From NCBI RefSeq assembly GCF_002786295.1, contig NZ_PGTC01000018.1, positions 124,001-188,000 on the forward strand: DNA of 64,000 bases, read 5' to 3'. This DNA is from Pseudooceanicola marinus (GTDB lineage: Bacteria; Pseudomonadota; Alphaproteobacteria; Rhodobacterales; Rhodobacteraceae). Below, in pieces: positions 1 through 64,000 of the stretch. The notes beneath the pieces were generated by a model. The model was not told where the DNA came from. It did not search any database and was given only the letters and a program-made list of their open reading frames with translations. Position 1 is the first letter of the stretch. Each line of letters begins with the position of its first letter. A program made the position numbers and the translations under genes.

Positions 1-23
1 TCAAGGACATGGAGGTGCTCTGA
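1..23 (+). CDS. hypA: HypA, last seven codons (partial)
   Basis: The window opens inside a reading frame that ends K-D-M-E-V-L followed by TGA at 21-23. A short acidic and hydrophobic tail of this kind is usual for HypA, the zinc and nickel chaperone that works with HypB to insert nickel into [NiFe] hydrogenase. The stop lies one base before the hypB start codon, as in hypAB operons. Identity rests on this tail and on gene order only. Confidence 0.6.
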
Positions 24-24
24 T

Positions 25-927
25 ATGTGCACTGTTTGCGGTTGTGGCGACGCCAGCGTCGCCGGTCATTCCCACGATCATGGGCATGGGCATGGGCACG
101 ATCATGGCCATGCACACACGCATGACCACGGGCATTCCCACGACCATGCGCACCATCATCACGGGCACCATCACCACGGCGCCGCGGGCGATCTGCATTT
201 CGGCCAGGGGCCTGCAGGCACCGAGGTGGCCGGCATGTCGCAGGAGCGGCTGATCGAGATCGAGACCGGCATCCTCAGCCAGAACGATGCCCATGCGGCC
301 CGCAACCGTGCTCGCCTGGCCGAGCTGGGCGCCTATGCCGTCAACCTCGTCTCCTCCCCCGGGTCGGGAAAGACCACGCTGCTGTGTGCCACGATCCGCG
401 CCATGCAGGCGGCGCCGGACGCGGGCCCCGTCGCGGTGATCGAGGGCGATCAGCAGACCACCAACGACGCCGACCGCATCCGCGCCACCGGCGCCCCGGC
501 GGTGCAGGTCAACACCGGCAAGGGCTGTCACCTGGACGGGCACATGGTGGGCCACGCGATGGAGCACCTCGGCCTGGCCCCCGACAGCACGCTGTTCATC
601 GAGAACGTCGGCAACCTGGTCTGCCCGGCGGCCTTCGACCTGGGCGAGGACGCCAAGGTGGCGATCCTGTCGGTCACCGAGGGCGAGGACAAGCCGCTGA
701 AATATCCCGACATGTTCACCGCCTCGCGCCTGGCCCTGCTGAACAAGACCGACCTGGCCCCCCATTGCGACGTCGACCTGGATCTCTACGAGGCCAACCT
801 GCGCCGCGTGAACCCGGTGATCGAGGTCATCCGCGTCTCCGCCCGCACCGGCGAGGGGCTGGACCGCTGGATCGCTTGGCTGCGCAGCGAGGCAGCGGCA
901 AAACGCATCCGCATGGCGGCCGAGTGA
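25..927 (+). CDS. hypB: Hydrogenase nickel-incorporation GTPase HypB
   Basis: HypB is a cytoplasmic GTPase that stores and delivers nickel to the hydrogenase large subunit with HypA. The 300-residue protein starts MCTVCGCG, the N-terminal metal-site motif of the family. A histidine-rich tract follows at about residues 15-58, typical of nickel-storing HypB. The P-loop (PGSGKTT, about 112-118), the [10 protein letters not shown] stretch near 140 and the LNKTDL guanine-specificity motif near the C-terminus are present. The start is one base after the hypA stop, and the end overlaps the next start as TGATG, so hypA, hypB and the regulator are translationally coupled. Confidence 0.97.
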
Positions 928-2405
928 TGGCCGAGGCGCAACTGCCCACCGTGCTGGTCGTCGATGACGAACCGCATTCCGTCGCCGCCATGCGGATGGC
1001 GCTGGAGGATGATTTCACCGTCCTGGAGGCGACCAGCGCCGAGGAGGCCTGGGCGCAGATGGAACAGCACTGGGTGCATGTGGTGATCTCGGACCAGCGG
1101 ATGCCGGGCGAAACGGGCGTGGGCCTTCTGACCCGGGTGCGCGACCGCTGGCCCGACACGGTGCGCATCATCGTCACCGGCTACACCGAAAGCGGCGACA
1201 TGATCGACGCGATCAACCAGGCCGGCATCTACCAGTTCATCACCAAGCCCTGGCATCCCGACCAGTTACTGATGGCCGTCAACAATGCGGCGCGGCTGTT
1301 CGAACTGGCGCGCGATCATGAACGCATGACGCTGGAGATGCGCTATCTCGGCACGGCCGCCGCCGCGCGGACCGAGGAACGGCGCCAGATCCTGCAGGCC
1401 GGGCTGGGCTTCGACAAGGTGCTACGCGGGCCGAACTCGCCCCTGAACGCCACCATCGCCCGCGCCCGGCATTTCGCCAGCTTCGACGTGCCGGTATTGA
1501 TCACCGGCGAGCCGGGCACCGGCAAGACGGAGCTGGCCCGCGCGATCCACTACGGCTCCCTGCGGGCCGAACGGCCCTTCTTCGAGCTGAACTGCGCAGG
1601 CCTTGGCGACGAGGTGCTGGCGGCAGAGCTGTTCGGCGCCCGACGTGGCGCCCTGCCGGGCAGCCCGCAGACCCGCACCGGCCTGCTGCAGAAGGCGGTG
1701 CGCGGCACGGTCTTCCTCAATGGGATCGACACCCTGTCGCCCGCCATGCAGATGGCGCTGTGGCGCGTGGTGACCGAGGGCGCTTTCCAGCCCTACGGCG
1801 CGCATGAGACGCTGACCACCAACGCCCGCATCCTGGCCGGCAGCCACCGCGACCTGCGCACCATGGTTGCCGAAGGGCGGTTCCGCAGCGACCTCTACTA
1901 CGCGCTGCAGGTCACCGAGCTGACCCTGCCGCCCCTGCGGGCGCGCACCGACGACATCGTGCTGCTGGCCGAACGCTTCCTGCACGAGGCGGCGCAGGAG
2001 CATGGCAAGCCCGCACGCGGGTTTGCCCCCGATGCGGCCGCCTTCCTCGAAGGCTACGACTGGCCCGGCAACCTGCCCGAGCTGCGCAACGAGGTGACGC
2101 GGATGCTGATCCTGGCGCAGGATGTCACCTTGGGCGCCGACCTGATCTCGCGCCCGATCCTGCAGGCCCGCGACCCGCGCGAGGGCGCGCCCCAGGCCGC
2201 CCCGGACTTCAGCCAGCTGGACGGCACGCTGAAGGAACGGGTGGAGATCATGGAGATGCGCATCCTGGGCGAGACCCTGACCCGGCTGCGCTGGAACAAG
2301 TCGCGCGCCGCCGCCGAGCTGGGCCTGTCCCGCGTCGGCCTGCGCGCCAAGCTGGACCGCTACGGGATCGAACCCCATGCGTCCGTGTCATCCGAGGAGG
2401 ACTAG
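927..2405 (+). CDS. hupR: HupR/HoxA-type hydrogenase response regulator (NtrC family)
   Basis: Predicted transcriptional activator of hydrogenase genes, 492 residues, start ATG overlapping the hypB stop. Residues 1-120 are a receiver with phosphoacceptor Asp56 (VVISDQRMP) and Lys107. Residues about 165-400 are an AAA+ domain with an intact Walker A (GEPGTGKT, 194-201). The sigma-54 contact loop GAFTGA is changed to GALPGS (241-246), and the Walker B is FLNG (263-266) instead of FLDE. A Fis-type helix-turn-helix closes the protein at about 450-488. HupR of Rhodobacter capsulatus is known to sit between hypB and hypC and to work with sigma-70 polymerase, which fits the degenerate motifs. Confidence 0.93.
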
Positions 2406-2408
2406 CCG

Positions 2409-2720
2409 ATGTGTCTTGGTATTCCGGGCCAGATCATAGCCATTTCCGACCCCGCCCGGCAGATGGGCCTGGCCGAGATTTCCGGCGTGCGGCGTGAGGT
2501 CAGCCTGGCCCCCGTCGCCGACCGCCCCCTGCACCGGCTGGTCGGGGAATGGGTGCTGATCCACGTGGGCTTTGCCATGGCCATCATCGACGAGGCCGAA
2601 GCCGCCGCCACCCTGGAGGCGCTGCGCGAGCTGGGCGAGGCGCAGGAGGCGCTGGACCAGATGGCCGAGGGCGACCGCGCCCTGGCCGCATCTCCCGCCC
2701 CCGCCGAAGGAGCCGTCTGA
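2409..2720 (+). CDS. hypC: Hydrogenase maturation chaperone HypC
   Basis: HypC is a small cytoplasmic chaperone that carries the Fe(CN)2CO unit with HypD and docks to the immature large subunit. The protein is 103 residues and begins MCLGIPGQ; the essential Cys2 and this signature are diagnostic of the HypC/HupF family. It lies three bases after hupR and its stop overlaps the hypD start as TGATG. The acidic alanine-rich tail beyond residue 80 makes it slightly longer than the shortest family members. Confidence 0.96.
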   Translation: MCLGIPGQIIAISDPARQMGLAEISGVRREVSLAPVADRPLHRLVGEWVLIHVGFAMAIIDEAEAAATLEALRELGEAQEALDQMAEGDRALAASPAPAEGAV

Positions 2721-3862
2721 TGCGCTATGTCGAGGAATTCCGCGACCCCACGCAGGCCCGCGCCCTGCTGAAGGCCATCGGCCGCAGCGCCGAGGCCCTG
2801 GGCGCCAGCCGCGCCGCGCCGATCCGCATCATGGAGATCTGCGGCGGCCATACCCATTCGATCTTCCGCTACGGGCTGGACAAGCTGGTGCACGAGGGGA
2901 TCGAGTTTATCCACGGCCCCGGCTGCCCGGTCTGCGTTCTGCCCCGCTCGCGCGTGGACGAGGCCGTGACCCTGGCCGAACGGCCCGGCGTGATCTTCAC
3001 CACCTTCGGCGATGCCATGCGGGTGCCCGGCACCTCGCGGTCCCTGCTGCAGGCCAAGGCACAGGGGGCGGACGTGCGCACGGTCTATTCGCCGCTGGAT
3101 GCGCTGGAACTGGCTCGCCGCCACCCGGACCGGGAGGTGATCTTCTTCGGCCTCGGGTTCGAGACGACCACGCCCTCCACCGCGCTGTCGGTGCAGCAGG
3201 CGGCGGCGGAGGGGCTGACCAACTTCTGCGTCTTCGTGAACCACATCACCGTGCCGCCGCCGCTGAAGGCGCTGCTGGATGATCCGCACATGCTGCTGGA
3301 CGGCTTCGTCGGGCCTGGCCACGTGTCGATGGTGATCGGAACGCACCCCTACGACTTCATTGCTCGCGACTACGGCAAGCCGTTGGTGGTGGCGGGGTTC
3401 GAGCCGCTGGACCTGCTGCAATCGGTGCTGATGGTGCTGGAGCAGATCCGCGAAGGCCGCGCCGAGATCGAGAACCAGTATGCCCGGGTCGTGCCCGAGC
3501 ATGGCAACCCCGTCTCGCTGGCCGCGATCGAGGCAGTCTATGAACCACGCCCCAGTTTCGAATGGCGCGGGCTGGGCGAGATCGACGCCAGCGGGCTGCG
3601 CATGCGCGAGGCCTTCCGCGCCTTCGACGCGGAGGCGCGGTTCCAGGTGGGCTATGGCGCGCCGCAGGGCCGGGCCCAGGTCCCAGACCCCGAGGGCTGT
3701 GCCTGCGGCCAGGTGATGACCGGACGGATGAAACCCACGGCCTGCCCGCAGTTCGGGCGCGGCTGCACCCCCGACACACCGCTGGGCGCGCTGATGGTCA
3801 GCTCCGAAGGGGCCTGCGCTGCTTACTGGACCTACGGCGGGGCCCGCGTCGCCGCCGAGTGA
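2720..3862 (+). CDS. hypD: Hydrogenase maturation protein HypD
   Basis: HypD assembles the Fe(CN)2CO cofactor with HypC and HypE and carries a [4Fe-4S] cluster. At 380 residues it has family length. The family's cysteine motifs are visible: EICGGHTH near the N-terminus, GPGCPVCVLP, and the C-terminal cluster region with CACGQVM, CPQFGRGC and the final EGACAAYW. The start is the ATG overlapping the hypC stop; longer upstream reading in this frame runs through hypC and is not coding. A 46-base gap separates it from hypE. Confidence 0.97.
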   Translation: MRYVEEFRDPTQARALLKAIGRSAEALGASRAAPIRIMEICGGHTHSIFRYGLDKLVHEGIEFIHGPGCPVCVLPRSRVDEAVTLAERPGVIFTTFGDAMRVPGTSRSLLQAKAQGADVRTVYSPLDALELARRHPDREVIFFGLGFETTTPSTALSVQQAAAEGLTNFCVFVNHITVPPPLKALLDDPHMLLDGFVGPGHVSMVIGTHPYDFIARDYGKPLVVAGFEPLDLLQSVLMVLEQIREGRAEIENQYARVVPEHGNPVSLAAIEAVYEPRPSFEWRGLGEIDASGLRMREAFRAFDAEARFQVGYGAPQGRAQVPDPEGCACGQVMTGRMKPTACPQFGRGCTPDTPLGALMVSSEGACAAYWTYGGARVAAE

Positions 3863-3908
3863 CCGCCGCCCCTTTTCGACCCAGACCCGACGCTCCAGAG
3901 GATCCGTG

Positions 3909-4952
3909 ATGAACGCCGCTACGAAACCGTCCCGCCTTCGCGACACCCATGTCACCCTGTCCCACGGCGGCGGCGGCCGCGCCATGCGCGACCTGATCGA
4001 GGAGGTCTTCACCGACGTCTTCCGCCCCGAGGGGGATGAGGATCAGGCGCGGCTGACCGACGCGGCCCTGGCCACGCCCGGCGCGCGGCTGGCCTTCACC
4101 ACCGACAGTTTCGTCGTCACGCCGCTGGAGTTTCCCGGCGGCGACATCGGCAAGCTGGCGGTCTGCGGCACGGTCAACGACCTGGCGGTCGGCGGCGCCC
4201 GGCCGCTGTGGCTGTCGGCGGCCTTCATCATCGAGGAGGGCACCGAGATCGCCCTGCTGCGCCGCATCGTCGCCTCCATGGTGCGGGAGGCGGAAGCGGC
4301 GGGCGTGCGCATCGTCACCGGCGACACCAAGGTCGTGGGGCGCGGATCAGGCGACGGGGTGTTCATCACCACCTCGGGCGTGGGGGTGATCCCGGCGGGC
4401 CGTGACCTGGGCGCGGCGCAGATCCGCGACGGCGACGTGGCGCTGGTCAACGGGGTGCTGGGCGATCACGGCGCCACCATCCTGGCCGCGCGCGGCGACC
4501 TGGCGCTGTCGACCCCGCTGGAAAGCGACTGCCAGTCCCTCACCCACCTGATGGAGGCGGTGCTGGCCGCTGCGCCGGGCACCCACGCGGCCCGCGACGC
4601 CACCCGGGGCGGACTGGCGTCCACCCTGAACGAGATGGCCGAGGCGGCAGGCGTCACGGTCGAGCTGGATGAGGCCGCCCTGCCCCTGCGCACGGAGGTG
4701 AAGGGCCTGTGCGAGATCCTAGGGCTGGACCCGCTCTACCTCGCCAACGAGGGGACACTGGTGCTTTTCGTGCCGGAGGCCGAGGCCGAGGCCGCGCTGG
4801 CGGCGATGCGCGCCACCCCGGCGGGACGGGACGCAACGATTGTCGGTCGGGCCGGACCGCGCGGCTCGGTGCCTGTGACCATGCGCACGGCCTTCGGCGG
4901 GCAGCGCATCGTCGACATGCTGGTGGGAGAGCAGCTTCCGCGTATATGCTGA
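3909..4952 (+). CDS. hypE: Hydrogenase maturation protein HypE
   Basis: HypE dehydrates the S-carbamoyl group received from HypF to a thiocyanate that becomes a cyanide ligand of the active-site iron. The protein has 347 residues and ends in PRIC; the C-terminal Cys is the carbamoylated residue. The glycine-rich HGGGGRAM near the N-terminus and TGDTKVVGRG belong to the PurM/HypE ATP-binding fold. AGAGGA at 3897-3902 lies six bases before the ATG at 3909; a GTG at 3906 is in frame but spaced less well. It appears to be the last gene of the hyp operon. Confidence 0.96.
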   Translation: MNAATKPSRLRDTHVTLSHGGGGRAMRDLIEEVFTDVFRPEGDEDQARLTDAALATPGARLAFTTDSFVVTPLEFPGGDIGKLAVCGTVNDLAVGGARPLWLSAAFIIEEGTEIALLRRIVASMVREAEAAGVRIVTGDTKVVGRGSGDGVFITTSGVGVIPAGRDLGAAQIRDGDVALVNGVLGDHGATILAARGDLALSTPLESDCQSLTHLMEAVLAAAPGTHAARDATRGGLASTLNEMAEAAGVTVELDEAALPLRTEVKGLCEILGLDPLYLANEGTLVLFVPEAEAEAALAAMRATPAGRDATIVGRAGPRGSVPVTMRTAFGGQRIVDMLVGEQLPRIC

Positions 4953-5020
4953 GGGTCCGCGCGTGCCGCGTCGCCTCCTCTCTCCCTCCGGCTTCCCGCC
5001 GTTCCGACTGGACCTGACCG

Positions 5021-6313
5021 ATGACCGAAACGCCCCCTGCTTCCGCCTCCGCCGACGCCCCGCGCGCGGTCGACCATCCGCTGCGCGCCGCCACGGTGGA
5101 CGAGTTGCACGCCCGTCCCTTCCCGGCGATCCCGCCGGGCAGCTTCGCCTGGTTCGTCGCCCTGCGCCCGCTGCGCCGCAGCGATCGCGACCACGCGGCG
5201 GAACGGGCCCAGCTGGACGGGCTGATCCGTGGCGGCTGCCAAAGCCCGCCGGCGGAGGGAGCCACCCATTGGTCCGGCCGGCTTGGGCCGCTGACCCTGA
5301 AATGGGAAAGCCATACGGAGGTGGTGACCTACCTGATCTGGGGCGCGGAGGAGCGTGACGTCAGCGACCTAGCCGCGCGCATACTGGCCGAGGCAGTCGG
5401 TGCGCGTATCGCCTCCGCCCGCTTCCGTGTGACCGAGGTGACGGACGACCAGCAGGTGCGCGACGCCCTGGCCGCAGGGCAAAGCGGCGACAGCCTGGCC
5501 GTGGCGCGGGTGATCGACGACCAGGCGGTGATCGCCGGGGATTTCCACCCCGATCCCGGGGGCGACATGCGGTTTTCGGTCTTCATCCGCCCCGGCACCG
5601 GCCCGGGCCGGACGGGGCGCATCCTGCAACGCCTGTGCGAGATCGAGGCCTACCGGGCCATGGCCATGCTGGGGTTGATCCGCGCGCGAGAGATGGGGCC
5701 GGATCTGGCCCAGGCCGAGGCGCGGCTGTCGTCCCAGATCGCCGGCATCGGCCTGCCCGACAGCGACGCCCAGGCCACGCTGCAGGCCCTCCTGGACAGC
5801 GCCGCGACCCTGGAACAGCTGCACGCACGCGCCAGTTTCCGCTTTTCGGCCACCCAGGCCTATGAACGTATCGTCAACGCCCGCATCCAGGTCCTGCGCG
5901 AGGCGCGGTTCGAGGGCCGACAGACCTTCGGCGAATTCATGATGCGCCGGTTCGACCCGGCCATGCGCACGGTCGAGGCCACCGACCGCCGCCTGGCCCA
6001 GCTGACCGAACGCGCCGGGCGCGCGGGAGAGCTGCTGCGCACCCGGGTCGAGGTGGAGCTGTCGCGGCAGAACCGTGAACTTCTGCTGTCGATGGACCGC
6101 CGCTCGGACGAGGCGCTGCGTCTGCAGCACACGGTCGAGGGGCTATCGGTGGTGGCGATCTCCTACTACGCCACGTCGCTGGCGCTTTATGTCGCGGCCC
6201 CGCTGGAAAGCTACACGGGCCTGGGAAAGACGACCCTTGCGGCCCTGCTGACGCCGGTGGTGGTGCTGCTGACCTGGCTGGCCCTGCGCCGGATCCGCAA
6301 TTCGCTGCACTGA
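5021..6313 (+). CDS. DUF3422 family membrane protein
   Basis: A 430-residue protein with the N-terminal HPLRAATVDELHARPF signature of the DUF3422 family, whose function is not known. The middle is soluble and largely helical, with an Arg- and Glu-rich stretch at about 280-370. Two closely spaced hydrophobic segments near residues 375-425 suggest a C-terminal hairpin in the inner membrane with the bulk in the cytoplasm. It follows hypE by 68 bases on the same strand, but DUF3422 genes are not tied to hydrogenases in general, so co-transcription may be incidental. It converges with the next gene. Confidence 0.85.
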   Translation: MTETPPASASADAPRAVDHPLRAATVDELHARPFPAIPPGSFAWFVALRPLRRSDRDHAAERAQLDGLIRGGCQSPPAEGATHWSGRLGPLTLKWESHTEVVTYLIWGAEERDVSDLAARILAEAVGARIASARFRVTEVTDDQQVRDALAAGQSGDSLAVARVIDDQAVIAGDFHPDPGGDMRFSVFIRPGTGPGRTGRILQRLCEIEAYRAMAMLGLIRAREMGPDLAQAEARLSSQIAGIGLPDSDAQATLQALLDSAATLEQLHARASFRFSATQAYERIVNARIQVLREARFEGRQTFGEFMMRRFDPAMRTVEATDRRLAQLTERAGRAGELLRTRVEVELSRQNRELLLSMDRRSDEALRLQHTVEGLSVVAISYYATSLALYVAAPLESYTGLGKTTLAALLTPVVVLLTWLALRRIRNSLH

Positions 6314-6340
6314 CCACGCTCACCAGCCCCGGCCCGGGGC

Positions 6341-6613
6341 TCAGGGCTTGGCGCGGCACCCGCGCCAGCCGCCGCGACGGCCCGTGGAGGCCAGCCGCGC
6401 CAGCCCTTCCTGCAACAGCTCCGTCATCGGATGCCCCTCTGCCCCGGCCCCATGGCGGGCCAGCAACGCCTCAAGCGCCGCGCGCTGATCGGTGCCATCG
6501 GGCAGGCTCAGCGCCCAGTCCATGAGGATCGAACGGCATTCCACCTGGCCCACGTGCTCCATGCGGTAGGCTTCGCGGATCAGGGCCTTGGGGTCCAACG
6601 CATCACCTTTCAT
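6341..6613 (-). CDS. Small conserved-type hypothetical protein
   Basis: A 90-residue reading frame that starts inside the 3-prime end of glnE (11-base overlap) and therefore looks translationally coupled to it. The ATG at 6613 is taken as the start; a GTG one codon earlier is also possible. The protein is soluble, helical and acidic in its first two thirds, with a basic C-terminus. I recognise no domain. The coupling and the codon usage, which is like the surroundings, argue that it is real. Confidence 0.6.
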   Translation of the reverse strand: MKGDALDPKALIREAYRMEHVGQVECRSILMDWALSLPDGTDQRAALEALLARHGAGAEGHPMTELLQEGLARLASTGRRGGWRGCRAKP

Positions 6614-9437
6614 CACTCTCCTCCTCCGGCGCCTGCGGCGGCGCGGCCTCGCGCTCCAGCACCTGGGAAATCATCTCCCCCGCCCGCTGCGTGGCCGCCT
6701 CGAACCGTGCATCCAGCGCCTCCATGCTCTCGGCGCAGGTATCGCGCAGCAGCAGAGCCCGCCCGCCTTCGCCGATCGTCGCCGGGTCGAGGCGATGATC
6801 GCTCAGCAGCTTGCCGACCTGACCGATGCTCCACAACAGGCGGTAGGTGTCGGACAGGTGCGCCCGTTCCTCCTCCCGCATCCAGCCGCTGCCGACCGCC
6901 AGCTGCAGCCCGTCGGCGATCCAGCCTTCGGGATCCCCCGCGATCAGCCCACCGGCCTGTGCCATCAGCTCGATCTCCTGGTTGCGACCCCAGCCGACCT
7001 TCACCTCCCAGGGGGCGCCGGCCCCCTTGGCCACCAGAATGCGCCGGCGCATCTCGGCCACCTCGCGCAGAACCGCCCCCTTATCGCGTCCCTGCGACAC
7101 GATCCCGGCGCGGAAGGCCATGACATCCGCCGCCAGCGCCGCGGGCCCCGCGATCACCCGCGCCCGCGTCAGGGCCAGGTGTTCCCAGGTCCAGGCGCTT
7201 TCGGTCTGGTAGCTGCGGTAGGCCGGCCAGGAGGTGGCCACGGGCCCCTGGTTGCCCGAGGGGCGCAGCCGCATGTCCACCTCGTATAGCCGCCCCTGCG
7301 CCATGGGTGCCGACAGCGCCGTGACCAGCGCCTGGGTCAGGCGGGAGTAGTAGACGCGGGCCGGCAGCGGGCGACGCCCTTCGGAGCTGTCCTGCCCGTC
7401 GGCATCATAGATCACGATCAAGTCCAGATCCGAGCGCGCGTTGAGGCGCCCCGCCCCGAGCGAACCCATGCCCATGACAACCGCCCCGCGTCCCGGGGCG
7501 GGGCCATGGCGGCGGGCGAACTCCTCCTGGACCACAGGCCAGACGCCCTGCAGCACGGCCTCGGCCAGCCCGGCATATTCGGCGCCGGCCTCTTCGGGGG
7601 CGATCAGCCCGCGCAGGTGATGCACGCCGATGCGGAAGTGCCATTCCTTGGCCCAGCGGCGCGCCGCATCCAGCCGCGTCTCGTAATCGGCCTCATGCGC
7701 CAGAACCTCGGCCAGTTCCACCGACAGGGCCTGCACCCCGGGCCAGGGTTCGAAGAAGCCGCCGCCGATCACCGCGTCGAAAACGCCCGAGTTGCGGCTG
7801 AGGTAGAGCGCGAGGTCCGGCACCGTGCCCGCGATGTCGCAGATCAGGTCCACCAGCTGGGGGTTGGCCTCGAAGAGCGAGAACAGCTGAACTCCCGCCG
7901 GCAGCCCCTTCAGGAAACCGTCGAAGGCCTGCAAGGCCTCGTCGGGTTTCGCCGCCCGCCGGAGCCCGGCCAGAAGCTGCGGACGCAGGCGCGAGAAGAT
8001 TTCCCGCGCGCGGGTCGAGGCCAGCGCCGGGTAGTGGTGCCAGCGGTCCAGCACGGCATCATCAAAGCCCTCTTCCTCAGCCTCCGGCCCGTCTGTGGGC
8101 GGCAGCGGGGCAGCGGGGTCGGGCGCAAAGAAGGCCTCGGTGGCCTCATGCACCGCCTCCAGCCGCCGGCTCAGGTCGGCGCGCAGCTCGGCCTCGTCAC
8201 GCCCCATCAGGGCGGCGAGGCGGGCCAGCCCCTCCCCCTTGCCGGGCAGCTTGTGGGTCTGGGCATCGTTGATCATCTGCACGCGGTGTTCCACCTCGCG
8301 ATGCGCGCGGTAGTGATCGGCCAGCTCGGTCGCCAGGTCCGAGGGCAGCCAGCCGGTCACCGCCAGCCGATCCAGCGCCGGCACCGTGGCCCGGATGCGC
8401 AGCGAGGGGTCGCGCCCGCCCGCGATCAGCTGGTGGAACTGGGCGAAGAACTCGATCTCGCGGATGCCGCCGCGCCCCAGCTTCATGTCGTGCCCGGGCA
8501 GGCAGAGCGGCCCGTGGTAACCCTTGCTGTCGCGGATCGCCAGGCGCACCGCGTGGGCGTCCTGGATGGCCGCGTAATCGAGATGCCGCCGCCAGACAAA
8601 GGGGCGCAGCGTCGCGATGAACTGCTCCCCCCGGTCCACATCGCCCGCACAGGCGCGGGCCTTGATGTAGGCCGCCCGTTCCCAGGTCCGCCCGACGCTT
8701 TCGTAGTAATTTTCCGCCGCCTCCATCCCGACGCAGACCGGGGTGACCGACGGGTCGGGGCGCAGCCGCAGGTCGGTGCGGAAAACATAGCCCTCGCCGG
8801 TGATCTCGCTCAGCAGGGACGACATCTTGCGCACCGCCCGGATCAGCGCCGGGCGCGCCTCGCGGTGATCCTCGAACCGATCCTCGTCGTAGAGCGCGAT
8901 GAGGTCGATGTCGGAGGAGTAGTTCAGCTCCCCCGCGCCCATCTTGCCCATTGCCAGCAGCGTGATGCCACAGCCGGTATCGAGGTCGGCCTCGGTCATC
9001 TCCGGCAGTTTCTTCCGCTTCAGTTCGCTCGCCAGCCCCGCGCGCAGGGCCACGCCCGCGGAAAGATCGCCGAAATCGGTCAGCGCGCCGGTCACCTCCT
9101 CCAGCCGCCAGGCCCCCGACAGGTCCGCCAGCGCCACGATCAGCGCCATGCGCCGCTTGCCCCGGCGCAGTTCCGACCCCAGCGACGGATCCAGCGGGTC
9201 GAGCCCCTGCAGCCGCGCACCTTCGGCCGAAAGCGCCGCGCGCGGGGCCTCCAGCGCGCCGCGCAGCCAGTCGGCCTCCTTGGCCATCAGCCCGGCCAGG
9301 TAGGGCGAACTGCCGCCCGTGCCCTCCAGAAGCTCCGCCATCCGGCTGTCGACCTCCGGAAACAGCGCGCGCACTTCGGCGCCCTTGTCTGGATCGAAGG
9401 GACGGGGACAGCGGGTGATCGTGAGGATGTCGTTCAT
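6603..9437 (-). CDS. glnE: Bifunctional glutamine synthetase adenylyltransferase/deadenylylase
   Basis: GlnE switches glutamine synthetase off and on by adding and removing AMP from a tyrosine, under control of PII protein and glutamine. The 944-residue protein has the family's two nucleotidyltransferase domains: GKMGAGELNYSSDIDLI in the N-terminal deadenylylase half and GSLGAGRLNARSDLDLIVIYD-type motif in the C-terminal adenylylase half. The start at 9437 (MNDILTITRCP) was chosen because upstream residues look non-coding. It is divergent from the YbaK gene, with 79 bases between starts, so the two share a promoter region. Confidence 0.96.
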   Translation of the reverse strand: MNDILTITRCPRPFDPDKGAEVRALFPEVDSRMAELLEGTGGSSPYLAGLMAKEADWLRGALEAPRAALSAEGARLQGLDPLDPSLGSELRRGKRRMALIVALADLSGAWRLEEVTGALTDFGDLSAGVALRAGLASELKRKKLPEMTEADLDTGCGITLLAMGKMGAGELNYSSDIDLIALYDEDRFEDHREARPALIRAVRKMSSLLSEITGEGYVFRTDLRLRPDPSVTPVCVGMEAAENYYESVGRTWERAAYIKARACAGDVDRGEQFIATLRPFVWRRHLDYAAIQDAHAVRLAIRDSKGYHGPLCLPGHDMKLGRGGIREIEFFAQFHQLIAGGRDPSLRIRATVPALDRLAVTGWLPSDLATELADHYRAHREVEHRVQMINDAQTHKLPGKGEGLARLAALMGRDEAELRADLSRRLEAVHEATEAFFAPDPAAPLPPTDGPEAEEEGFDDAVLDRWHHYPALASTRAREIFSRLRPQLLAGLRRAAKPDEALQAFDGFLKGLPAGVQLFSLFEANPQLVDLICDIAGTVPDLALYLSRNSGVFDAVIGGGFFEPWPGVQALSVELAEVLAHEADYETRLDAARRWAKEWHFRIGVHHLRGLIAPEEAGAEYAGLAEAVLQGVWPVVQEEFARRHGPAPGRGAVVMGMGSLGAGRLNARSDLDLIVIYDADGQDSSEGRRPLPARVYYSRLTQALVTALSAPMAQGRLYEVDMRLRPSGNQGPVATSWPAYRSYQTESAWTWEHLALTRARVIAGPAALAADVMAFRAGIVSQGRDKGAVLREVAEMRRRILVAKGAGAPWEVKVGWGRNQEIELMAQAGGLIAGDPEGWIADGLQLAVGSGWMREEERAHLSDTYRLLWSIGQVGKLLSDHRLDPATIGEGGRALLLRDTCAESMEALDARFEAATQRAGEMISQVLEREAAPPQAPEEESDER

Positions 9438-9516
9438 GGCCGGAAGGTGCGGCGCGGCGCGGCTCTGGTCAATCCCCGACAGGCGCGGCATCCTCGCGCC
9501 GCAGAAGGAGACGAGC

Positions 9517-9984
9517 ATGAGCAAGAGCCTGAAACGCGTGACGCGCGCCCTTGAAGAGGCCGGGATCGACACCGACATCCAGGACCTGGGCGAGACCCGC
9601 ACCGCCCAGCAGGCCGCCGACGCAGCCGGTTGCGCGCTGGATCAGATCGCCAAGTCGATCATCTTTCGCGGAGAAGAAAGCGGCGAGGCAATCCTGTTCC
9701 TGACCGCGGGCAGCAACAGGGTCGATGCGGCGAAGGCCAGCGCCGTGGCCGGGGAACCGCTGGGCAAGGCGGACGCCGCGCTGATCCGTGCGCAGACGGG
9801 CTTTGCCATCGGCGGTGTCAGCCCCATCGGGCACCTCAACCCGATCCGCGCCTACCTGGACCCGCGCCTGCTGGAGTTCAACCGAATCTGGGCCGCCGCG
9901 GGCACGCCACGCCATGTCTTTGCCATGGACGCGCATATTCTTCCCCGGCTGACGGGCGCGCAAGAGGCTGATTTCACTGAGTGA
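9517..9984 (+). CDS. YbaK/EbsC family aminoacyl-tRNA deacylase
   Basis: A 155-residue protein of the YbaK/ProX editing family, which hydrolyses mischarged tRNAs such as Cys-tRNA(Pro) in the cytoplasm. Family marks are the Lys in the AKSIIFRG stretch, the GG-SPIGH loop at about 109-115 and the conserved C-terminal half. AAGGAGA at 9505-9511 gives a strong ribosome binding site for the ATG at 9517. The exact substrate cannot be told from sequence; proteins of this branch in alphaproteobacteria are usually annotated only as YbaK/EbsC. Confidence 0.9.
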   Translation: MSKSLKRVTRALEEAGIDTDIQDLGETRTAQQAADAAGCALDQIAKSIIFRGEESGEAILFLTAGSNRVDAAKASAVAGEPLGKADAALIRAQTGFAIGGVSPIGHLNPIRAYLDPRLLEFNRIWAAAGTPRHVFAMDAHILPRLTGAQEADFTE

Positions 9985-9993
9985 TCCAGGATA

Positions 9994-10012
9994 ATGTAAA
10001 ATAGTTTCACAT
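9994..10012. promoter_or_regulatory. Palindromic operator candidate, copy 1
   Basis: ATGTAAA-ATAGT-TTCACAT: 7-base arms with one mismatch and a 5-base spacer. It has the same geometry and nearly the same sequence as the copy at 10052-10070. The centres are 58 bases apart and flank the likely promoter of the DUF2852 gene. Confidence 0.6.
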
Positions 10013-10018
10013 AGGGGC

Positions 10019-10048
10019 TTGCGCGGGGCCTCCGGGATGCCAATCTAT
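10019..10048 (+). promoter_or_regulatory. Weak promoter candidate for the DUF2852 gene
   Basis: TTGCGC at 10019-10024 could be a -35 element, with AATCTAT at about 10042-10048 as a poor -10. It lies between the two palindromes. The match is weak and rests partly on position. Confidence 0.3.
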
Positions 10049-10051
10049 GCA

Positions 10052-10070
10052 ATGTGAAAGACGTTCACAT
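10052..10070. promoter_or_regulatory. Palindromic operator candidate, copy 2
   Basis: ATGTGAA-AGACG-TTCACAT is a perfect 7-base inverted repeat with a 5-base spacer. It ends 20 bases before the ATG of the DUF2852 gene, where a bound repressor would cover the transcription start. Confidence 0.65.
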
Positions 10071-10090
10071 CCATCCACGAGGAGACACCA

Positions 10091-10591
10091 ATGACCACCG
10101 CCACCTATTCGCCCCGTCACGATGCGCCGCAACGGCGCAGTTGGCTGGGCCGCACCGAGGACTGGCTCGACAGCAAGGGAAAAGGGGCTTGGATCGCCGC
10201 GATGGTCCTGGGCTTCATCTTCTTCTGGCCGATCGGCCTCGCCATCCTGTTCTACATGATCTGGGGAAAACAAATGTTCGGAAAATCCTGCCGCAACAGC
10301 CGCGCCCGTGACATCCAGGGCCACATGCAGGCGATGCGCCGTTCGGGCTACGCCGCGATGCGCCCCTCGGGCAACAGCGCCTTCGACGCCTACAAGGAAG
10401 AGACCCTGCGCCGTCTGGAAGACGAGCAGGAACAGTTCGAAGCCTTCCTGGAACGCCTGCGGGCCGCCAAGGACAAGGCCGAGTTCGACGAGTTCATGGA
10501 TGAACGCGCCGACCGCGCCCGTGCCGAACGCGACGCCGTGGCCCGCTCGGGCGACGACAACCAGGCGCCCAAGCCCTACGCCGAGGTCTGA
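10091..10591 (+). CDS. DUF2852 domain membrane protein
   Basis: A 166-residue protein with a basic, aromatic N-terminus, one hydrophobic segment at about residues 34-56 (AAMVLGFIFFWPIGLAILFY) and a long charged helical tail at about 98-155 rich in Glu, Arg and Lys that could form a coiled coil. This arrangement and the FFWPIGLAILFYMIWGK stretch are those of DUF2852, a family of unknown role common in alphaproteobacteria. GAGGAGA at 10079-10085 is a good ribosome binding site. Expression is probably controlled through the two palindromes upstream. Confidence 0.85.
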   Translation: MTTATYSPRHDAPQRRSWLGRTEDWLDSKGKGAWIAAMVLGFIFFWPIGLAILFYMIWGKQMFGKSCRNSRARDIQGHMQAMRRSGYAAMRPSGNSAFDAYKEETLRRLEDEQEQFEAFLERLRAAKDKAEFDEFMDERADRARAERDAVARSGDDNQAPKPYAEV

Positions 10592-10603
10592 TCCCGGCCC
10601 CGG

Positions 10604-10623
10604 CCCGGCCCCCGCGGGGGCCG
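10604..10623 (+). terminator. GC-rich hairpin, possible terminator
   Basis: A perfect 20-base palindrome made of CCGGCCCCCG and its complement follows the DUF2852 stop by 12 bases. There is no T-run, so intrinsic termination is uncertain. Confidence 0.35.
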
Positions 10624-10777
10624 GCCGCCCGTCCCCGACCGAGGCGGCATGGGTTCCCCTGCCGCCCGCTTTTCCCGCCACAGCCCCACGATCCGATGCG
10701 CCCGCAGCGCCCAGCCCCTTGCGGCACTGCCGCGCCGGGGCCAGTGTAACCCCGCGCGCCCCTTCACGGAGACCCCG

Positions 10778-11221
10778 ATGACCCCCGCCTACCCCCTGCC
10801 CGATCCGGACCTTTCGCCCGCCCCCTACCAAGGCGTCGCGGTCAAGCGCGGCCTGGCCTGGCTGGTCGACATGGCCCTGATCCTGTTCCTGGCGGCGCTG
10901 ACGATCCCCTTCACCGCCTTCCTGTCGCTGTTCTTCTTCCCGGCCATGGTGCTGCTGGTGGGGTTCTTCTACCGGCTCTTCACAATCGCCTCCGGCTCGG
11001 CCACCTGGGGCATGCGCCTCTTCGGGATCGAGTTCCGCACCCTCGACGGCGAGCTGCTCTCGGGCCAGGACGCCCTGCTGCACGTGCTGGGCTACACCGT
11101 GTCGCTGGCGATCTCGCCCTTGCAGCTGATCTCGGTGATCATGATGTGCGTCACCCCCTTTGGTCAGGGTCTGACCGACATGGTGCTGAACACCACCGCG
11201 GTGAACAGCCCCCGCCGCTGA
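10778..11221 (+). CDS. RDD family membrane protein
   Basis: A 147-residue inner-membrane protein. The KRGLAWLVDMALILFL stretch (about 24-39) is the RDD signature with Arg and Asp in the first membrane segment, followed by a second segment around 45-70 and a third near 100-125. RDD proteins are loosely linked to transport or stress tolerance, but the role of most members is unknown. ACGGAGA precedes the ATG by six bases. The gene follows DUF2852 by 186 bases on the same strand. Confidence 0.85.
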   Translation: MTPAYPLPDPDLSPAPYQGVAVKRGLAWLVDMALILFLAALTIPFTAFLSLFFFPAMVLLVGFFYRLFTIASGSATWGMRLFGIEFRTLDGELLSGQDALLHVLGYTVSLAISPLQLISVIMMCVTPFGQGLTDMVLNTTAVNSPRR

Positions 11222-11466
11222 AGCCCCAGCCCTGAGGCGTCCACCCGCCGGTCCTCGCCTGCACCGATGCGGCGCAACGCGAGGGGCTTGGCGGGGGCGA
11301 CCTTCGTTGCTATCGTCTCGGCAAATCAGACGGCGCCCGGGTGCACTCGCCCGCGGCGCCGCCGCCGACTGACCACCCCGCCGGACTTCCCGCGCCCCGC
11401 CAGAAGATCCGGGCGATCCCCGTTGCCACCGAAAGACCGTCCCGACAGCCGACACAGTTCCGACCC

Positions 11467-12285
11467 ATGCGCCATTCGCTTCCGCTTGCCCCCCAGTTCT
11501 ACGTGACGGCCCCCCAGCCCTGCCCCTACCTTGAGGGCCGGATGGAGCGGAAGCTGTTCACTTCGCTGCAGGGCGAAACGGCGGAGCAGCTGAACAACAC
11601 CCTGTCGAAACAGGGCTTCCGCCGGTCGCAGAACGTGCTTTACCGGCCCTCCTGCGCCGATTGCGCCGCCTGCCTGTCGGCGCGGATCGACGTCTCGGCC
11701 TTCACCCCGTCGAAGAGCCAGCGCCGGGTGATCAAGCGCAATGCCGACATCGAGCGGCGCGCGACCTCCCCCTGGGCCACGGAGGAGCAATATGCCCTCT
11801 TCCGGCGCTACCTCGACAGCCGCCATGCCGATGGCGGCATGGCCGACATGGATGTCTTCGAGTTCGCCGCGATGATCGAGGAAACCCCGATCCGGTCGCG
11901 CGTGGTGGAATATGTCGACGCGGACGGCGGGCTGCGCGCCGCCGGGCTGACCGATGTCCTCGATGACGGGGTGTCGATGGTCTATTCCTTCTACGACCCG
12001 ACGATGGAGCGGCGCTCTTTGGGCACCTACCTGATCCTCGATCATATCGAGATCGCCCGCCAGGCCGGCCTGCCTTACGTCTACCTGGGCTACTGGGTGC
12101 CCGGCTCCCCCAAGATGGGCTACAAGTGCAAGTTCTCGGGGCTGGAACTGTATCACAACGGCACCTGGCAGCGGATGCGCCAGCCGTCGGACTACGACAG
12201 CACCACCCATCCGCTGAAATCCGACCCGATCGCCGAGCAGGTGGCCAACATCACCCTGCCCGACACCCGCGGCCCGCTGCGCTGA
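11467..12285 (+). CDS. bpt: Aspartate/glutamate leucyltransferase (Bpt)
   Basis: Bpt transfers leucine from Leu-tRNA to N-terminal Asp or Glu of proteins, marking them for the N-degron pathway through ClpS/ClpAP. The protein has 272 residues. The N-terminal [17 protein letters not shown] and the [14 protein letters not shown] cysteine cluster (about 59-64) are diagnostic of the arginyltransferase/Bpt family, as is [13 protein letters not shown] near 215. The start at 11467 gives family length; upstream codons in frame look non-coding. Many pipelines call this family arginyltransferase (ate). Confidence 0.93.
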
Positions 12286-12584
12286 CGCCAGCCGCCGGCG
12301 TGCACATTTCCCGCCGATACGGGCTGCCTCTAGCTGCCAAATACCGCCATCCTGCCCGGGGCCCGACCACCGCGCCGGAACCTGCGGCTTTTCGCCAGTG
12401 CTTCCCCTGCGTCCAGCCCCGTCCTGCGGCGATTTCCCGCCCGTTCGGCCCCGCCGCCCCCGGCGCCGGACCCGCTCGCCATGTCCCGCCGTTGTCCTGT
12501 CACCGACGCCGGGGCGCCGCCCTCTCGCTACAGGCGCCCCGGCATTAAATCGGCCCCCAGGGCCTTCAATGGAAAGGACACGCC

Positions 12585-13028
12585 ATGTTCAAGAAAGCCA
12601 TCCTTGCCGCCGCCGCCGGTTCCACGCTGATCGCCGGGGGCGTCGCCGCCCAGACCGCGACAACCACGACCACCTCGACCTACTCGGTCGACAACTCTGA
12701 CCAGGTCGAGGACAACGCGCGTTCCGGTCTGGTCGCCGGCGCCACCGCAGGTGCCATCGCAGGCGGCCCGGTCGGGGCCATCGTCGGCGGCGCCATCGGC
12801 GCCACGGCAGGCAACCAGCTGACGCCCGACACCAAGACGGTCACCTACGTGCAGCAGAACCCGGTGCGCGTCTCGCCGATGCAGGGCGATGTCGTCGCGG
12901 GCTATGTCGTGCCCGACACCGTGACCCTGACGCCGGTGCCCGAGAGCCAGTTCGCCTATGTCTACACGGACCAGGCGCCGGTGATCGTCGATCCGCAGAC
13001 CCGTGAGGTGATCACGATCGTGCGCTGA
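12585..13028 (+). CDS. DUF1236 exported protein with glycine zipper
   Basis: A 147-residue protein with a clear signal peptide (MFKKAILAAAAGSTLIAGGVAAQ, cleavage after about residue 22). A Gly/Ala zipper stretch at about 48-76 is of the type that inserts in membranes, and the C-terminal FAYVYTDQAPVIVDPQTREVITIV matches the DUF1236 motif. It is probably periplasmic or outer-membrane associated; the function is unknown. AAGGACA precedes the ATG. The 299 bases before it hold no other gene that I can support. Confidence 0.85.
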   Translation: MFKKAILAAAAGSTLIAGGVAAQTATTTTTSTYSVDNSDQVEDNARSGLVAGATAGAIAGGPVGAIVGGAIGATAGNQLTPDTKTVTYVQQNPVRVSPMQGDVVAGYVVPDTVTLTPVPESQFAYVYTDQAPVIVDPQTREVITIVR

Positions 13029-13052
13029 TCCGGTCGCAATGGTAGAACGCAG

Positions 13053-13080
13053 AACGGCCCGGGCCTTGCCCGGGCCGTTT
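13053..13080. terminator. Bidirectional intrinsic terminator
   Basis: AACGGCCCGGGC, loop CTT, then GCCCGGGCCGTT followed by T. It lies between the convergent DUF1236 and dctM genes and has A/T-flanked arms, so it can serve both strands. Confidence 0.85.
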
Positions 13081-13097
13081 CCGGTCTGGCCTGTCGA

Positions 13098-15455
13098 TCA
13101 GTTGCCGATCAGGTCCGGCACGATGGTCACGATGCCCGGCACGAACCACAGCAGCGCCAAGCCCACCACCTGGATCAGCACGAAGGGCACGATCCCGCGG
13201 TAGATATGACCGGTGGTGACACTCGCCGGGGCCACCCCGCGCAGGTAGAACAGCGCGAAGCCGAAGGGCGGCGTCAGGAAAGACGTCTGCAGGTTCACCG
13301 CGATCATGATCGTCACCCACTTGGGATCGAAAGTGCCGCCGTAGATGACCGGCCCCACGATCGGGATGACGATGTAGATGATCTCCAGGAAGTCCAGGAC
13401 GAAGCCCAGCACGAAGAGCACCAGCATCACGATCAGGAAGACCTGGAACTCGCTGTCGAAGCTCTTCAGGAACTGCTGGATGTAGTGTTCGCCGCCGAAG
13501 GAGATAACCACCAGGTTCAGCAGCTGGGACCCCACCAGGATGGTGAAGACCATCGAGGTCACCTTCGCCGTTTCCCGCACGATCTTGCCCAGCACCGAGG
13601 TGCGCAGCAGGACCCAGCCGGAATAGATCAGGCCGAAGCAGGCGAACATGAAGCAGACGGCGGCGGCGAGATAGGCCAGGTAGCCCTCCACCGCGACCTC
13701 GGCCTGGGTGATCCGCAGGTCGAAGTTGGCGCCCAGCAGGACCAGGGCGATCAGCGCAAAGGTGGACCAGATGATGATCCAGGGATCGCGCCCCTCTTCC
13801 TTCAACTTGCGGTAGGCCGCCAGCAGGATGGCCCCGCCCGCGCCCAGGGCCGCCGCCGGCGTCGGGTTGGTGATGCCTCCCAGGATCGAGCCCAGCACCG
13901 CGACGATCAGCACCAGCGGCGGGAAGATCACGCGGGTCAGCTCGTTCGAGGCCAGCCGCGACGCGGCATGTTTGCAGGCCCAGAGCGCGACGACCAGCGG
14001 GATCGCGATGATCAGCAGGGTTGCCCCGGCCGACATGGCGGGATGGATGAACAACACGTCCAGAAGCGCGATCACCGCCAGCGCCGTGGCCCCAATGACC
14101 AGCGGACGCCCATCATCGGCGGGACGTACGCCCCGCGCGGTGGCCAGAACCAGCCCCAGAAGCACGATGATCGTGGCAATGCCGGTGCCGATCGGCGCCG
14201 CGCTGGCCGCCTTGGCGGCAATCGCCGCGGTGATCTCCTCGGCGCTCAGCTCATGCCCCTCTTCCAGCCCGCCGGCGGCCATGATGGCCTCCTGCTGGGC
14301 GACGGCGAGGTCCCACTTGGCCTGACCGTGCAGCTCGATCATCGCGGCCTGGCAGGTCTCGGAGACATTGGTGCGCAGGATCGCGCCCTCGCCGCCCTGG
14401 GCGAAGTTCGACACCGCCAGGTCCTGGCTGCCGACGACGCCCACCTGGGACAGCACCACGGTGCCGACGATCAGGATGGCAGGGACGACGAAGAACCAGG
14501 TCAGCGCCTCCTGCCGGGTGATGATGGCGTGCTGGGTATGCTCGCCCGAATGCACCGCCGGGGCGTTCTGCGGCCGCACCAGCGCATAGAGGAAGGCATA
14601 GCCTGCATAGAGGCCCGCGAGCAGGATCCCCGGCAGCATCGCCGCCTGGAACAGCGTGCCAACCGAGACCACGGCCGGACGGCCCAGGTAGGTCAGCGCA
14701 TCGGTACAGCCGAAGCTTTGCGCCCGTGCTTCCTGCGCGGCGGAGTAGAGATCGCCCGAGAGCGTGCCCAGAAGGACCAGCACGATCGACGGCGGAATGA
14801 TCTGACCCAGCGTTCCGCTCGCCGCGATCACACCGGTGGACAGCTCCGGCGAATAGCCGTTGCGCAGCATGGTGGGCAGCGACAGAAGGCCCATGGTCAC
14901 CACGGTGGCACCGACGATGCCGGTGGAGGCCGCCAGGAAGGCGCCGACGACGACCACCGACACGGCCAGGCCGCCCGGCAGCGGCCCGAAGACGCGCGCC
15001 ATGGTGGTCAGCAGATCATTGGCGATCTTCGAGCGTTCCAGGGTGATCCCCATCATCACGAACATCAACACCGCCAGCAGCGTCTCGATCGACTGGCCGG
15101 CGAAGACCCGTTCGTTCATCCGGTTCACGATGAAGCTGATGTTGCGGTCCATCGCGGTTTCCCAACCGCGCTCGAAGACCGGCACGCCGACGGTCGGCAA
15201 TTCCGGGTATCGGAAATGCGAGATCATGTCGGGATGCACCCCCGAGGCCGTCAGCGCCCGGTAGGCGTCGCTGCCGGTGTCGATGGCCTGGTGGATCAGG
15301 ATGCCGCTGGCATCGAGGTAGGCGATGATGGTGAAGGCGAAGAGGCCCGCACCGGGGATCGCGAAAGCCACCGGAAAACCCGAGAGGATGCCCGCGAAAA
15401 GGCTCAGGAATACAATCAGAAGGCCGATCTCGACCCCATCAAGTCCGAAAAGCAT
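13098..15455 (-). CDS. dctM: TRAP transporter large permease (DctM), oversized
   Basis: The large membrane subunit of a tripartite ATP-independent transporter, which moves organic acids inward with sodium. It has 785 residues against about 430 for a usual DctM. The N-terminal third has the family's STGIVGATVVTMGLLSLPTML and GTLGQIIPPSIVLV motifs, and the C-terminal third ends with the usual membrane segments including LTPPFGFALFYLRGVAP. In between, roughly residues 330-560, are extra membrane segments and a hydrophilic, Ala/Glu-rich stretch (about 360-430) with no counterpart in short DctM. It lies 13 bases after dctQ. Confidence 0.92.
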   Translation of the reverse strand: MLFGLDGVEIGLLIVFLSLFAGILSGFPVAFAIPGAGLFAFTIIAYLDASGILIHQAIDTGSDAYRALTASGVHPDMISHFRYPELPTVGVPVFERGWETAMDRNISFIVNRMNERVFAGQSIETLLAVLMFVMMGITLERSKIANDLLTTMARVFGPLPGGLAVSVVVVGAFLAASTGIVGATVVTMGLLSLPTMLRNGYSPELSTGVIAASGTLGQIIPPSIVLVLLGTLSGDLYSAAQEARAQSFGCTDALTYLGRPAVVSVGTLFQAAMLPGILLAGLYAGYAFLYALVRPQNAPAVHSGEHTQHAIITRQEALTWFFVVPAILIVGTVVLSQVGVVGSQDLAVSNFAQGGEGAILRTNVSETCQAAMIELHGQAKWDLAVAQQEAIMAAGGLEEGHELSAEEITAAIAAKAASAAPIGTGIATIIVLLGLVLATARGVRPADDGRPLVIGATALAVIALLDVLFIHPAMSAGATLLIIAIPLVVALWACKHAASRLASNELTRVIFPPLVLIVAVLGSILGGITNPTPAAALGAGGAILLAAYRKLKEEGRDPWIIIWSTFALIALVLLGANFDLRITQAEVAVEGYLAYLAAAVCFMFACFGLIYSGWVLLRTSVLGKIVRETAKVTSMVFTILVGSQLLNLVVISFGGEHYIQQFLKSFDSEFQVFLIVMLVLFVLGFVLDFLEIIYIVIPIVGPVIYGGTFDPKWVTIMIAVNLQTSFLTPPFGFALFYLRGVAPASVTTGHIYRGIVPFVLIQVVGLALLWFVPGIVTIVPDLIGN

Positions 15456-15468
15456 GTGTCAGGTTCCC

Positions 15469-16362
15469 TCAGTGCGTGCCTTCGTAGGCTTCTTCTCCGG
15501 ACCCGAGCGTGTCGAGATCCAGGTATTTGCCCGCGCTTTCCTCGCCTTCGACGAACTCCAGGTAGGAGCGGTAGAAGAAGGCCACCGCCTGGACGAAGAC
15601 CAGGGCGACGAAGCACAGGATGAGGATCTTGAAGAGGAAGTAGGCGTTGAAGCCGTCGGGGCTGAAGCCGATGGTTTCCACGTTCCATTTCACGATCCGG
15701 GATTTGCGCAGCATCATCTCCAGCTGGTCACTGGCCGAAACCTTGGGCGTGATCAGGTGGCGCCAGAGGAAGAACCAGGAATACATCCAGGTCAGCACCG
15801 CCACGGGGATCATGAAGAAGAGCGCGCCGAACATGTCCACGGCGCGCTTGGCACGGTGGCCGATGGCGGCATAGACCAGATCGACTCGCACATGGCTGCC
15901 CTGCACGAAGGCATAGGCCACGCAAAGCGCGACCACGGCGGCGTTCCACAGCTTCAGCCCCTCGGCGTACCAGCCCACCGACTGGGTGAACCCGATGCCG
16001 AGCGGCGCGATGGTGATCTCGCCCAGCCGGAAGATGGATTGCAGGAAGACGATCAGGATCTGCTGCGCCACCATGATCAGGCCGGCCCAGGCGGCGGTAC
16101 GGCCCACGGCATTGCCGAAGCCTTCCAGCACCCGCACGCAGCCCCACATGAAGGGCCGGTAAAGCAGACCGGCCAGCGTCACCAGCAGGAAGATGTCGAA
16201 GACGGCGAAGAACAGTTCGACCGAGCCGCCGTAATAGATGAAGCGGATCAGCGCTTCCTTGTCAGACCAGTCCAGCCACAGCCCCGGTTGGGTCACCGCA
16301 AGGGCAATGTGGTAAAAGCCAAGACCGATCTGCGTCACGAACCAGATGAGCCCGTCGAGCAT
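15469..16362 (-). CDS. dctQ: TRAP transporter small permease (DctQ)
   Basis: The 297-residue small membrane subunit, longer than the usual 160-200 residues because of an N-terminal extension with two extra membrane segments and a hydrophilic C-terminal region. The core has AAVVALCVAYAFVQGSHVRVDLVY, which contains the conserved HVRVDL-type motif of DctQ. It links the binding protein to DctM. A perfect palindrome separates it from dctP upstream. The large DctQ together with the large DctM suggests a distinct TRAP subfamily, often seen with TakP-like binding proteins. Confidence 0.9.
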   Translation of the reverse strand: MLDGLIWFVTQIGLGFYHIALAVTQPGLWLDWSDKEALIRFIYYGGSVELFFAVFDIFLLVTLAGLLYRPFMWGCVRVLEGFGNAVGRTAAWAGLIMVAQQILIVFLQSIFRLGEITIAPLGIGFTQSVGWYAEGLKLWNAAVVALCVAYAFVQGSHVRVDLVYAAIGHRAKRAVDMFGALFFMIPVAVLTWMYSWFFLWRHLITPKVSASDQLEMMLRKSRIVKWNVETIGFSPDGFNAYFLFKILILCFVALVFVQAVAFFYRSYLEFVEGEESAGKYLDLDTLGSGEEAYEGTH

Positions 16363-16397
16363 CCTGTCCCCCCACCTCGATATTCTTTGTCAGGAAA

Positions 16398-16425
16398 GGC
16401 TGCGCACCGATATCGGTGCGCAGCC
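16398..16425. other. Perfect 14+14 palindrome between dctP and dctQ
   Basis: GGCTGCGCACCGAT is followed directly by its reverse complement. In the transcript this forms a strong hairpin after dctP and before dctQ. There is no T-run. It is likely to protect the dctP message or limit read-through so that binding protein exceeds permease. Confidence 0.75.
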
Positions 16426-16450
16426 CGGATCATGTTGCCAACGGCGCCGA

Positions 16451-17536
16451 TCAGCCGCCCAGGACGCGGTTCCGCTGCGCGGTGTAGGCGCTGTCCGACA
16501 CGCTCATCCAGCCAGAGGCCGAGGCCATCGACGCTTCGGCGGAGTTGCGGATCTCGGCGAAGATCTCATCATCCATGAAGCCGTCCAGCACCTCTTTCGA
16601 GGCCGACCCGTAGGCGTCCCAGACGTCGTCGGGGAATTCCTGCACCTGGATGCCGGTCGATCGCAGACGATCCAGCGCCGGGCCGTTGTTGGCGATGAAG
16701 AGCGCGTAGTTGTGCTGATGCGCTTCCGCCGCGGCCACTTCGATGATCTTCTGCTGTTCCGGGGTCAGGCCCTCGAAGACGGAAAGGTTGCAGGCCACGG
16801 AGAGCGCGGCGCCCGGCTCGTGGAAACCAGCCGGATAGTAGTTCTTGCAGACTTCCTGCAGGCCCAGCTTCTCGTCCGACCACGGGCCGATCCACTCGGT
16901 CCCGTCCAGCGCGCCGGTGGACAGCGCCTGGTAGATCTCGCCGCCCGGCAGCACCTGCACGGAGGCGCCCAGGGTTGACAGCGCCTGGCCACCGAGGCCC
17001 GGCATGCGGAACTTCAGCCCCTTGAAGTCGTCGGCAGAGGTGATCGGGCTGCGGAACCAGCCGCCGCCCTGGGCCGCGGTCTGACCGGCCAGGAAGGATT
17101 TTAGGCCGAAGATTTCACCCAGCTGGTGATGCAGCGCCATGCCACCGTTGGCATAGTACCAAGTCATCATTTCCGGGGCGGTCATGCCGAAGGGCACAGT
17201 GGTGAAATAGGCCCAGGCGGGATGCTGACCGACGAAATAGTAATCCGCGCCGTGGTACATGTCGGCCTGGCCTGCGGTCACGGCGTCGAACACCTCCAGT
17301 GCCCCCACCAGCTCGCCGGCGGCCTTTGCCTCGACGACCATGGAGCCGCCCGACATCTCGTTGACGTTGTTGACGAAACGCTCAACCGAGTCCCAGACGC
17401 CCGCCAGGCCGCGCGGCCAGGTCGTCACCATGGTCAGCTTGACTTGACCCTGCGCGACGGCTGGTGCGGCCAGCGATGCGGCTGCGGCAGCCCCCCCGCC
17501 GATGGCGGAAGTTTTCAGAAAAGAACGACGATCCAT
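16451..17536 (-). CDS. dctP: TRAP solute-binding protein, TakP-like (DctP family)
   Basis: The periplasmic binding protein of the transporter, 361 residues. It starts MDRRSFLKTSAIGGG, a twin-arginine-like signal (RRSFLK) followed by a hydrophobic Ala/Gly run and AVAQ cleavage site near residue 28. The body shows GGWFRSPI, LKFRMPGLGGQ, GGEIYQALSTGALDGTEW and GPWSDEKLG, which match the 2-oxoacid-binding TakP branch rather than the C4-dicarboxylate DctP branch. The ATG at 17536 follows a GGAG ribosome binding site. It is the first gene of dctPQM and divergent from the sensor kinase. Confidence 0.93.
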   Translation of the reverse strand: MDRRSFLKTSAIGGGAAAAASLAAPAVAQGQVKLTMVTTWPRGLAGVWDSVERFVNNVNEMSGGSMVVEAKAAGELVGALEVFDAVTAGQADMYHGADYYFVGQHPAWAYFTTVPFGMTAPEMMTWYYANGGMALHHQLGEIFGLKSFLAGQTAAQGGGWFRSPITSADDFKGLKFRMPGLGGQALSTLGASVQVLPGGEIYQALSTGALDGTEWIGPWSDEKLGLQEVCKNYYPAGFHEPGAALSVACNLSVFEGLTPEQQKIIEVAAAEAHQHNYALFIANNGPALDRLRSTGIQVQEFPDDVWDAYGSASKEVLDGFMDDEIFAEIRNSAEASMASASGWMSVSDSAYTAQRNRVLGG

Positions 17537-17855
17537 TTGGGCTCCTCCCCATGTGTCCCCGCCTCTCCCTCCCGGAGAGACGTCCTCAGTGCAGTGGACC
17601 CTAGTCGCAGCCCCGAAACCGCGAAATACCAAAGATTACGTAGTTCGCCCGCATTCTTTGCAGAAAATACCCGAACACGCGGGCGTGAGCGCCACGTCAC
17701 ACGGTTTTTCTTGCCCCTCCGCGCCGCTATTTGTGGGATGAATGCCCAGTAACCTGGGGGAGAGGAATCACCTGGCGGCCCTGCCCTGTGCCGCGTGCGC
17801 CGCCCCAACACCGGCCTTTGCGGCCGCCGCGCCCGAAAGGTCCCCGACCCGACAT

Positions 17856-19337
17856 ATGCCCCGCCCTGCCACCCGGTCCCTTCTGTCCCGCATCAGCCTG
17901 ACCTACGGCAAGAAGCTCTTCCTTCTGGCCACCCTGCCCCTGATCCTGGCGGTGGCCGCGATCTCGATCCTGGTGCAGGCCCAGTCACGCGAACTGGCGG
18001 AACGGGAGATCGCGGCGCTGGAACGACAGATGATCCTGGCCAAGCAGGCGGAGCTGCGCAACTACGTCGACCAGGCGCGTAATGGGCTGAACCGGGTCTA
18101 CGGCATGGCCGGGCCCGACGACCTGTCGGCACAGGAAACGGTGAAGCAGATCCTGTCGGCGATGATCTATGGCAACGAGGGCTTCTTCTTCGTCTACGAC
18201 TACGACGGCACCAACCTCGTCTCCCCACGCCAGACCGACATGATCGGCGAAAACTGGTGGGACCTGCGCGACGGCAACGGCAAGTATGTGGTGCGCGAGT
18301 TCATCGAGACCGCGCGCGAGGGCACCGGCTATGTCACCCACCTCTGGCCCAAGCCCGACACCGGGGAAGAGGCGCTGATGGTCTCCTACGTGACGGCGTT
18401 GCATTCGTGGAAATGGGCCATGGGCACCGGCGTCTTCATCGACGACGTGCTGGCCACCACAGCCGCCGCCCGGGCCGATGTGGAGGCAAGGGTGCAGCGC
18501 ACCTTCCTTTATATCGGCGCGATCACGGCGGCCGCGCTGGTACTGGTATTTGCCTCCGGCCTCTTGATCAACATCCGCGAACGCCGCCTGGCGGACGCCA
18601 AGCTGACAGCGCTGACCCAGCGGGTCTTCGACGCCCAGGAAGAGGAACGCGGCCGGGTCGCGCGGGAATTGCACGACGGTATCTCGCAGCTCCTCGTCGG
18701 GGTGAAATACGCCCTCGACGCCGCGCGGCGCCGGCTCGATGCCGGGGACGCGCGGGCCGGCGAGCAGCTGGACCGGGGCATGGACGGCCTTTCCGGCGCC
18801 ATCCAGGAGGTGCGCCGGATCTCCCGCGACCTGCGCCCCGGGGTGCTGGACGATCTGGGCCTCGGCCCCGCGCTGAAGGCCCTGGTGGAGGATTTCGGCG
18901 CCCGCACCGGCATCGAGACCGAGTTCACCACCGTCGTCTTCCGAAACCGGCTGCACAATGATGCCAAGATCGGCCTCTACCGCATCGCGCAGGAGGCGCT
19001 GACCAATGTCGAACGCCATTCCGGCGCGACCCGGGTGGAAATGGACCTGCGCGGCCACCGATCGGGCGCCACGCTGAAGATCTACGACAATGGTCACGGC
19101 CTGCCGCATCACGCCGACGAAGCGCGCGGCATGGGCCTGCGCAACATGCAGGAACGGGTCGACCAGATGGGCGGCACCCTGCATATCAGCGGCCAGCGGT
19201 CCGGCCCGGACCACGGCACCCGGATCGAGGTCACCGTGCCCCTGTCCAAGGTGATCGACGCCGCCTCCCCCGATCTCGACGGCCAGGACCGGCCGACGCG
19301 CCCCCAATCGCCCGACGCAACAAAGGACACCGCATGA
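17856..19337 (+). CDS. Cache-domain sensor histidine kinase (NarL/CitB-type partner)
   Basis: Membrane sensor of 493 residues. A membrane segment at about 20-40 is followed by a periplasmic sCache-type domain (about 45-220, with EGFFFVYDYDG and MGTGVFIDDV) and a second membrane segment near 235-250. The HisKA_3 domain has RELHDGISQ with the phosphorylated His, and the HATPase shows NVERHSGA and GMGLRNMQERV. The start is uncertain: an ATG at 17742 adds 38 residues that look non-coding, so 17856 is preferred. It overlaps the regulator gene by four bases and is divergent from dctPQM, so it probably senses an organic acid and controls that transporter. Confidence 0.88.
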   Translation: MPRPATRSLLSRISLTYGKKLFLLATLPLILAVAAISILVQAQSRELAEREIAALERQMILAKQAELRNYVDQARNGLNRVYGMAGPDDLSAQETVKQILSAMIYGNEGFFFVYDYDGTNLVSPRQTDMIGENWWDLRDGNGKYVVREFIETAREGTGYVTHLWPKPDTGEEALMVSYVTALHSWKWAMGTGVFIDDVLATTAAARADVEARVQRTFLYIGAITAAALVLVFASGLLINIRERRLADAKLTALTQRVFDAQEEERGRVARELHDGISQLLVGVKYALDAARRRLDAGDARAGEQLDRGMDGLSGAIQEVRRISRDLRPGVLDDLGLGPALKALVEDFGARTGIETEFTTVVFRNRLHNDAKIGLYRIAQEALTNVERHSGATRVEMDLRGHRSGATLKIYDNGHGLPHHADEARGMGLRNMQERVDQMGGTLHISGQRSGPDHGTRIEVTVPLSKVIDAASPDLDGQDRPTRPQSPDATKDTA

Positions 19338-19990
19338 CCGACACGCCCGAGACACCGCAGATGATCCGCGTCGCCATCGTCGACGACCATCCCATGGTGG
19401 CCGAGGGAATCGAGGCGATCCTCGACAGTTTTCCCGACATCGCCGTGGTGGGCACCTATCGCAACGGCCGGGCGATCATCGACGCGGTGGAGGACGTCCG
19501 GCCCGACGTGATCCTGCTGGATCTCAACATGCCCGAGATGGGCGGGCTGACCGCCTGCGAGATCCTTCTGGAGGAACACCCCTGGCTGAAGATCCTGATC
19601 CTGTCGATGCACGACAGCCCCGAATACATCTCCACCGCGCTGGACCACGGGGCGCTTGGCTACATCCTGAAGGACGTGCCCACGGATGAGATCAAGACGG
19701 CGATCGACATGGTGATGCAGGGCGAACGCTATCTATGCACCGGCGCCCAGGGTTCCCTCGCCCCGCCGCGCGGCGCCGGTCACCTGACCAACCGCGAACA
19801 GACGATCCTGCTGCAACTGGCCCAGGGCAAATCCAATAAAGAAGTCGCCATCGCCCTCGACATCTCCGTGCGCACGGTCGAGACCCATCGCAAGAACCTG
19901 AAGAAGAAGCTGGGGATCTCCTCCACCGCCGGGTTGACCCGCTACGCGATAGAACACGGCGTGCTGCAGGCCCCGGGCAAGAGGTTCTGA
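19334..19990 (+). CDS. NarL/FixJ-type response regulator
   Basis: A 218-residue regulator that starts with the ATG of an ATGA overlap with the kinase gene. The receiver (about 10-130) has the phosphoacceptor Asp in VILLDLNMPEMGG and Lys in YILKDV. The C-terminal LuxR-type helix-turn-helix (about 145-210) has LTNREQTILLQLAQGKSNKEVA and VRTVETHRKNLKKKLG. It is the cognate partner of the Cache kinase and likely acts on the divergent dctP promoter region; this target is inferred from position. Confidence 0.93.
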   Translation: MTDTPETPQMIRVAIVDDHPMVAEGIEAILDSFPDIAVVGTYRNGRAIIDAVEDVRPDVILLDLNMPEMGGLTACEILLEEHPWLKILILSMHDSPEYISTALDHGALGYILKDVPTDEIKTAIDMVMQGERYLCTGAQGSLAPPRGAGHLTNREQTILLQLAQGKSNKEVAIALDISVRTVETHRKNLKKKLGISSTAGLTRYAIEHGVLQAPGKRF

Positions 19991-20041
19991 GGCCCCGGCG
20001 CCGGGTGCCGCGCCGCCCCGGCTCTTCTCTTTGCCGGATGT

Positions 20042-20094
20042 CTCCCGGGGGGAGTCGCTTCGCAGAGACGACAGGGGCAGCGCCCCCGGCCCCG
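20042..20094. repeat. Dispersed intergenic palindromic repeat, copy A
   Basis: CTCCCGGGGGGAGTCGC, then a variable middle, then GGGGCAGCGCCCCCGG. It shares both ends with the copies at 35601, 43211 and 49501. It sits between the regulator gene and the ilv promoter. Confidence 0.65.
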
Positions 20095-20184
20095 CCAGCC
20101 GACCCGCGCAAAGATCACCTTCACTTCGCGCAACTTTCGGAAATAAAATCGGCCCTCCGCGACATTTTTATCCTGGATTAGCCA

Positions 20185-20213
20185 TTGACCTCGCTTCACC
20201 GACCTCCTATTCC
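20185..20213 (+). promoter_or_regulatory. Promoter candidate for the ilvIH leader
   Basis: TTGACC at 20185-20190, a 17-base spacer and TATTCC at 20208-20213. Transcription would start near 20220, about 24 bases before the leader peptide ATG. Confidence 0.6.
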
Positions 20214-20243
20214 TCCTCTCACGACTGAAGGAGCCCTCGGGAC

Positions 20244-20291
20244 ATGACCGCACTAGTAATTATTGTAGGAGCTTGGCGCGTGGGCCGGTGA
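20244..20291 (+). CDS. ilvIH leader peptide (branched-chain attenuation)
   Basis: A 15-codon reading frame, MTALVIIVGAWRVGR then TGA, with five branched-chain residues in a row (Leu-Val-Ile-Ile-Val) and another Val near the end. The Leu and Val codons CTA and GTA are rare in this genome. GAAGGAG lies 11 bases upstream. A terminator hairpin with a T-run follows 30 bases after the stop. Ribosome stalling on these codons when branched-chain aminoacyl-tRNA is scarce would prevent the terminator from forming. This is the classical design and needs no protein regulator. Confidence 0.85.
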   Translation: MTALVIIVGAWRVGR

Positions 20292-20321
20292 AAGCCGGAA
20301 ACCCTATCAGGATCCCATGCG

Positions 20322-20349
20322 CCCCCGGATTGTCCCCCGGGGGTTTTTT
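20322..20349 (+). terminator. Attenuator terminator of ilvIH
   Basis: CCCCCGG at 20322-20328 pairs with CCGGGGG at 20337-20343 and is followed by six T at 20344-20349. It lies between the leader peptide and ilvI, 65 bases before the ilvI ATG. Confidence 0.85.
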
Positions 20350-20414
20350 ATTGTCCGCGGCCTGGCCGCGGTGTGAGGAGAAGCCGCCCCTGCGGCGACA
20401 GACGGAGAAGCAAG

Positions 20415-22169
20415 ATGGCACGTCAGATGAGCGGTGCGAAAATGGTGGTCCAGGCCCTGAGGGATCAGGGTGTGGACACGGTATTCGGCTATCCCGGCGG
20501 GGCCGTCCTGCCGATCTATGACGAGATCTTCCAGCAGAACGACATTCGCCACATCCTGGTGCGTCACGAACAGGCCGCGGTGCATGCCGCCGAAGGCTAT
20601 GCGCGCTCCACCGGCAAGCCGGGCGTGGCCCTGGTGACCTCCGGCCCCGGCGCGACCAACGCCGTGACGGGCCTGACCGACGCGCTGATGGATTCCATCC
20701 CCCTGATCGTCCTGTCGGGCCAGGTCCCCACCTTCATGATCGGAACCGACGGCTTCCAGGAAGCCGACACCGTCGGCATCACCCGCCCCTGCACCAAGCA
20801 TAACTGGCTGGTTCAGGATACCGAGGACCTGCCGCGCCTGCTGCATGCCGCCTTCCATGTCGCCACCTCGGGCCGCCCCGGCCCCGTCCTGGTCGACATC
20901 CCCAAGGACGTGCAGTTCGCCACCGGCACCTACACGCCCAAGCCGAAAGCCTCGGAATTCCGCTACCAGCCGCCCGTGAAGGGCGACATGGAGGAGATCA
21001 CCGAGCTGGTCGCCGCCCTTGAAACCGCCAAGAAGCCCGTCTTCTACACCGGCGGCGGCGTCATCAATTCCGGCCCCGCAGCCAGCCAGCTTCTGCGCGA
21101 GCTGGTGGAAGCCACCGGCGCGCCGATCACCTCGACCCTGATGGGCCTCGGCGCCTACCCGGCCTCCGGCGACAAATGGCTGGGGATGCTCGGCATGCAC
21201 GGCCTTTACGAGGCGAACATGGCGATGCACGACTGCGATCTGATGATCTGTGTCGGCGCCCGCTTCGACGACCGGATCACCGGCCGCACCGATGCCTTCT
21301 CGCCGCATTCTGTGAAGGCCCATATCGACATCGACCCCAGCTCGATCAACAAGATCATCCATGTCGATTTCCCCATCGTCGGCGATGTGGCCCATGTGCT
21401 GGAAGACCTGCTGCGCGTCTGGAAGGCTCGCGGACGCAAGATGGACCGCGAGGCGCTGGCCAAGTGGTGGCAGAGGATCGAGGGCTGGAAGACGAAGAAC
21501 TGTCTTGCCTACAGGAACTCGGAAACGATCATCAAACCCCAGTACGCGCTGGAGCGGCTGGAGGCCCTGACCAAGGGTATGGATCGCTACATCACCACCG
21601 AGGTCGGCCAGCACCAGATGTGGGCCGCGCAGTTCCTGCATTTCGACGATCCCAACCGCTGGATGACCTCCGGCGGCCTGGGCACCATGGGCTACGGCTT
21701 CCCCGCCTCCGTGGGCGTGCAGCAAGCGCATCCGGGCGCGCTGGTCATCAACGTCGCCGGCGAGGCGTCCTGGCTGATGAACATGCAGGAAATGGGCACG
21801 GCCATGCAGTACGGCCTGCCGGTGAAACAGTTCATCCTGAACAACGAACGTCTGGGCATGGTGCGCCAGTGGCAGCAGTTGCTGCACGGCGAACGCTATT
21901 CGTCGAGCTGGTCGGAAAGCCTGCCTGATTTCGTCAAGCTGGCCGAGGCCTTCGGCGCCAAGGGCATCCAATGCTCCGACCCGGCAGACCTCGACGACGC
22001 GATCATGGAGATGATCAATTACGACGGCCCGGTGATCTTCGACTGCCTGGTGGAGAAACACGAGAACTGCTTCCCGATGATCCCGTCGGGCAAGGCGCAT
22101 AACGAGATGCTGCTTGGCGACGCCTCGACCGAAGGCGCCATCCAGGCCGGTGGCGCCGTGCTGGTGTGA
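20415..22169 (+). CDS. ilvI: Acetolactate synthase large subunit
   Basis: Catalyses the first common step of valine, leucine and isoleucine synthesis, joining pyruvate to pyruvate or 2-oxobutyrate with thiamine diphosphate. The 584-residue protein has the N-terminal VFGYPGGAVLPIYD and RHEQAAVHAAEGYARSTG with catalytic Glu, and the C-terminal thiamine region GEASWLMNMQEM. This replaces the more common GDGSF form, as in other alphaproteobacteria. The ATG follows GGAG by six bases. It forms an operon with ilvH and is controlled by the leader upstream. Confidence 0.96.
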   Translation: MARQMSGAKMVVQALRDQGVDTVFGYPGGAVLPIYDEIFQQNDIRHILVRHEQAAVHAAEGYARSTGKPGVALVTSGPGATNAVTGLTDALMDSIPLIVLSGQVPTFMIGTDGFQEADTVGITRPCTKHNWLVQDTEDLPRLLHAAFHVATSGRPGPVLVDIPKDVQFATGTYTPKPKASEFRYQPPVKGDMEEITELVAALETAKKPVFYTGGGVINSGPAASQLLRELVEATGAPITSTLMGLGAYPASGDKWLGMLGMHGLYEANMAMHDCDLMICVGARFDDRITGRTDAFSPHSVKAHIDIDPSSINKIIHVDFPIVGDVAHVLEDLLRVWKARGRKMDREALAKWWQRIEGWKTKNCLAYRNSETIIKPQYALERLEALTKGMDRYITTEVGQHQMWAAQFLHFDDPNRWMTSGGLGTMGYGFPASVGVQQAHPGALVINVAGEASWLMNMQEMGTAMQYGLPVKQFILNNERLGMVRQWQQLLHGERYSSSWSESLPDFVKLAEAFGAKGIQCSDPADLDDAIMEMINYDGPVIFDCLVEKHENCFPMIPSGKAHNEMLLGDASTEGAIQAGGAVLV

Positions 22170-22236
22170 TGAACCGAAGGTAAGGCGGGCCCGCCCCGCC
22201 CTGCCGTCTCAACGGATCCCCTTCGGAGGAAAGAAG

Positions 22237-22800
22237 ATGAACGCTCTGAAACTGAAAAAAGGCTCGACGAGCCATTCCGCCTACAACCTACGTCCCACCT
22301 TCTCGGACACGATCGAGCAGCACACGCTGGCGGTGGTCGTGGACAACGAGGCCGGCGTGCTGGCACGGGTCATCGGCCTGTTCTCGGGTCGCGGCTATAA
22401 CATCGAAAGCCTGACGGTGGCCGAGGTGGATCACACCGGCAAGCGGTCCCGCATCACCATCGTCACCCGCGGTACGCCGCAGGTGATCGAACAGATCAAG
22501 GCCCAACTGGGCCGCATCGTGCCGGTCCACCAGGTCAACGACCTGACCGTCGAAGGCCCCACGGTGGAACGTGAGCTGGCGCTGATCAAGGTTGCAGGCG
22601 ACGGCGACAAGCGGGTCGAGGCGCTGCGCCTGGCGGATATCTTCCGCGCCAAGGTGGTGGATTCCACGCTGTCGAGCTTCACCTTCGAGCTGACCGGCAC
22701 GCCCGACAAGATCGACGCCTTCGCCGAGCTGATGCGCCCCCTGGGCCTGGCTGAGCTGGCCCGTACCGGCGTCGCGGCGCTGTCGCGCGGCGAAGGCTGA
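22237..22800 (+). CDS. ilvH: Acetolactate synthase small (regulatory) subunit
   Basis: The 187-residue regulatory subunit, which gives the holoenzyme full activity and valine feedback. The ACT domain begins at about residue 28 (HTLAVVVDNEAGVLARVIGLFSGRGYNIESLTV) and the C-terminal ALS_ss_C domain follows from about 105 (ERELALIKV). CGGAGGA stands before the ATG. It follows ilvI by 67 bases and is closed by a terminator. Confidence 0.96.
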   Translation: MNALKLKKGSTSHSAYNLRPTFSDTIEQHTLAVVVDNEAGVLARVIGLFSGRGYNIESLTVAEVDHTGKRSRITIVTRGTPQVIEQIKAQLGRIVPVHQVNDLTVEGPTVERELALIKVAGDGDKRVEALRLADIFRAKVVDSTLSSFTFELTGTPDKIDAFAELMRPLGLAELARTGVAALSRGEG

Positions 22801-22848
22801 CGGCGGGGCCTCTGGCCCTGCGCCCCCCGGAACACCCCCTGAAACAGC

Positions 22849-22878
22849 AAAAGCCGCGCGAGGCCCGCGCGGCTTTTC
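22849..22878 (+). terminator. Terminator after ilvIH
   Basis: AAAAGCCGCGCG, loop AGGCC, CGCGCGGCTTTT. Strong stem with A- and T-runs, so it can also stop traffic from the convergent gene. Confidence 0.85.
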
Positions 22879-22923
22879 GTTTGGCAAATTATTGCGCTCG
22901 AGCCCCAAGCGACGCCATACCGC

Positions 22924-23304
22924 TCAGGCGATATGCCCCTTCTGACGCTTTTTAGCATCACGCTGTGCCTTGCCGGGGAATGGCACCACGATCGGGCGCC
23001 CGTTGTCGCTGGGCGGCGTCGGATGCGACCTAGCGCCCGCTTTCGGGCGGATGTCCCCCACTTCGCGCAATTTGCAGGCCAGCGACGGGTAGTGTTCCTC
23101 GGCGACCACGCGCGGGTTCTCCACCAGGCGCATGTCCCCTCGCTCATTCAGCTCGAACTGAAGCAGGTCGCCGGCATCAAGATGCGGCCGCGCTCCCTTG
23201 CTACCCACTGATTCCGCTCGGAAAAACGCCAGATCACCGTGATCCTCGCACCAGACCACCGCCCTGTCGTTCTCGGCTGCACTCCACAGAACTATCCCGA
23301 ACAT
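22924..23304 (-). CDS. Hypothetical protein of the ...VVWCEDHGDLAFF... type
   Basis: A 126-residue protein. The N-terminal half is compact and hydrophobic-patterned (MFGIVLWSAAENDRAVVWC then EDHGDLAFF), suggesting a small beta domain of about 60 residues. The C-terminal half is basic and disordered, ending in a Lys-rich tail. I recognise the N-terminal motif as recurrent in Rhodobacteraceae hypotheticals, without a known role. GGGGAAG precedes the ATG. Cytoplasmic by appearance. Confidence 0.65.
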   Translation of the reverse strand: MFGIVLWSAAENDRAVVWCEDHGDLAFFRAESVGSKGARPHLDAGDLLQFELNERGDMRLVENPRVVAEEHYPSLACKLREVGDIRPKAGARSHPTPPSDNGRPIVVPFPGKAQRDAKKRQKGHIA

Positions 23305-23445
23305 TGGCTTCCCCGTGAATTGAAGACGCGTTTACCCTTGATTCAGGATGAGTGAAAAGCGCGCGCTTTTACATAGGCCTTTCCGTGTCGTGGTGTCTGT
23401 TTTTGTGTCGCATCAATAACAAAATGACGTTATAGAGAAACATAC

Positions 23446-23465
23446 GTGACGTCTTTTCGCGTCAC
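23446..23465. promoter_or_regulatory. Inverted repeat upstream of the XRE regulator
   Basis: GTGACG, 8-base spacer, CGTCAC, 76 bases before the regulator start. It is a possible operator, maybe for autoregulation, in an AT-richer upstream region. Confidence 0.4.
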
Positions 23466-23541
23466 ATCAAGGAAGAAGAAGACACAATCAGTGGAATAAT
23501 GATGGGCAGATGCCATCAACGCGCATCCGGAGAGATAACAA

Positions 23542-24363
23542 GTGGTTAACCTTGGTTTCAAAACCGATCAGTCCGACCTGAAGCCGGTCGAAATCCGCGG
23601 CATCTTCGGTGCGAATCTGCGACAGCTCAGCAGCCAGTACCCGTCCATCGCCGGCCTGTGCCGCGAGCTGGGCATCAACCGGACGCAATACAATCGCTAC
23701 CTCTCCGGAGAGAGCTTCCCGCGTCCGGACGTCCTGCACCGCATCTGCCAGTTCTTCGGCACCGACGCCCGGATCCTGCTGGAACCGGTGAGCGAAGTGA
23801 AGCCGGCCAATCAGGACCTGCTGAGCCACCCCATCATCGCCGAGTACCTGGGCCGGGCCGCCACGCTGGTGGATGAGCAGATGTTTCCGTCGGGCTTCTA
23901 CCGCTTCACCCGTGTCAGCTTCATTGACAGCGAAAAGGCCGTTCTGGGCCTCGTGCATGTCTCGCGCGAGGACGGGTTCACCTTCCTGCGCGGCTTCGAA
24001 GCCCGCGAGGCGATGCGCCAGCAGGGTCTGCCCGACGATCCGCAGACCCGCGAGTTCCGTGGCCTGCTGATGGCTCAGGAACAGGGCGTCGCCGCCCTGG
24101 TGTCGCGCCGGGGTTCGGTGACCTGTTCGTTCAACTTCCTCGCCCGGGTGGCCGCCTTCGACAACAATTTCTGGGAAGGCTACACCACCCGCACCATCCG
24201 CGAGGCGGCCTCGGGGCCGCGCGCGGCCCGTGTCGTCTATGAACATCTCGGCCGCAACACGGCCCAGGTCTTCGCCAGCGCCCGCCAGGCGGGGCTGATC
24301 GACGCGGATCAGATCCCGGCATTTCATCGTCGGCTCCTGCGGCTCAGCGAACCTTTCCGCTGA
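23542..24363 (+). CDS. XRE-family helix-turn-helix regulator
   Basis: A 273-residue protein with an N-terminal helix-turn-helix at about 20-75 (FGANLRQLSSQYPSIAGLCRELGINRTQYNRYLSGESFPRPDVLHRICQFFG region), typical of XRE/Cro proteins. The rest, about 200 residues, is a single soluble domain with no motif I know; it might bind a small ligand. The start is GTG at 23542, with GGAGAG eleven bases upstream. It is flanked by an inverted repeat and converges on an aminotransferase across a shared terminator. Confidence 0.8.
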   Translation: MVNLGFKTDQSDLKPVEIRGIFGANLRQLSSQYPSIAGLCRELGINRTQYNRYLSGESFPRPDVLHRICQFFGTDARILLEPVSEVKPANQDLLSHPIIAEYLGRAATLVDEQMFPSGFYRFTRVSFIDSEKAVLGLVHVSREDGFTFLRGFEAREAMRQQGLPDDPQTREFRGLLMAQEQGVAALVSRRGSVTCSFNFLARVAAFDNNFWEGYTTRTIREAASGPRAARVVYEHLGRNTAQVFASARQAGLIDADQIPAFHRRLLRLSEPFR

Positions 24364-24396
24364 ACGCCGCAAGGTTCCCCACTCACGGTAAACAGG

Positions 24397-24423
24397 AAAG
24401 GGGCGCCCGCCGGGCGCCCCTTT
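24397..24423. terminator. Bidirectional terminator
   Basis: AAAGGGGCGCCCG and CGGGCGCCCCTTT around a short loop, between the convergent XRE and aminotransferase genes. Confidence 0.85.
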
Positions 24424-24442
24424 CATCATTCTGCGGGCCGTT

Positions 24443-25600
24443 TCAATCGACCAGCGCCCCGCGACGGGCCATGAATTTCTCCAGCCGCAGCAGGCCCTCC
24501 TCGATATCCTCGGTGGCGCCCGCGTAAGAGAAGCGCAGTGTGCGCAGCCCGCGCGCCTTGTCGAAATCAAGCCCCGGCGTCACGGCAACCCCGGCCTCTT
24601 CCAGGATCTCCCGCGCGAAGGCGCGCGAGTCCTCGGTCAGCCCGCTGACATCGGCATAGATGTAGAAGCCACCATCGGGCGGGGCGATGTGACCAAAGCC
24701 CGCCTTCGGCAGGCCTTTCAGCAGCAGGGCGCGATTGCGTGCATAGACCGCACGGCTTTCCTCCAGTTCGTCCATCGCCTCCAGCGCGCCGCAGGCGACA
24801 ACCTGGCTGGCCGTGGGGGCACAGATGAACATGTGCTGGGCCAGCCGCTCGACCCGGCGCACGTGATCCTCGGGCACCACCATCCAGCCGACGCGCCATC
24901 CAGTCATGCTGAAATACTTGGAGAAGGAGTTGATGACATAGGTGTCGTCGGTGATCTCCAGCGCGGTATGGGCGCGCTCCTCGTAGTGCAGACCGTGGTA
25001 GATCTCGTCCGAGATCAGGGCGGTGCCCTCGGCCTGGGTCGCCTCGACCAGCTCCGTCAGCGCCGGCTTGGACAGCATGGTGCCCGACGGGTTGCCCGGA
25101 GAGGCGACCATCAGACCGTCCAGGCCCACGCCACGGATGTCCTCCGGCGCGGGCTGGAACCGCCGCGCCTCGGCGGTTTCAAGGACCACCGGTTCCAGGT
25201 CCATGGCCTTCAGAATCTGAAGATAGGACGGGTAGCCCGGCGCGCCGATCCCCACCCGGTCCCCGGCGTCGAAAAGCGATGCAAAACTGAGCAGGAAGCC
25301 GGCGGAGGATCCGGAGGTGACGATCACCCGTTCCGGGTCCAGGTCGACCCCGTACCAGCGATCGTAGAGCTTCGCGATGCCCTCACGCAGCTCCGGCAGG
25401 CCGACGGTCAGGGAATAGCCCAGCGACTCCGTCTCCAACGCCCTGGACAGCTTGTCGCGTGCTGCCTTCGGCGCTGGTGTCCCGGGTTGGCCGACCTCCA
25501 TGTGAATGATCTGGCGTCCCTCGGCCTCCAGTTCGGCCGCACGGGTCATCACGTCCATCACGATGAAGGCATCAACCTCTCCGCGGGTTGAAACTCGCAT
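24443..25600 (-). CDS. PLP-dependent class I/II aminotransferase
   Basis: A cytoplasmic aminotransferase of fold type I, 385 residues. Catalytic residues are visible: Asn170 (SPGNPSGT), Asp198 and Tyr201 (ISDEIYHGL), the Schiff-base Lys228 (NSFSKYFSMTGWR) and Arg236. The substrate cannot be fixed; the branch resembles aspartate/aromatic-type enzymes of Rhodobacteraceae. The start is placed at 25600, because GGAG is six bases before this ATG but touches the alternative ATG at 25606. Confidence 0.9.
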   Translation of the reverse strand: MRVSTRGEVDAFIVMDVMTRAAELEAEGRQIIHMEVGQPGTPAPKAARDKLSRALETESLGYSLTVGLPELREGIAKLYDRWYGVDLDPERVIVTSGSSAGFLLSFASLFDAGDRVGIGAPGYPSYLQILKAMDLEPVVLETAEARRFQPAPEDIRGVGLDGLMVASPGNPSGTMLSKPALTELVEATQAEGTALISDEIYHGLHYEERAHTALEITDDTYVINSFSKYFSMTGWRVGWMVVPEDHVRRVERLAQHMFICAPTASQVVACGALEAMDELEESRAVYARNRALLLKGLPKAGFGHIAPPDGGFYIYADVSGLTEDSRAFAREILEEAGVAVTPGLDFDKARGLRTLRFSYAGATEDIEEGLLRLEKFMARRGALVD

Positions 25601-26137
25601 GAGCATCTCCGATGATTGTTGCAGATGTCATGGTTTCAACAGGCGCGTGGCGCAAGGTCAAGGAAGGGGGGGCCATATTGGCCCCGAAAGGGGGGCGTTA
25701 AATGGTGCACCTGCGCACAGTTTTTGCAGTTCGCCTGATTTTTCCCGCTGCACCTGCACAGGACTTGATCCATTCGCGTCACCCTGAGGGTCAAAAGCGC
25801 CATCGGCGCGGAACCAGCCCGGACAGCCCTCGGCCCGCCACGCCCCTGCGTCCCACACCTCGCCAACCTGCCACCGCTCGCCCGAAAGACGCGCGTCTGT
25901 CCGGTCGCCCGGCCCCGGCCCCGGCCCCTGTGCCGCAGGGGCGCCCACCTTGGCAAGGCCGGCGGGATGTGTTGAATGCCATGAGGGAGGCGGAGAGACG
26001 ACCCCGCCCCCGACCCGTCACCGCCGCCTGCGTGCGGCTTCCCCTGGGCCGCGCCGCACCGGCGCAGGTCTTCCGCGTCCCGCCGCCCGCCCATCGGGTG
26101 GCCCGAAACGGCCGACAGGCCCGATGAAAGATCCCAG
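25601..26137. other. Intergenic region without a supported gene
   Basis: 537 bases between divergent genes. Reading frames here are proline- and arginine-rich and look like noise. On the minus strand TTGACC at 25661-25656 is a possible -35 for the aminotransferase. GGGGCCA-TAT-TGGCCCC at 25669-25685 is a short perfect hairpin. The similar strings TGCACCTGCGCACAG and TGCACCTGCACAGG occur about 50 bases apart near 25700-25760. I see nothing else. Confidence 0.5.
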
Positions 26138-26944
26138 ATGATGCAAAGCCTTCGTTCCCGCCCGCTGCTTGGCGCCGCCACTACCGCCGCCCTGGCCCTG
26201 GGCGCCGCCCTGCTGCCCTCCACCCTGCCCGCGCCCGCGCTGGCGCAGGAAAGCGTGCCCGGCACCACGCCCCTGACCGAGCCGGAGCGCGAACAGTTCC
26301 GCGCCGAGGTCCGCGCCTACCTGATGGAACACCCCGAGGTGCTGCTGGAAGCGATCCAGGTGCTGGAGAACCGCCAGCAGGAACAGGCCGCCGAGGCCGA
26401 GGTCTCGATGATCGAGCAGAACGCCGAGGCGATCTTCAACGACGATCATTCCTGGGTCGGCGGCAACCCCGAGGGCGACATCACCCTGGTGGAATTCATG
26501 GACTACCGCTGCGGCTACTGCCGCAAGGCCTTCGAGGAGGTCGAGGAGCTGGTGGAAAGCGACGGCAATATCCGCTTCGTGCTGAAGGAATTCCCGATCC
26601 TGGGCGAAGACAGCGTTGCCGCCTCGCGCCTGGCCATCGCCACCCAGATCACCGCCGGTGACGAGGCCTACAAGACGCTGCACGACGCGCTGATGACCTA
26701 TTCCGGCGGCTATGACGAAGTCTCCGCCACCCGCCTGCTGAGCTCGCTGCAGATCGACCCGACCCCGGTGCTGGCCGAGCTGCAGAGCGACGAGGTCAAC
26801 GCCGTGATCAACGCCAACCGCGCCCTGGCGCAGCAGCTGCAGATCACCGGCACGCCCACCTTCATCATGGAGGACACCATGCTGCGCGGCTACGTACCGC
26901 TGCAGGGCATGCGCTCCATCGTGGCGGACCTGCGTCAGGAATGA
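26138..26944 (+). CDS. DsbA-family exported thiol-disulfide oxidoreductase
   Basis: A 268-residue periplasmic protein with a signal peptide ending near residue 37 (PAPALAQ). A coiled helical region follows (about 48-100), then a thioredoxin fold with CGYC at 125-128 (DYRCGYCRKAF) and the cis-proline in ITGTPTFIM near 245. The layout is that of the ScsC/BdbD-like DsbA group with an N-terminal helical extension. The gene overlaps the next by four bases (ATGA), so the pair is coupled. Confidence 0.92.
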   Translation: MMQSLRSRPLLGAATTAALALGAALLPSTLPAPALAQESVPGTTPLTEPEREQFRAEVRAYLMEHPEVLLEAIQVLENRQQEQAAEAEVSMIEQNAEAIFNDDHSWVGGNPEGDITLVEFMDYRCGYCRKAFEEVEELVESDGNIRFVLKEFPILGEDSVAASRLAIATQITAGDEAYKTLHDALMTYSGGYDEVSATRLLSSLQIDPTPVLAELQSDEVNAVINANRALAQQLQITGTPTFIMEDTMLRGYVPLQGMRSIVADLRQE

Positions 26945-27678
26945 TGCGCCCACGCCGCGCCCTGGCCCTTGTCGGCCTCGTCGCCCCCGCGATCGCCTTC
27001 GCCCCCCTCGGGGCGCGGGCCGACGGCCTCTGGCAGTCCCTGCAACGCGATCCTGCCCTTCTGGGCCAAGAACTGCGCGCGCTGCTGCTGGAGGAACCGG
27101 AGCTGATTGAACAGACCCGCGCCGAGGCCCGGCGCCGCATGGCCGCTGATGCCGCCTCCGACCTGGCCGCCGAGATCGCCGGGGACCGCGCCACGATCGC
27201 GGATCTGGCCGGGGCGCTGTTCAACGTCACGCCCCGGGGCTTCGGCGCGGCGAACGGCCCTGCCGGGATCACCCTCTTCACCGCCGCGCGCTGCGCCGAC
27301 TGCCTGCAGGCCGAGGCCGAGCTGCGCGCGCTGGTGGAGGAAATGCCGGGGCTGCGCGTGGAACGCCGCAGCCTGTCCGACAGCCGTGCCGACCTGCTGG
27401 CCCGCGCCCTGGAAGAGGCGCAAGGCCCAGAGGCCGCCCTGGCCTACCGCACCGCGCTGGCCGAGGCGCCCGGGGCGGATGCCGATGCCGTTCTGCGTCA
27501 GACCGGCATCGACCCGGAGAGCCTGCCCCTTTCCGACAGCCTGCGCGCCGATCTCGCTGCCGAGGCCGCGCTGTTTACGCGGCTGGGGCTAGACGCCTCC
27601 CCCTCCTACGTGATGCCCGACCGGCTGATCCGGGGCGCCATGCCCGGGATCGTGCTGAAGCGCTACCTCAGCGAATAA
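26941..27678 (+). CDS. Second, divergent DsbA-like exported protein
   Basis: A 245-residue protein with a signal peptide (cleavage near ARA-DG, residue 27) and the same plan as its neighbour: an N-terminal helical stretch (about 28-85), then a thioredoxin-like region with CADC at 118-121 (FTAARCADCLQAE). The loop before the C-terminus reads ASPSYVMPDRLIRGAMPG, where the usual T-P of the cis-proline site is S-P. The shared PDRLIRGAMPG end suggests common origin with the first gene. It may be a reductase, isomerase or partner for its neighbour; the sequence does not decide. Confidence 0.8.
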   Translation: MMRPRRALALVGLVAPAIAFAPLGARADGLWQSLQRDPALLGQELRALLLEEPELIEQTRAEARRRMAADAASDLAAEIAGDRATIADLAGALFNVTPRGFGAANGPAGITLFTAARCADCLQAEAELRALVEEMPGLRVERRSLSDSRADLLARALEEAQGPEAALAYRTALAEAPGADADAVLRQTGIDPESLPLSDSLRADLAAEAALFTRLGLDASPSYVMPDRLIRGAMPGIVLKRYLSE

Positions 27679-27736
27679 AAGCCGATCACGGCGGCGTGAC
27701 ATTTTCAGGCGAGCCAGGCGTGCTATTCTTCCCGCC

Positions 27737-27895
27737 ATGCGCGAGGAAAGCTTCCATAGACGGCCAAGACGCCTCAGCGACCGGCTCCTGGAGCTGGTCG
27801 TGCTTCTGCCCGTGGTGCTCTGGCACGTGGGCCGGGCGCTGTTCGGCATCGCCATAGGCCTGCTGGTCGTCCTGCTGCTGCTGCACGGCAGCTGA
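27737..27895 (+). CDS. Small membrane protein, 52 residues
   Basis: A 52-codon frame beginning MREESFHRRPRR, a basic N-terminus, followed by hydrophobic stretches LLELVVLLPVVLW and LFGIAIGLLVVLLLLH. It would be one long or two short membrane helices with the N-terminus inside by the positive-inside rule. It sits between the DsbA pair and convergent ispG. No clear ribosome binding site is seen, which lowers confidence. Confidence 0.45.
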   Translation: MREESFHRRPRRLSDRLLELVVLLPVVLWHVGRALFGIAIGLLVVLLLLHGS

Positions 27896-27937
27896 GACCA
27901 CGGGGCGCCACGCCTCCGACCAACGCGGCGGTCCGGA

Positions 27938-29068
27938 TCACTCCGCCGCCTGGGCCTCGACCTTGCCGTCCTCTATCGCCTGGGCGCGCTTTTCCACCTC
28001 TTCGACGATGTGATCGACCATCTGGTCGTTCGACATCTTGTGGCTGGCCTTGCCCGCCAGGTAGACCATCCCACTGCCCGCGCCGCCGCCGGTGAAGCCC
28101 ACGTCGGTCATCAGCGCCTCGCCCGGCCCGTTCACCACGCAGCCGATGATCGAAAGGCTCATCGGTGTCTTGATGTGTTCCAGCCGCCGTTCCAGCGTCT
28201 CGACCGTCTTGATGACGTCGAAGCCCTGCCGCGCACAGGAGGGGCAGGAGATGATGTTGACGCCCCGGTGCCGCAGCCCGAGAGATTTCAGGATCTCGTA
28301 GCCGACCTTCACCTCTTCCACGGGATCGGCCGACAGCGAGACGCGCAGCGTGTCGCCGATACCCATCCAGAGCAGCTGGCCCAGGCCGATGGCGCTCTTG
28401 ATCGTGCCGGAGGTCAGCCCGCCCGCCTCGGTGATCCCGAGGTGAATGGGCGCGTCCGTCTGTTCCGCCAGCATCTGGTAGGCCATGGCCGACATGAAGA
28501 CGTCGCTGGCCTTCACGCTGATCTTGAACTCGTGGAAGTCTTGGTCCTGCAGGATCTTGATGTGATCCATGCCCGATTCCACCATCGCGTCCGGGCACGG
28601 CTCGCCGTACTTTTCCAGCAGGTGCTTTTCCAGGCTGCCGGCGTTCACGCCGATGCGGATCGAACAGTTGTGGTCCCGCGCCGCCTTGATGACCTCGGCC
28701 ACCCGTTTCTCATCCCCGATGTTGCCGGGGTTGATCCGCAGGCAGGCCGCGCCCGCCTCGGCGGCCTCGATGCCGCGCTTGTAGTGGAAATGGATGTCCG
28801 CGACGATCGGCACCGGGCTTTCGCGGCAGATCTCCTTCAGGGCCTTGGCGCTGTCCTGGTCGGGCACGGAAACGCGCACGATGTCGGCCCCGGCCTCTGC
28901 GGCGCGCTGCACCTGGGCGATGGTACCCTTGATGTCGGTGGTGACCGTGTTGGTCATCGTCTGCACCGAGATCGGCGCACCGCCCCCCACGGGCACGTCA
29001 CCCACCATGATCCGGCGGCTCTCGCGCCGGTCGATGTTACGCCAGGGACGGACGGGATTATGCGACAT
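27938..29068 (-). CDS. ispG: 4-hydroxy-3-methylbut-2-enyl diphosphate synthase (IspG)
   Basis: IspG carries out the penultimate step of the MEP isoprenoid pathway with a [4Fe-4S] cluster. The protein has 376 residues. The N-terminal TIM-barrel has [10 protein letters not shown] and VRVSVPD, and the C-terminal cluster domain has [10 protein letters not shown] and [10 protein letters not shown] with the three cysteine ligands. The start at 29068 (MSHNPVRPW) gives family length; upstream in-frame codons look non-coding. Confidence 0.97.
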
Positions 29069-29201
29069 GGGACAGGCCCTCTGGTTGCGCTTTGGGCGTT
29101 GGATACGACAGGCAGGGCAGCGGTGCAATGCGTCACGCCCGGCCCTTCCTCACAGATAGGAGGCCGGGGCGACGCGCGAAACCCCACTCGGCCCGACAGG
29201 A

Positions 29202-29918
29202 CTAATCCTTGCGCCACTCCATGATGTGGAACCACGGCAGACGGGTGTATTTCTCCACCCGTTCGGCGGGGCCGCCATGGGGGGCCGGTTCACTGAAATG
29301 AGTCAGGCGCAGGCCGGCGCGCAGCAGTGGCTGCATGTAGGCCTCCATCGGACGATGCCAGTTGAGGATGCGGATCCCGGCCCATTCCTGCCATTCCGCC
29401 CGGATCTCCAGGTAGCGGTCAGCGGCGAAATGGAGCGATCGGCCCTCGGCATCCTTCACCCAGCCCCCGGCGGAGCAGAAGGGATTGATGTTGGCGATCA
29501 GCAGTTGACCGCCCGGCCGCAGCACCCGCACCATCTCGGCCAGGGCCTCCTCCAGCCCGTCAATGTCGATCAGCGTCAGATAGCTGACCACCAGATCGAA
29601 ACTGCCGTCGTCGAAGGGCAGCGCCTCGGCCTGACCCGCGCAATAGCGACCCGTCGGGTCCAGCGCCTCGGCCTGCGTGCGCAGGGCCTCCACCGGCTCC
29701 AGCCCCGTCGCGGGGATGCCGCGATCCCGCAGGAGGCGGCAGAAGCGCCCCTCGCCACAGCCGACGTCGAGGGCCGCGCGCGCCTTGGGCTGCTGCGCCT
29801 CCACCCGCTCCAGCATCACCCGGTCGAGGATCCAGCGGCGCGCGAAATCACCCTCAGCGCCCTGGCTGTCCATCCAGGCCTCGGCCGAGGCCGCCCAGCC
29901 GTTGATCGCATCCTGCAT
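29202..29918 (-). CDS. Class I SAM-dependent methyltransferase
   Basis: A 238-residue protein of the Methyltransf_11/25 type. Motif I is LDVGCGEGRFCRLL (about 50-62), followed by the acidic residue in GLEPVE and the motif FDDGSFDLVVSYL. The substrate is unknown. The ATG at 29918 is preceded by a GGGGG-rich region that can act as ribosome binding site. Cytoplasmic; convergent neighbours on neither side. Confidence 0.85.
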   Translation of the reverse strand: MQDAINGWAASAEAWMDSQGAEGDFARRWILDRVMLERVEAQQPKARAALDVGCGEGRFCRLLRDRGIPATGLEPVEALRTQAEALDPTGRYCAGQAEALPFDDGSFDLVVSYLTLIDIDGLEEALAEMVRVLRPGGQLLIANINPFCSAGGWVKDAEGRSLHFAADRYLEIRAEWQEWAGIRILNWHRPMEAYMQPLLRAGLRLTHFSEPAPHGGPAERVEKYTRLPWFHIMEWRKD

Positions 29919-30051
29919 CGCCCTGCCCCCGCTTCCTTTCGCAAAGAGACCCTCTCCTAAGGATCGTTGGCCAGGCTGGCAAGACAAGGTTCCATGAAGG
30001 GTCCTCCCCTCGCCCCACGACCCTGGGGCCGCGCAGGGCGGCATGAAATGC

Positions 30052-30080
30052 AAACGCCCGGGCGCGTGGCCCGGGCGTTT
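30052..30080. terminator. Intrinsic terminator after the RodZ-like gene
   Basis: AAACGCCCGGG, 7-base loop, CCCGGGCGTTT. It lies just after the stop of the minus-strand gene that ends at 30108 and before the methyltransferase promoter region. Confidence 0.8.
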
Positions 30081-30107
30081 CGGAAACTCATGCGGCGATG
30101 ATGTCGC

Positions 30108-31409
30108 TCAGTCCTCGACGACCATCTGGCCCAGATCCGCCTCGGCCACGGCGATCATCCGCTCGGCCTCGGGGTCGCGCGACAGGTCGGCCACGGCATA
30201 GCTTGTCTTCAGGCCATCGACCGACAGGCCCACGTTGCGGATCGTGCTGGTCCCGTCACCGGCGGGGCCGTAATACTCGCCATCCACCTGGAAGTAGATC
30301 GACCCCGACATGCCTGCGCGCAGCACCGGCGCATCCTCGGTCCTGGGCAGTTCGTAGGTCTCCCCCGCATCCAGGATCTTCTCGAAGAGGATGGTGCCGT
30401 CGTTGCTCTGCACCCGCACCCAGGCGGGGCGCACGGCCACCAGGCTGACGCCAGCCCGGGCTTCGGCGACTACCTGCGGCGAGCCGGGTGCGGCGCCGCC
30501 ATCGGTCACGCCTTCATCACTTTCCAGGCCCAAGGCCAGGGCCACGGCGCGGTCTTCCTCGCTCATCTGGCTGCCCGACCGGGCGCGGCCCGAAACGAGG
30601 CCGGTCGCCCCCGCGCCCGCTTGGGCGAAGGTGCCGATCTGCGACGGGTTCAGCGTGGAAATCGGGGCATCCCGGGACACGACCACCGGCACATCCAGCG
30701 CCTTCGGGCGATAGAGCCGGTCCATGCCGTCACGCGGCGGGTTGAAGACGCCGGAGGCCTCGGCGCTTTGCACCGGGTCCTCGACCACGCGGGTAGCCCC
30801 CGCCAGCGGATCGATATCGGCCAGCACGTCCGGGGTGTTTTCGACCGGGGCGAAGCGCACCTGCTGGACCTCGTTCAGCACGCGGTAGCCGCCGTAGGCC
30901 AGGCCACCGATCACCGCAAGCAGCACCAGCGACGACCCGATGGCCGCCGGCTCGATGCGCGACAGGAAGCTTTCGCCCTGGGGCACGAAGGGGGTGTTGG
31001 GGTCGGTGAAGGGATCGCTGCCCGGCGCCCGCTTGGCCTTGCGCGGCTCCAGCCGGGCATCGGGCTTGGCGCGCGAGGAGGCGTCTGCCGACATGCCGTG
31101 CGCGGTGGTGAACCCGCTTTCGGCACAGAATTGCGCGTAGGTCTCATCCGGCTCCATGCCGAGGTAGCGCGCGTAGGAGCGCACGTAGCCTGCGATGAAA
31201 CCGGGTGTATCGAATGCATCGGGGTCGGCGTTCTCGATCGCGGCAATGTAATTTGCCTTGATCCGCAACTCGCGCTGCACGTCCAGAAGCGACTTACCCA
31301 TGGTCGCGCGCTCGCCCCGCATCACGTCCCCGAGCCGCAGCTCGAAGTCGTCGAATCCTCTCGGATCGTTGGGTACTTTTCCCCTGTCAGGCTGCCTGCG
31401 CCGTATCAT
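30108..31409 (-). CDS. rodZ: RodZ-like protein (HTH_25 - TM - DUF4115)
   Basis: A 433-residue inner-membrane protein. Residues about 20-90 form a Cro-type HTH_25 domain (LGDVMRGERATMGKSLLDVQRELRI, then IENADPDAFDTPGFIAGYVRSYARYLG). A single membrane helix follows near 153-175, then a long Pro/Asp-rich linker and a C-terminal DUF4115 beta domain (about 325-415). This is the plan of RodZ, which anchors MreB in rod-shape control. Some alphaproteobacterial members diverge in role, so the symbol is tentative. Its position upstream of ispG is common in the group. Confidence 0.85.
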   Translation of the reverse strand: MIRRRQPDRGKVPNDPRGFDDFELRLGDVMRGERATMGKSLLDVQRELRIKANYIAAIENADPDAFDTPGFIAGYVRSYARYLGMEPDETYAQFCAESGFTTAHGMSADASSRAKPDARLEPRKAKRAPGSDPFTDPNTPFVPQGESFLSRIEPAAIGSSLVLLAVIGGLAYGGYRVLNEVQQVRFAPVENTPDVLADIDPLAGATRVVEDPVQSAEASGVFNPPRDGMDRLYRPKALDVPVVVSRDAPISTLNPSQIGTFAQAGAGATGLVSGRARSGSQMSEEDRAVALALGLESDEGVTDGGAAPGSPQVVAEARAGVSLVAVRPAWVRVQSNDGTILFEKILDAGETYELPRTEDAPVLRAGMSGSIYFQVDGEYYGPAGDGTSTIRNVGLSVDGLKTSYAVADLSRDPEAERMIAVAEADLGQMVVED

Positions 31410-31802
31410 CCCGCTGCCCCGTTTGCCTTGAGTCGACCCGTAAATCCCCCGATTCGAGTCGGCTTCTTTGTTTAGAATACGGTAACATGTTTCAAGCTAT
31501 TTGGTGCGCGAATAGCGCTGTGACCGCCACATTTAGGCGCCCATCCGCGCAGCGCGCACAGATTGTGGGACCTCGTGCCATCTCGCCTTTTCCCCCACCA
31601 GACACCCGGATCAACGCGGAAAAACCGACCCGTCGGAACCGCTTACGGGTTATGCCGCTGGTAACAGTCCCGGTAACAAAGCGTGAAACCCTTACCGAAG
31701 AATGAAGGGCGCCTGGCCGCCGGCGAACTCTGGCCGCGGCCTCTTTTCGCAAACTCTCGCCCCCCCTAAACCCCGAACGCCCTGCCCCGGCCCCCGGAAA
31801 TG
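31410..31802. other. Intergenic region without a supported gene
   Basis: About 390 bases upstream of the RodZ-like gene. The heptamer GGTAACA occurs three times, at 31481, 31660 and 31672. The stretch near 31460-31520 is AT-richer and is the likely promoter area of the minus-strand gene. Short frames here have no coding character. Confidence 0.45.
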
Positions 31803-31830
31803 AAAGCACCCGGGCCTGGCCCGGGTGTTT
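31803..31830. terminator. Terminator after hemA
   Basis: AAAGCACCCGGG, loop CCTGG, CCCGGGTGTTT, 41 bases after the hemA stop on the minus strand. Arms have A- and T-ends and work in both directions. Confidence 0.8.
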
Positions 31831-31870
31831 GCGGAACTGGTCATACGGGCAGTATCGCGCCCCGCCCCGT

Positions 31871-33094
31871 TCAGCCCGCCATTTCCTGGCGGTTAAGGGC
31901 GCAGTGCGACCAAAGGCTGTCCATGGCGCGGATCAGCTTCTCGGTCTCCAGCGGTCCGTGCACCGGGCTGGGGGTAAAGCGCAGGCGCTCCGTGCCGCGT
32001 GGCACGGTGGGGAAATTGATCGGCTGCACGTAGATGCCGTGATCGTCCAGCAGCATGTCCGAAAGCATCTTGGTGTGCACCGGATTGCCGACGATCACCG
32101 GCACGATGTGGCTGCCATGGTCGATCAGCGGCAGGCCCAGGGCCTTGAACCGGGTCTTCAGGATGGAAGCGCCTTCCTGGTGCTTGTCACGCAACGCCTG
32201 GTCGCCTTTCAGATGGCGGATCGAGGCGGCACAGCCGGCGGCCACGGCGGGCGGCAGCGAGCTGGAGAAGATGAAGCCCGGCGCGTAGGAGCGAATGGCG
32301 TCCACCATCTTGGCCGAGGCCGCGATATAGCCGCCCAGCACGCCGAAGGCCTTGGCCATGGTGCCGTTGACGATGTCGATGCGGTGCACGTTGTTGTCCC
32401 GTTCGGTCACGCCGCCGCCGCGGGGGCCGTACATGCCGACCGCGTGGACCTCGTCGATATAGGTCAGGGCGTTGAATTCGTCGGCCAGGTCGCAGATCTC
32501 GTCGATGCGGCCGAAATCGCCGTCCATCGAATAGACCGATTCAAACGCGATCAGCTTCGGCGCCGCCGGATCGTCGGCCTCCAGCAGTTCGCGCAGATGG
32601 TCCACATCGTTGTGCCGGAAGATACGCTTGGCGCCGCCGTTGCGGCGCACGCCCTCGATCATCGAGGCGTGGTTCAGCGCGTCGGAATAAATGATGAGGC
32701 CCGGGAAGAGCTTCGGCAGGGTCGACAGCGTCGCGTCATTGGCCACGTAGGCGGAGGTGAAGACCAGTGCCGCTTCCTTCTGGTGCAGGTCGGCAATCTC
32801 TGCCTCCAGCGCCTTGTGATAGAGCGTCGTGCCCGAAATGTTGCGCGTGCCGCCCGAGCCCGCGCCCGCCTTGTCCAGCGCGTCATGCATGGCCTCCAGC
32901 ACCACCGGGTGCTGCCCCATGCCGAGGTAGTCGTTACCGCACCACACGGTCACCGGGCGCTCGCTCCCGTCGGGACGGCGCCAGGTCGCATGCGGGAAAT
33001 GCCCCTTGTGACGAACGATGTCGATAAAGGTGCGGTAGCGCCCTTCATCATGCAGCTTGCCGAGTGCCTGGTCGAGTTGGGCTTCGTAAGTCAC
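31871..33094 (-). CDS. hemA: 5-aminolevulinate synthase
   Basis: HemA condenses glycine and succinyl-CoA to aminolevulinate, the C4 entry to haem and, where present, bacteriochlorophyll. Starting at GTG 33094 (VTYEAQLDQ) the protein has 407 residues, the length of Rhodobacter HemA. Catalytic Lys248 (NGTMAKAFG), Asp214 (YIDEVHAVG) and the substrate-loop [13 protein letters not shown] are then at the known positions. GGAAAG lies nine bases before the GTG. Longer in-frame readings (to 33247) are basic and non-coding in character. The upstream region carries an FNR-type box. Confidence 0.96.
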
Positions 33095-33355
33095 GGGCTT
33101 GGTCTTTCCTTGCTTCGTCTTCACCTTGGCGGGCCGCTGCCGGTCTGTCACGGGCTTTACGAGCCCCGTGCGGGCCCTTGCTGCTCTCGGTCCGTCTCTC
33201 ATCGGGTCCGCCAAATGACGGGCCGCCTCGGGTCTGTCCGCGGGCACTGAAACCCCTCGGGCGGTTCGGGTGTAACATCCCGAACCTCACTTTGGAATGA
33301 AAATAAGATCATCCCCCCGCGTCGGAAGCGTTACAAAATGCCGCCCCCCGCAACT

Positions 33356-33369
33356 TTGACATGGGTCAA
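33356..33369. promoter_or_regulatory. FNR/CRP-type box upstream of hemA
   Basis: TTGAC-ATGG-GTCAA is a perfect palindrome that differs from the FnrL consensus TTGAT-N4-ATCAA only by C/G at the inner arm position. On the hemA strand TTGTAA at 33336-33331 could be the -10, putting the box centre about 39 bases upstream of the start, close to a class II activator site. Oxygen control of hemA by FnrL is established in Rhodobacter sphaeroides. Confidence 0.55.
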
Positions 33370-33705
33370 GCCGGGACGGCTATCTGGCGAGAGGCGCAGG
33401 ACTTTTCCAGCAGGCGGCCCCGCGCCGCGCCCGCCTGCCCGCGGTCGCTCCCTCCCGCCGGTGTCAAAAGGTCGGGTATCCCTTACTTTACCGCTCCGCA
33501 CCGGGCACAGCAGAATGCCCCTACAAGTTTACCCGTTTTCTTCAGGCCTTTTCAGCACCGACCCTTTTTTTGCGACCCCGTCTGCCCCCCGGCTGGCGGG
33601 GTCGTGCATGTGAGGCCCAGGGGCGTTCTCCGGCTCCACTCCGGCGCGGCTGGACACTCCGCCGCCCGGTGGTACGCTCCGCCCGAAACCGCGAAAGGAG
33701 CCGCC

Positions 33706-35100
33706 ATGTCCGCCTCACCCTCCCTGGATCCCGTGCTGAACCATATCGACGGCGATCTGGATGATGCCACCCAGCGACTGATGGAGCTGCTGCGAATCCC
33801 CTCCATCTCGACCGATCCGGCCTACAAGGCGGATTGCGAAACCGCCGCCGACTGGCTGGTGGCCGATCTGACCTCGATCGGCGCCAAGGTGTCGAAGCGC
33901 CCCACCCCCGGCCATCCGATGGTCGTGGGCCATGTCGGCCCCGAGGGCGAGGACGTGCCGCACCTGCTGTTCTACGGCCACTACGACGTGCAGCCCGTAG
34001 ACCCGCTGGAGCTGTGGAACACACCGCCCTTCGAGCCGGAGATCCAGGATACGCCCAAGGGCCGCGTCATCCGTGGTCGCGGGTCGTCCGATGACAAGGG
34101 CCAGCTGATGACCTTCGTCGAGGCCTGCCGCGCCTGGACCGAAGTGCACGGGCAGCTGCCCTGCCGCATCACCTTCTTCTTCGAGGGCGAGGAGGAAAGC
34201 GGCTCGCCGTCGCTGATCCCCTACATGAAGGAGAACGCCGAGGAGTTGAAGGCGGACGTCGCCCTGATCTGCGATACCGCCATGTTCGACCCCAAGACGC
34301 CGGCGATCGTGACCATGCTGCGCGGCATGCTGGGCGAGGAGCTGATGGTGACGGGGCCGGACAAGGACCTGCATTCGGGCTTCTACGGCGGGGCGGCGAT
34401 GAACCCGATCCGCGCGCTGTCCAAAGTCGTGGCGGCGCTGCATGACGACCAGGGCCGCGTGACCATCCCCGGCTTCTACGACGGCGTGCCGGAGATGCCG
34501 GCGGAACTGATGGCACAGTGGGAGGGCCTGGGCTTCGACGCGGACAAGTTCCTGGGCGACGTGGGCCTGTCGAAACCGGCGGGCGAGCAGGATCGGACGC
34601 CGCTGGAAATGGTCTGGTCCCGTCCCACCTGCGAGGTGAACGGGATCTGGGGCGGCTATACCTCCGAAGGGTTCAAGACCGTGCTGCCCTCGCAGGCGCA
34701 CATGAAAATCTCCTTCCGCCTGGTCGGCCAGCAGGATCCCCATGCGATCCGCGAAAGCTTCCGCGCCTATGTGCAGGAGTTGCTGCCCGAGGACTGCAAG
34801 GTGGAGTTCAAGGCCCATGGCGCCTCGGGCGCGGGGCAGATGGACATCTCCGACCCGGCCTTCGAGAAGGCGCGTCAGGCCCTGTCCGACGAATGGCCCA
34901 ACCCGGCGGCCTATATCGGCTGCGGCGGGTCCATCCCGATCGCGGGGCATTTCGGCCGCCTGCTGGACATGAACGCCATGCTGATCGGCTTCGGGCTGGA
35001 GGATGATGCGCTGCACTCCCCCAACGAGAAATACGATCTTAACTCCTTTCATAAAGGAATCAGAAGCTGGGCCCGGGTGCTGGACGCGCTGAGCCGCTGA
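33706..35100 (+). CDS. M20 family metallo-dipeptidase
   Basis: A 464-residue cytoplasmic peptidase of the M20/M28 clan. Zinc-ligand motifs are YGHYDVQPVDP (about 89), RGSSDDKGQL (about 123-130) and the catalytic EGEEESGS near 157; the dimerisation domain lies in the middle. The group cleaves dipeptides or related amides; the exact substrate is not evident. AAAGGAG stands six bases before the ATG. The 611 bases upstream, shared with divergent hemA, hold the FNR-type box but no further gene that I can support. Confidence 0.92.
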   Translation: MSASPSLDPVLNHIDGDLDDATQRLMELLRIPSISTDPAYKADCETAADWLVADLTSIGAKVSKRPTPGHPMVVGHVGPEGEDVPHLLFYGHYDVQPVDPLELWNTPPFEPEIQDTPKGRVIRGRGSSDDKGQLMTFVEACRAWTEVHGQLPCRITFFFEGEEESGSPSLIPYMKENAEELKADVALICDTAMFDPKTPAIVTMLRGMLGEELMVTGPDKDLHSGFYGGAAMNPIRALSKVVAALHDDQGRVTIPGFYDGVPEMPAELMAQWEGLGFDADKFLGDVGLSKPAGEQDRTPLEMVWSRPTCEVNGIWGGYTSEGFKTVLPSQAHMKISFRLVGQQDPHAIRESFRAYVQELLPEDCKVEFKAHGASGAGQMDISDPAFEKARQALSDEWPNPAAYIGCGGSIPIAGHFGRLLDMNAMLIGFGLEDDALHSPNEKYDLNSFHKGIRSWARVLDALSR

Positions 35101-35156
35101 CGAAACCGCCGCGCGTCTCTCCCCCGCCCCGTTTCGCCGGCCGGAGGAGAGATGCC

Positions 35157-35564
35157 ATGGCCCTGAATATCGAAGAAGAGATCGACGCCCGCCTGCATGC
35201 CATCGAGGCCGAACCCTATGCCTCGGCGGCGGTGACGGACATCCGGCGGGAGATCCTGCTGGTGCAGGACATGATCCACACAACCGGCGCCGAGGCCGCG
35301 CCCGCGTTGCGCGGCCTCAGCCAGATCGAGGTGACCGGTATCGCCTCCCCCAGTTCCCGGGTGACGCGCGGCATCCTGCGCTTTCGCGCCCCCGAGGACC
35401 TGAAGCCCCCCTATTACAAGGAAGAGGACAAGACGATCCGCCTCTGGCTCGACCAGGCGCACCTGGATCACGTCCTCTACCAGCTGCAGCACCGCAAGCG
35501 CTGGCTGTGGATCGGTATCTGGCCGGACGGGTTCACCTATGCGGATCTGCACTCGCGGCCCTGA
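35157..35564 (+). CDS. Conserved-type hypothetical protein
   Basis: A 135-residue soluble protein. The N-terminal 50 residues are helical and acidic. The C-terminal part contains the pattern WLDQAHLDHVLYQLQHRKRWLWIGIWPDG with many aromatic residues. I recognise no domain. It follows the peptidase by 56 bases on the same strand with GGAGGAGA before its ATG, so it may be co-transcribed. Confidence 0.7.
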   Translation: MALNIEEEIDARLHAIEAEPYASAAVTDIRREILLVQDMIHTTGAEAAPALRGLSQIEVTGIASPSSRVTRGILRFRAPEDLKPPYYKEEDKTIRLWLDQAHLDHVLYQLQHRKRWLWIGIWPDGFTYADLHSRP

Positions 35565-35880
35565 GAAGCGCACACGAGCGGCGTCAGGCCGGGGTGCGAC
35601 GGCAGCGGGGGGCTCCGCCCCCGTCTCCGTGCCGGAGACTCCCCCGGAGTATCTCCCACGACGTGAAGAGGCGGGACGATGCTTGCCGTCGGCGGAGCAC
35701 GCCTGCTTGGGACAGGAGGTCCTCTCGGCTAGAGGCATCCAGGACGAGGATGTCGAGAGCGATCTGGCGCCCTGCCGTGCAGGCCGGGCGTGGCATGCGG
35801 CAGAGACAGGCATGATCTGCGACCGGCGCGCGTCGTGGCCACTTCGACCGTGGGCATCTAAAGATGATCTGGAAGATAAG
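35565..35880. other. Gene-free stretch before tRNA-Asp
   Basis: 316 bases between a plus-strand gene and the minus-strand tRNA. Apart from repeat copy B at 35601-35654 I see nothing in it. Frames of 60-117 codons cross it on both strands but have no coding character. Confidence 0.5.
35601..35654. repeat. Dispersed intergenic palindromic repeat, copy B
   Basis: In inverse orientation to the other copies: GGCAGCGGGGGGCTCCGCC, variable middle, then GACTCCCCCGGAGTAT. Shares the outer boxes with copies A, C and D. Confidence 0.65.
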
Positions 35881-35957
35881 TGGCGCGGTTGACGGGGCTC
35901 GAACCCGCGACCTCCGGCGTGACAGGCCGGCACTCTAACCAACTGAGCTACAACCGC
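35881..35957 (-). tRNA. tRNA-Asp (GTC), copy 1
   Basis: 77 bases with encoded CCA at the 3-prime end (35881-35883). Acceptor GCGGTTG pairs with CAACCGC, discriminator G. The anticodon loop is CTGTCAC in a CCGGC/GCCGG stem, giving anticodon GTC. T-arm GCGGG-TTCGAGC-CCCGT is regular. Confidence 0.96.
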
Positions 35958-36058
35958 GCGTAGGGCGTGGAATAGTCTGGGGCGCCGGGCAGGTCAATGA
36001 GAAAATGCGCCCCCTGCCCAAGGAATTTTGGACGGCGCAACGCCTTGGCCCGAAACGC

Positions 36059-36085
36059 AAAAAGCGCCCCCGAAGGGACGCTTTC
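36059..36085 (-). terminator. Terminator between the two tRNA-Asp genes
   Basis: On the minus strand AAGCGTCCC-TTC-GGGGGCGCTTTTT: a stem with one bulge and a T-run. It follows copy 2 and precedes copy 1, so the two tRNA genes are probably transcribed separately. Confidence 0.7.
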
Positions 36086-36096
36086 TAGCACGGTGA

Positions 36097-36173
36097 TGGC
36101 GCGGTTGACGGGGCTCGAACCCGCGACCTCCGGCGTGACAGGCCGGCACTCTAACCAACTGAGCTACAACCGC
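36097..36173 (-). tRNA. tRNA-Asp (GTC), copy 2
   Basis: Identical over its 77 bases to copy 1, including encoded CCA (36097-36099). Anticodon GTC. The 139 bases between the copies are not similar to each other except for a few bases next to the CCA end. Confidence 0.96.
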
Positions 36174-36363
36174 TCTCTCACCGTGGAGGGCGTTCTAAGC
36201 GGAGGGGCCCAAACCGTCAAGCAGGAAAAGCGACAATAATTGGAAAAACACGCATCCATTTGAAATACATCGCTTTATCCTCCCTCGTGCCGCGAATGCC
36301 GCGGAGGCGCGCCTACCCCCGAGAGACCGCACCAGGGCAGCGCCTGCACACCATGAAACGCAA

Positions 36364-36389
36364 GAAGGCCGCCCCGGGGGGCGGCCTTC
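36364..36389 (-). terminator. Terminator after rne
   Basis: AAGGCCGCC and GGCGGCCTT around a GC loop, 25 bases after the rne stop on the minus strand, followed by CTTCTTG in that direction. Confidence 0.75.
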
Positions 36390-36413
36390 CGTGTCGGGGT
36401 ATGGGGCGCGGGA

Positions 36414-39113
36414 TCAGCCCAGCGACCACCAGCCACGTTTCTTGGGCTTTGCCTGGTCGGCCTCTTCGGCCTCCTTCGCGGGCTCGGCCTCGGCCATGGC
36501 AGGCTCCGGTGCGCGCTCTTCCTCGGCGGGCGTCTCCTCGGCCTCTGCCGGGGCAGCTTCGGCGGTTTCCGCCTCGGGCGTCTCCGCAACCTCCTCGGCA
36601 GCCGGTTCGGCCTCGGGGGCGGGTGCATCCTCGGAGGTCTCCGCAGCGGGCGTCTCGACAGCGACCGGCGTCGCGTCCTGGGCCGGCGCTTCGGCCGCGG
36701 CAGGCGCGTCTTCCGCCGCAGGGGCCGCTTCGGCCACGGGGGCGGCCTCCTCGGCTGCCTTGGCCTCGACCTTCGCCTCTGCGGGCGCGGCCTCGGGGTC
36801 CGGCTTGCCCTTGGGGGCGCTGTCCTTCGGCGCTTCGGCCTCTGCCGCCTTCGCCGGCTGCTGATCCTCGCCGGAGACGTTGTCGTCTCCGCTCATGGAA
36901 TCATCGCCAGAGCCATTGTCGCCCTTGCTCTTCCGACGCCGGCGACGCCGACGACGTTTCTTCTTCGGCTGATCGCCGTCCTCACCATTGCCGGAGGGCG
37001 CCTCGGAGCGGTTGCTCTCGTCGGAGGAGGTGGTCTCCTCCTCCGGGGTTTCCGGAACCTCGCTCTCGTCCTCGTCCTCGCTCGACTCGTCGATGCTGTC
37101 CATCAGCGAGCTGCTGGCGGAGATGACATGGGCCACCTCGGCCACCTTGCGGGTGGCGGTCTTGAACTTCTCGATCTCGCAATCGGGCGAGACCATCGAG
37201 GGCACGCCCTCGATCCGCACGGCCATGCCGTAACGGGCCTCGATCATCGCCACATGCTCGCGCTTCTGGTTCATCAGGTAGTTGGCAATGCCCACGGGGA
37301 CCTTCACCAGAACCTCGCGGGTACGGCGGCGGGTGCCCTCTTCCTCGATCTGGCGCAGGACCGACAGGGCCATGTTGTCGTCGGACCGGATCAGGCCGGT
37401 GCCGTGGCAATGCGAACAGGGCTGCGTCGTGGCCTCGATCATGCCGGGGCGCAGACGCTGGCGCGACATCTCCAGCAGGCCGAAGCCCGAGATGCGGCCG
37501 ACCTGAATACGCGCGCGGTCGGTCTTCAGCTTGTCCTTCAGCTTCTTCTCGACCGCGAGGTTATTCTTGCGCTCGTCCATGTCGATGAAGTCGATGACGA
37601 TCAAGCCGGCAAGGTCGCGCAGACGCAGCTGGCGCGCCACCTCTTCGGCGGCTTCCAGGTTGGTCTTGGTCGCGGTCTCCTCGATCGAGCCTTCCTTGGT
37701 GGCCCGGCCGGAGTTCACGTCGATCGCCACCAGCGCCTCGGTCACGCCGATCACGATGTAGCCACCGGATTTCAGCTGCACCGTCGGGTTGAACATGCCG
37801 CCCAGGTAGCTTTCGACCTGGTATCGCGCGAACAACGGCAGCGGATCGGTGTAATGCTTCACGTTCTTTGCGTGGGACGGCATGATCATCTTCATGAAGT
37901 CCTTGGCGTTGCGGTAGCCGCGTTCGCCTTCCACCAGAACCTCGTCGATCTCGCGCGAGTAGAGGTCGCGGATCGAGCGTTTGATCAGGTCGCCTTCCTC
38001 GTAGATCTTCGCCGGCGCGATGGACTTCAGCGTCAGCTCGCGGATCTGTTCCCACAGCCGCTGCAGGTACTCGTAGTCGCGCTTGATCTCGGTCTTGGTG
38101 CGCTTGGCGCCCGCCGTGCGCACGATCAGGCCCGCGCCGGTCGGCACGTCGATCTCGGCGGCGATTTCCTTCAGCTTCTTGCGGTCGGCGGCGTTGGTGA
38201 TCTTGCGAGAGATGCCGCCACCGCGGGCGGTGTTGGGCATCAGGACGCAGTAGCGGCCTGCGAGGGAGAGGTAGGTGGTCAGGGCCGCGCCCTTGTTGCC
38301 GCGCTCTTCCTTGACGACCTGCACCAGCAGGATCTGGCGGACCTTGATGACTTCCTGGATCTTGTAGCGCTTGGGCCGCGGCTTGCGCGGCGGGCGAATA
38401 TCCTCGTGGTCGTCGTCATCGGCCACCGACTCGATGTCGCTGTCCTTCTCCGAAGAGCTGCGCGAGCGCGACCGGTCCTTGCGCGGGGCGTTGCCCTCGG
38501 CTTCGCCGTCGTCGTCATCGCTGCTGTCGTCGGAGGCCTCGGCCGCGTCATCCTCGGCGCTCAGCGCCTCGTCGCCGGACCCGTCCTCGGGCTCCTCGAC
38601 CGGCGTCTCGCGCACGGTTTCCATGGGCGAGCTGCCCTCTTCGGGGACATCGCCCGCGTCGAGGTCGATGGTTTCCATCCCCTCGATCTGGTCGCTGTCG
38701 CCGTCGGTTGCTTCCCGGGAGACCGTCGCATCGGCGCTGTCGGCCTTGGCGGCGCGGGAGCGGGTGCGCGAGCGGCTCTTCTTCGGCTTCTCGTCTTCTT
38801 CCTCGCGGGCGCGCACCGCCTCGGCATAGGCGCGCTCTTCCTCCATCAGGGCCTCACGGTCCGCGACGGGGATCTGGTAGTAATCGGGGTGGATCTCCGA
38901 GAAGGCGAGGAAACCGTGGCGGTTGCCGCCGTAATCGACGAAGGCCGCCTGCAGCGACGGTTCGACCCGGGTTACCTTTGCAAGGTAGATATTGCCGGCG
39001 AGTTGCCGTTTGTTCTCGGATTCGAAGTCGAATTCCTCGACCTTGTTTCCATCCACCACCACGACGCGGGTTTCTTCCGCGTGGGTGGCGTCGATAAGCA
39101 TTTTCTTGGCCAT
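36414..39113 (-). CDS. rne: Ribonuclease E
   Basis: The main endoribonuclease of mRNA decay and rRNA/tRNA processing, 899 residues, peripheral to the inner membrane. The N-terminal S1 domain (about 36-95) is interrupted by an acidic, Ser/Arg-rich insert of about 150 residues (95-245) before it resumes at RYKIQEVIKV. The catalytic core has IDVNSGRATKEGSIEETA and VIDFIDM with the two Mg-binding Asp residues, and the zinc link PCSHCHGTG. From about 690 on the protein is disordered, with an Arg-rich patch and long Ala/Glu repeats, the usual degradosome scaffold. The start MAKKMLIDA at 39113 is the family start. Confidence 0.96.
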   Translation of the reverse strand: MAKKMLIDATHAEETRVVVVDGNKVEEFDFESENKRQLAGNIYLAKVTRVEPSLQAAFVDYGGNRHGFLAFSEIHPDYYQIPVADREALMEEERAYAEAVRAREEEDEKPKKSRSRTRSRAAKADSADATVSREATDGDSDQIEGMETIDLDAGDVPEEGSSPMETVRETPVEEPEDGSGDEALSAEDDAAEASDDSSDDDDGEAEGNAPRKDRSRSRSSSEKDSDIESVADDDDHEDIRPPRKPRPKRYKIQEVIKVRQILLVQVVKEERGNKGAALTTYLSLAGRYCVLMPNTARGGGISRKITNAADRKKLKEIAAEIDVPTGAGLIVRTAGAKRTKTEIKRDYEYLQRLWEQIRELTLKSIAPAKIYEEGDLIKRSIRDLYSREIDEVLVEGERGYRNAKDFMKMIMPSHAKNVKHYTDPLPLFARYQVESYLGGMFNPTVQLKSGGYIVIGVTEALVAIDVNSGRATKEGSIEETATKTNLEAAEEVARQLRLRDLAGLIVIDFIDMDERKNNLAVEKKLKDKLKTDRARIQVGRISGFGLLEMSRQRLRPGMIEATTQPCSHCHGTGLIRSDDNMALSVLRQIEEEGTRRRTREVLVKVPVGIANYLMNQKREHVAMIEARYGMAVRIEGVPSMVSPDCEIEKFKTATRKVAEVAHVISASSSLMDSIDESSEDEDESEVPETPEEETTSSDESNRSEAPSGNGEDGDQPKKKRRRRRRRRKSKGDNGSGDDSMSGDDNVSGEDQQPAKAAEAEAPKDSAPKGKPDPEAAPAEAKVEAKAAEEAAPVAEAAPAAEDAPAAAEAPAQDATPVAVETPAAETSEDAPAPEAEPAAEEVAETPEAETAEAAPAEAEETPAEEERAPEPAMAEAEPAKEAEEADQAKPKKRGWWSLG

Positions 39114-39534
39114 GTGTTCCAATTGCACGCCGAAACGCCCCCGTCGCCCGGGCGGAACCCGGGGGGAGCGAAGGCATTGAGGGCGTGACTGTCAGGGGCG
39201 ACTTGGGCGCCGGCGTCGACGCGGCAAGGGCCGCCTGCATGGGCGTGCCTCCGGCCTGTCTCGATCCTGTCGCGCGTCATCGCGTTTCTTCTCCGACGAC
39301 CTTCCGGCCCGGTTAAGCCCCCGGTTTCGTGAACCGTCCGAGGCTTCCTGGTGCCGGGCAGCCGCCCATTCTGAACCGAAGCGACCCCGTAAGATCCTTC
39401 GGCAAGTGCGAAACCCATCAGGGGTTCAATCGATCTGGCGTCCGAACGGAGGTTCTTCCCGTCACATCCGGGGCCAGCGAAACTCTTCAGGCCTCTGCGA
39501 AACCTCGATGGAAACGCTTATGGCCGTTTCATGA
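39114..39534 (-). other. Long rne leader (5-prime UTR)
   Basis: If the promoter at 39535-39563 is used, the rne message has an untranslated leader of about 415 bases. Frames inside it lack coding character. In Escherichia coli the long rne leader mediates autoregulation; the same is inferred here from length only. Confidence 0.4.
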
Positions 39535-39563
39535 ACATAAGGTGCATTGTGGGCCTCTGACAA
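39535..39563 (-). promoter_or_regulatory. Promoter candidate for rne
   Basis: On the minus strand TTGTCA (39563-39558), a 17-base spacer and TTATGT (39540-39535). It lies in the most AT-rich part of the 710-base gap between dctD and rne. Confidence 0.5.
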
Positions 39564-39785
39564 TGCAGAAAATAGCACAGCCGAAACGGGAACCGCAGAA
39601 TGCCCTCGCTCTGACCACCTTGCCGGCTCGGCAAGAGAGGCCGCAGGAACCCCGCGCGCCTCGCCCGTAAGCAATCAGACGCCCCGGCAACTGAGGCGCT
39701 GGCCAGGACCGGAGAGCGGCACAAGGATCATCCGCCCGAGTTCCTCCACGACATGGGTCGCCCTACAGGGAGGGCCCGGGGGTGA

Positions 39786-39816
39786 CGGGCAGGACACGAT
39801 CCGTGCGCCCTGCCCG
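39786..39816 (-). terminator. Hairpin after dctD
   Basis: CGGGCAGG and CCTGCCCG with an inner CACG/CGTG stem, eight bases after the dctD stop. No T-run, so a weak or Rho-assisted terminator at best. Confidence 0.4.
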
Positions 39817-39823
39817 CCCTCAC

Positions 39824-41161
39824 TCAGTTCAGGTAATCGGCGCGCTGCAGACCGTATTTCGCCATCTTCTCGTTCAGGGTCCGGCGCGGCAGGCACAGCT
39901 CTTCCATGACGGAGGAGATCGAGCCCTTGTGGCGGCGCATTGTGTTGTCGATCAGCATCCGCTCGAACGCCTCGACATATTCCTTCAGCGGCTTGCCTTC
40001 GGTGGTCATCACCGGCTGCATCTCCTCGTTCTCGCTCATCAGCAGCGAGGCGATGGTGCCGGAACCGCGGCGCGACTGCAGCACGGCGCGTTCGGCCACG
40101 TTGATCAGCTGGCGCACGTTGCCCGGCCAGGGCGCCTGCAGCAGTTGCGCGGCCTCCTGCGCCGTCACCTGCGGCGCGTCACAGCCGTATTCGTCGGCAA
40201 ACTGCTCGGACAGGCGCGTGAACAGCGCCAGGATGTCCTCGCCCCGCTGGCGCAGCGGCGGCACGGTGATGCGCAGCGCGGCCAGGCGGTAGAAGAGATC
40301 GGGGCGCAGCACGTCCTCGCAGGTGCGATCCTGCTCCTGCAGGTTGGAGATCGCGACGATCCGCGTCTCGGACGGCGTGCCCTGCTCGTTGATCGCCGAC
40401 AGCAGCCGCGCTTGCAGGCTTTCCGACAGCGCCTCGATGTCTTCCAGCACCAGGGTGCCGCCGCGGGCCTCCTCGACGGCCGGCAGCTGGCTGTCGTCCG
40501 GCTGCATCGGACCGAAGAGGCGTTTCGACAGCTGCTCCTCCTCCAGGGCGGCACAGCTGAGCAGGACGAACTTCTTGCCGGCGCGGGCGCCCACGGCGTG
40601 CAGCGCATGGGCCACCAGGGTCTTGCCGGTGCCGGTCTCGCCGTCGATCAGGACATGGCCATCTGCCTGGCCCAGATCCAGAATGTCCTCGCGCAGGCGC
40701 TCCATCACCGGAGAGGTCCCGATCAGCTTTTTCATGATCTGGCCGCCATCGGACAGTTCGCGCCGCAGCTGGCGGTTGTCCATGGTCAGCCGGCGGGCAT
40801 TGGCCGCCTTCTTGGCCAGAGCCGTCATCTTGTCCGGGTTGAACGGCTTTTCGAGGAAGTCGAAGGCGCCCAGACGCATCGCTTCCACCGCCATCGGCAC
40901 GTCACCGTGGCCGGTGATCATGATGACCGGCAGCGAACTGTCGGTGCCCATGAGCTTCTTCAGGAAGGTCATCCCGTCCATGCCGGGCATCTTGATGTCC
41001 GAAATCACGATGCCGGGGTAATCGGGGCCGAGCGTCTTCAGCGCCTCCTCCGCACTGGGGAAGGTCTCGGTATCGTAGCCCGACAGGGCCAGCCACTGGC
41101 TGATCGACTGACGCATGTCCTGCTCGTCATCGACGATCGCGATCTTCATGGCCTTCTGCAT
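39824..41161 (-). CDS. dctD: DctD-type response regulator with degenerate AAA+ motifs
   Basis: NtrC-family regulator of 445 residues. The receiver has Asp55 (IVISDIKMPGMDG) and Lys105. The AAA+ domain has an intact Walker A (DGETGTGKT, 173-181), but GAFTGA is missing: after RLFG (214-217) the sequence runs PMQPDDSQLPAVEEA. The Walker B reads LVLED (237-241) in place of FLDE. A Fis-type helix-turn-helix is at the C-terminus (about 415-440). It follows the DctB kinase by 23 bases. It may work without sigma-54, as NtrC does in Rhodobacter. No dctPQM genes of the C4-dicarboxylate type lie next to it. Confidence 0.9.
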   Translation of the reverse strand: MQKAMKIAIVDDEQDMRQSISQWLALSGYDTETFPSAEEALKTLGPDYPGIVISDIKMPGMDGMTFLKKLMGTDSSLPVIMITGHGDVPMAVEAMRLGAFDFLEKPFNPDKMTALAKKAANARRLTMDNRQLRRELSDGGQIMKKLIGTSPVMERLREDILDLGQADGHVLIDGETGTGKTLVAHALHAVGARAGKKFVLLSCAALEEEQLSKRLFGPMQPDDSQLPAVEEARGGTLVLEDIEALSESLQARLLSAINEQGTPSETRIVAISNLQEQDRTCEDVLRPDLFYRLAALRITVPPLRQRGEDILALFTRLSEQFADEYGCDAPQVTAQEAAQLLQAPWPGNVRQLINVAERAVLQSRRGSGTIASLLMSENEEMQPVMTTEGKPLKEYVEAFERMLIDNTMRRHKGSISSVMEELCLPRRTLNEKMAKYGLQRADYLN

Positions 41162-41184
41162 CTCACGTTTCTCCGCTCTTGTCG

Positions 41185-42939
41185 TTACTCTGCCGCTTCG
41201 ATCTCATCCGAGAGGATCGGAAGCTGCACCTCGAAAACCGCGCCGCCCGCCTCGGCGTTCCGGGCCGTCAGCCGACCACCTAGGTCGGCAATGATCCCTG
41301 ACGAGATCGCCAGGCCCAGGCCGGTACCGTCACCGGGCTGCTTGGTGGTGTAGAATGGCTCGAACAGGGCATCCAGGTCCTGGATCCCCTCGCCGTTGTC
41401 GCGCACGGTCAGCGTGGCCGTCTCCCCCGCCGACAGAAGGATGTCGATCTTCGCATCCTCCACGTTGGCGGTGGCATCCAGCGCGTTCTTCAGCAGGTTG
41501 ATCATCACCTGCTCCAGGCGCACCCGGTCGGCCATGACCATAACCGGGCGTTCTGGCAGCGCGCGGGTGATCCGCACCCGCCGCTGACGCAGCTGCGGTT
41601 CCATCATCGACAGGGACGACGCCAGCGCATCGCCAACGTTTACAGGGGTGAACCCGTCCCCGCCAGTGCGCGCGTAGCTCTTCAGCTGGCGAGTGATGGC
41701 GCCCATGCGACCGATCAGATCGTCGATCCGGCTGAAGCTGGCCAAGGCCTCGTCGGGGCGAGCGCGCTTCAGCAGCAGCTGCGCGCCGGCCAGGTAGGTC
41801 TTCATCGCCGCCAGCGGCTGGTTCAGCTCATGCGCCACGGCCGCCGACATCTCGCCCAGGGCGGCCAGTTTCTGGCTCTGGGCGATGGTCTGTTCGGCCA
41901 CCTCCAGGTTCTTCTCCATGCGCTCCCGTTCGGCGATTTCCCGCTGCAGCCGTTCGTTCAGCGCGCGCAGATCCGCCGACTCCCGCTGGAAGACCGACAG
42001 CCGCAGCATGGTCTTGCGCGACAGGGCGTAGAAGGCCAGTGCTAGAAGGATGGCGAAGCCCATGATTTCCAGCGCCAGAACACCGTTCACCTGCTCGCGC
42101 ACGGACTGGTAGGAGGTATAGCTGACCACCTGCCAGCCGCGGAACGGGATGCGAGAGCCGACGCGCATCACCGCTTCCCCCTCCAGGTAGCCATCCACCT
42201 CGGTCGTCCAGTCGGTGGTGGCATAGAGCGCCCGCTCGATGGCGGAGGAGGGCGTTTCGCGCGCCACGGCCTGATCCTCGGTCAGACCGCGCCACAGCGG
42301 TTCGGTCGACAGGATGATCCGCCCCTCGCTGTCCTTGACCAGCAGCGCGTCCGAGATCCCCGCCCAGGAGCGTTCGAACTTCGCCAGGTCGGCCTCCACC
42401 ATGATGACCCCGATCAGGCTGCCCTGGAAGTCGATGCGCCGCGAATAGACGAAGCTGAAGCCGCCGGTTTCGCGGGGGATGACGCTGAACACAGTCCCGT
42501 TGGAGCGCTGCGCCTCGATGAAATAGCGGCTCTGGCGGTGGTTCTCGCCCAGGCGGTTTCGATTGGTGGCAGCCACGATGCGCCCGTCCTCGTCCAGCAG
42601 CACCAGCCCCTGGGCGCTGATCTCGTCGAGGAAGGACATCAACCGCAGGGTCGAGGTGCTGAAGTCGTCGCTGTTGAGCGCGCCGATCAGCTCCTGGTCG
42701 CGGGCCAGCAGCTGCGGCACGATCGAATTCAGTTGCAGTTCACTGACGATATTGGCCCCGAACAGTGCCAGGCGCAGCTCGGCCCGGTTGCGGGTCGGCT
42801 CGGTATAGCGCTGCATCAGCATGGCGTTCGTCACGGCCATGATGACGATCACCACGACCAGGAACAACGCCAGGGCGATGCGCGCGCGCCAGGAAATGGT
42901 GCGGCCGGAATGACCGGCCGGGGGGCTTTCGTTCTCCAT
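41185..42939 (-). CDS. dctB: DctB-type sensor histidine kinase
   Basis: Membrane sensor of 584 residues. A first membrane segment is at about 20-42, a periplasmic double-Cache region at about 45-280 (with FSVIPRETGGFSFVYSRRI and GVIMVEADL), and a second membrane segment near 290-310. A coiled linker (about 320-360) leads to the HisKA box HELNQPLAAMKTYL and the HATPase with NLLKNALDA and GTGLGLAISSGI. This is the plan of DctB, the C4-dicarboxylate sensor. It is paired with dctD immediately downstream. Confidence 0.92.
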   Translation of the reverse strand: MENESPPAGHSGRTISWRARIALALFLVVVIVIMAVTNAMLMQRYTEPTRNRAELRLALFGANIVSELQLNSIVPQLLARDQELIGALNSDDFSTSTLRLMSFLDEISAQGLVLLDEDGRIVAATNRNRLGENHRQSRYFIEAQRSNGTVFSVIPRETGGFSFVYSRRIDFQGSLIGVIMVEADLAKFERSWAGISDALLVKDSEGRIILSTEPLWRGLTEDQAVARETPSSAIERALYATTDWTTEVDGYLEGEAVMRVGSRIPFRGWQVVSYTSYQSVREQVNGVLALEIMGFAILLALAFYALSRKTMLRLSVFQRESADLRALNERLQREIAERERMEKNLEVAEQTIAQSQKLAALGEMSAAVAHELNQPLAAMKTYLAGAQLLLKRARPDEALASFSRIDDLIGRMGAITRQLKSYARTGGDGFTPVNVGDALASSLSMMEPQLRQRRVRITRALPERPVMVMADRVRLEQVMINLLKNALDATANVEDAKIDILLSAGETATLTVRDNGEGIQDLDALFEPFYTTKQPGDGTGLGLAISSGIIADLGGRLTARNAEAGGAVFEVQLPILSDEIEAAE

Positions 42940-43299
42940 TGGGCGAAATTACACCGCTCGGGGCCGTACGCTCAAGCAGACAAGGGCACGACACAGGCGG
43001 CAAAGCGCCGATATGGGCCCTTCGAAGACCAGCCCCATGCCTCCGACGGGTGGTGAGGGCCGCCCCGGAAAGGCGCCGATGGCGCGCTTCAGGCCCGAAC
43101 GGGCAGAGCCACGTCGCTGTCGACTAGCAGGGGCGCGACGCTCGTTGGCGGAGGATACCCAAAGGGCGCCCAGGCCGGGCCGTCCATGTGCCGCGCCCTT
43201 TCCCATCCTGAAGGCTGGAAATACTCCGGGGGAGTCGCCGTCAGGCGACGGGGGCAGCGCCCCCTGCCCGGCCTCAGCCCCCAAAACCGGAACCCGAAA
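42940..43299. other. Intergenic region between dctB and purQ
   Basis: 360 bases holding repeat copy C at 43211-43270. No gene is supported; long frames on both strands are proline/arginine noise. The dctB promoter must lie near its left end. Confidence 0.5.
43211..43270. repeat. Dispersed intergenic palindromic repeat, copy C
   Basis: GGAAATACTCCGGGGGAGTC, then GCCGTCAGGCGAC (a small hairpin), then GGGGGCAGCGCCCCC. This is the best-preserved copy and can serve as reference for the family. Confidence 0.75.
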
Positions 43300-43968
43300 T
43301 CAGGCCTCGACCAGCGCGTCCAGGATCCCCTGGAAAACCCCGGCGCCATCGGTACCACCATGGCCCGCGTCGGCGGCGCGCTCGGGGTGGGGCATCATAC
43401 CCAGCACCCGGCGGTTGGCCGAAAGCACACCGGCGATGGCGCCCGCAGAGCCGTTCGGGTTGTCGTCGTAGGTGAAGGCCACCCGATCCTCGCCGCGCAG
43501 CTCGGCCAACAGCTCGTCATCCGCCTGGTAGTTGCCGTCGTGGTGGGCGATCGGGATATGCACCGTGGTGCCGGCGTTGTACTGGCGGGTGAAGATGCTT
43601 TCCGAGGTCTGCACCGTCAGCGGCACGGTCTTGCAGATGTATTTCAGGTTGGCATTGCGCAGCAGCGCGCCCGGCAGGATGCGGGTCTCGGTCAGCACCT
43701 GGAAGCCGTTGCAGATGCCGATGGCATAGCCGCCGCGATCCACGTGGGCCTTCAGAGAGGTGCAGATGGGCGAGTTCGCCGCGATGGCGCCGCAGCGCAG
43801 GTAGTCACCGTAGCTGAAACCGCCGGGCACGCCGACGATATCGACACCCTCGGGCAGCTCATGATCCTTGTGCCAGACCATGGTGACCTCGGCGCCGGCC
43901 TTCTCGAAGGCCACTTGCAGGTCACGGTCGCAGTTGGACCCGGGGAAGACGAGGACGGCGGCTTTCAT
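43300..43968 (-). CDS. purQ: Phosphoribosylformylglycinamidine synthase glutaminase subunit
   Basis: PurQ supplies ammonia from glutamine to the small-PurL/PurS complex in step four of purine synthesis. The protein has 222 residues and a class I glutaminase fold with nucleophile Cys86 (AIGICNGFQVL) and the catalytic His/Glu in MPHPERA near the C-terminus. GGAGC precedes the ATG. PurS is encoded 0.7 kb to the right, on the same strand, but a plus-strand gene and a terminator lie between. Confidence 0.97.
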   Translation of the reverse strand: MKAAVLVFPGSNCDRDLQVAFEKAGAEVTMVWHKDHELPEGVDIVGVPGGFSYGDYLRCGAIAANSPICTSLKAHVDRGGYAIGICNGFQVLTETRILPGALLRNANLKYICKTVPLTVQTSESIFTRQYNAGTTVHIPIAHHDGNYQADDELLAELRGEDRVAFTYDDNPNGSAGAIAGVLSANRRVLGMMPHPERAADAGHGGTDGAGVFQGILDALVEA

Positions 43969-44114
43969 GGCAGGCTCCGTGGCGCGGGAAGGGATCTGAT
44001 GCGGCTCATACGCGCAAGGGACAGACGGATCAAGCCTGCGCGCCCCGGATCAGGCCACTCGCCCGGCCCTCGCCGGGATGCTAGGATCCGCGGAAACCCC
44101 GAAGGAGACCCGCC

Positions 44115-44576
44115 ATGCCCCTGCCAACCCCCGACACGCCGCTCAGCGGCGCCTGCCGCTGCGGCGCCCTGCGGATGGAGATCACAGCCCCGCCCTTCAT
44201 GACCGCCGCCTGCCACTGCACCGGCTGCCAGCGGATGGCCTCCAGCGCCTTTTCCCTGACCATGATGGTGGCCGCGGACGCCTTTCGCGTGACCGAAGGC
44301 ACCCCGGTGACCGCCGGGGCCGGATCCCCCGACCTGACCCACTACGCCTGCCCGGAGTGCCACAGCTGGGTCTACACCCAGATGACGGGCTTCGATTTCG
44401 TCAACCTGCGCTCCGCGCTCTTCGACGACCCGACCTGGACCCGCCCCTTCATTGAAACCCAGCGGGCGGAAGCCCTGCCCTGGGTGCCGGAGCTTGCCCC
44501 CCACGGCTTCGACCGTTTCCCGGAGATGGAAAGCTTTCCCGAACTGATGGCCGCCTTCGCCGCCGAACGGCTCTGA
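44115..44576 (+). CDS. GFA family (CENP-V/GFA) zinc protein
   Basis: A 153-residue cytoplasmic protein of the glutathione-dependent formaldehyde-activating enzyme-like family. The zinc-binding cysteines are in SGACRCGAL (about 14-16), CHCTGCQ (about 35-40) and CPECHSW (about 79-82). Members are mostly of unknown function. GAAGGAG lies seven bases before the ATG. It stands on the plus strand between purQ and purS and so interrupts a purine gene cluster. Confidence 0.9.
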   Translation: MPLPTPDTPLSGACRCGALRMEITAPPFMTAACHCTGCQRMASSAFSLTMMVAADAFRVTEGTPVTAGAGSPDLTHYACPECHSWVYTQMTGFDFVNLRSALFDDPTWTRPFIETQRAEALPWVPELAPHGFDRFPEMESFPELMAAFAAERL

Positions 44577-44636
44577 GCCAGCGGCTCGGCCCTGCCGTGC
44601 CAGCCCCCTACCGTTCAAGCGCCCTGCCACACAACG

Positions 44637-44672
44637 AAAAGGCCCCGCCGCAGATCCTGCGACGGGGCCTTC
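44637..44672. terminator. Bidirectional terminator
   Basis: AAGGCCCCGCCGCAG, loop ATC, CTGCGACGGGGCCTT with one mismatch. It lies between the convergent GFA and purS genes. Confidence 0.85.
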
Positions 44673-44699
44673 CCAAATCCTTGAGCGGGGCGCGCTGGC

Positions 44700-44933
44700 T
44701 CAGGCGCCCATCTCGATCGAGTAGCTTTCGATCACCGTGTTGGCGAGCAGCTTCTCGCACATTTCGGTCACCGTTTCCTCAGTGGTGCCATCGGCCAGGT
44801 CCAGCTCGATCACCTTGCCCTGGCGGACGCCTTCGACGCCCTCAAAGCCCAGACCGCCGAGCGCGTGGCGCACGGCCTCGCCCTGGGGGTCCAGAACACC
44901 GGTCTTCAGCATGACATGCACACGGGCTTTCAT
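44700..44933 (-). CDS. purS: Phosphoribosylformylglycinamidine synthase subunit PurS
   Basis: A 77-residue protein, the small bridging subunit of the three-part FGAM synthase. The sequence MKARVHVMLKTGVLDPQGEAV and the C-terminal MCEKLLANTVIESYSIE are typical. The start at 44933 follows GGAG. It is 14 bases after purC, in one operon. Confidence 0.96.
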   Translation of the reverse strand: MKARVHVMLKTGVLDPQGEAVRHALGGLGFEGVEGVRQGKVIELDLADGTTEETVTEMCEKLLANTVIESYSIEMGA

Positions 44934-44947
44934 ATCGGGCGGCTCCT

Positions 44948-45706
44948 TCAGTTGATCAGCGTGGGCTTGGTGGCCCCGTTGGACCGCGGCATCACGCCAA
45001 GGCGCTGCGCCACTTCGGTATAGGCATCGGTCAGGCTGCCCAGGTCGCGACGGAACACGTCCTTGTCCAGGTGCTTGCCCGTCTCGATATCCCACAGGCG
45101 GCAGCTATCGGGGCTGATCTCGTCGGCCACGATCAGGCGCTGGAAGTCGCCCTCGTAGACGCGACCGACCTCGATCTTGAAATCGACCAGCTTGATGCCG
45201 ACGGCCAGCATGACACCGGACAGGAAATCGTTCACGCGCAGCGCCAGGTGGACGATGTCGTCCATGTCCTGCTGGCTGGCCCAGCCGAAGGCGGCGATAT
45301 GCTCTTCGCTGACCAGCGGATCGCCCAGCTCGTCGTTCTTCAGGCAGTATTCCACGATCGGGCGCGGCAGCTGCGTGCCTTCCTCGATGCCGAGGCGCTT
45401 CGACATGGAACCGGCGGCGGTGTTGCGCACGATGATCTCCAGCGGGATGATCTCGCAGCTGCGCACCAGCTGTTCACGCATGTTAAGGCGGCGAATGAAG
45501 TGCGTCGGCACGCCGATGTTCGCCAGCCCGGTCATGAAGAATTCGCTCAGGCGGTTGTTCAGCACGCCCTTGCCCTCGATCACGTCCTTTTTCTGGGCGT
45601 TGAACGCGGTGGCATCGTCCTTGAAATATTGCACGATGGTGCCGGGTTCCGGGCCTTCGTACAGGATCTTCGCCTTGCCTTCGTAGATTTTCTTGCGTCT
45701 TGCCAT
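44948..45706 (-). CDS. purC: SAICAR synthase
   Basis: Phosphoribosylaminoimidazole-succinocarboxamide synthase, 252 residues, which joins aspartate to CAIR in purine synthesis. The N-terminal [11 protein letters not shown] is the ATP-loop motif; IPLEIIVRN and the SPDSCRLWD region are the other signatures. It leads the purC-purS operon. Confidence 0.97.
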
Positions 45707-45950
45707 GGGCGTGCGGCCTCTCTCACGGGCTCTGGTCGGGAACGGGACTCGCCCGCTTTCGCGCTCTCTTAGTGCAAGCGCGGCAGTGGAGCAAGCGTGG
45801 CGCCTTGCCGGACCCCGCGCCCTATCGCCGGCGAAACCTCCAAAGTGTCACGCCCTGCCCCGTCCCGTCTTCACGCAGCGTCAAGGAGCGACTAACCTGA
45901 TCGCGTCCCGACCAGACGGGGCGTCCCAGGCAGAGGGAGGAGATCATCTC

Positions 45951-46262
45951 ATGAGCCACCTGAAGGACCGCGAAGCCGCTTTCGAGTCGAAGTTCGCCCA
46001 TGACAGCGAGATGCTGTTCCGCGCCGAGGCGCGCTGCAACTGGGCTTTGGGCCACTGGGCCGCAGGCCTGTTGGGCAAGACCGGGGACGAGGAACAGGGC
46101 TATGCCGCGTCGCTGGTGAAGGCCGACCTGACCGAACCCGGTCATGAGGACGTCATCGCCAAGCTGGTCGCAGACCTCGACGGTCTGGCGGACGAAGCCA
46201 CGATCCGCGCCCGCCATGCCGAGGCCCTGGCGACGGCGAAGGCCGCGCTAGCGGAGGAGTGA
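45951..46262 (+). CDS. F1-ATPase zeta subunit (DUF1476)
   Basis: A 103-residue helical protein beginning MSHLKDREAAFESKFAHDSEMLFRAEARCN-type, the hallmark of DUF1476. In Paracoccus denitrificans the family member is the zeta subunit, which inhibits ATP hydrolysis by the F1 motor through its N-terminal segment. GGGAGGAG lies nine bases before the ATG. It is divergent from purC. Whether this copy is the inhibitory paralogue is not shown by sequence alone. Confidence 0.9.
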   Translation: MSHLKDREAAFESKFAHDSEMLFRAEARCNWALGHWAAGLLGKTGDEEQGYAASLVKADLTEPGHEDVIAKLVADLDGLADEATIRARHAEALATAKAALAEE

Positions 46263-46465
46263 CACCCGAACACGAGAACTTCAACGTCACCGCGCAAGCG
46301 ACTAAAACGTAAGGAAAATCGCTCACTCCAGGGCTGCTTTTCGCGGTCCTCTGCAATCCTGTCCGCGCAATCCGTAGAATGCAACAGAGCGGCTGAGTGC
46401 CTTTTAAGTCTACGGAAAGAAACCTCGCCTACCCCTGAACCCGGGACCGGGAGAAGGGGATCGGA

Positions 46466-48343
46466 ATGACCGAGGTGATGCGCGTGGCACGCAAGGACCG
46501 GACGCGCTGGCTGCGCTACGTCGCGCCCCTGACCGTCGGAAGCGCCTGTCTCTGGCTGCTTTGGAACCGCCTGCGGACGCTCGACCCCGACGCGCTGTGG
46601 CAGAGTTTCCTCGCGGTCAGCCCGGCGCAATGGGCCCTGGCGCTGGTGGCCACGGCCGTCTCCTTCTGGTCGCTCGGACGCTACGACGCGGTGATACACC
46701 GACATCTCCGCACCGGCATCTCGGCCCGTGATGCCCAGCTTTCGGGCATGTCCTCGATCGCGCTGGCCCAACTCCTCGGCCTAGGCGTGGTGACCGGTAC
46801 GCTGGCGCGCTGGCGCCTGCTGCCGCAACTCGGGCCCCTGCGCGTGACCCAGGTCACCGCCGCCGTCTCGGCCTCCTTCCTCATCGCCTGGGCCTTGGTC
46901 ACCGCGCTGGCCTGCCTGCTGCTCGCCCCGCGCCTGCTGCCGGAATGGCTGGCCCTGCTCGGGCTGGTGTTCTTCCTGACCCTACCGGCGGCCTCGCTCT
47001 TCGCGCCGGAACTGCGGTTTGCCCGGCTGCGCCTGCGCCTGCCATCGCTCAAGGCCATGGGGGCCATCACCTTCTTCGCCGCCATCGACACCTGCGCCGC
47101 AGGCCTGGCGCTCTATGCCCTGCTGCCCGAGCCGCCGGGCTTTGCCGCCTTCCTGCCGGTTTTCCTGCTGGCCCTGGGCGCCGGTCTTTTCGCCGGGACA
47201 CCCGGCGGGGTCGGCCCGTTCGAGCTGTCGCTGCTGGCGCTTCTGCCCGCCCTGCCGGAAAGTGACCTCTTCGCCGCCGTTCTGGCCTTCCGCCTGGTCT
47301 ACTACCTGCTGCCCGCGGCGCTGGCCACGCTGCATATCTTCCGCCCCCGCCCGGTGGTCGAGGCGCCGCCCCGTCGGCGCACCTCCCGCCGGATCCCCGA
47401 CCTGCTGCTGGACCATGCGCCGCGCGCGGAATGCGGCGTCGCGCGGCAGAACGGCGCGCGACTCCTGGGCTGTGCCGCCAGCGGCGCCCTGTGCATCGAC
47501 ACGCCCCAGACGCTGACCCTGCTCTTCGACCCGCTGTCCGGCAGCCTGGGCCCCTTGCTGCCGCGTCTTTCCGCCGCCGCGCGCAGCTCGAACCGCATCC
47601 CCGTCGTCTACAAATGCTCCGCCCGGCAGGCGCTGGCAGCCCGCAAGGCGGGCTGGCAGATCCTGCATGTCGCCGATGACGCCGTCATCGACCCCGGCGC
47701 GCTGACCCTCGACGGCGCCGCATTCCGGCAGTTGCGCCGCAAGCTGCGCAACGCGGAAAAGGCCGGCGTGACAATCTCTTGCGAGACGAAGTTGCCCCTG
47801 GCCGACCTTGCGCGACTGGACGCCGAATGGAAAGCACTGCACGGGGTCGCCCGCGGATTGTCGACCGGGCGCTTCGCCCCCTCCTACGTCGCCCGGCAAC
47901 GGGTCTTCGGCGCGCGGATCGACGGCGATCCGGTCGCCTATATCACCCTGCACGAGAACCAGAACCAACTCTGCCTCGACCTGATGCGGCACGGCGCAGA
48001 TCTGCCCGACGGCACGATGCACGCCCTTGTCACGGCCGCGGCGCGAGAGGCCGCCCGGCTGGGCCTGCCGCTGTCGCTGGCGGCCATTCCCGCCCGCCCC
48101 GGGAATGAGGGACGCATGATGACCTGGGCCCGCGCCCAGGTCGCGGCGCGGACCGGCGGCATGGGCCTGACGCGGTTCAAGGACAGTTTCGCCCCGCGCC
48201 ACCAGCCTCTCTACATGGCCGCCCCCGGGCGCGGCGCGCTGGCGCTGGCAGCCGCCGATCTGGCCCTTGCCATGCGGCGTCCTGCCCGAACCCGGGCACA
48301 GCCCCTTCCCACGGAGAGCGCGCTTGCGTATGAGAGGTCTTGA
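46466..48343 (+). CDS. MprF-like phosphatidylglycerol aminoacyltransferase/flippase
   Basis: A 625-residue protein in two parts. Residues 1-310 hold about eight membrane segments with GTPGGVGPFELSLL, the flippase-like (UPF0104) signature. Residues about 325-610 are a soluble GNAT-like domain (DUF2156) with FRQLRRKLRNAEKAGV and YITLHENQNQLCLDLMRHG. This is the plan of MprF, which adds Lys or Ala to phosphatidylglycerol and moves the lipid outward. The specificity cannot be read. It lies 50 bases before the methyltransferase gene on the same strand. Confidence 0.85.
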   Translation: MTEVMRVARKDRTRWLRYVAPLTVGSACLWLLWNRLRTLDPDALWQSFLAVSPAQWALALVATAVSFWSLGRYDAVIHRHLRTGISARDAQLSGMSSIALAQLLGLGVVTGTLARWRLLPQLGPLRVTQVTAAVSASFLIAWALVTALACLLLAPRLLPEWLALLGLVFFLTLPAASLFAPELRFARLRLRLPSLKAMGAITFFAAIDTCAAGLALYALLPEPPGFAAFLPVFLLALGAGLFAGTPGGVGPFELSLLALLPALPESDLFAAVLAFRLVYYLLPAALATLHIFRPRPVVEAPPRRRTSRRIPDLLLDHAPRAECGVARQNGARLLGCAASGALCIDTPQTLTLLFDPLSGSLGPLLPRLSAAARSSNRIPVVYKCSARQALAARKAGWQILHVADDAVIDPGALTLDGAAFRQLRRKLRNAEKAGVTISCETKLPLADLARLDAEWKALHGVARGLSTGRFAPSYVARQRVFGARIDGDPVAYITLHENQNQLCLDLMRHGADLPDGTMHALVTAAAREAARLGLPLSLAAIPARPGNEGRMMTWARAQVAARTGGMGLTRFKDSFAPRHQPLYMAAPGRGALALAAADLALAMRRPARTRAQPLPTESALAYERS

Positions 48344-48392
48344 ACAAGCGCGGCCCCCGGCGCGGCCGGAACGCCCCTGCCAGGAGAGCCCG

Positions 48393-49406
48393 ATGACCGA
48401 TGCCCTGTCCCGACTGCTGCAATCCCGCGACTGGCTGATGGCCGATGGCGCCACCGGCACCAACCTCTTCAACATGGGGCTGACCGCGGGCGACGCCCCC
48501 GAGATTTGGAACGTTGAGCACCCCGACCGCATCCGCACCCTCTACCGCTCGGCGGTCGAGGCCGGGTCGGACATCTTCCTGACCAATACCTTCGGCGGCA
48601 ATGCCTCCCGGCTGAAACTGCACGGCGCACAGTCCCGGGTGAGCGAGCTGAACCGCATCGGCGCCGAGCTGGGCCGCGAGGTGGCCGATGCCGCAGGCCG
48701 CCCGGTCGTGGTCGCCGGCTCCGTCGGGCCGACGGGGGACATCATGGCGCCGATGGGTCCGCTGACCCATGAAACGGCCGTGGAGATGTTCCACGAACAG
48801 GCCGAGGGCCTGAAGGCCGGGGGCGCCGACGTGCTCTGGCTGGAAACCATCTCCGCCCCCGAGGAATACCGCGCTGCCGCCGAGGCCTTCAAACTGGCCG
48901 ACATGCCCTGGTGCGGCACCATGAGCTTCGACACCGCCGGGCGCACGATGATGGGCCTGACCTCGGAAGGCATGGCGCGGACGGTCGAGAAACTGGACAA
49001 CCCGCCGATCGCCTTCGGCGCCAATTGCGGCGTCGGCGCCTCGGACCTGCTGCGCACCGTACTGGGCTTCTCCGCCCTCGGGATCGAGCGGCCGATCATC
49101 GCCAAGGGCAATGCCGGGATCCCGAAATACGAAGACGGCCATATCCACTATGACGGCACGCCGGAGCTGATGGCCGAATACGCGGTCCTGGCCCGCGATT
49201 GCGGCGCCACGATCATCGGCGGCTGTTGCGGCACCATGCCCGAACACCTGGAGAAGATGCGCGAGGCGCTCTCGACCCGCCCCCGCGGCCCGCGTCCGAC
49301 CCTCGATCAGATCACCGAAAAGCTGGGCGGCTTCTCCTCCGCCTCCGACGGCACCGGCGACGATGCCACCCCGGCCCGCCGACCGCGCCGGCGCAGCCGG
49401 GGCTGA
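48393..49406 (+). CDS. bmt: Homocysteine S-methyltransferase (BHMT-like, MetH homocysteine module)
   Basis: A 337-residue cytoplasmic enzyme of the homocysteine methyltransferase family, annotated as betaine-homocysteine methyltransferase in relatives. The zinc ligands are Cys212 (GANCGVG), Cys278 and Cys279 (GGCCGT). MADGATGTNLF at 16-26 is the substrate loop. It equals the N-terminal module of MetH without the folate, cobalamin and activation modules. A free corrinoid protein is encoded 1.5 kb downstream, so the methyl donor may be methylcobalamin on that protein instead of betaine. CAGGAGAG precedes the ATG. The C-terminus is a basic tail. Confidence 0.9.
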   Translation: MTDALSRLLQSRDWLMADGATGTNLFNMGLTAGDAPEIWNVEHPDRIRTLYRSAVEAGSDIFLTNTFGGNASRLKLHGAQSRVSELNRIGAELGREVADAAGRPVVVAGSVGPTGDIMAPMGPLTHETAVEMFHEQAEGLKAGGADVLWLETISAPEEYRAAAEAFKLADMPWCGTMSFDTAGRTMMGLTSEGMARTVEKLDNPPIAFGANCGVGASDLLRTVLGFSALGIERPIIAKGNAGIPKYEDGHIHYDGTPELMAEYAVLARDCGATIIGGCCGTMPEHLEKMREALSTRPRGPRPTLDQITEKLGGFSSASDGTGDDATPARRPRRRSRG

Positions 49407-49500
49407 GCAGTCCGCAGCGATGCCTGAAATGGCCCGGACGGGCGCCCGCGACCGCCGTGCACGCGGGATCGCGCGCCACGGCTCTGCTTCACCTTGTTCG

Positions 49501-49580
49501 AAATACTCCGGGGACGGAGCCGCGTCCCGGAAATCGTCCAGTGGACGATTTCAGCAGCGAAGGGGCGGAGCCCCCCCCTT
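49501..49580. repeat. Dispersed intergenic palindromic repeat, copy D (expanded)
   Basis: AAATACTCCGGGGACGGAGC at the left and GGGGCGGAGCCCCCCCC at the right, with an inserted hairpin AAATCGTCCA/TGGACGATTT in the middle. Longer and more diverged than copies A-C. Confidence 0.65.
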
Positions 49581-49591
49581 TCCAGCCCCAT

Positions 49592-50707
49592 TTAGTCGAA
49601 AAGCGACAGCTGCTCTCCGGGTTTCACCGGCACGCGGAACAGGTCGCAACGCAGCTCGGGCTGCGGCACGTCCAATCCGTGGCGCTTCACCGCCGCGCGG
49701 AACCTTTGGGCAATCATCGCCGCATAGGGTCCCTCACCGCGCATCCGCTTGTGCCACTGGGCCGAGTAATCCTGACCGCCGTGCATCTCGCGCAGGCGGG
49801 TCATCACCCGTTTCGCCCGGTCGGGATAGTGCTCGGCCAACCATTCCTGGAACAGCGGTGACACCTCGCGCGGCAGGCGCAGCATGATCCAGCTGGCGGC
49901 CGTGGCCCCGGCGCCTGCACAGGCCTCCAGGATCTTCTCCACCTCGGCGTCGGTCAGAGCGGGCACCACGGGCGAAACCATGGCGCGCACCGGCACCCCC
50001 GCCCGCGCCAGCGCCCGGATCACTTGCAACCGTTTCTCCGGGCCAGGCACGCGCGGCTCCATCCGGCGGGACAGGTCACGGTCCAGCGTGGTGACGGAAA
50101 TGCCCACGCGCACCAGGCCGAGCTTGGCCATCTTCCGCAGGATATCCAGATCGCGCAGGATCCCGGTGCCCTTGGTGACGATGGCGACCGGGTGGCGATG
50201 CTCCCACAGCACCTGCAGGCACTCGCGCATCAGCCCGTGGGTCTTGTCGATCGGCTGATAGGGGTCGGTGTTCGTCCCGATGGCGATCGGCGCGACCTTA
50301 TAGCTACGCTTGCCCAGCTCGGCCGTCAGGACCTCCGCCGCATTGGGACGCGCCACCAGCCGGGTCTCGAAATCCAGCCCAGGGGACAGGCCGAGGTAGG
50401 CGTGGCTGGGCCGGGCGAAGCAGTAGATGCAGCCGTGTTCGCAGCCGCGGTAAGGATTGATCGAGCGGTCGAAGGGCAGATCGGGCGAGCGATTGTAGGT
50501 GATCAGGCTGCGCGCGCGCTCCTCGCGCACTTCGGTGCGGATCTGCACCGGCTCCTCGATCACCTCCCAGCCATCATCTTCCGCCACCGTCTCCAGCGCC
50601 TCGTAGCGTCCGGGGGCGTTGCTAACGGCGCCGCGCCCGCGGCGGGCGCGGGTGTCGATGCCATGGGGCGGTGTCGTTTCGGGCGGGGTGTCGATGTTTT
50701 CAGCCAT
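49592..50707 (-). CDS. PA0069 family radical SAM protein (SplB-like)
   Basis: A radical SAM protein of 371 residues from the start at 50707. The [4Fe-4S] motif is CEHGCIYC near residue 90, followed by GTNTDPYQPIDK and VTKGTGILRD. The C-terminal third has SWIMLRLPREVSPLFQEWLAEHYP, the mark of the PA0069 branch related to spore photoproduct lyase. Substrate unknown. The start is uncertain: ATG at 50740 is also in frame, with GAGAGGA 14 bases upstream. It stands on the minus strand between the two parts of the putative methyl-transfer system. Confidence 0.85.
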   Translation of the reverse strand: MAENIDTPPETTPPHGIDTRARRGRGAVSNAPGRYEALETVAEDDGWEVIEEPVQIRTEVREERARSLITYNRSPDLPFDRSINPYRGCEHGCIYCFARPSHAYLGLSPGLDFETRLVARPNAAEVLTAELGKRSYKVAPIAIGTNTDPYQPIDKTHGLMRECLQVLWEHRHPVAIVTKGTGILRDLDILRKMAKLGLVRVGISVTTLDRDLSRRMEPRVPGPEKRLQVIRALARAGVPVRAMVSPVVPALTDAEVEKILEACAGAGATAASWIMLRLPREVSPLFQEWLAEHYPDRAKRVMTRLREMHGGQDYSAQWHKRMRGEGPYAAMIAQRFRAAVKRHGLDVPQPELRCDLFRVPVKPGEQLSLFD

Positions 50708-50833
50708 GGAAGGGTGCGGGGCAGCGGAATCATGGAACATATGATGAACATAGGTCCTCTCGGGACAAACCTCCATGATTCCTTTCAGGATTTCTTTGGG
50801 CCTTGCATGCCATAGGTCGTCCGCATCGTCCGT

Positions 50834-50875
50834 TTTGTCGCATTCCGCAAAGTCAGCGGGTCGCTTTGCGACAAA
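50834..50875. promoter_or_regulatory. Long-spaced inverted repeat upstream of the corrinoid gene
   Basis: TTTGTCGC and GCGACAAA as outer arms, with GCAAAG and CTTTGC inside and sharing bases with them. It lies between divergent genes, 46 bases before the corrinoid protein start. It could be a pair of operator half-sites or an RNA hairpin. Confidence 0.5.
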
Positions 50876-50921
50876 GGTCGGGGAATGGGCCAGGCCCGCG
50901 CGCAGCAGATCGGGGAAGAAC

Positions 50922-51623
50922 ATGTCCGACGAAGAAGAAGAAATCATCCTGTCCGAACTGGACGACGACGAACTGGTCCAGCAGATGATGGACGACCTCT
51001 ATGACGGTCTGAAGGAAGAGATCGAAGAGGGCGTGAACATCCTGCTCGAACGCGGCTGGACCCCCTATCGTGTCCTGACCGAGGCCCTGGTGGGTGGCAT
51101 GACGATTGTCGGCGCCGACTTCCGCGACGGGATCCTTTTCGTGCCGGAGGTGCTGCTGGCAGCCAATGCGATGAAGGGCGGCATGGCCATCCTGAAGCCG
51201 CTGCTGGCCGAAACCGGCGCACGCACCATCGGAAAGATGGTCATCGGCACGGTGAAGGGCGACATCCACGACATCGGCAAGAACCTGGTGTCGATGATGA
51301 TGGAAGGCGCGGGTTTCGAGATCGTCGATCTGGGCATCAACAACCCGGTCGAAGAGTACATCGAGGCGATCAAGCGCGAAGAAGCCGACATCCTCGGCAT
51401 GTCCGCCCTGCTGACCACCACCATGCCCTACATGAAGGTCGTGATCGACACGATGAAGGAACAGGGCATCCGCGATGACTACATCATCCTGGTGGGCGGC
51501 GCGCCGCTGAACGAGGAGTTCGGACGCGCCATCGGCGCCGATGCCTATTGCCGCGACGCCGCCGTGGCGGTGGAAACCGCCAAGACCTTCATCGCGCGCA
51601 AGCACAACCAGGCCACGGCCTGA
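50922..51623 (+). CDS. Free-standing corrinoid (B12-binding) protein
   Basis: A 233-residue protein with the two domains of MtaC/MtbC-type corrinoid carriers: a helical cap (about 20-105) and a Rossmann-like cobalamin domain. The axial ligand motif is GDIHDIGKN with His116; MSALLTTTMPYMK and LVGGAPLNEEFGRAIGAD follow as in the B12-binding module of MetH. It would carry a methyl group between partner methyltransferases. The acidic N-terminus (MSDEEEEI) is unusual. AGATCGGGGAAG precedes the ATG. Confidence 0.93.
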   Translation: MSDEEEEIILSELDDDELVQQMMDDLYDGLKEEIEEGVNILLERGWTPYRVLTEALVGGMTIVGADFRDGILFVPEVLLAANAMKGGMAILKPLLAETGARTIGKMVIGTVKGDIHDIGKNLVSMMMEGAGFEIVDLGINNPVEEYIEAIKREEADILGMSALLTTTMPYMKVVIDTMKEQGIRDDYIILVGGAPLNEEFGRAIGADAYCRDAAVAVETAKTFIARKHNQATA

Positions 51624-51702
51624 TCCCAGCCCGGCGCGGGCCCCGGCCCGCGCCCCTCCCGGAGGCGGATCGTCTCTACCCTGTGCGCGGGGAGGCCACC
51701 CG

Positions 51703-52359
51703 ATGACCGATCTTCCCGATGACCAGACCCTGACCCAATCCGGCGCCAGCCTGACGGAAACGCGCCTGACCGAGGGCGAGGCCTCCACCCTGCTGATCGC
51801 CTGCGGGGCTCTGGCCCATGAGGTGCTGGCGCTGAAACGCATGAACGGGCTGGATCACCTCGACCTGATCTGCCTGCCCGCCATTCTGCACAACACGCCC
51901 GAGAAGATCACCGATGCCGTCCGCGCCGCTGCGGAACGGCACCGCGACCGCTACGCGCGCATCCACGTGCTCTACGCCGATTGCGGCACCGGCGGGCTGC
52001 TGGCCGCCGAATGCGACCGCCTGGGGGTGGAGATGTTGCCCGGCGCCCATTGCTACGCCTTCTTCGACGGGGTCGAGCGGTTCGAGGCGCGCGACGAGCT
52101 GACCGCCTTCTACCTGACCGACTTCCTCGCCCGGCAGTTCGACGCCTTCGTCTGGGAACCCCTGGGCCTGGACCGTCACCCGGACCTGCTGCCGATGTAT
52201 TTCGGCCATTACACCCACTTGGTCTACCTGGCCCAGACCGAAGATCCGGCGCTGACTGCGAAGGCGCGCGAGGCCGCCGACAGGCTGGGCCTTGAATTCA
52301 CCCGGCGATTCACGGGATATGGCGATCTCGCCACCGCCCTGACCCGGAAGCCCTCGTGA
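51703..52359 (+). CDS. DUF1638 protein
   Basis: A 218-residue soluble protein of DUF1638. The family occurs beside corrinoid methyltransferase genes in archaea and bacteria and has no settled function. Visible features are LLIACGALAHEV at the N-terminus with Cys32, HVLYADCGTGG with a second Cys, and the conserved GAHCYAFFDG with a third, a pattern that could bind a metal or corrinoid. It follows the corrinoid gene by 79 bases and overlaps the next gene by four (GTGA). Confidence 0.85.
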   Translation: MTDLPDDQTLTQSGASLTETRLTEGEASTLLIACGALAHEVLALKRMNGLDHLDLICLPAILHNTPEKITDAVRAAAERHRDRYARIHVLYADCGTGGLLAAECDRLGVEMLPGAHCYAFFDGVERFEARDELTAFYLTDFLARQFDAFVWEPLGLDRHPDLLPMYFGHYTHLVYLAQTEDPALTAKAREAADRLGLEFTRRFTGYGDLATALTRKPS

Positions 52360-52871
52360 CCTCTGACACCCTCGACCTGCTGAAAACCGATTGTTCCAAA
52401 TGCGCCGCGCTCTGCTGCCTGGCGCTGGCCTTCGACAAGGGTAAGGACTTCGCCTTCGACAAGAACCCGGGCGAGCCCTGTCGCAACCTCTCGGGCCATA
52501 TGTGCTCGATCCACGACAGCCTGACCGAGAAGGGCTTCCCCGGCTGCGTCGCCTATGACTGCCTCGGCGCCGGCAACCGCGTGGTGCAGGAGGTCTTCGC
52601 CGGGCGCAGCTGGCAGGACGAACCGCGCCTGACCCGTCCGATGATGGAAGCGTTCTCCGGCATGCGCGAGGTGCACAAGCGTATCGACCTGCTGCGCGCC
52701 GCCGAAACGCTGCCGCTGGAGGCGCGCGACGACCAGACCCGGCGCGACTACCTGGCCCGACTGGAACAGCACCGCTGGAGCGGGCAGGAGTTGAACGATT
52801 TCGAGGTCGGCCTGGCGCTGGAGATCGACATCTTCTTCCACGGCCTGCGGAAATACATGCCCGAGCGCTAG
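52356..52871 (+). CDS. YkgJ-like cysteine-cluster protein
   Basis: A 171-residue protein that starts with the GTG of a GTGA overlap with DUF1638. Cysteines cluster in TDCSKCAALCC (13, 16, 20, 21), GEPCRNL, HMCSIH and FPGCVAYDCLG. The same block forms the N-terminal part of some pentapeptide-repeat proteins, but no repeat follows here. The pattern suggests a Zn or Fe-S centre. The C-terminal half is helical. Tight coupling to DUF1638 and the corrinoid gene suggests a part in reductive activation or methyl transfer; this is inference. Confidence 0.75.
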   Translation: MTSDTLDLLKTDCSKCAALCCLALAFDKGKDFAFDKNPGEPCRNLSGHMCSIHDSLTEKGFPGCVAYDCLGAGNRVVQEVFAGRSWQDEPRLTRPMMEAFSGMREVHKRIDLLRAAETLPLEARDDQTRRDYLARLEQHRWSGQELNDFEVGLALEIDIFFHGLRKYMPER

Positions 52872-52887
52872 ACGCTTCGACATGCAA

Positions 52888-52907
52888 AAGGGGGCCGTAG
52901 CCCCCTT
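52888..52907 (+). terminator. Terminator after the corrinoid operon
   Basis: AAGGGGGC, loop CGTA, GCCCCCTT. It lies between the Cys-cluster gene and convergent sufE. Confidence 0.8.
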
Positions 52908-52934
52908 CCCCTATCCACGGCGTCCGGATGTGGC

Positions 52935-53333
52935 TCAGGCCTGTTCGCGGATCCGCTCGATCATCGCACGCAACCCGTTGGACCGTTGTGCCGAAAGGTG
53001 TTCCTGCAGGTTCAGCCGCCCTAGCTCCGCCATCGGGTCCACCTGACCCAGCTCTGCCATCGGCACACCATCGTAAAGCGCCTTCAGCACCGCGATCAGG
53101 CCACGCACGATCATCGCATCGCTTTCACCATCAAAATGGAAGATGCCGCCCTCGGGGCGCATGTGCAGCCAGACCTGGCTGGCACAGCCTTCGACCTTGG
53201 TCGCTGGCACCTTCAGGGCGTCGGGCAGCGGCTCCATCGCCTTGCCCAGATCGATCACGTGACGATAGCGGTCTTCCCAATCCTCGAGAAACTCGAAATC
53301 CTCGACGATTTCCTCGAATGCGGGCTGCGCCAT
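52935..53333 (-). CDS. sufE: SufE-family cysteine desulfurase partner
   Basis: A 132-residue protein that accepts persulfide sulfur from SufS for Fe-S cluster assembly. The active-site Cys50 is in KVEGCASQVWL, the family motif, and the length is usual. It lies alone on the minus strand, away from the main suf operon, which is common in the group. Confidence 0.95.
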   Translation of the reverse strand: MAQPAFEEIVEDFEFLEDWEDRYRHVIDLGKAMEPLPDALKVPATKVEGCASQVWLHMRPEGGIFHFDGESDAMIVRGLIAVLKALYDGVPMAELGQVDPMAELGRLNLQEHLSAQRSNGLRAMIERIREQA

Positions 53334-53516
53334 GGGGCTCTCCTTGCGTGGTCCGTCTGTCTGCCTGCCCCGGGGTTACGCCGCAGGCGGCGGAAGGTCC
53401 AGCCCCGGCAAAGGGGCCGCACCTTCCAGCTACGGCAAAGGCTTGGCTTTTCAAGCCCTCGCCACTGCGCTAGAGGAGGAAGGAAGTACAAGGGAAAGCC
53501 AGGGGGGCTCCGATCC

Positions 53517-54023
53517 ATGCGCAAGTTTCTTCCCGTCGTCCTGATCGCCGCCATTGGGCTGTCGGGATGTGGATACGTGCGGGACAGCCGCCTGAACCCG
53601 TTCAACTGGTTCGGCCAGAGCAGTTCGCGCCCGGCGACCCCGCAGGAGGTCGAGAGCACCAACCCCCTGATCCCCAAGCGCAGCGCCTTCGCCCGGAAGC
53701 CGGACCAGGATCTGCGCCAGCCGATCGCGGGCCTGGAAAACCTGACGGTTGAACGTATCCCCGGCGGCGCGATCATCCGCGTGACCGGCGTCACGGCCCA
53801 GACCGGTGCCTACGACGTGGAACTGCGCCCAGAGAACGACGGTGACCCGGTGGACGGTGTCGCCCGCTACGTGATGGTCGCCTATCAGGCCCCTGGCGGG
53901 ACCGCCGGCCCGATCCAGACCCGCCGCGTCACCGCCGCGGCACGGCTGTCGAACATCGAGCTGACCAATGTCAGCTCCATCGAGGTCATCAGCGCCTCCA
54001 ACGTCCTGACCTCGCGCCGCTGA
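53517..54023 (+). CDS. Lipoprotein of unknown function
   Basis: A 168-residue protein with a lipoprotein signal: MRKFLPVVLIAAIGLSGC with lipidated Cys18 in an LSGC lipobox. Gly19 after it does not signal inner-membrane retention, so an outer-membrane location is likely. The mature part has a short linker and a beta-rich domain from about 70 to 160. No domain is recognised. Start chosen because it gives the complete signal peptide. Confidence 0.75.
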   Translation: MRKFLPVVLIAAIGLSGCGYVRDSRLNPFNWFGQSSSRPATPQEVESTNPLIPKRSAFARKPDQDLRQPIAGLENLTVERIPGGAIIRVTGVTAQTGAYDVELRPENDGDPVDGVARYVMVAYQAPGGTAGPIQTRRVTAAARLSNIELTNVSSIEVISASNVLTSRR

Positions 54024-54045
54024 TCCGTGGCATCACCACAACGCA

Positions 54046-54075
54046 AAAGGGCGCGGCCGGATGGCTGCGCCCTTT
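54046..54075. terminator. Bidirectional terminator
   Basis: AAAGGGCGC and GCGCCCTTT with an inner GCC/GGC stem, between the convergent lipoprotein and rnd genes. Confidence 0.8.
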
Positions 54076-54095
54076 GTCTTCTCTGGCCGTGTTGA

Positions 54096-55259
54096 TCAAT
54101 CCAGGTCGACGGTGATGACCTTCTGGCCCTTGGTCGCCAGACCGATCTTGCCATCGCAGAGCCGCAGCGCATCGGCGCCGAAGACATCGCGTCGCCAGCC
54201 GTGCAGCGAGGGCACGTCGCGTTCCCCGGCGGCCAATTCGTCCAGTTCGGAGGTGGCCGCGATCAGCTTGGCCGCGACGCCGGAATTGTCCGACTTCGAT
54301 TTCAGCAGGACGCGCAGCAGGTCGGCCAGCGCCGGATTCACCTGCAGCTTTTCCTTGGTCTTGTCAGGCTTGGGCAGGTCCGCGTCCGGGCATTCCAAGC
54401 CCGTCTTGATCGCCGCCATGATGCCCTCGGCAATCTCGCCCTTGCGGGCCTCTCGCAGCAACAGGCGCGCGCGGGACAGATCCTGCGGGGTCTGTGGCTT
54501 GGTCGAGGCCAGTTCGACCAGGGCGTCGTCCTTGTAGACGCGGTTGCGCGGCACGTTCTTCGACTGGGCGTAGGATTCCCGGAACTTCGCCAGCTCCCGC
54601 AACACGCCGAGGAAACGGCCCGAGTTGGTGCGGGTGCGCACGCGCTTCCACGCCTCTTCGGGGCGCACGATATAGGTCTCGGGGTTGGTCAGGATACCCA
54701 TTTCCTCCGCCACCCAGGCGGCGCGCCCATCCTTTTCCAGCTGACGGGCCAGGTATTCGTAGATCTGGCGCAGGTGGGTCACGTCGGCGATGGCGTATTT
54801 CTTCTGCGCCTCGGTCAGAGGACGACGCGACCAGTCGGTGAAACGGGACGATTTGTCGAGGCTCTCGCGGGCGATCTTGCGCACCAGCGTTTCGTAGCCC
54901 ACCTGTTCGCCGAACCCGCAAACCATGGCCGCGACCTGGGTGTCGAACAGCGGTTCCGGGATCAGCCCGGCATCGACGTAGAAGATCTCCAGGTCCTGCC
55001 GCGCGGCATGGAAGACCTTGACCACGTTGGTGTCCCGGAAAAGCTCGTAGAGGGGATCCAGCGACAGGCCCTCGGCCAGCGGATCGACCAGTACCGCATC
55101 GGTCTCGTCGTCCTTGCCGGGCACCGCAAGTTGCACGAGGCAAAGCTGGGAGTAATAGGTGCGCTCGCGCAGAAACTCGGTATCGACCGTGACATAGGGT
55201 TTGGACCGGGCCATGGAACAATAGGCTGCAAGGTCCTCGGTACGGGTAATCGTCTGCAT
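54096..55259 (-). CDS. rnd: Ribonuclease D
   Basis: A 3-prime exoribonuclease for tRNA and small RNA maturation, 387 residues. The DEDD motifs are VTVDTEFLRE, FHAARQDLEIF and YAIADVTHLRQIYEYL; an HRDC domain follows from about 205 (FLGVLRELAKFRESYA). It is the leftmost of the rnd-purN-purM group in the minus direction. Confidence 0.95.
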   Translation of the reverse strand: MQTITRTEDLAAYCSMARSKPYVTVDTEFLRERTYYSQLCLVQLAVPGKDDETDAVLVDPLAEGLSLDPLYELFRDTNVVKVFHAARQDLEIFYVDAGLIPEPLFDTQVAAMVCGFGEQVGYETLVRKIARESLDKSSRFTDWSRRPLTEAQKKYAIADVTHLRQIYEYLARQLEKDGRAAWVAEEMGILTNPETYIVRPEEAWKRVRTRTNSGRFLGVLRELAKFRESYAQSKNVPRNRVYKDDALVELASTKPQTPQDLSRARLLLREARKGEIAEGIMAAIKTGLECPDADLPKPDKTKEKLQVNPALADLLRVLLKSKSDNSGVAAKLIAATSELDELAAGERDVPSLHGWRRDVFGADALRLCDGKIGLATKGQKVITVDLD

Positions 55260-55496
55260 CTAAGGCTTTCTTCTGATCGCTTCACGTCCTGCCGTCATGA
55301 CCCCGTCATACTTGCCTTGTCACGGGATGGAAAGAGGGCGAAGGGCGCGCGAAACCACCCTGCCGGCAAGAAACAAGACCCCGCACCCATCAAAATACGT
55401 TAGCGTGAGACGATCAATCATTCATTTTCGTTAGACGTGGCCGCGGGGTAGAAACAGGCAAGGACCTTCCTTCCCTCTTCCCCGAAAGGACCCGTC

Positions 55497-55697
55497 ATGG
55501 CCCAAGCCATCAATCTGAACCGCCCCCACTGCGCCCCTGCCCCCGCCACCTCGCCCGTGCGCCTGCCGCTGAAGGCAGCCGTCGCCCTGGCCTTCGTTCT
55601 GGGGATGGTGGCGCTGTCCACCGTCGTGCCGCAGACCGAAGTCGCGCCCGACATGGCCTGGCGCGGCAACTCCGGCTCGCTGGAGATGATCCGCTAA
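55497..55697 (+). CDS. Small single-pass membrane protein
   Basis: A 66-residue protein with one hydrophobic segment at about 25-45 (LKAAVALAFVLGMVALSTVV) and short polar ends. GAAAGGA lies seven bases before the ATG. Its stop overlaps the purN stop by four bases on the opposite strand. No family recognised. Confidence 0.6.
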   Translation: MAQAINLNRPHCAPAPATSPVRLPLKAAVALAFVLGMVALSTVVPQTEVAPDMAWRGNSGSLEMIR

Positions 55698-56263
55698 AGG
55701 CTCTCGGCGAACTTGCGCAGCATGGCCGGGTACAGCTGATGTTCCTGCACCAACACCCGGGCGGCCAGCGTTTCAGGCGTGTCGCCCGGTTCGATGGCGA
55801 CCCGCGCCTGGCCAAGGATCGGACCGTCGTCCAGCTCTGCCGTCACCTCATGCACGGTGCAGCCGGCCTCGGTCTCGCCAGCCTCAAGCGCCCGCGCATG
55901 GGTGTGCAAACCCTTGTATTTGGGCAGAAGCGAGGGGTGGATGTTCAGCATCCGCCCCTCGTAATGCCGTATGAAGCTGGGCGTCAGGATCCGCATGAAG
56001 CCCGCCAGGCACAGGATGTCAGGGCGCGCCGCATCCAGGTGACAGATCAGCTCGGCCTCGAAGGCCGCGCGGTCTTTCCCGAAGGGGCGGTGATCGACCG
56101 CGAAGGTCGGCACGCCCATCTGGGTGGCCTTTACCAGACCGCCCGCCTGCGGATCGTTGGACCCGACCAGCACGGGGCGCGCGGGGTGATCGCCGGTCAT
56201 GCTTTCGACGAGGCGGACCATGTTGGACCCGCCGCCGGACACCAGGATTGCAACGCGCTTCAA
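55694..56263 (-). CDS. purN: Phosphoribosylglycinamide formyltransferase
   Basis: PurN formylates GAR with 10-formyl-THF, step three of purine synthesis; 189 residues. Signatures are LVSGGGSNM, FMRILTPSFI, the catalytic Asn/His in MLNIHPSLLPKYKGLHTH, and the Asp in DDGPILGQ. It follows purM by four bases, so the two are one operon. Confidence 0.97.
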   Translation of the reverse strand: MKRVAILVSGGGSNMVRLVESMTGDHPARPVLVGSNDPQAGGLVKATQMGVPTFAVDHRPFGKDRAAFEAELICHLDAARPDILCLAGFMRILTPSFIRHYEGRMLNIHPSLLPKYKGLHTHARALEAGETEAGCTVHEVTAELDDGPILGQARVAIEPGDTPETLAARVLVQEHQLYPAMLRKFAESL

Positions 56264-56267
56264 GGGA

Positions 56268-57311
56268 TCAGCCCTGCAGCGCCGGGTAACGGATGCCTGC
56301 CTCTTCGGTGACCGTCCCGATGCGGCTGACGGTCTCGCCGGCCTCGGTCAGCAGCGCGGTCAGGGCGTCGGCCTCGGCTGTATCCACCACCAGCACCATG
56401 CCCACACCGTAGTTGAAGGTCTTCAGCATCTCCGCCTCGGAAATGCCGCCCTGCGCCTGCAGCCAGGTGAACACGCCGGGTTTCTCCCAGGCGGTCAGAT
56501 CAATCTCGGCCCCCAGGCCCTGCAGGACGCGCGGCAGGTTCTCGGTCAGGCCGCCGCCGGTGATATGGGCCAGGGCATGCACACCGCCCGCGCGCACCGC
56601 GTCGAGGCAGGATTTGACGTAGAGACGGGTCGGTGTCAGCAGCGCGGCCCCCAGCGAGCCGTCGGCCCAGGGGCAATCCGCATCCCAGCCCAGCCCCGAG
56701 GTTTCAACCAGCTTGCGCACCAGAGAATAGCCATTGGAATGCACCCCGTCGGAGGCGAGCCCCAGCAGGACATCCCCAGCCCCCACGCCCGCCGGCAGAT
56801 CCTGCCCGCGTTCCATCGCACCCACGGCAAAGCCTGCCAGGTCGAAATCGCCCTTGGCGTACATGCCCGGCATTTCCGCCGTTTCACCGCCGATCAGCGC
56901 GGCGCCGGAGTTGGCACAGCCCTTGGCAATCCCTTCGACGATGGCCGCGGCCTGGTCGAGCTCCAGCTTGCCGGTGGCGAAGTAGTCAAGGAAGAACAGC
57001 GGCTCGGCGCCCTGGCAGACCAGGTCATTGACGCACATGGCCACCAGGTCGATGCCGATGGTGTCCACGTGGCCGGTGTCGATGGCGATGCGCAGCTTGG
57101 TGCCCACACCGTCGGTGGCCGCCACCAGGATCGGATCGTCGTAGCCGGCCGCCTTCAGATCGAAGAGCGCGCCAAACCCGCCCAGCCCCGACATGGTGCC
57201 GGGCCGGTCCGTGGCCTTGGCCGCCGGTTTGATCCGGTCGACCAGGTCGTTCCCGGCCTGAATGTCCACACCTGCGTCCGCGTAGGTGATCCCGTTCTTG
57301 CCGTCACTCAT
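56268..57311 (-). CDS. purM: Phosphoribosylformylglycinamidine cyclo-ligase
   Basis: PurM closes the imidazole ring to AIR; 347 residues. [25 protein letters not shown] and the GGETAEMPG motif are typical of AIR synthetase. The start at 57311 (MSDGKNG) is preceded by GAGGG. It heads the purM-purN operon. Confidence 0.97.
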
Positions 57312-57660
57312 GACCCTGCCCTCGAAGCCTTGGAAATTGGGCCGGTCAGTAGCCGATCCCCCCCCTTCGCGCAACGACAAAGCGGCCCGCCGCTGCCGCA
57401 ACGGCAGACGCGGCGGCGGTCGCCCGCCCGAAAGCCACGTGCCGCCCCTGTTTCGTCACGATCTGCCCTCATGCACCGCACGACGGGCGCCGCGCGCGCA
57501 GCTCACACTGAAGTCCTACCATGGCCTCGGGCCCCGCGTCCTCGGGGCGGCAGCGAGGCCAGGGTTGACGCGTCGCAGCCACGTCCGCCCCCGAACGTAC
57601 CCGCCTGCCCCGCCGCGCGCTTGACCCTCGCGGCTCCGCGCCATATGCCTGAGCGCGGTC
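57312..57660. other. Intergenic region between purM and the tRNA gene
   Basis: 349 bases with no supported gene. The right end holds the tRNA promoter: TTGACC at 57620-57625, 17-base spacer, TATGCC at 57643-57648, about 13 bases before the tRNA. A dense run of C at the left belongs to the purM leader. Confidence 0.5.
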
Positions 57661-57736
57661 GGGCCTGTAGCTCAACGGTTAGAGCAGAGCGCTCATAACG
57701 CTTTGGTTGCGGGTTCAAATCCTGCCGGGCCTACCA
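57661..57736 (+). tRNA. tRNA with anticodon CAU, probably tRNA-Ile2 (lysidine)
   Basis: 76 bases with encoded CCA. The anticodon loop is CTCATAA in an AGCG/CGCT-type stem, giving CAT. The acceptor is GGGCCTG/CGGGCCT with a G1-U72 wobble, which excludes the initiator tRNA. The variable region TTGGTTGC resembles bacterial tRNA-Ile2 more than elongator tRNA-Met; the choice is by eye. Confidence 0.85.
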
Positions 57737-57771
57737 GAAATCCGATTTTTCCCAATAAAATCAAGGGCAAT

Positions 57772-57835
57772 GTGGACCACGCCGACCCACGAACGCCCAT
57801 CACTTTTCAATGGGTTACGGGGCAAGTGGACCACG
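57772..57835. repeat. Direct repeat GTGGACCACG just after the tRNA
   Basis: GTGGACCACG at 57772-57781 and again at 57826-57835, 54 bases apart; each is nearly palindromic. They stand in a gene-free stretch of about 335 bases between the tRNA 3-prime end and the cold-shock gene. Confidence 0.5.
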
Positions 57836-58072
57836 TTTTCCGGGGGGTTCGATGCCGCGTCATGCTAGCCGGCCGTGGCAGAGGAGATGGCGCCTGAATA
57901 CGGCAATGATCCGACGCGGCCTTGTAAACCCGGTCCGCAAGGGCCATGTGAGTATAGCTTACGCTTTTCTCTTCGACATTCTGCTGCCTGAAACGGTTTC
58001 GGTTGATCGACTTGGATCGACTTTGCCGGGCTGCCGCATATCGCGGGCAGCAGAAATCAGGAGGAGACCGAC

Positions 58073-58279
58073 ATGGCTCAAGGCACAGTGAAATGGTTCA
58101 ACACCACCAAAGGCTTCGGGTTCATTCAGCCCGACGACGGCGGTAAGGACATCTTCGTACATATCTCTGCGGTCGAACGCGCAGGTCTGTCTGACCTGCC
58201 CGAAGGCAAGAAGGTGAGCTACACCCTCGAGGCCGGCCGCGATGGCCGCGAATCCGCTGGTTCTCTGGAGCTGGTGTGA
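58073..58279 (+). CDS. cspA: Cold-shock domain protein
   Basis: A 68-residue single cold-shock domain, an RNA chaperone. RNP1 is KGFGFI (14-19) and RNP2 DIFVHIS (28-34). AGGAGGAGA is an ideal ribosome binding site. The long gap upstream may hold a structured leader as in other csp genes. Its stop overlaps the next start as GTGA. Confidence 0.95.
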
Positions 58280-58503
58280 AGCCAACTCTGGACGATATCC
58301 TCAACGGCGTTCCCGAACAGAGCGGCAATGGTGGCAAACCATTGTCGCCCACCAAGAAGGCCGATGCGCGGTCCGAGACGCAACTCGACAAGATTTCGGC
58401 CAGCGCCAAGCGCTTGCTGTCAGAAGAAGCCGAGCAGCGCGCGGACAAGATCGCGCGCCTCAGTGCCGCCCGCCGAGCGCTAGGGCGGGAAGACAACACC
58501 TGA
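58276..58503 (+). CDS. Hypothetical protein coupled to the cold-shock gene
   Basis: A 75-residue protein that starts with a GTG overlapping the cspA stop. It is hydrophilic, with a disordered first half ([16 protein letters not shown]) and a charged helix at about 38-70 ([19 protein letters not shown]). No domain recognised. The overlap argues that it is translated. Confidence 0.65.
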
Positions 58504-58685
58504 TCCCCTGCGGCCCGCCAAGGGCCCGCACGAGGTCAGTTCCAATACCTCTCGCGACACGTTCTGCCCGGAGCGCCCATCTCGGACCCAGTCCGACGGC
58601 GCGCCGGTGCAGCGCATCGTGGCCGCCCCAGGCGGCGGACGATGGCGCGAGACGCCACCTACATAACGGATCAGGGAGGATCACC

Positions 58686-58862
58686 ATGGGCTATTCACAG
58701 CCAAAGAAGCAGTTGGATCTCAAGGAGTTCCTCAGCACGCCCGCGAAGAAGCGGCCCGGCGCCAAGAAGTTCGGGTATCGAAGATTCCCCGCGGCGCCCA
58801 CCATGTCGCAGGACGATGCCCCGACCGAAAAGAGCGATTCCGAGGCGCCTTCGGACAGCTGA
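58686..58862 (+). CDS. Small hypothetical protein, 58 residues
   Basis: Begins MGYSQPKKQLDLKEFL. The first 35 residues are basic (Lys-rich, PAKKRPGAKKFGYRRF); the end is acidic and Ser-rich. GGGAGGA lies five bases before the ATG, and a terminator follows the stop. No family recognised. The good signals on both sides support it in spite of its size. Confidence 0.6.
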   Translation: MGYSQPKKQLDLKEFLSTPAKKRPGAKKFGYRRFPAAPTMSQDDAPTEKSDSEAPSDS

Positions 58863-58887
58863 TCCGCCCGGTCGGCCGATGCGGCTC

Positions 58888-58918
58888 GCCCGACCGGGCG
58901 AGGTCGGGCCGGGTTTTT
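58888..58918 (+). terminator. Intrinsic terminator
   Basis: GCCCGACC, loop GGGCGA, GGTCGGGC, then CGGG and five T. It is 25 bases after the stop of the 58-residue protein. Confidence 0.75.
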
Positions 58919-59053
58919 CCCGGACTGGCTCTGCCCTGCAGGCCGATCGCCGCCCGACTGCGAAACACGACACAAGATTACAGGCGCCGGACGGTGCCAC
59001 CCCGGAGCGCGGCAGTATGAACCGCTGCCTCCCCCAGACATTAGGATACGACA

Positions 59054-59305
59054 ATGATGGATATTCCCTGGGGCGAACCCTTCGCCCTCATCGACACGAA
59101 GGGCGACAACGTCGCACGTGTCGGCACGATTGAGACCGCCCACCACTGGCTGCGCCGCAAATGGCCGACCAGCGATGCGACCCACCGAAAGGCTTTGGCC
59201 CGGATCGAAGACGCCATGGAATGCATGGGATCTGTTGCGGAAGCCAGGCAGGCCTTCATCGCGGCAGCGCGATCTGCCGGGTTCGTCCCGGCCAAGCTGG
59301 CGTAG
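59054..59305 (+). CDS. DUF982 domain protein
   Basis: An 83-residue cytoplasmic protein with the DUF982 pattern: an opening Trp-X-X-Pro strand, a V-G-T-I-E-T-A-H-H-W-L strand-helix, WP, and a closing helix AEARQAFIAAARSAGF. The family is common on rhizobial and rhodobacterial accessory DNA and has no known function. AGGA lies seven bases before the ATG-ATG start. Confidence 0.8.
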   Translation: MMDIPWGEPFALIDTKGDNVARVGTIETAHHWLRRKWPTSDATHRKALARIEDAMECMGSVAEARQAFIAAARSAGFVPAKLA

Positions 59306-59394
59306 CACGGGCGCCCGTCACCATAGCGCCACCGGCCGGATTTAGGTCCGAAGAAGTGGCAGCATCCAACGACACAGCGAGGAACCTGAACCAC

Positions 59395-59559
59395 ATGAAC
59401 GAAAAGAAACCAGCACACGCGAGCCGCCACATGACATCTCCCGCACAAACGGTCCTAAATGCAGGGGCGCTGACTTGGGACGACTTCATGTTGGGGCTGT
59501 CAGAGGAACACCCGATCGCTGAAACTCGCGCCTCTCTGGGGCGCCTTTTCCAGGAATAG
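59395..59559 (+). CDS. Small hypothetical protein, 54 residues
   Basis: Starts MNEKKPAHASRHM and contains LTWDDFMLGLSEEHPIAETRASLGRLF, an amphipathic pattern that looks like real protein. GAGGA is 11 bases before the ATG. No family recognised. Confidence 0.45.
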   Translation: MNEKKPAHASRHMTSPAQTVLNAGALTWDDFMLGLSEEHPIAETRASLGRLFQE

Positions 59560-59657
59560 CCCGACCGGACGGACGGAAGAGCCTCATACTGAGGCCACGC
59601 ACGGCCCCGCCGCAAAGCGGGACCGATCAGGCAACCGGCGCAGGGACTGCAACGTCT

Positions 59658-60221
59658 TCAGGGCTGCATAAGCACCGAATTAGACGGATAGTCGGACGCC
59701 CAGGTGGCCGGGAGCGGTGCGACAAAGACATTTTCCGTGCGGTTGTGGGTGTAGCGCCAGACGCCATCCTCACACTTGCGGAACTTGTTGAACAGCCGGG
59801 AGGACCGCAGAAGGGCCTTTCCATCCGAGAAGAGCCAGGGCTGCATATGCACCCAATTGCCCTCTGCGGTCATGGCATCATCGGACACGCGGATCTGTTC
59901 AGAGGTCAGATAGTGGCAGTTCAGGATGAGAGCGGGATCGGTCTTACCGCCCCAGAACCCCTCGAAATGCTTCTTCACCGCATCCCAGCCCTCGGCGCGG
60001 CCGAACTGACCTTCGTAGTACTCACCAACGCCTTCCCAGACAGCTTCGGGCGCGAAGAGCTCCATGATGCGATCAATGCGCTCTGCATCGCTGTCGCACC
60101 CATATTCCGGGTTGGGCGTATCACATAAGAACATGTAGCGCGCCTGCAGGCGGCGCACCTCGGCTTCGGCCTCTAGGACCGCGACACGTGTTTCCAGGGC
60201 GTTGATGTATTCTTGAGACAC
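59658..60221 (-). CDS. SnoaL-like (NTF2-fold) protein
   Basis: A 187-residue protein. An N-terminal helix with coiled character (about 4-28, NALETRVAVLEAEAEVRRLQ) leads into a SnoaL/NTF2-like cone fold: DRIMELFAPEAVWEGVG, then strands with NCHYLTSEQIRV and VWRYTHNRTENVFV. Such proteins are small-molecule enzymes or binding proteins; the substrate is unknown. It is the only minus-strand gene in this part of the accessory segment apart from the phage-like set. Confidence 0.8.
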   Translation of the reverse strand: MSQEYINALETRVAVLEAEAEVRRLQARYMFLCDTPNPEYGCDSDAERIDRIMELFAPEAVWEGVGEYYEGQFGRAEGWDAVKKHFEGFWGGKTDPALILNCHYLTSEQIRVSDDAMTAEGNWVHMQPWLFSDGKALLRSSRLFNKFRKCEDGVWRYTHNRTENVFVAPLPATWASDYPSNSVLMQP

Positions 60222-60844
60222 GGGCGATTCCCTACCTGATTACGATAATTTTCACCTAAATGTATCGCGTCGGGCCCCGCATATGAAGCGGCGGGCAGCC
60301 ACTCAAGCGGGAGTTTCGAAGAAACCCTTCGCTCAGGTTCTTAGGTGCCCAGTCTACACGCAAAGAAGCTCATAAGAGCACAAGGCCTGACACGCCTGAC
60401 CGCCAGGCCCGGACAACAACGCTCCTGTCCGTGGGCCGCGGCCCCGCTCGGTCACGCCGACTTCGCAGGTCGTCGCAAACCTGGCACGACCGCCCTAGAT
60501 TGGCAGTCACGAGATATGCGATGTCCCGCCCCTCTCAGAAGGCGTTGTCACGCTTAAACTCCAAAGCTCCAACCCTTATTTTCAAGCACAATACCCAAAC
60601 GGATAGCCAAAGATGTAAGCGTTGACACGTCGCGGGCGGTTCCCCCAAAGGTGGAAAGAACCTGTTGCTCGACAGGCTTCGGAGAATACTCATCGACGCC
60701 CCGAAATGACGTCAGGCCGAATTCTCTGACTTTGAAACTTCGATGTGGAACGCGTCGCGTAACCTGACGGGAGTCTGCACTCCCACAATATTTCCTAGCT
60801 CGCGGCAATCTACTGCCTGCTATCTCGTTCGAAGGACTGTACCA
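60222..60844. other. Lower-GC gap without a supported gene
   Basis: About 620 bases, visibly richer in A and T than the surroundings. A minus-strand frame at 60554-60808 has some protein-like order but no start signal, and a plus-strand frame at 60345-60557 looks random. I see no promoter or repeat that I can support. Confidence 0.5.
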
Positions 60845-61111
60845 GTGGCCATAAGTCTTGATGGATATCTTGTTGCGAAAGCCAAGGAGCTTGAGCTCGA
60901 GGTCAAGGAGCTGAAAGAGATCTCCGCCCGGCTAGAAAGTCTAGGGTATCAACTTGTCGGGCGCACCTGCGCTGAGGGCGTTTCAGGATTGATGATGGCG
61001 TCGGCGATCACCCAGAAAATCGCAAAGAGCATTGAAACACCGGGCGACGACGAGATGGTCGAACACGGGGATAGTGCTGGCACCGTTCACACGCTCCATC
61101 CCGAACGCTAG
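60845..61111 (+). CDS. Hypothetical coiled-coil protein
   Basis: An 88-residue frame from GTG 60845 (VAISLDGYLVAKAKELELEVKELKEI region). Residues about 10-35 form a clear heptad pattern of Leu with Lys and Glu, followed by a Gly-rich middle and an acidic end. No ribosome binding site of quality is seen. It lies in the lower-GC patch, so it may be foreign. Confidence 0.4.
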   Translation: MAISLDGYLVAKAKELELEVKELKEISARLESLGYQLVGRTCAEGVSGLMMASAITQKIAKSIETPGDDEMVEHGDSAGTVHTLHPER

Positions 61112-61367
61112 GGGGCCAGGCGCGTTATCTTCAGAGCAGGAACACGGCGGTTGCAGCGACGGCAATCGCCGAAAGGCCAGACGAGCACCTGTCAATTGGC
61201 CCGTTCCCAAAGGCTTCCCTGCACTACCCTCATCTCGAAAGCGCAAGGGTCCGGCGTGGCTTTTCAGACGATGCATCTTAATTTCAGATGCGAACCGCAT
61301 GTATTTTCATTGGCACAATGCTCCAGAAGTCCTAGCGTCGCCAAACACTCGATTAGGGGACTTCGCA

Positions 61368-62063
61368 ATGATCACTCGCAACAAAACGCTCCGGCATTTT
61401 ACAGCCGCCGCACTGACAGGGCTATGCCTGGCAGGATCGGCCAATGCCGACGACTGGGCTGGACCGTTCGCCTCAATCGGCCTCGGCAGCAGCCACAGCC
61501 GGCTGGACTGGACCGCAGGAGGCGTACCCATCTTCGCCCCTACCGGTTACGAGGATCACGGCACCGCCGACAGCCTGGCGATCAGTGGTGAAGTCGGTCA
61601 GATGTACCGCCGAGGCGACTTCCTGCTCGGTTGGTCGGTTGGCCTGACGAGTCTCGATCATGAAGAACGAAAGGCCTCCCCCTTCTCCCCGGGCGAAACG
61701 CTCGCGACCGAGATCGGGCCGATGGCCTCTCTCGCAGGCCGGGTCGGCAAAGATTACGGCAACTGGCTGTTCTACGGCGAAGCCGGCGTGGCGATCGCAA
61801 AACTTAGCGTGCCCAATGAGGCCCCCTATTGCCCGACCCCCTGCAGGGTTTCGCTGGATGGCATGTCGACGGGTTTCCTTACCGGCATCGGCGCTGACTA
61901 TCGGATCACGGATCGGTATGCGGTCGGCATCAACTATCGCTACGTCGACTTCCAGGCGCGCACCGCTTCCGGTGAGATCTCCGGCCTGGGCGCGCCGCAG
62001 GAGTATGAGATCGGTGCGGACGCGAGCGTCATCACCCTCCGCCTGACAATCGCACTGGACTAA
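61368..62063 (+). CDS. Outer-membrane beta-barrel protein
   Basis: A 231-residue protein with a signal peptide cleaved near SANA-DD (residue 27). The mature part has alternating strands such as FASIGLGSSHSRLDW, FLLGWSVGLTSL, WLFYGEAGVAIAKL, RYAVGINYRYVDF and a final strand ITLRLTIALD; the pattern fits an 8-stranded barrel of the OmpA-like/Omp25 kind. Two Cys (CPTPC) in an outer loop could form a disulfide. GGGGA precedes the ATG by seven bases. Role unknown. Confidence 0.82.
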   Translation: MITRNKTLRHFTAAALTGLCLAGSANADDWAGPFASIGLGSSHSRLDWTAGGVPIFAPTGYEDHGTADSLAISGEVGQMYRRGDFLLGWSVGLTSLDHEERKASPFSPGETLATEIGPMASLAGRVGKDYGNWLFYGEAGVAIAKLSVPNEAPYCPTPCRVSLDGMSTGFLTGIGADYRITDRYAVGINYRYVDFQARTASGEISGLGAPQEYEIGADASVITLRLTIALD

Positions 62064-62167
62064 AGCCACCGGTACGGGCCCAAGCCCGGAGAAAAGTGCC
62101 CCGATGCAGTTCAAAGGCGCCCTGGGGCTGCAGCGGTGTTTGCGCACCGCTGCCCCCGATCCGGGCG

Positions 62168-62344
62168 CTAGTCGTCCAACTCGGCCGGATCGGCCGCGCG
62201 AACCGAGTGGATCTCCGCGATATGGTCCCAGTCCTGGGCAGCCTCGCGCGCGGCGCGAGCGTCGGGCGCCTCGAAGGGCACCTCGCGCGGCGGGTAGTAG
62301 TAGCCGTGAGCCTCGTTGCTCATGGTCACGAAGTAGCGGGGCAT
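62168..62344 (-). CDS. Small hypothetical protein, DUF6894-like
   Basis: 58 residues starting MPRYFVTMSNEAHGYYYPP; the MPRYF opening and the D-A-R-A-A-R-E-A-A helix resemble the DUF6894 family of alphaproteobacterial small proteins. GGGAGG is four bases before the ATG. It overlaps the preceding frame by 19 bases and looks like the last gene of a three-gene set. Confidence 0.55.
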   Translation of the reverse strand: MPRYFVTMSNEAHGYYYPPREVPFEAPDARAAREAAQDWDHIAEIHSVRAADPAELDD

Positions 62345-62568
62345 TCGGCCTCCCAGGTCGCATTTGTCTTCAGGTCCCGCCGCAGGTTCCAGGGCGCATG
62401 GGTGGCCCGCCAGTCGATCTCCGCTTCGCTGAAGATCCGCATCTCCTCCACGTCGCAAAAGGCCGGGCCGGGCGGCGGCGCTGCCGGCACAGGATCACTC
62501 CGCAGGTAAGAGCCAGCGGTCAGGCGCAAAAGGGCCGAGATCGGAACCGGGAATGCTGTCCAGCGCAT
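62326..62568 (-). CDS. Rz1-like (o-spanin-type) protein
   Basis: An 80-residue frame with a hydrophobic N-terminus (about 5-20), a Pro-rich stretch (PVPAAPPPGPAFC, ending at about residue 38) and the tail FCDVEEMRIFSEAEID ... NLRRDL ... WEAEC. The tail resembles small proteins in lysis cassettes of alphaproteobacterial prophages. It starts inside the Rz-like gene in another frame, as Rz1 does in Rz. The Cys is not in a canonical lipobox, so lipid anchoring is unsure. Confidence 0.5.
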   Translation of the reverse strand: MRWTAFPVPISALLRLTAGSYLRSDPVPAAPPPGPAFCDVEEMRIFSEAEIDWRATHAPWNLRRDLKTNATWEAECPATS

Positions 62569-62740
62569 GGTCGCGCTCCTTGTCCTGGTGAAGGTCCGCC
62601 ACCCGGCCGTTGCAGCCGGCCAGCATGGTGTTGAGAGTCCGGGCACGGGCCTGCAGGCGGTCGACTTCGCCCGCGAAGTGCCAGGCGAGCCAGGCCGCGG
62701 CGAGGAAAACCATTAGGGCATCGTCGGCGATAAGGAACAT
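62495..62740 (-). CDS. Rz-like (i-spanin-type) protein
   Basis: An 81-residue protein with one N-terminal membrane helix (about 5-23, ADDALMVFLAAAWLAWHF) and a charged helical region (EVDRLQARARTLNTML, then GRVADLHQDKERDHAL), the plan of an inner-membrane spanin. It overlaps the Rz1-like frame by 74 bases. No holin or endolysin gene is seen beside it, so this is likely a remnant. Confidence 0.5.
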   Translation of the reverse strand: MFLIADDALMVFLAAAWLAWHFAGEVDRLQARARTLNTMLAGCNGRVADLHQDKERDHALDSIPGSDLGPFAPDRWLLPAE

Positions 62741-62878
62741 GCCAGGAAGCAGAAGCGTACGTAGCAGGTTTGCAGCGATCGGCGCCTATTCTCTGTTGCC
62801 CCGAGCCACCGGCGACACAAATCCCATCTTAGGAGGAGGCCGCACCGCGGCCCAAGCCTGACGGATTGGAGGATCCCC

Positions 62879-64000
62879 ATGCTGAATGCCGTGTCGCGCC
62901 CACTGGTGCGCCTGGTCGAGCGCTGGTTGCCCGACCCCTATATCTTTGTCGTCATCCTGACCCTGATCGTCATGGTCTCCGCGATGGTCTTCGAGCAACA
63001 GAGCCCCGTCGCCGTGGTCGAGATGTGGGGCGGCGGCTTCTGGGGGTTGCTGGCCTTTGCCATGCAAATGCTGCTGGTCCTGGTCACCGGCTTCATGATG
63101 GCTTCCACGCCCTTGGTGAAAGGCGGTCTGCAGAAACTGGCCGGCCTCGCCAGCTCACCAGGCGCGGCGATCCTGCTGGTGACCTACACCGCCCTGGCGG
63201 CAAGCTGGCTCAACTGGGGCTTCGGCCTGGTCGTCGGCGCGCTCTTTGCCAAGGAGGTCGCGCGCAAGGTGAAGGTCGACTACCGGTTGCTGGTGGCCTC
63301 TGCCTATTCCGGCTTCATCGTCTGGCATGGCGGGCTGGCGGGCTCCGTGCCCTTGGCCATCGCCACAGAGGGACACCCCTTCGAGAGCATGATCGGCGTT
63401 ATCGGAACCGATCAGACGATCTTCTCCTTCTTCAACCTGGCGATCGTCCTGTGCCTCTTCATCGTTGTGCCGCTGCTGAACCGCATGATGCTGCCGAAGC
63501 CGGATGAAAGTGTCTACGTCGATCCCGAGCTGCTGACCGAATCCGAGCCCCCGGTGGCGAAGGGCGACACCCCAGCCGAGCGGCTGGAGGGCAGCCGGAT
63601 CCTGACCTGGCTGATCGGCCTCTCGGGCCTGGCCTTCCTGTTCGACTACTTCGTCAACGGCGGAACGCTGACGCTCAACATCGTCAACTTCCTGTTCCTC
63701 TTTGTGGCGATCATCCTGCACGGCACCCCGCGCAACCTGCTGGCCAGCCTGAACGACGGCATCAAGGGCGGCGCCGGGATCGTCATCCAGTTCCCCTTCT
63801 ATGCCGGCATCATGGCGATCATGGTCGACTCTGGGCTCGCCGAGTCGATCTCCTCGGGCATGGTCTCTCTCGCCTCCGAGGCCACCCTGCCCCTCTGGTC
63901 CTTCCTCAGCGCCGGCGTGGTGAACTTCTTCGTGCCCTCGGGCGGCGGACAGTGGGCCGTGCAGGCCCCGGTGATCCTGCCCGCTGCGGCAGAGCTGGGC
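62879..64000 (+). CDS. atoE: AtoE-type short-chain fatty acid transporter (3-prime cut by window)
   Basis: The first 374 codons of a membrane transporter of the AtoE family, which takes up short-chain fatty acids such as acetoacetate or butyrate. The opening RPLVRLVERWLPDPYIFVVILTL, the SWLNWGFGLVVGALFAKEVARK motif, SGFIVWHGGLAGSVPLAIA and the VPSGGGQWAVQAPV stretch are typical. GGAGG lies six bases before the ATG. The family length is about 440-460, so some 70-80 residues are missing at the right edge. It marks a return to ordinary metabolic genes. Confidence 0.93.
   Translation, partial: MLNAVSRPLVRLVERWLPDPYIFVVILTLIVMVSAMVFEQQSPVAVVEMWGGGFWGLLAFAMQMLLVLVTGFMMASTPLVKGGLQKLAGLASSPGAAILLVTYTALAASWLNWGFGLVVGALFAKEVARKVKVDYRLLVASAYSGFIVWHGGLAGSVPLAIATEGHPFESMIGVIGTDQTIFSFFNLAIVLCLFIVVPLLNRMMLPKPDESVYVDPELLTESEPPVAKGDTPAERLEGSRILTWLIGLSGLAFLFDYFVNGGTLTLNIVNFLFLFVAIILHGTPRNLLASLNDGIKGGAGIVIQFPFYAGIMAIMVDSGLAESISSGMVSLASEATLPLWSFLSAGVVNFFVPSGGGQWAVQAPVILPAAAELG

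Follow-up and report, generated by a model that had tools for sequence, protein, structure and literature searches.

MtgE and MtgC modules of a probable methyl hub alongside a complete MetH in Pseudooceanicola marinus

Two neighbouring genes of Pseudooceanicola marinus probably encode MtgE and MtgC, the homocysteine methyltransferase and corrinoid modules of the MtgBCDE methyl hub, which would be redundant with MetH for methionine. MtgBCDE and the Phaeobacter split methionine synthase are one system, of a kind already known. The genes lie in the window, the whole 64,000-nucleotide stretch analysed here (C18:124001-188000, in a genome of 4.50 Mb and 99.66% completeness). Direct observation covers which parts are present and in what order, their domains and their conservation, and the presence of MetH. 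The locus comprises:

48393..49406, + strand: mtgE/bmt, stand-alone homocysteine methyltransferase module, 337 aa (PF02574, NF005718)
49592..50839, - strand: PA0069-family radical SAM gene, antisense between both modules (NF033668, 505 bits)
50922..51623, + strand: mtgC, stand-alone corrinoid protein, 233 aa, with cap and B12-binding domain (PF02607 + PF02310)
51703..52359, + strand: DUF1638 protein, predicted corrinoid-reactivation partner (PF07796, 100 bits, cut-off 27)

The mtgE-mtgC locus and its conservation

In the domain scan, the mtgE product matches all 283 positions of PF02574 at 216 bits, and it reaches 607.8 bits with NF005718 against a cut-off of 338. All sequences of a 29-member alignment share its zinc cysteines, C212 (NCG) and C278-C279 (GGCCG). 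The mtgC start codon is the ATG at 50922 and the DxHxxG motif of its product reads GTVKGDIHDIGKN. The E-values of the family matches for the two window proteins, 9.8e-64 and 3.7e-26, rule out a chance match for both, and the scan of the two proteins detected neither PF00809 nor PF02965 on them.

A sequence-only reading of the window had described a BHMT-like enzyme with three zinc cysteines and, 1.5 kb away, a stand-alone cobalamin domain with DxHxxG, neither with a folate or activation domain attached, and all of this holds. The gap also houses the antisense radical-SAM gene, which that reading left unmentioned. The start of this gene is uncertain, its longest frame extending to 50947, and it is probably a conserved neighbour and not a functional part of the methyl-transfer set. 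Rfam at gathering cut-offs returned only three tRNAs in the window, and control of its genes by a SAM/SAH riboswitch was therefore rejected.

The sole further PF02574 match in the genome is MetH. MtgC has no close relatives elsewhere in the genome, where it otherwise matches MetH (35%) and, weakly, a sequence on C10; B12-binding matches also occur on C10, C16 and C24. MtgC scores lower than the curated thresholds of NF047995 (168.2 vs 310) and NF047996 (197.5 vs 370). These anaerobe-type NCBIfam MtgC models describe another branch than the MtgC here, and the low scores agree with the separate branch reported in PMC12478193.

The order bmt, radical SAM, corrinoid and DUF1638 is identical to that of PGA1_c13370-13360-13350-13340 in P. 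inhibens (PMC5764234), so that the earlier suggestion of a gene order fitting the Phaeobacter split methionine synthase stands. That synthase, demonstrated by experiment, consists of PGA1_c13370/c13350/c16040 together with c15200 and c13340 (PMC5764234; Price et al. 2018). Six genes were studied, and five of them give mutants rescued by methionine, while the radical-SAM gene is unimportant; methionine rescues mutants of the DUF1638 gene PGA1_c13340 (PMC5764234). P. inhibens and P. marinus have the same modules, with the free pterin module and a RamA-like protein elsewhere in both genomes, but the PF02965 domain was not detected in P. inhibens (PMC5764234), whereas P. marinus carries a complete MetH.

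In R. pomeroyi, the MtgC, MtgD and MtgE modules serve methionine synthesis and betaine demethylation (PNAS 2025, PMC12478193), and its MtgC and MtgD mutants lose methionine synthesis and growth on glycine betaine (PMC12478193). Its four Mtg components, RamA and DUF1638 are all present here. However, mtgC and mtgE are apart in R. pomeroyi (SPO2160, SPO1884; PMC12478193) and only 1.5 kb lies between them here, and the MetH and GbcAB-like genes of this genome are a further difference. Sinorhizobium meliloti has DUF1638, a RamA-like protein and mtg genes alongside a full MetH (PMC5764234, PMC12478193), as P. marinus does, but its mtgBCDE, reactivator and cobalamin synthesis genes are reported to be colocated (PMC12478193), whereas the parts here lie on C8, C17 and C18.

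An MtgC query against GTDB contigs gave at least 589 relatives, of which the best 80 loci were analysed; by sequence titles they are mostly from Rhodobacterales genera or MAGs, with one from Enemella evansiae. Among these best 80 loci, 73 have at least 5 kb upstream, and in 57 of them MtgE is encoded on the mtgC strand no more than 5 kb away, while 61 have the antisense radical-SAM gene. Of the 75 loci with at least 3 kb downstream, 70 have DUF1638 within that distance of mtgC, and the full order of bmt, radical SAM, corrinoid and DUF1638 is found in 43 of the 70 with both flanks. MtgE is absent from the examined flank in all seven Ruegeria-titled loci among the best 80, which agrees with the distant locus numbers of mtgC and mtgE in R. 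pomeroyi (PMC12478193).

Partner genes, MetH and the proposed methyl flow

The other parts are encoded elsewhere in the genome. MtgD, the free pterin-binding methyltransferase for which the sequence-only reading proposed a genome search, was found on C8 at 90.3-91.3k (NF005719, 404.6 bits, cut-off 259). An MtgB-type gene, whose betaine arm did not figure in that reading, lies at C17:60248-61747 (PF06253, 779.5 bits); a second PF06253 match, on C9, is weak and under the cut-off. A RamA-like protein with RACo domains gives a PF14574 match at C18:47655-48470. MtgB and MtgD are on contigs other than that of the mtgE-mtgC locus, so no operon ties either to it.

Against solved structures, the MtgB-type protein reaches 395.9 bits with 9yce, a glycine betaine methyltransferase, and 125.8 bits with 7xcl, a trimethylamine enzyme. 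Its top match among them is 4yyc at 708 bits, a deposition labelled putative trimethylamine methyltransferase, and NCBIfam yields a single hit, to the trimethylamine model TIGR02369, under the cut-off (250.1 vs 525). Judged from sequence, its methyl donor is likely glycine betaine.

A complete MetH is encoded on C17 at about 227.0-230.9 kb in a 1304-aa frame (NF007024, 2122.8 bits) and carries all five domains: homocysteine, pterin, cap, B12 and activation. The C17 gene has all the domains on one polypeptide, as in canonical MetH, and the window genes do not. The genome search for metE found two core-MetE-like genes, one immediately downstream of metH. The proposal that the window encodes a split methionine synthase is thus borne out as to the parts but not as to their being the organism's methionine synthase; the complete metH, which the sequence-only reading had itself named as counterevidence, hits the synthase claim and not the parts claim.

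From the P. inhibens and R. pomeroyi homologues, we infer which reactions take place, which way methyl groups flow and that the set is redundant with MetH. The methyl group would be carried on the cobalamin of MtgC, which MtgB would load using glycine betaine or another quaternary amine of this kind as donor. MtgD could exchange methyl groups between MtgC and methyl-tetrahydrofolate in either direction, and MtgE would hand the methyl to zinc-bound homocysteine to yield methionine. Oxidised cobalamin would be restored by the RamA-like protein and the DUF1638 protein. With a complete MetH encoded as well, cells in ordinary minimal medium should manage without the MtgCDE branch for methionine; the branch would matter mainly with betaine-type donors or limiting MetH.

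MtgE, MetH and BHMT: the family survey and alternative readings

The survey covered 374 genomes of the family from 373 genera, P. marinus included. MtgE is over its cut-off in 343 of them, and the MetH activation domain is matched in 66, of which 65 are over the cut-off and one (G090) is below; the matches in G124 and G273 are short pieces. MtgE and MetH occur together in 52 of the 374 genomes, and 291 of the 343 with MtgE are without MetH. Coexistence with MetH is uncommon, though not unique, and the locus is ordinary for the family. P. marinus joins this minority of genera, whose genomes are natural test cases for a role of the split set beyond methionine. Some MetR regulons of Rhodobacterales are reported to include bhmT and metH2 (PMC4239095).

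The NF005718 family label on MtgE is 'betaine--homocysteine S-methyltransferase'. By score, however, its solved relatives are Thermotoga MetH (142.8 bits), further MetH and then BHMT (62.9 bits), and the alignment with BHMT stops at residue 336 of 406. An AlphaFold model of MtgE built from 29 sequences (pLDDT 86.3, pTM 0.87) compares with MetH structures at Z 33.2-38.9 and 28-33% identity, with BHMT at Z 28.9-33.1 and 24-25% and with MmuM at Z 29.4-32.7, the bottom MetH row being level with the top BHMT row. Vertebrate BHMT shares the fold (Z 29-33) and the zinc-cysteine motifs with MtgE but is less similar to it than MetH is, and two of the betaine-site aromatic residues of BHMT are missing from MtgE. 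BHMT Phe74 is Asn and Tyr77 is Gly in MtgE, same as in Thermotoga MetH, with Phe76 kept; Tyr77 is described as hydrogen-bonding betaine (PMC3871600). As MtgE is nearer to MetH in sequence and mostly in fold and has Gly for Tyr77, the label appears doubtful on sequence and model grounds.

These comparisons bear on an alternative in which MtgE works without cobalamin as a betaine (or DMSP)-homocysteine methyltransferase, leaving the corrinoid protein to betaine demethylation only. In vitro, purified P. inhibens Bmt reportedly forms methionine by itself with betaine or DMSP (PMC12366255), which fits this alternative together with the family label. The same report leaves only partly upheld the earlier claim that the BHMT label is wrong or incomplete, a claim favoured by the MetH-like sequence and fold and the Gly for Tyr77. 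Nevertheless, the alternative is unlikely: it sits poorly with the closeness to MetH and the Asn/Gly replacements, and in P. inhibens methionine rescues each of the bmt, corrinoid and pterin mutants, whose fitness patterns are similar (r > 0.7; PMC5764234).

As in Phaeobacter, methionine synthesis could instead depend mainly or wholly on the split set, with the C17 MetH silent or reserved for special conditions. This would suit the 291 of 343 family genomes with MtgE and no MetH, where MtgE alone and not the whole set was counted, and the need of P. inhibens for its split set (PMC5764234). We consider it more unlikely still, as the C17 MetH is intact in its five domains including the activation domain and the two coexist in 52 of the 374 genomes; the split set as the sole methionine synthase was rejected because of the complete MetH. 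Least probable is that MtgE is a leftover retained by linkage after MetH gain or before MetH loss. The two enzymes are partly complementary in the family, with MetH in 14 of the 31 genomes without MtgE, some of them incomplete assemblies, against 52 of the 343 with it (Fisher p 1.8e-4; 14 vs 49, p 1.0e-4, minus the three doubtful MetH of G090, G124 and G273; kinship ignored in both). However, the catalytic cysteines of MtgE are all kept, and its family score is the same with and without MetH (median 178 vs 178 in -log10 E, p 0.43; all 52 genomes with both vs 62 of the 291 with MtgE only), so MtgE is without sign of decay where MetH is present, and the relic reading was rejected on these scores. 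The probable reading, MtgE and MtgC as hub modules redundant with MetH, would correct both the database label of betaine-homocysteine methyltransferase and the view of a sole split synthase.

A cobalamin riboswitch before gbcAB

At least five cobalamin riboswitches are present in the genome, with 150 of 336 first-look candidates scored. Four precede genes for an NrdE-type class I ribonucleotide reductase, a BtuB-like TonB receptor, a CbiM-like transporter and CobW; the NrdE-type gene is 752 nt beyond its riboswitch, and the NrdE-type and TonB receptor frames are partial. The fifth lies outside the window in the gbcA-gbcB leader, divergent from metH, and is a new regulatory lead. GbcA (516.7 vs cut-off 670 bits) and GbcB (389.1 vs 500) are both under their cut-offs and are named by similarity.

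With a gbcA match in 96 genomes, a same-strand cobalamin riboswitch is found at 16 of the 30 best gbcA loci, own included, that is, at 15 of 29 further relatives. It ends 113-136 nt before the first aligned gbcA codon at the 16 loci, and the examined flank of the other 14 holds none at gathering score. A close stand-alone MtgC plus PF06253 is present in all 16 riboswitch-bearing but 10 of 14 riboswitch-free gbcA genomes (p 0.037, kinship ignored), which is suggestive of a link of the riboswitch to the presence of MtgB and MtgC. No such link is seen to MetH, present in 6 of 16 and 7 of 14, respectively. The leader beyond the P. marinus gbcA aptamer folds slightly better than shuffles (z -1.33), so we claim no expression platform for it.

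These observations suggest, short of proof, that B12 controls whether GbcAB or MtgBC is used. Tentatively, betaine demethylation may follow two interchangeable routes switched by B12, namely MtgBCDE, moving betaine methyls to folate and methionine, when B12 is available and riboswitch-released gbcAB when it is short; gbcAB would here be the B12-free Rieske monooxygenase genes adjoining metH. Isozymes of B12-dependent enzymes under riboswitch control are a recognised class (PMC3766115), and the two routes, if real, would be their counterpart in betaine catabolism. With a functional gbcAB riboswitch, what becomes of a major marine osmolyte would depend on B12 supply.

Among the matches listed in a literature search, no title or abstract links betaine monooxygenase with a cobalamin riboswitch, and we claim no absence from print. 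The main text of the riboswitch-regulon survey has no match to betaine, Rieske or gbcA (PMC3766115), and the sole 'riboswitch' mention in PMC12478193 refers to a glycine riboswitch cited there.

The genus mate G192 has MetH and MtgE, with no GbcA match at 1e-60. Across the family, GbcA-like proteins (E <= 1e-60) occur in 96 of the 374 genomes, 15 of these as distant matches only. They go with MetH, which is present in 37 of these 96 genomes vs 29 of the other 278 (p 4.8e-9), and in 34 of 81 vs 32 of 293 when the distant matches are dropped (p 2.0e-9), kinship being ignored in both.

Cobalamin riboswitch and gbcA-metH proximity

The own genome has a glycine betaine monooxygenase-like gene pair that is divergent from metH and carries a cobalamin riboswitch in its leader (L009, fetched locus on contig C17).

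L009:7087-7297 (C17:231086-231296), +, cobalamin riboswitch, 99 bits
L009:7411-8646, gbcA-like gene of the pair
L009:8643-9725, gbcB-like gene of the pair

Besides the own locus, 29 gbcA loci were examined (the best 30 loci of 96, the own included), and 15 of these show the riboswitch-before-gbcA arrangement as well. Of the 37 genomes carrying both gbcA and metH, 7 have the two genes no more than ~6 kb apart on a single contig (G000, G046, G092, G118, G191, G252 and G342), and this closeness hints at a recurring betaine/methionine island.

Other methionine synthase candidates and genome G309

Directly downstream, metH is followed by one of two core-MetE-like genes (PF01717).

L009:1591-2832, -, core-MetE-like gene
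L008:3008-4132 (another fetched locus), +, core-MetE-like gene

By-eye reading finds HxC, E and C motifs in both, which presumably resemble the MetE zinc ligands. The two genes are possible further methionine synthases.

The surveyed genome G309 (2.7 Mb, 6 contigs, listed completeness 100%) gave no match to the four sought, MtgE, MtgC, PF06253 and the MetH activation domain. It is a candidate methionine auxotroph or a candidate for reliance on another synthase.

Genes around mtgE, mtgC and elsewhere in the window

The gene adjoining mtgE upstream (window 46466-48343) has both domains of MprF-type lysyl-phosphatidylglycerol synthases, and a relative was found in 15 of the 80 fetched mtgC loci (best 80 of at least 589 relatives). 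In one locus, L024, MtgC is 90% identical to the window MtgC and its gene is likewise flanked by radical-SAM and DUF1638 genes. The contig is titled Enemella evansiae, a record that is probably mislabelled or contaminated.

Two tRNA matches have the same score with 142 bases between them, and look like a tandem duplicate.

window 35884-35957, -, tRNA match
window 36100-36173, -, tRNA match
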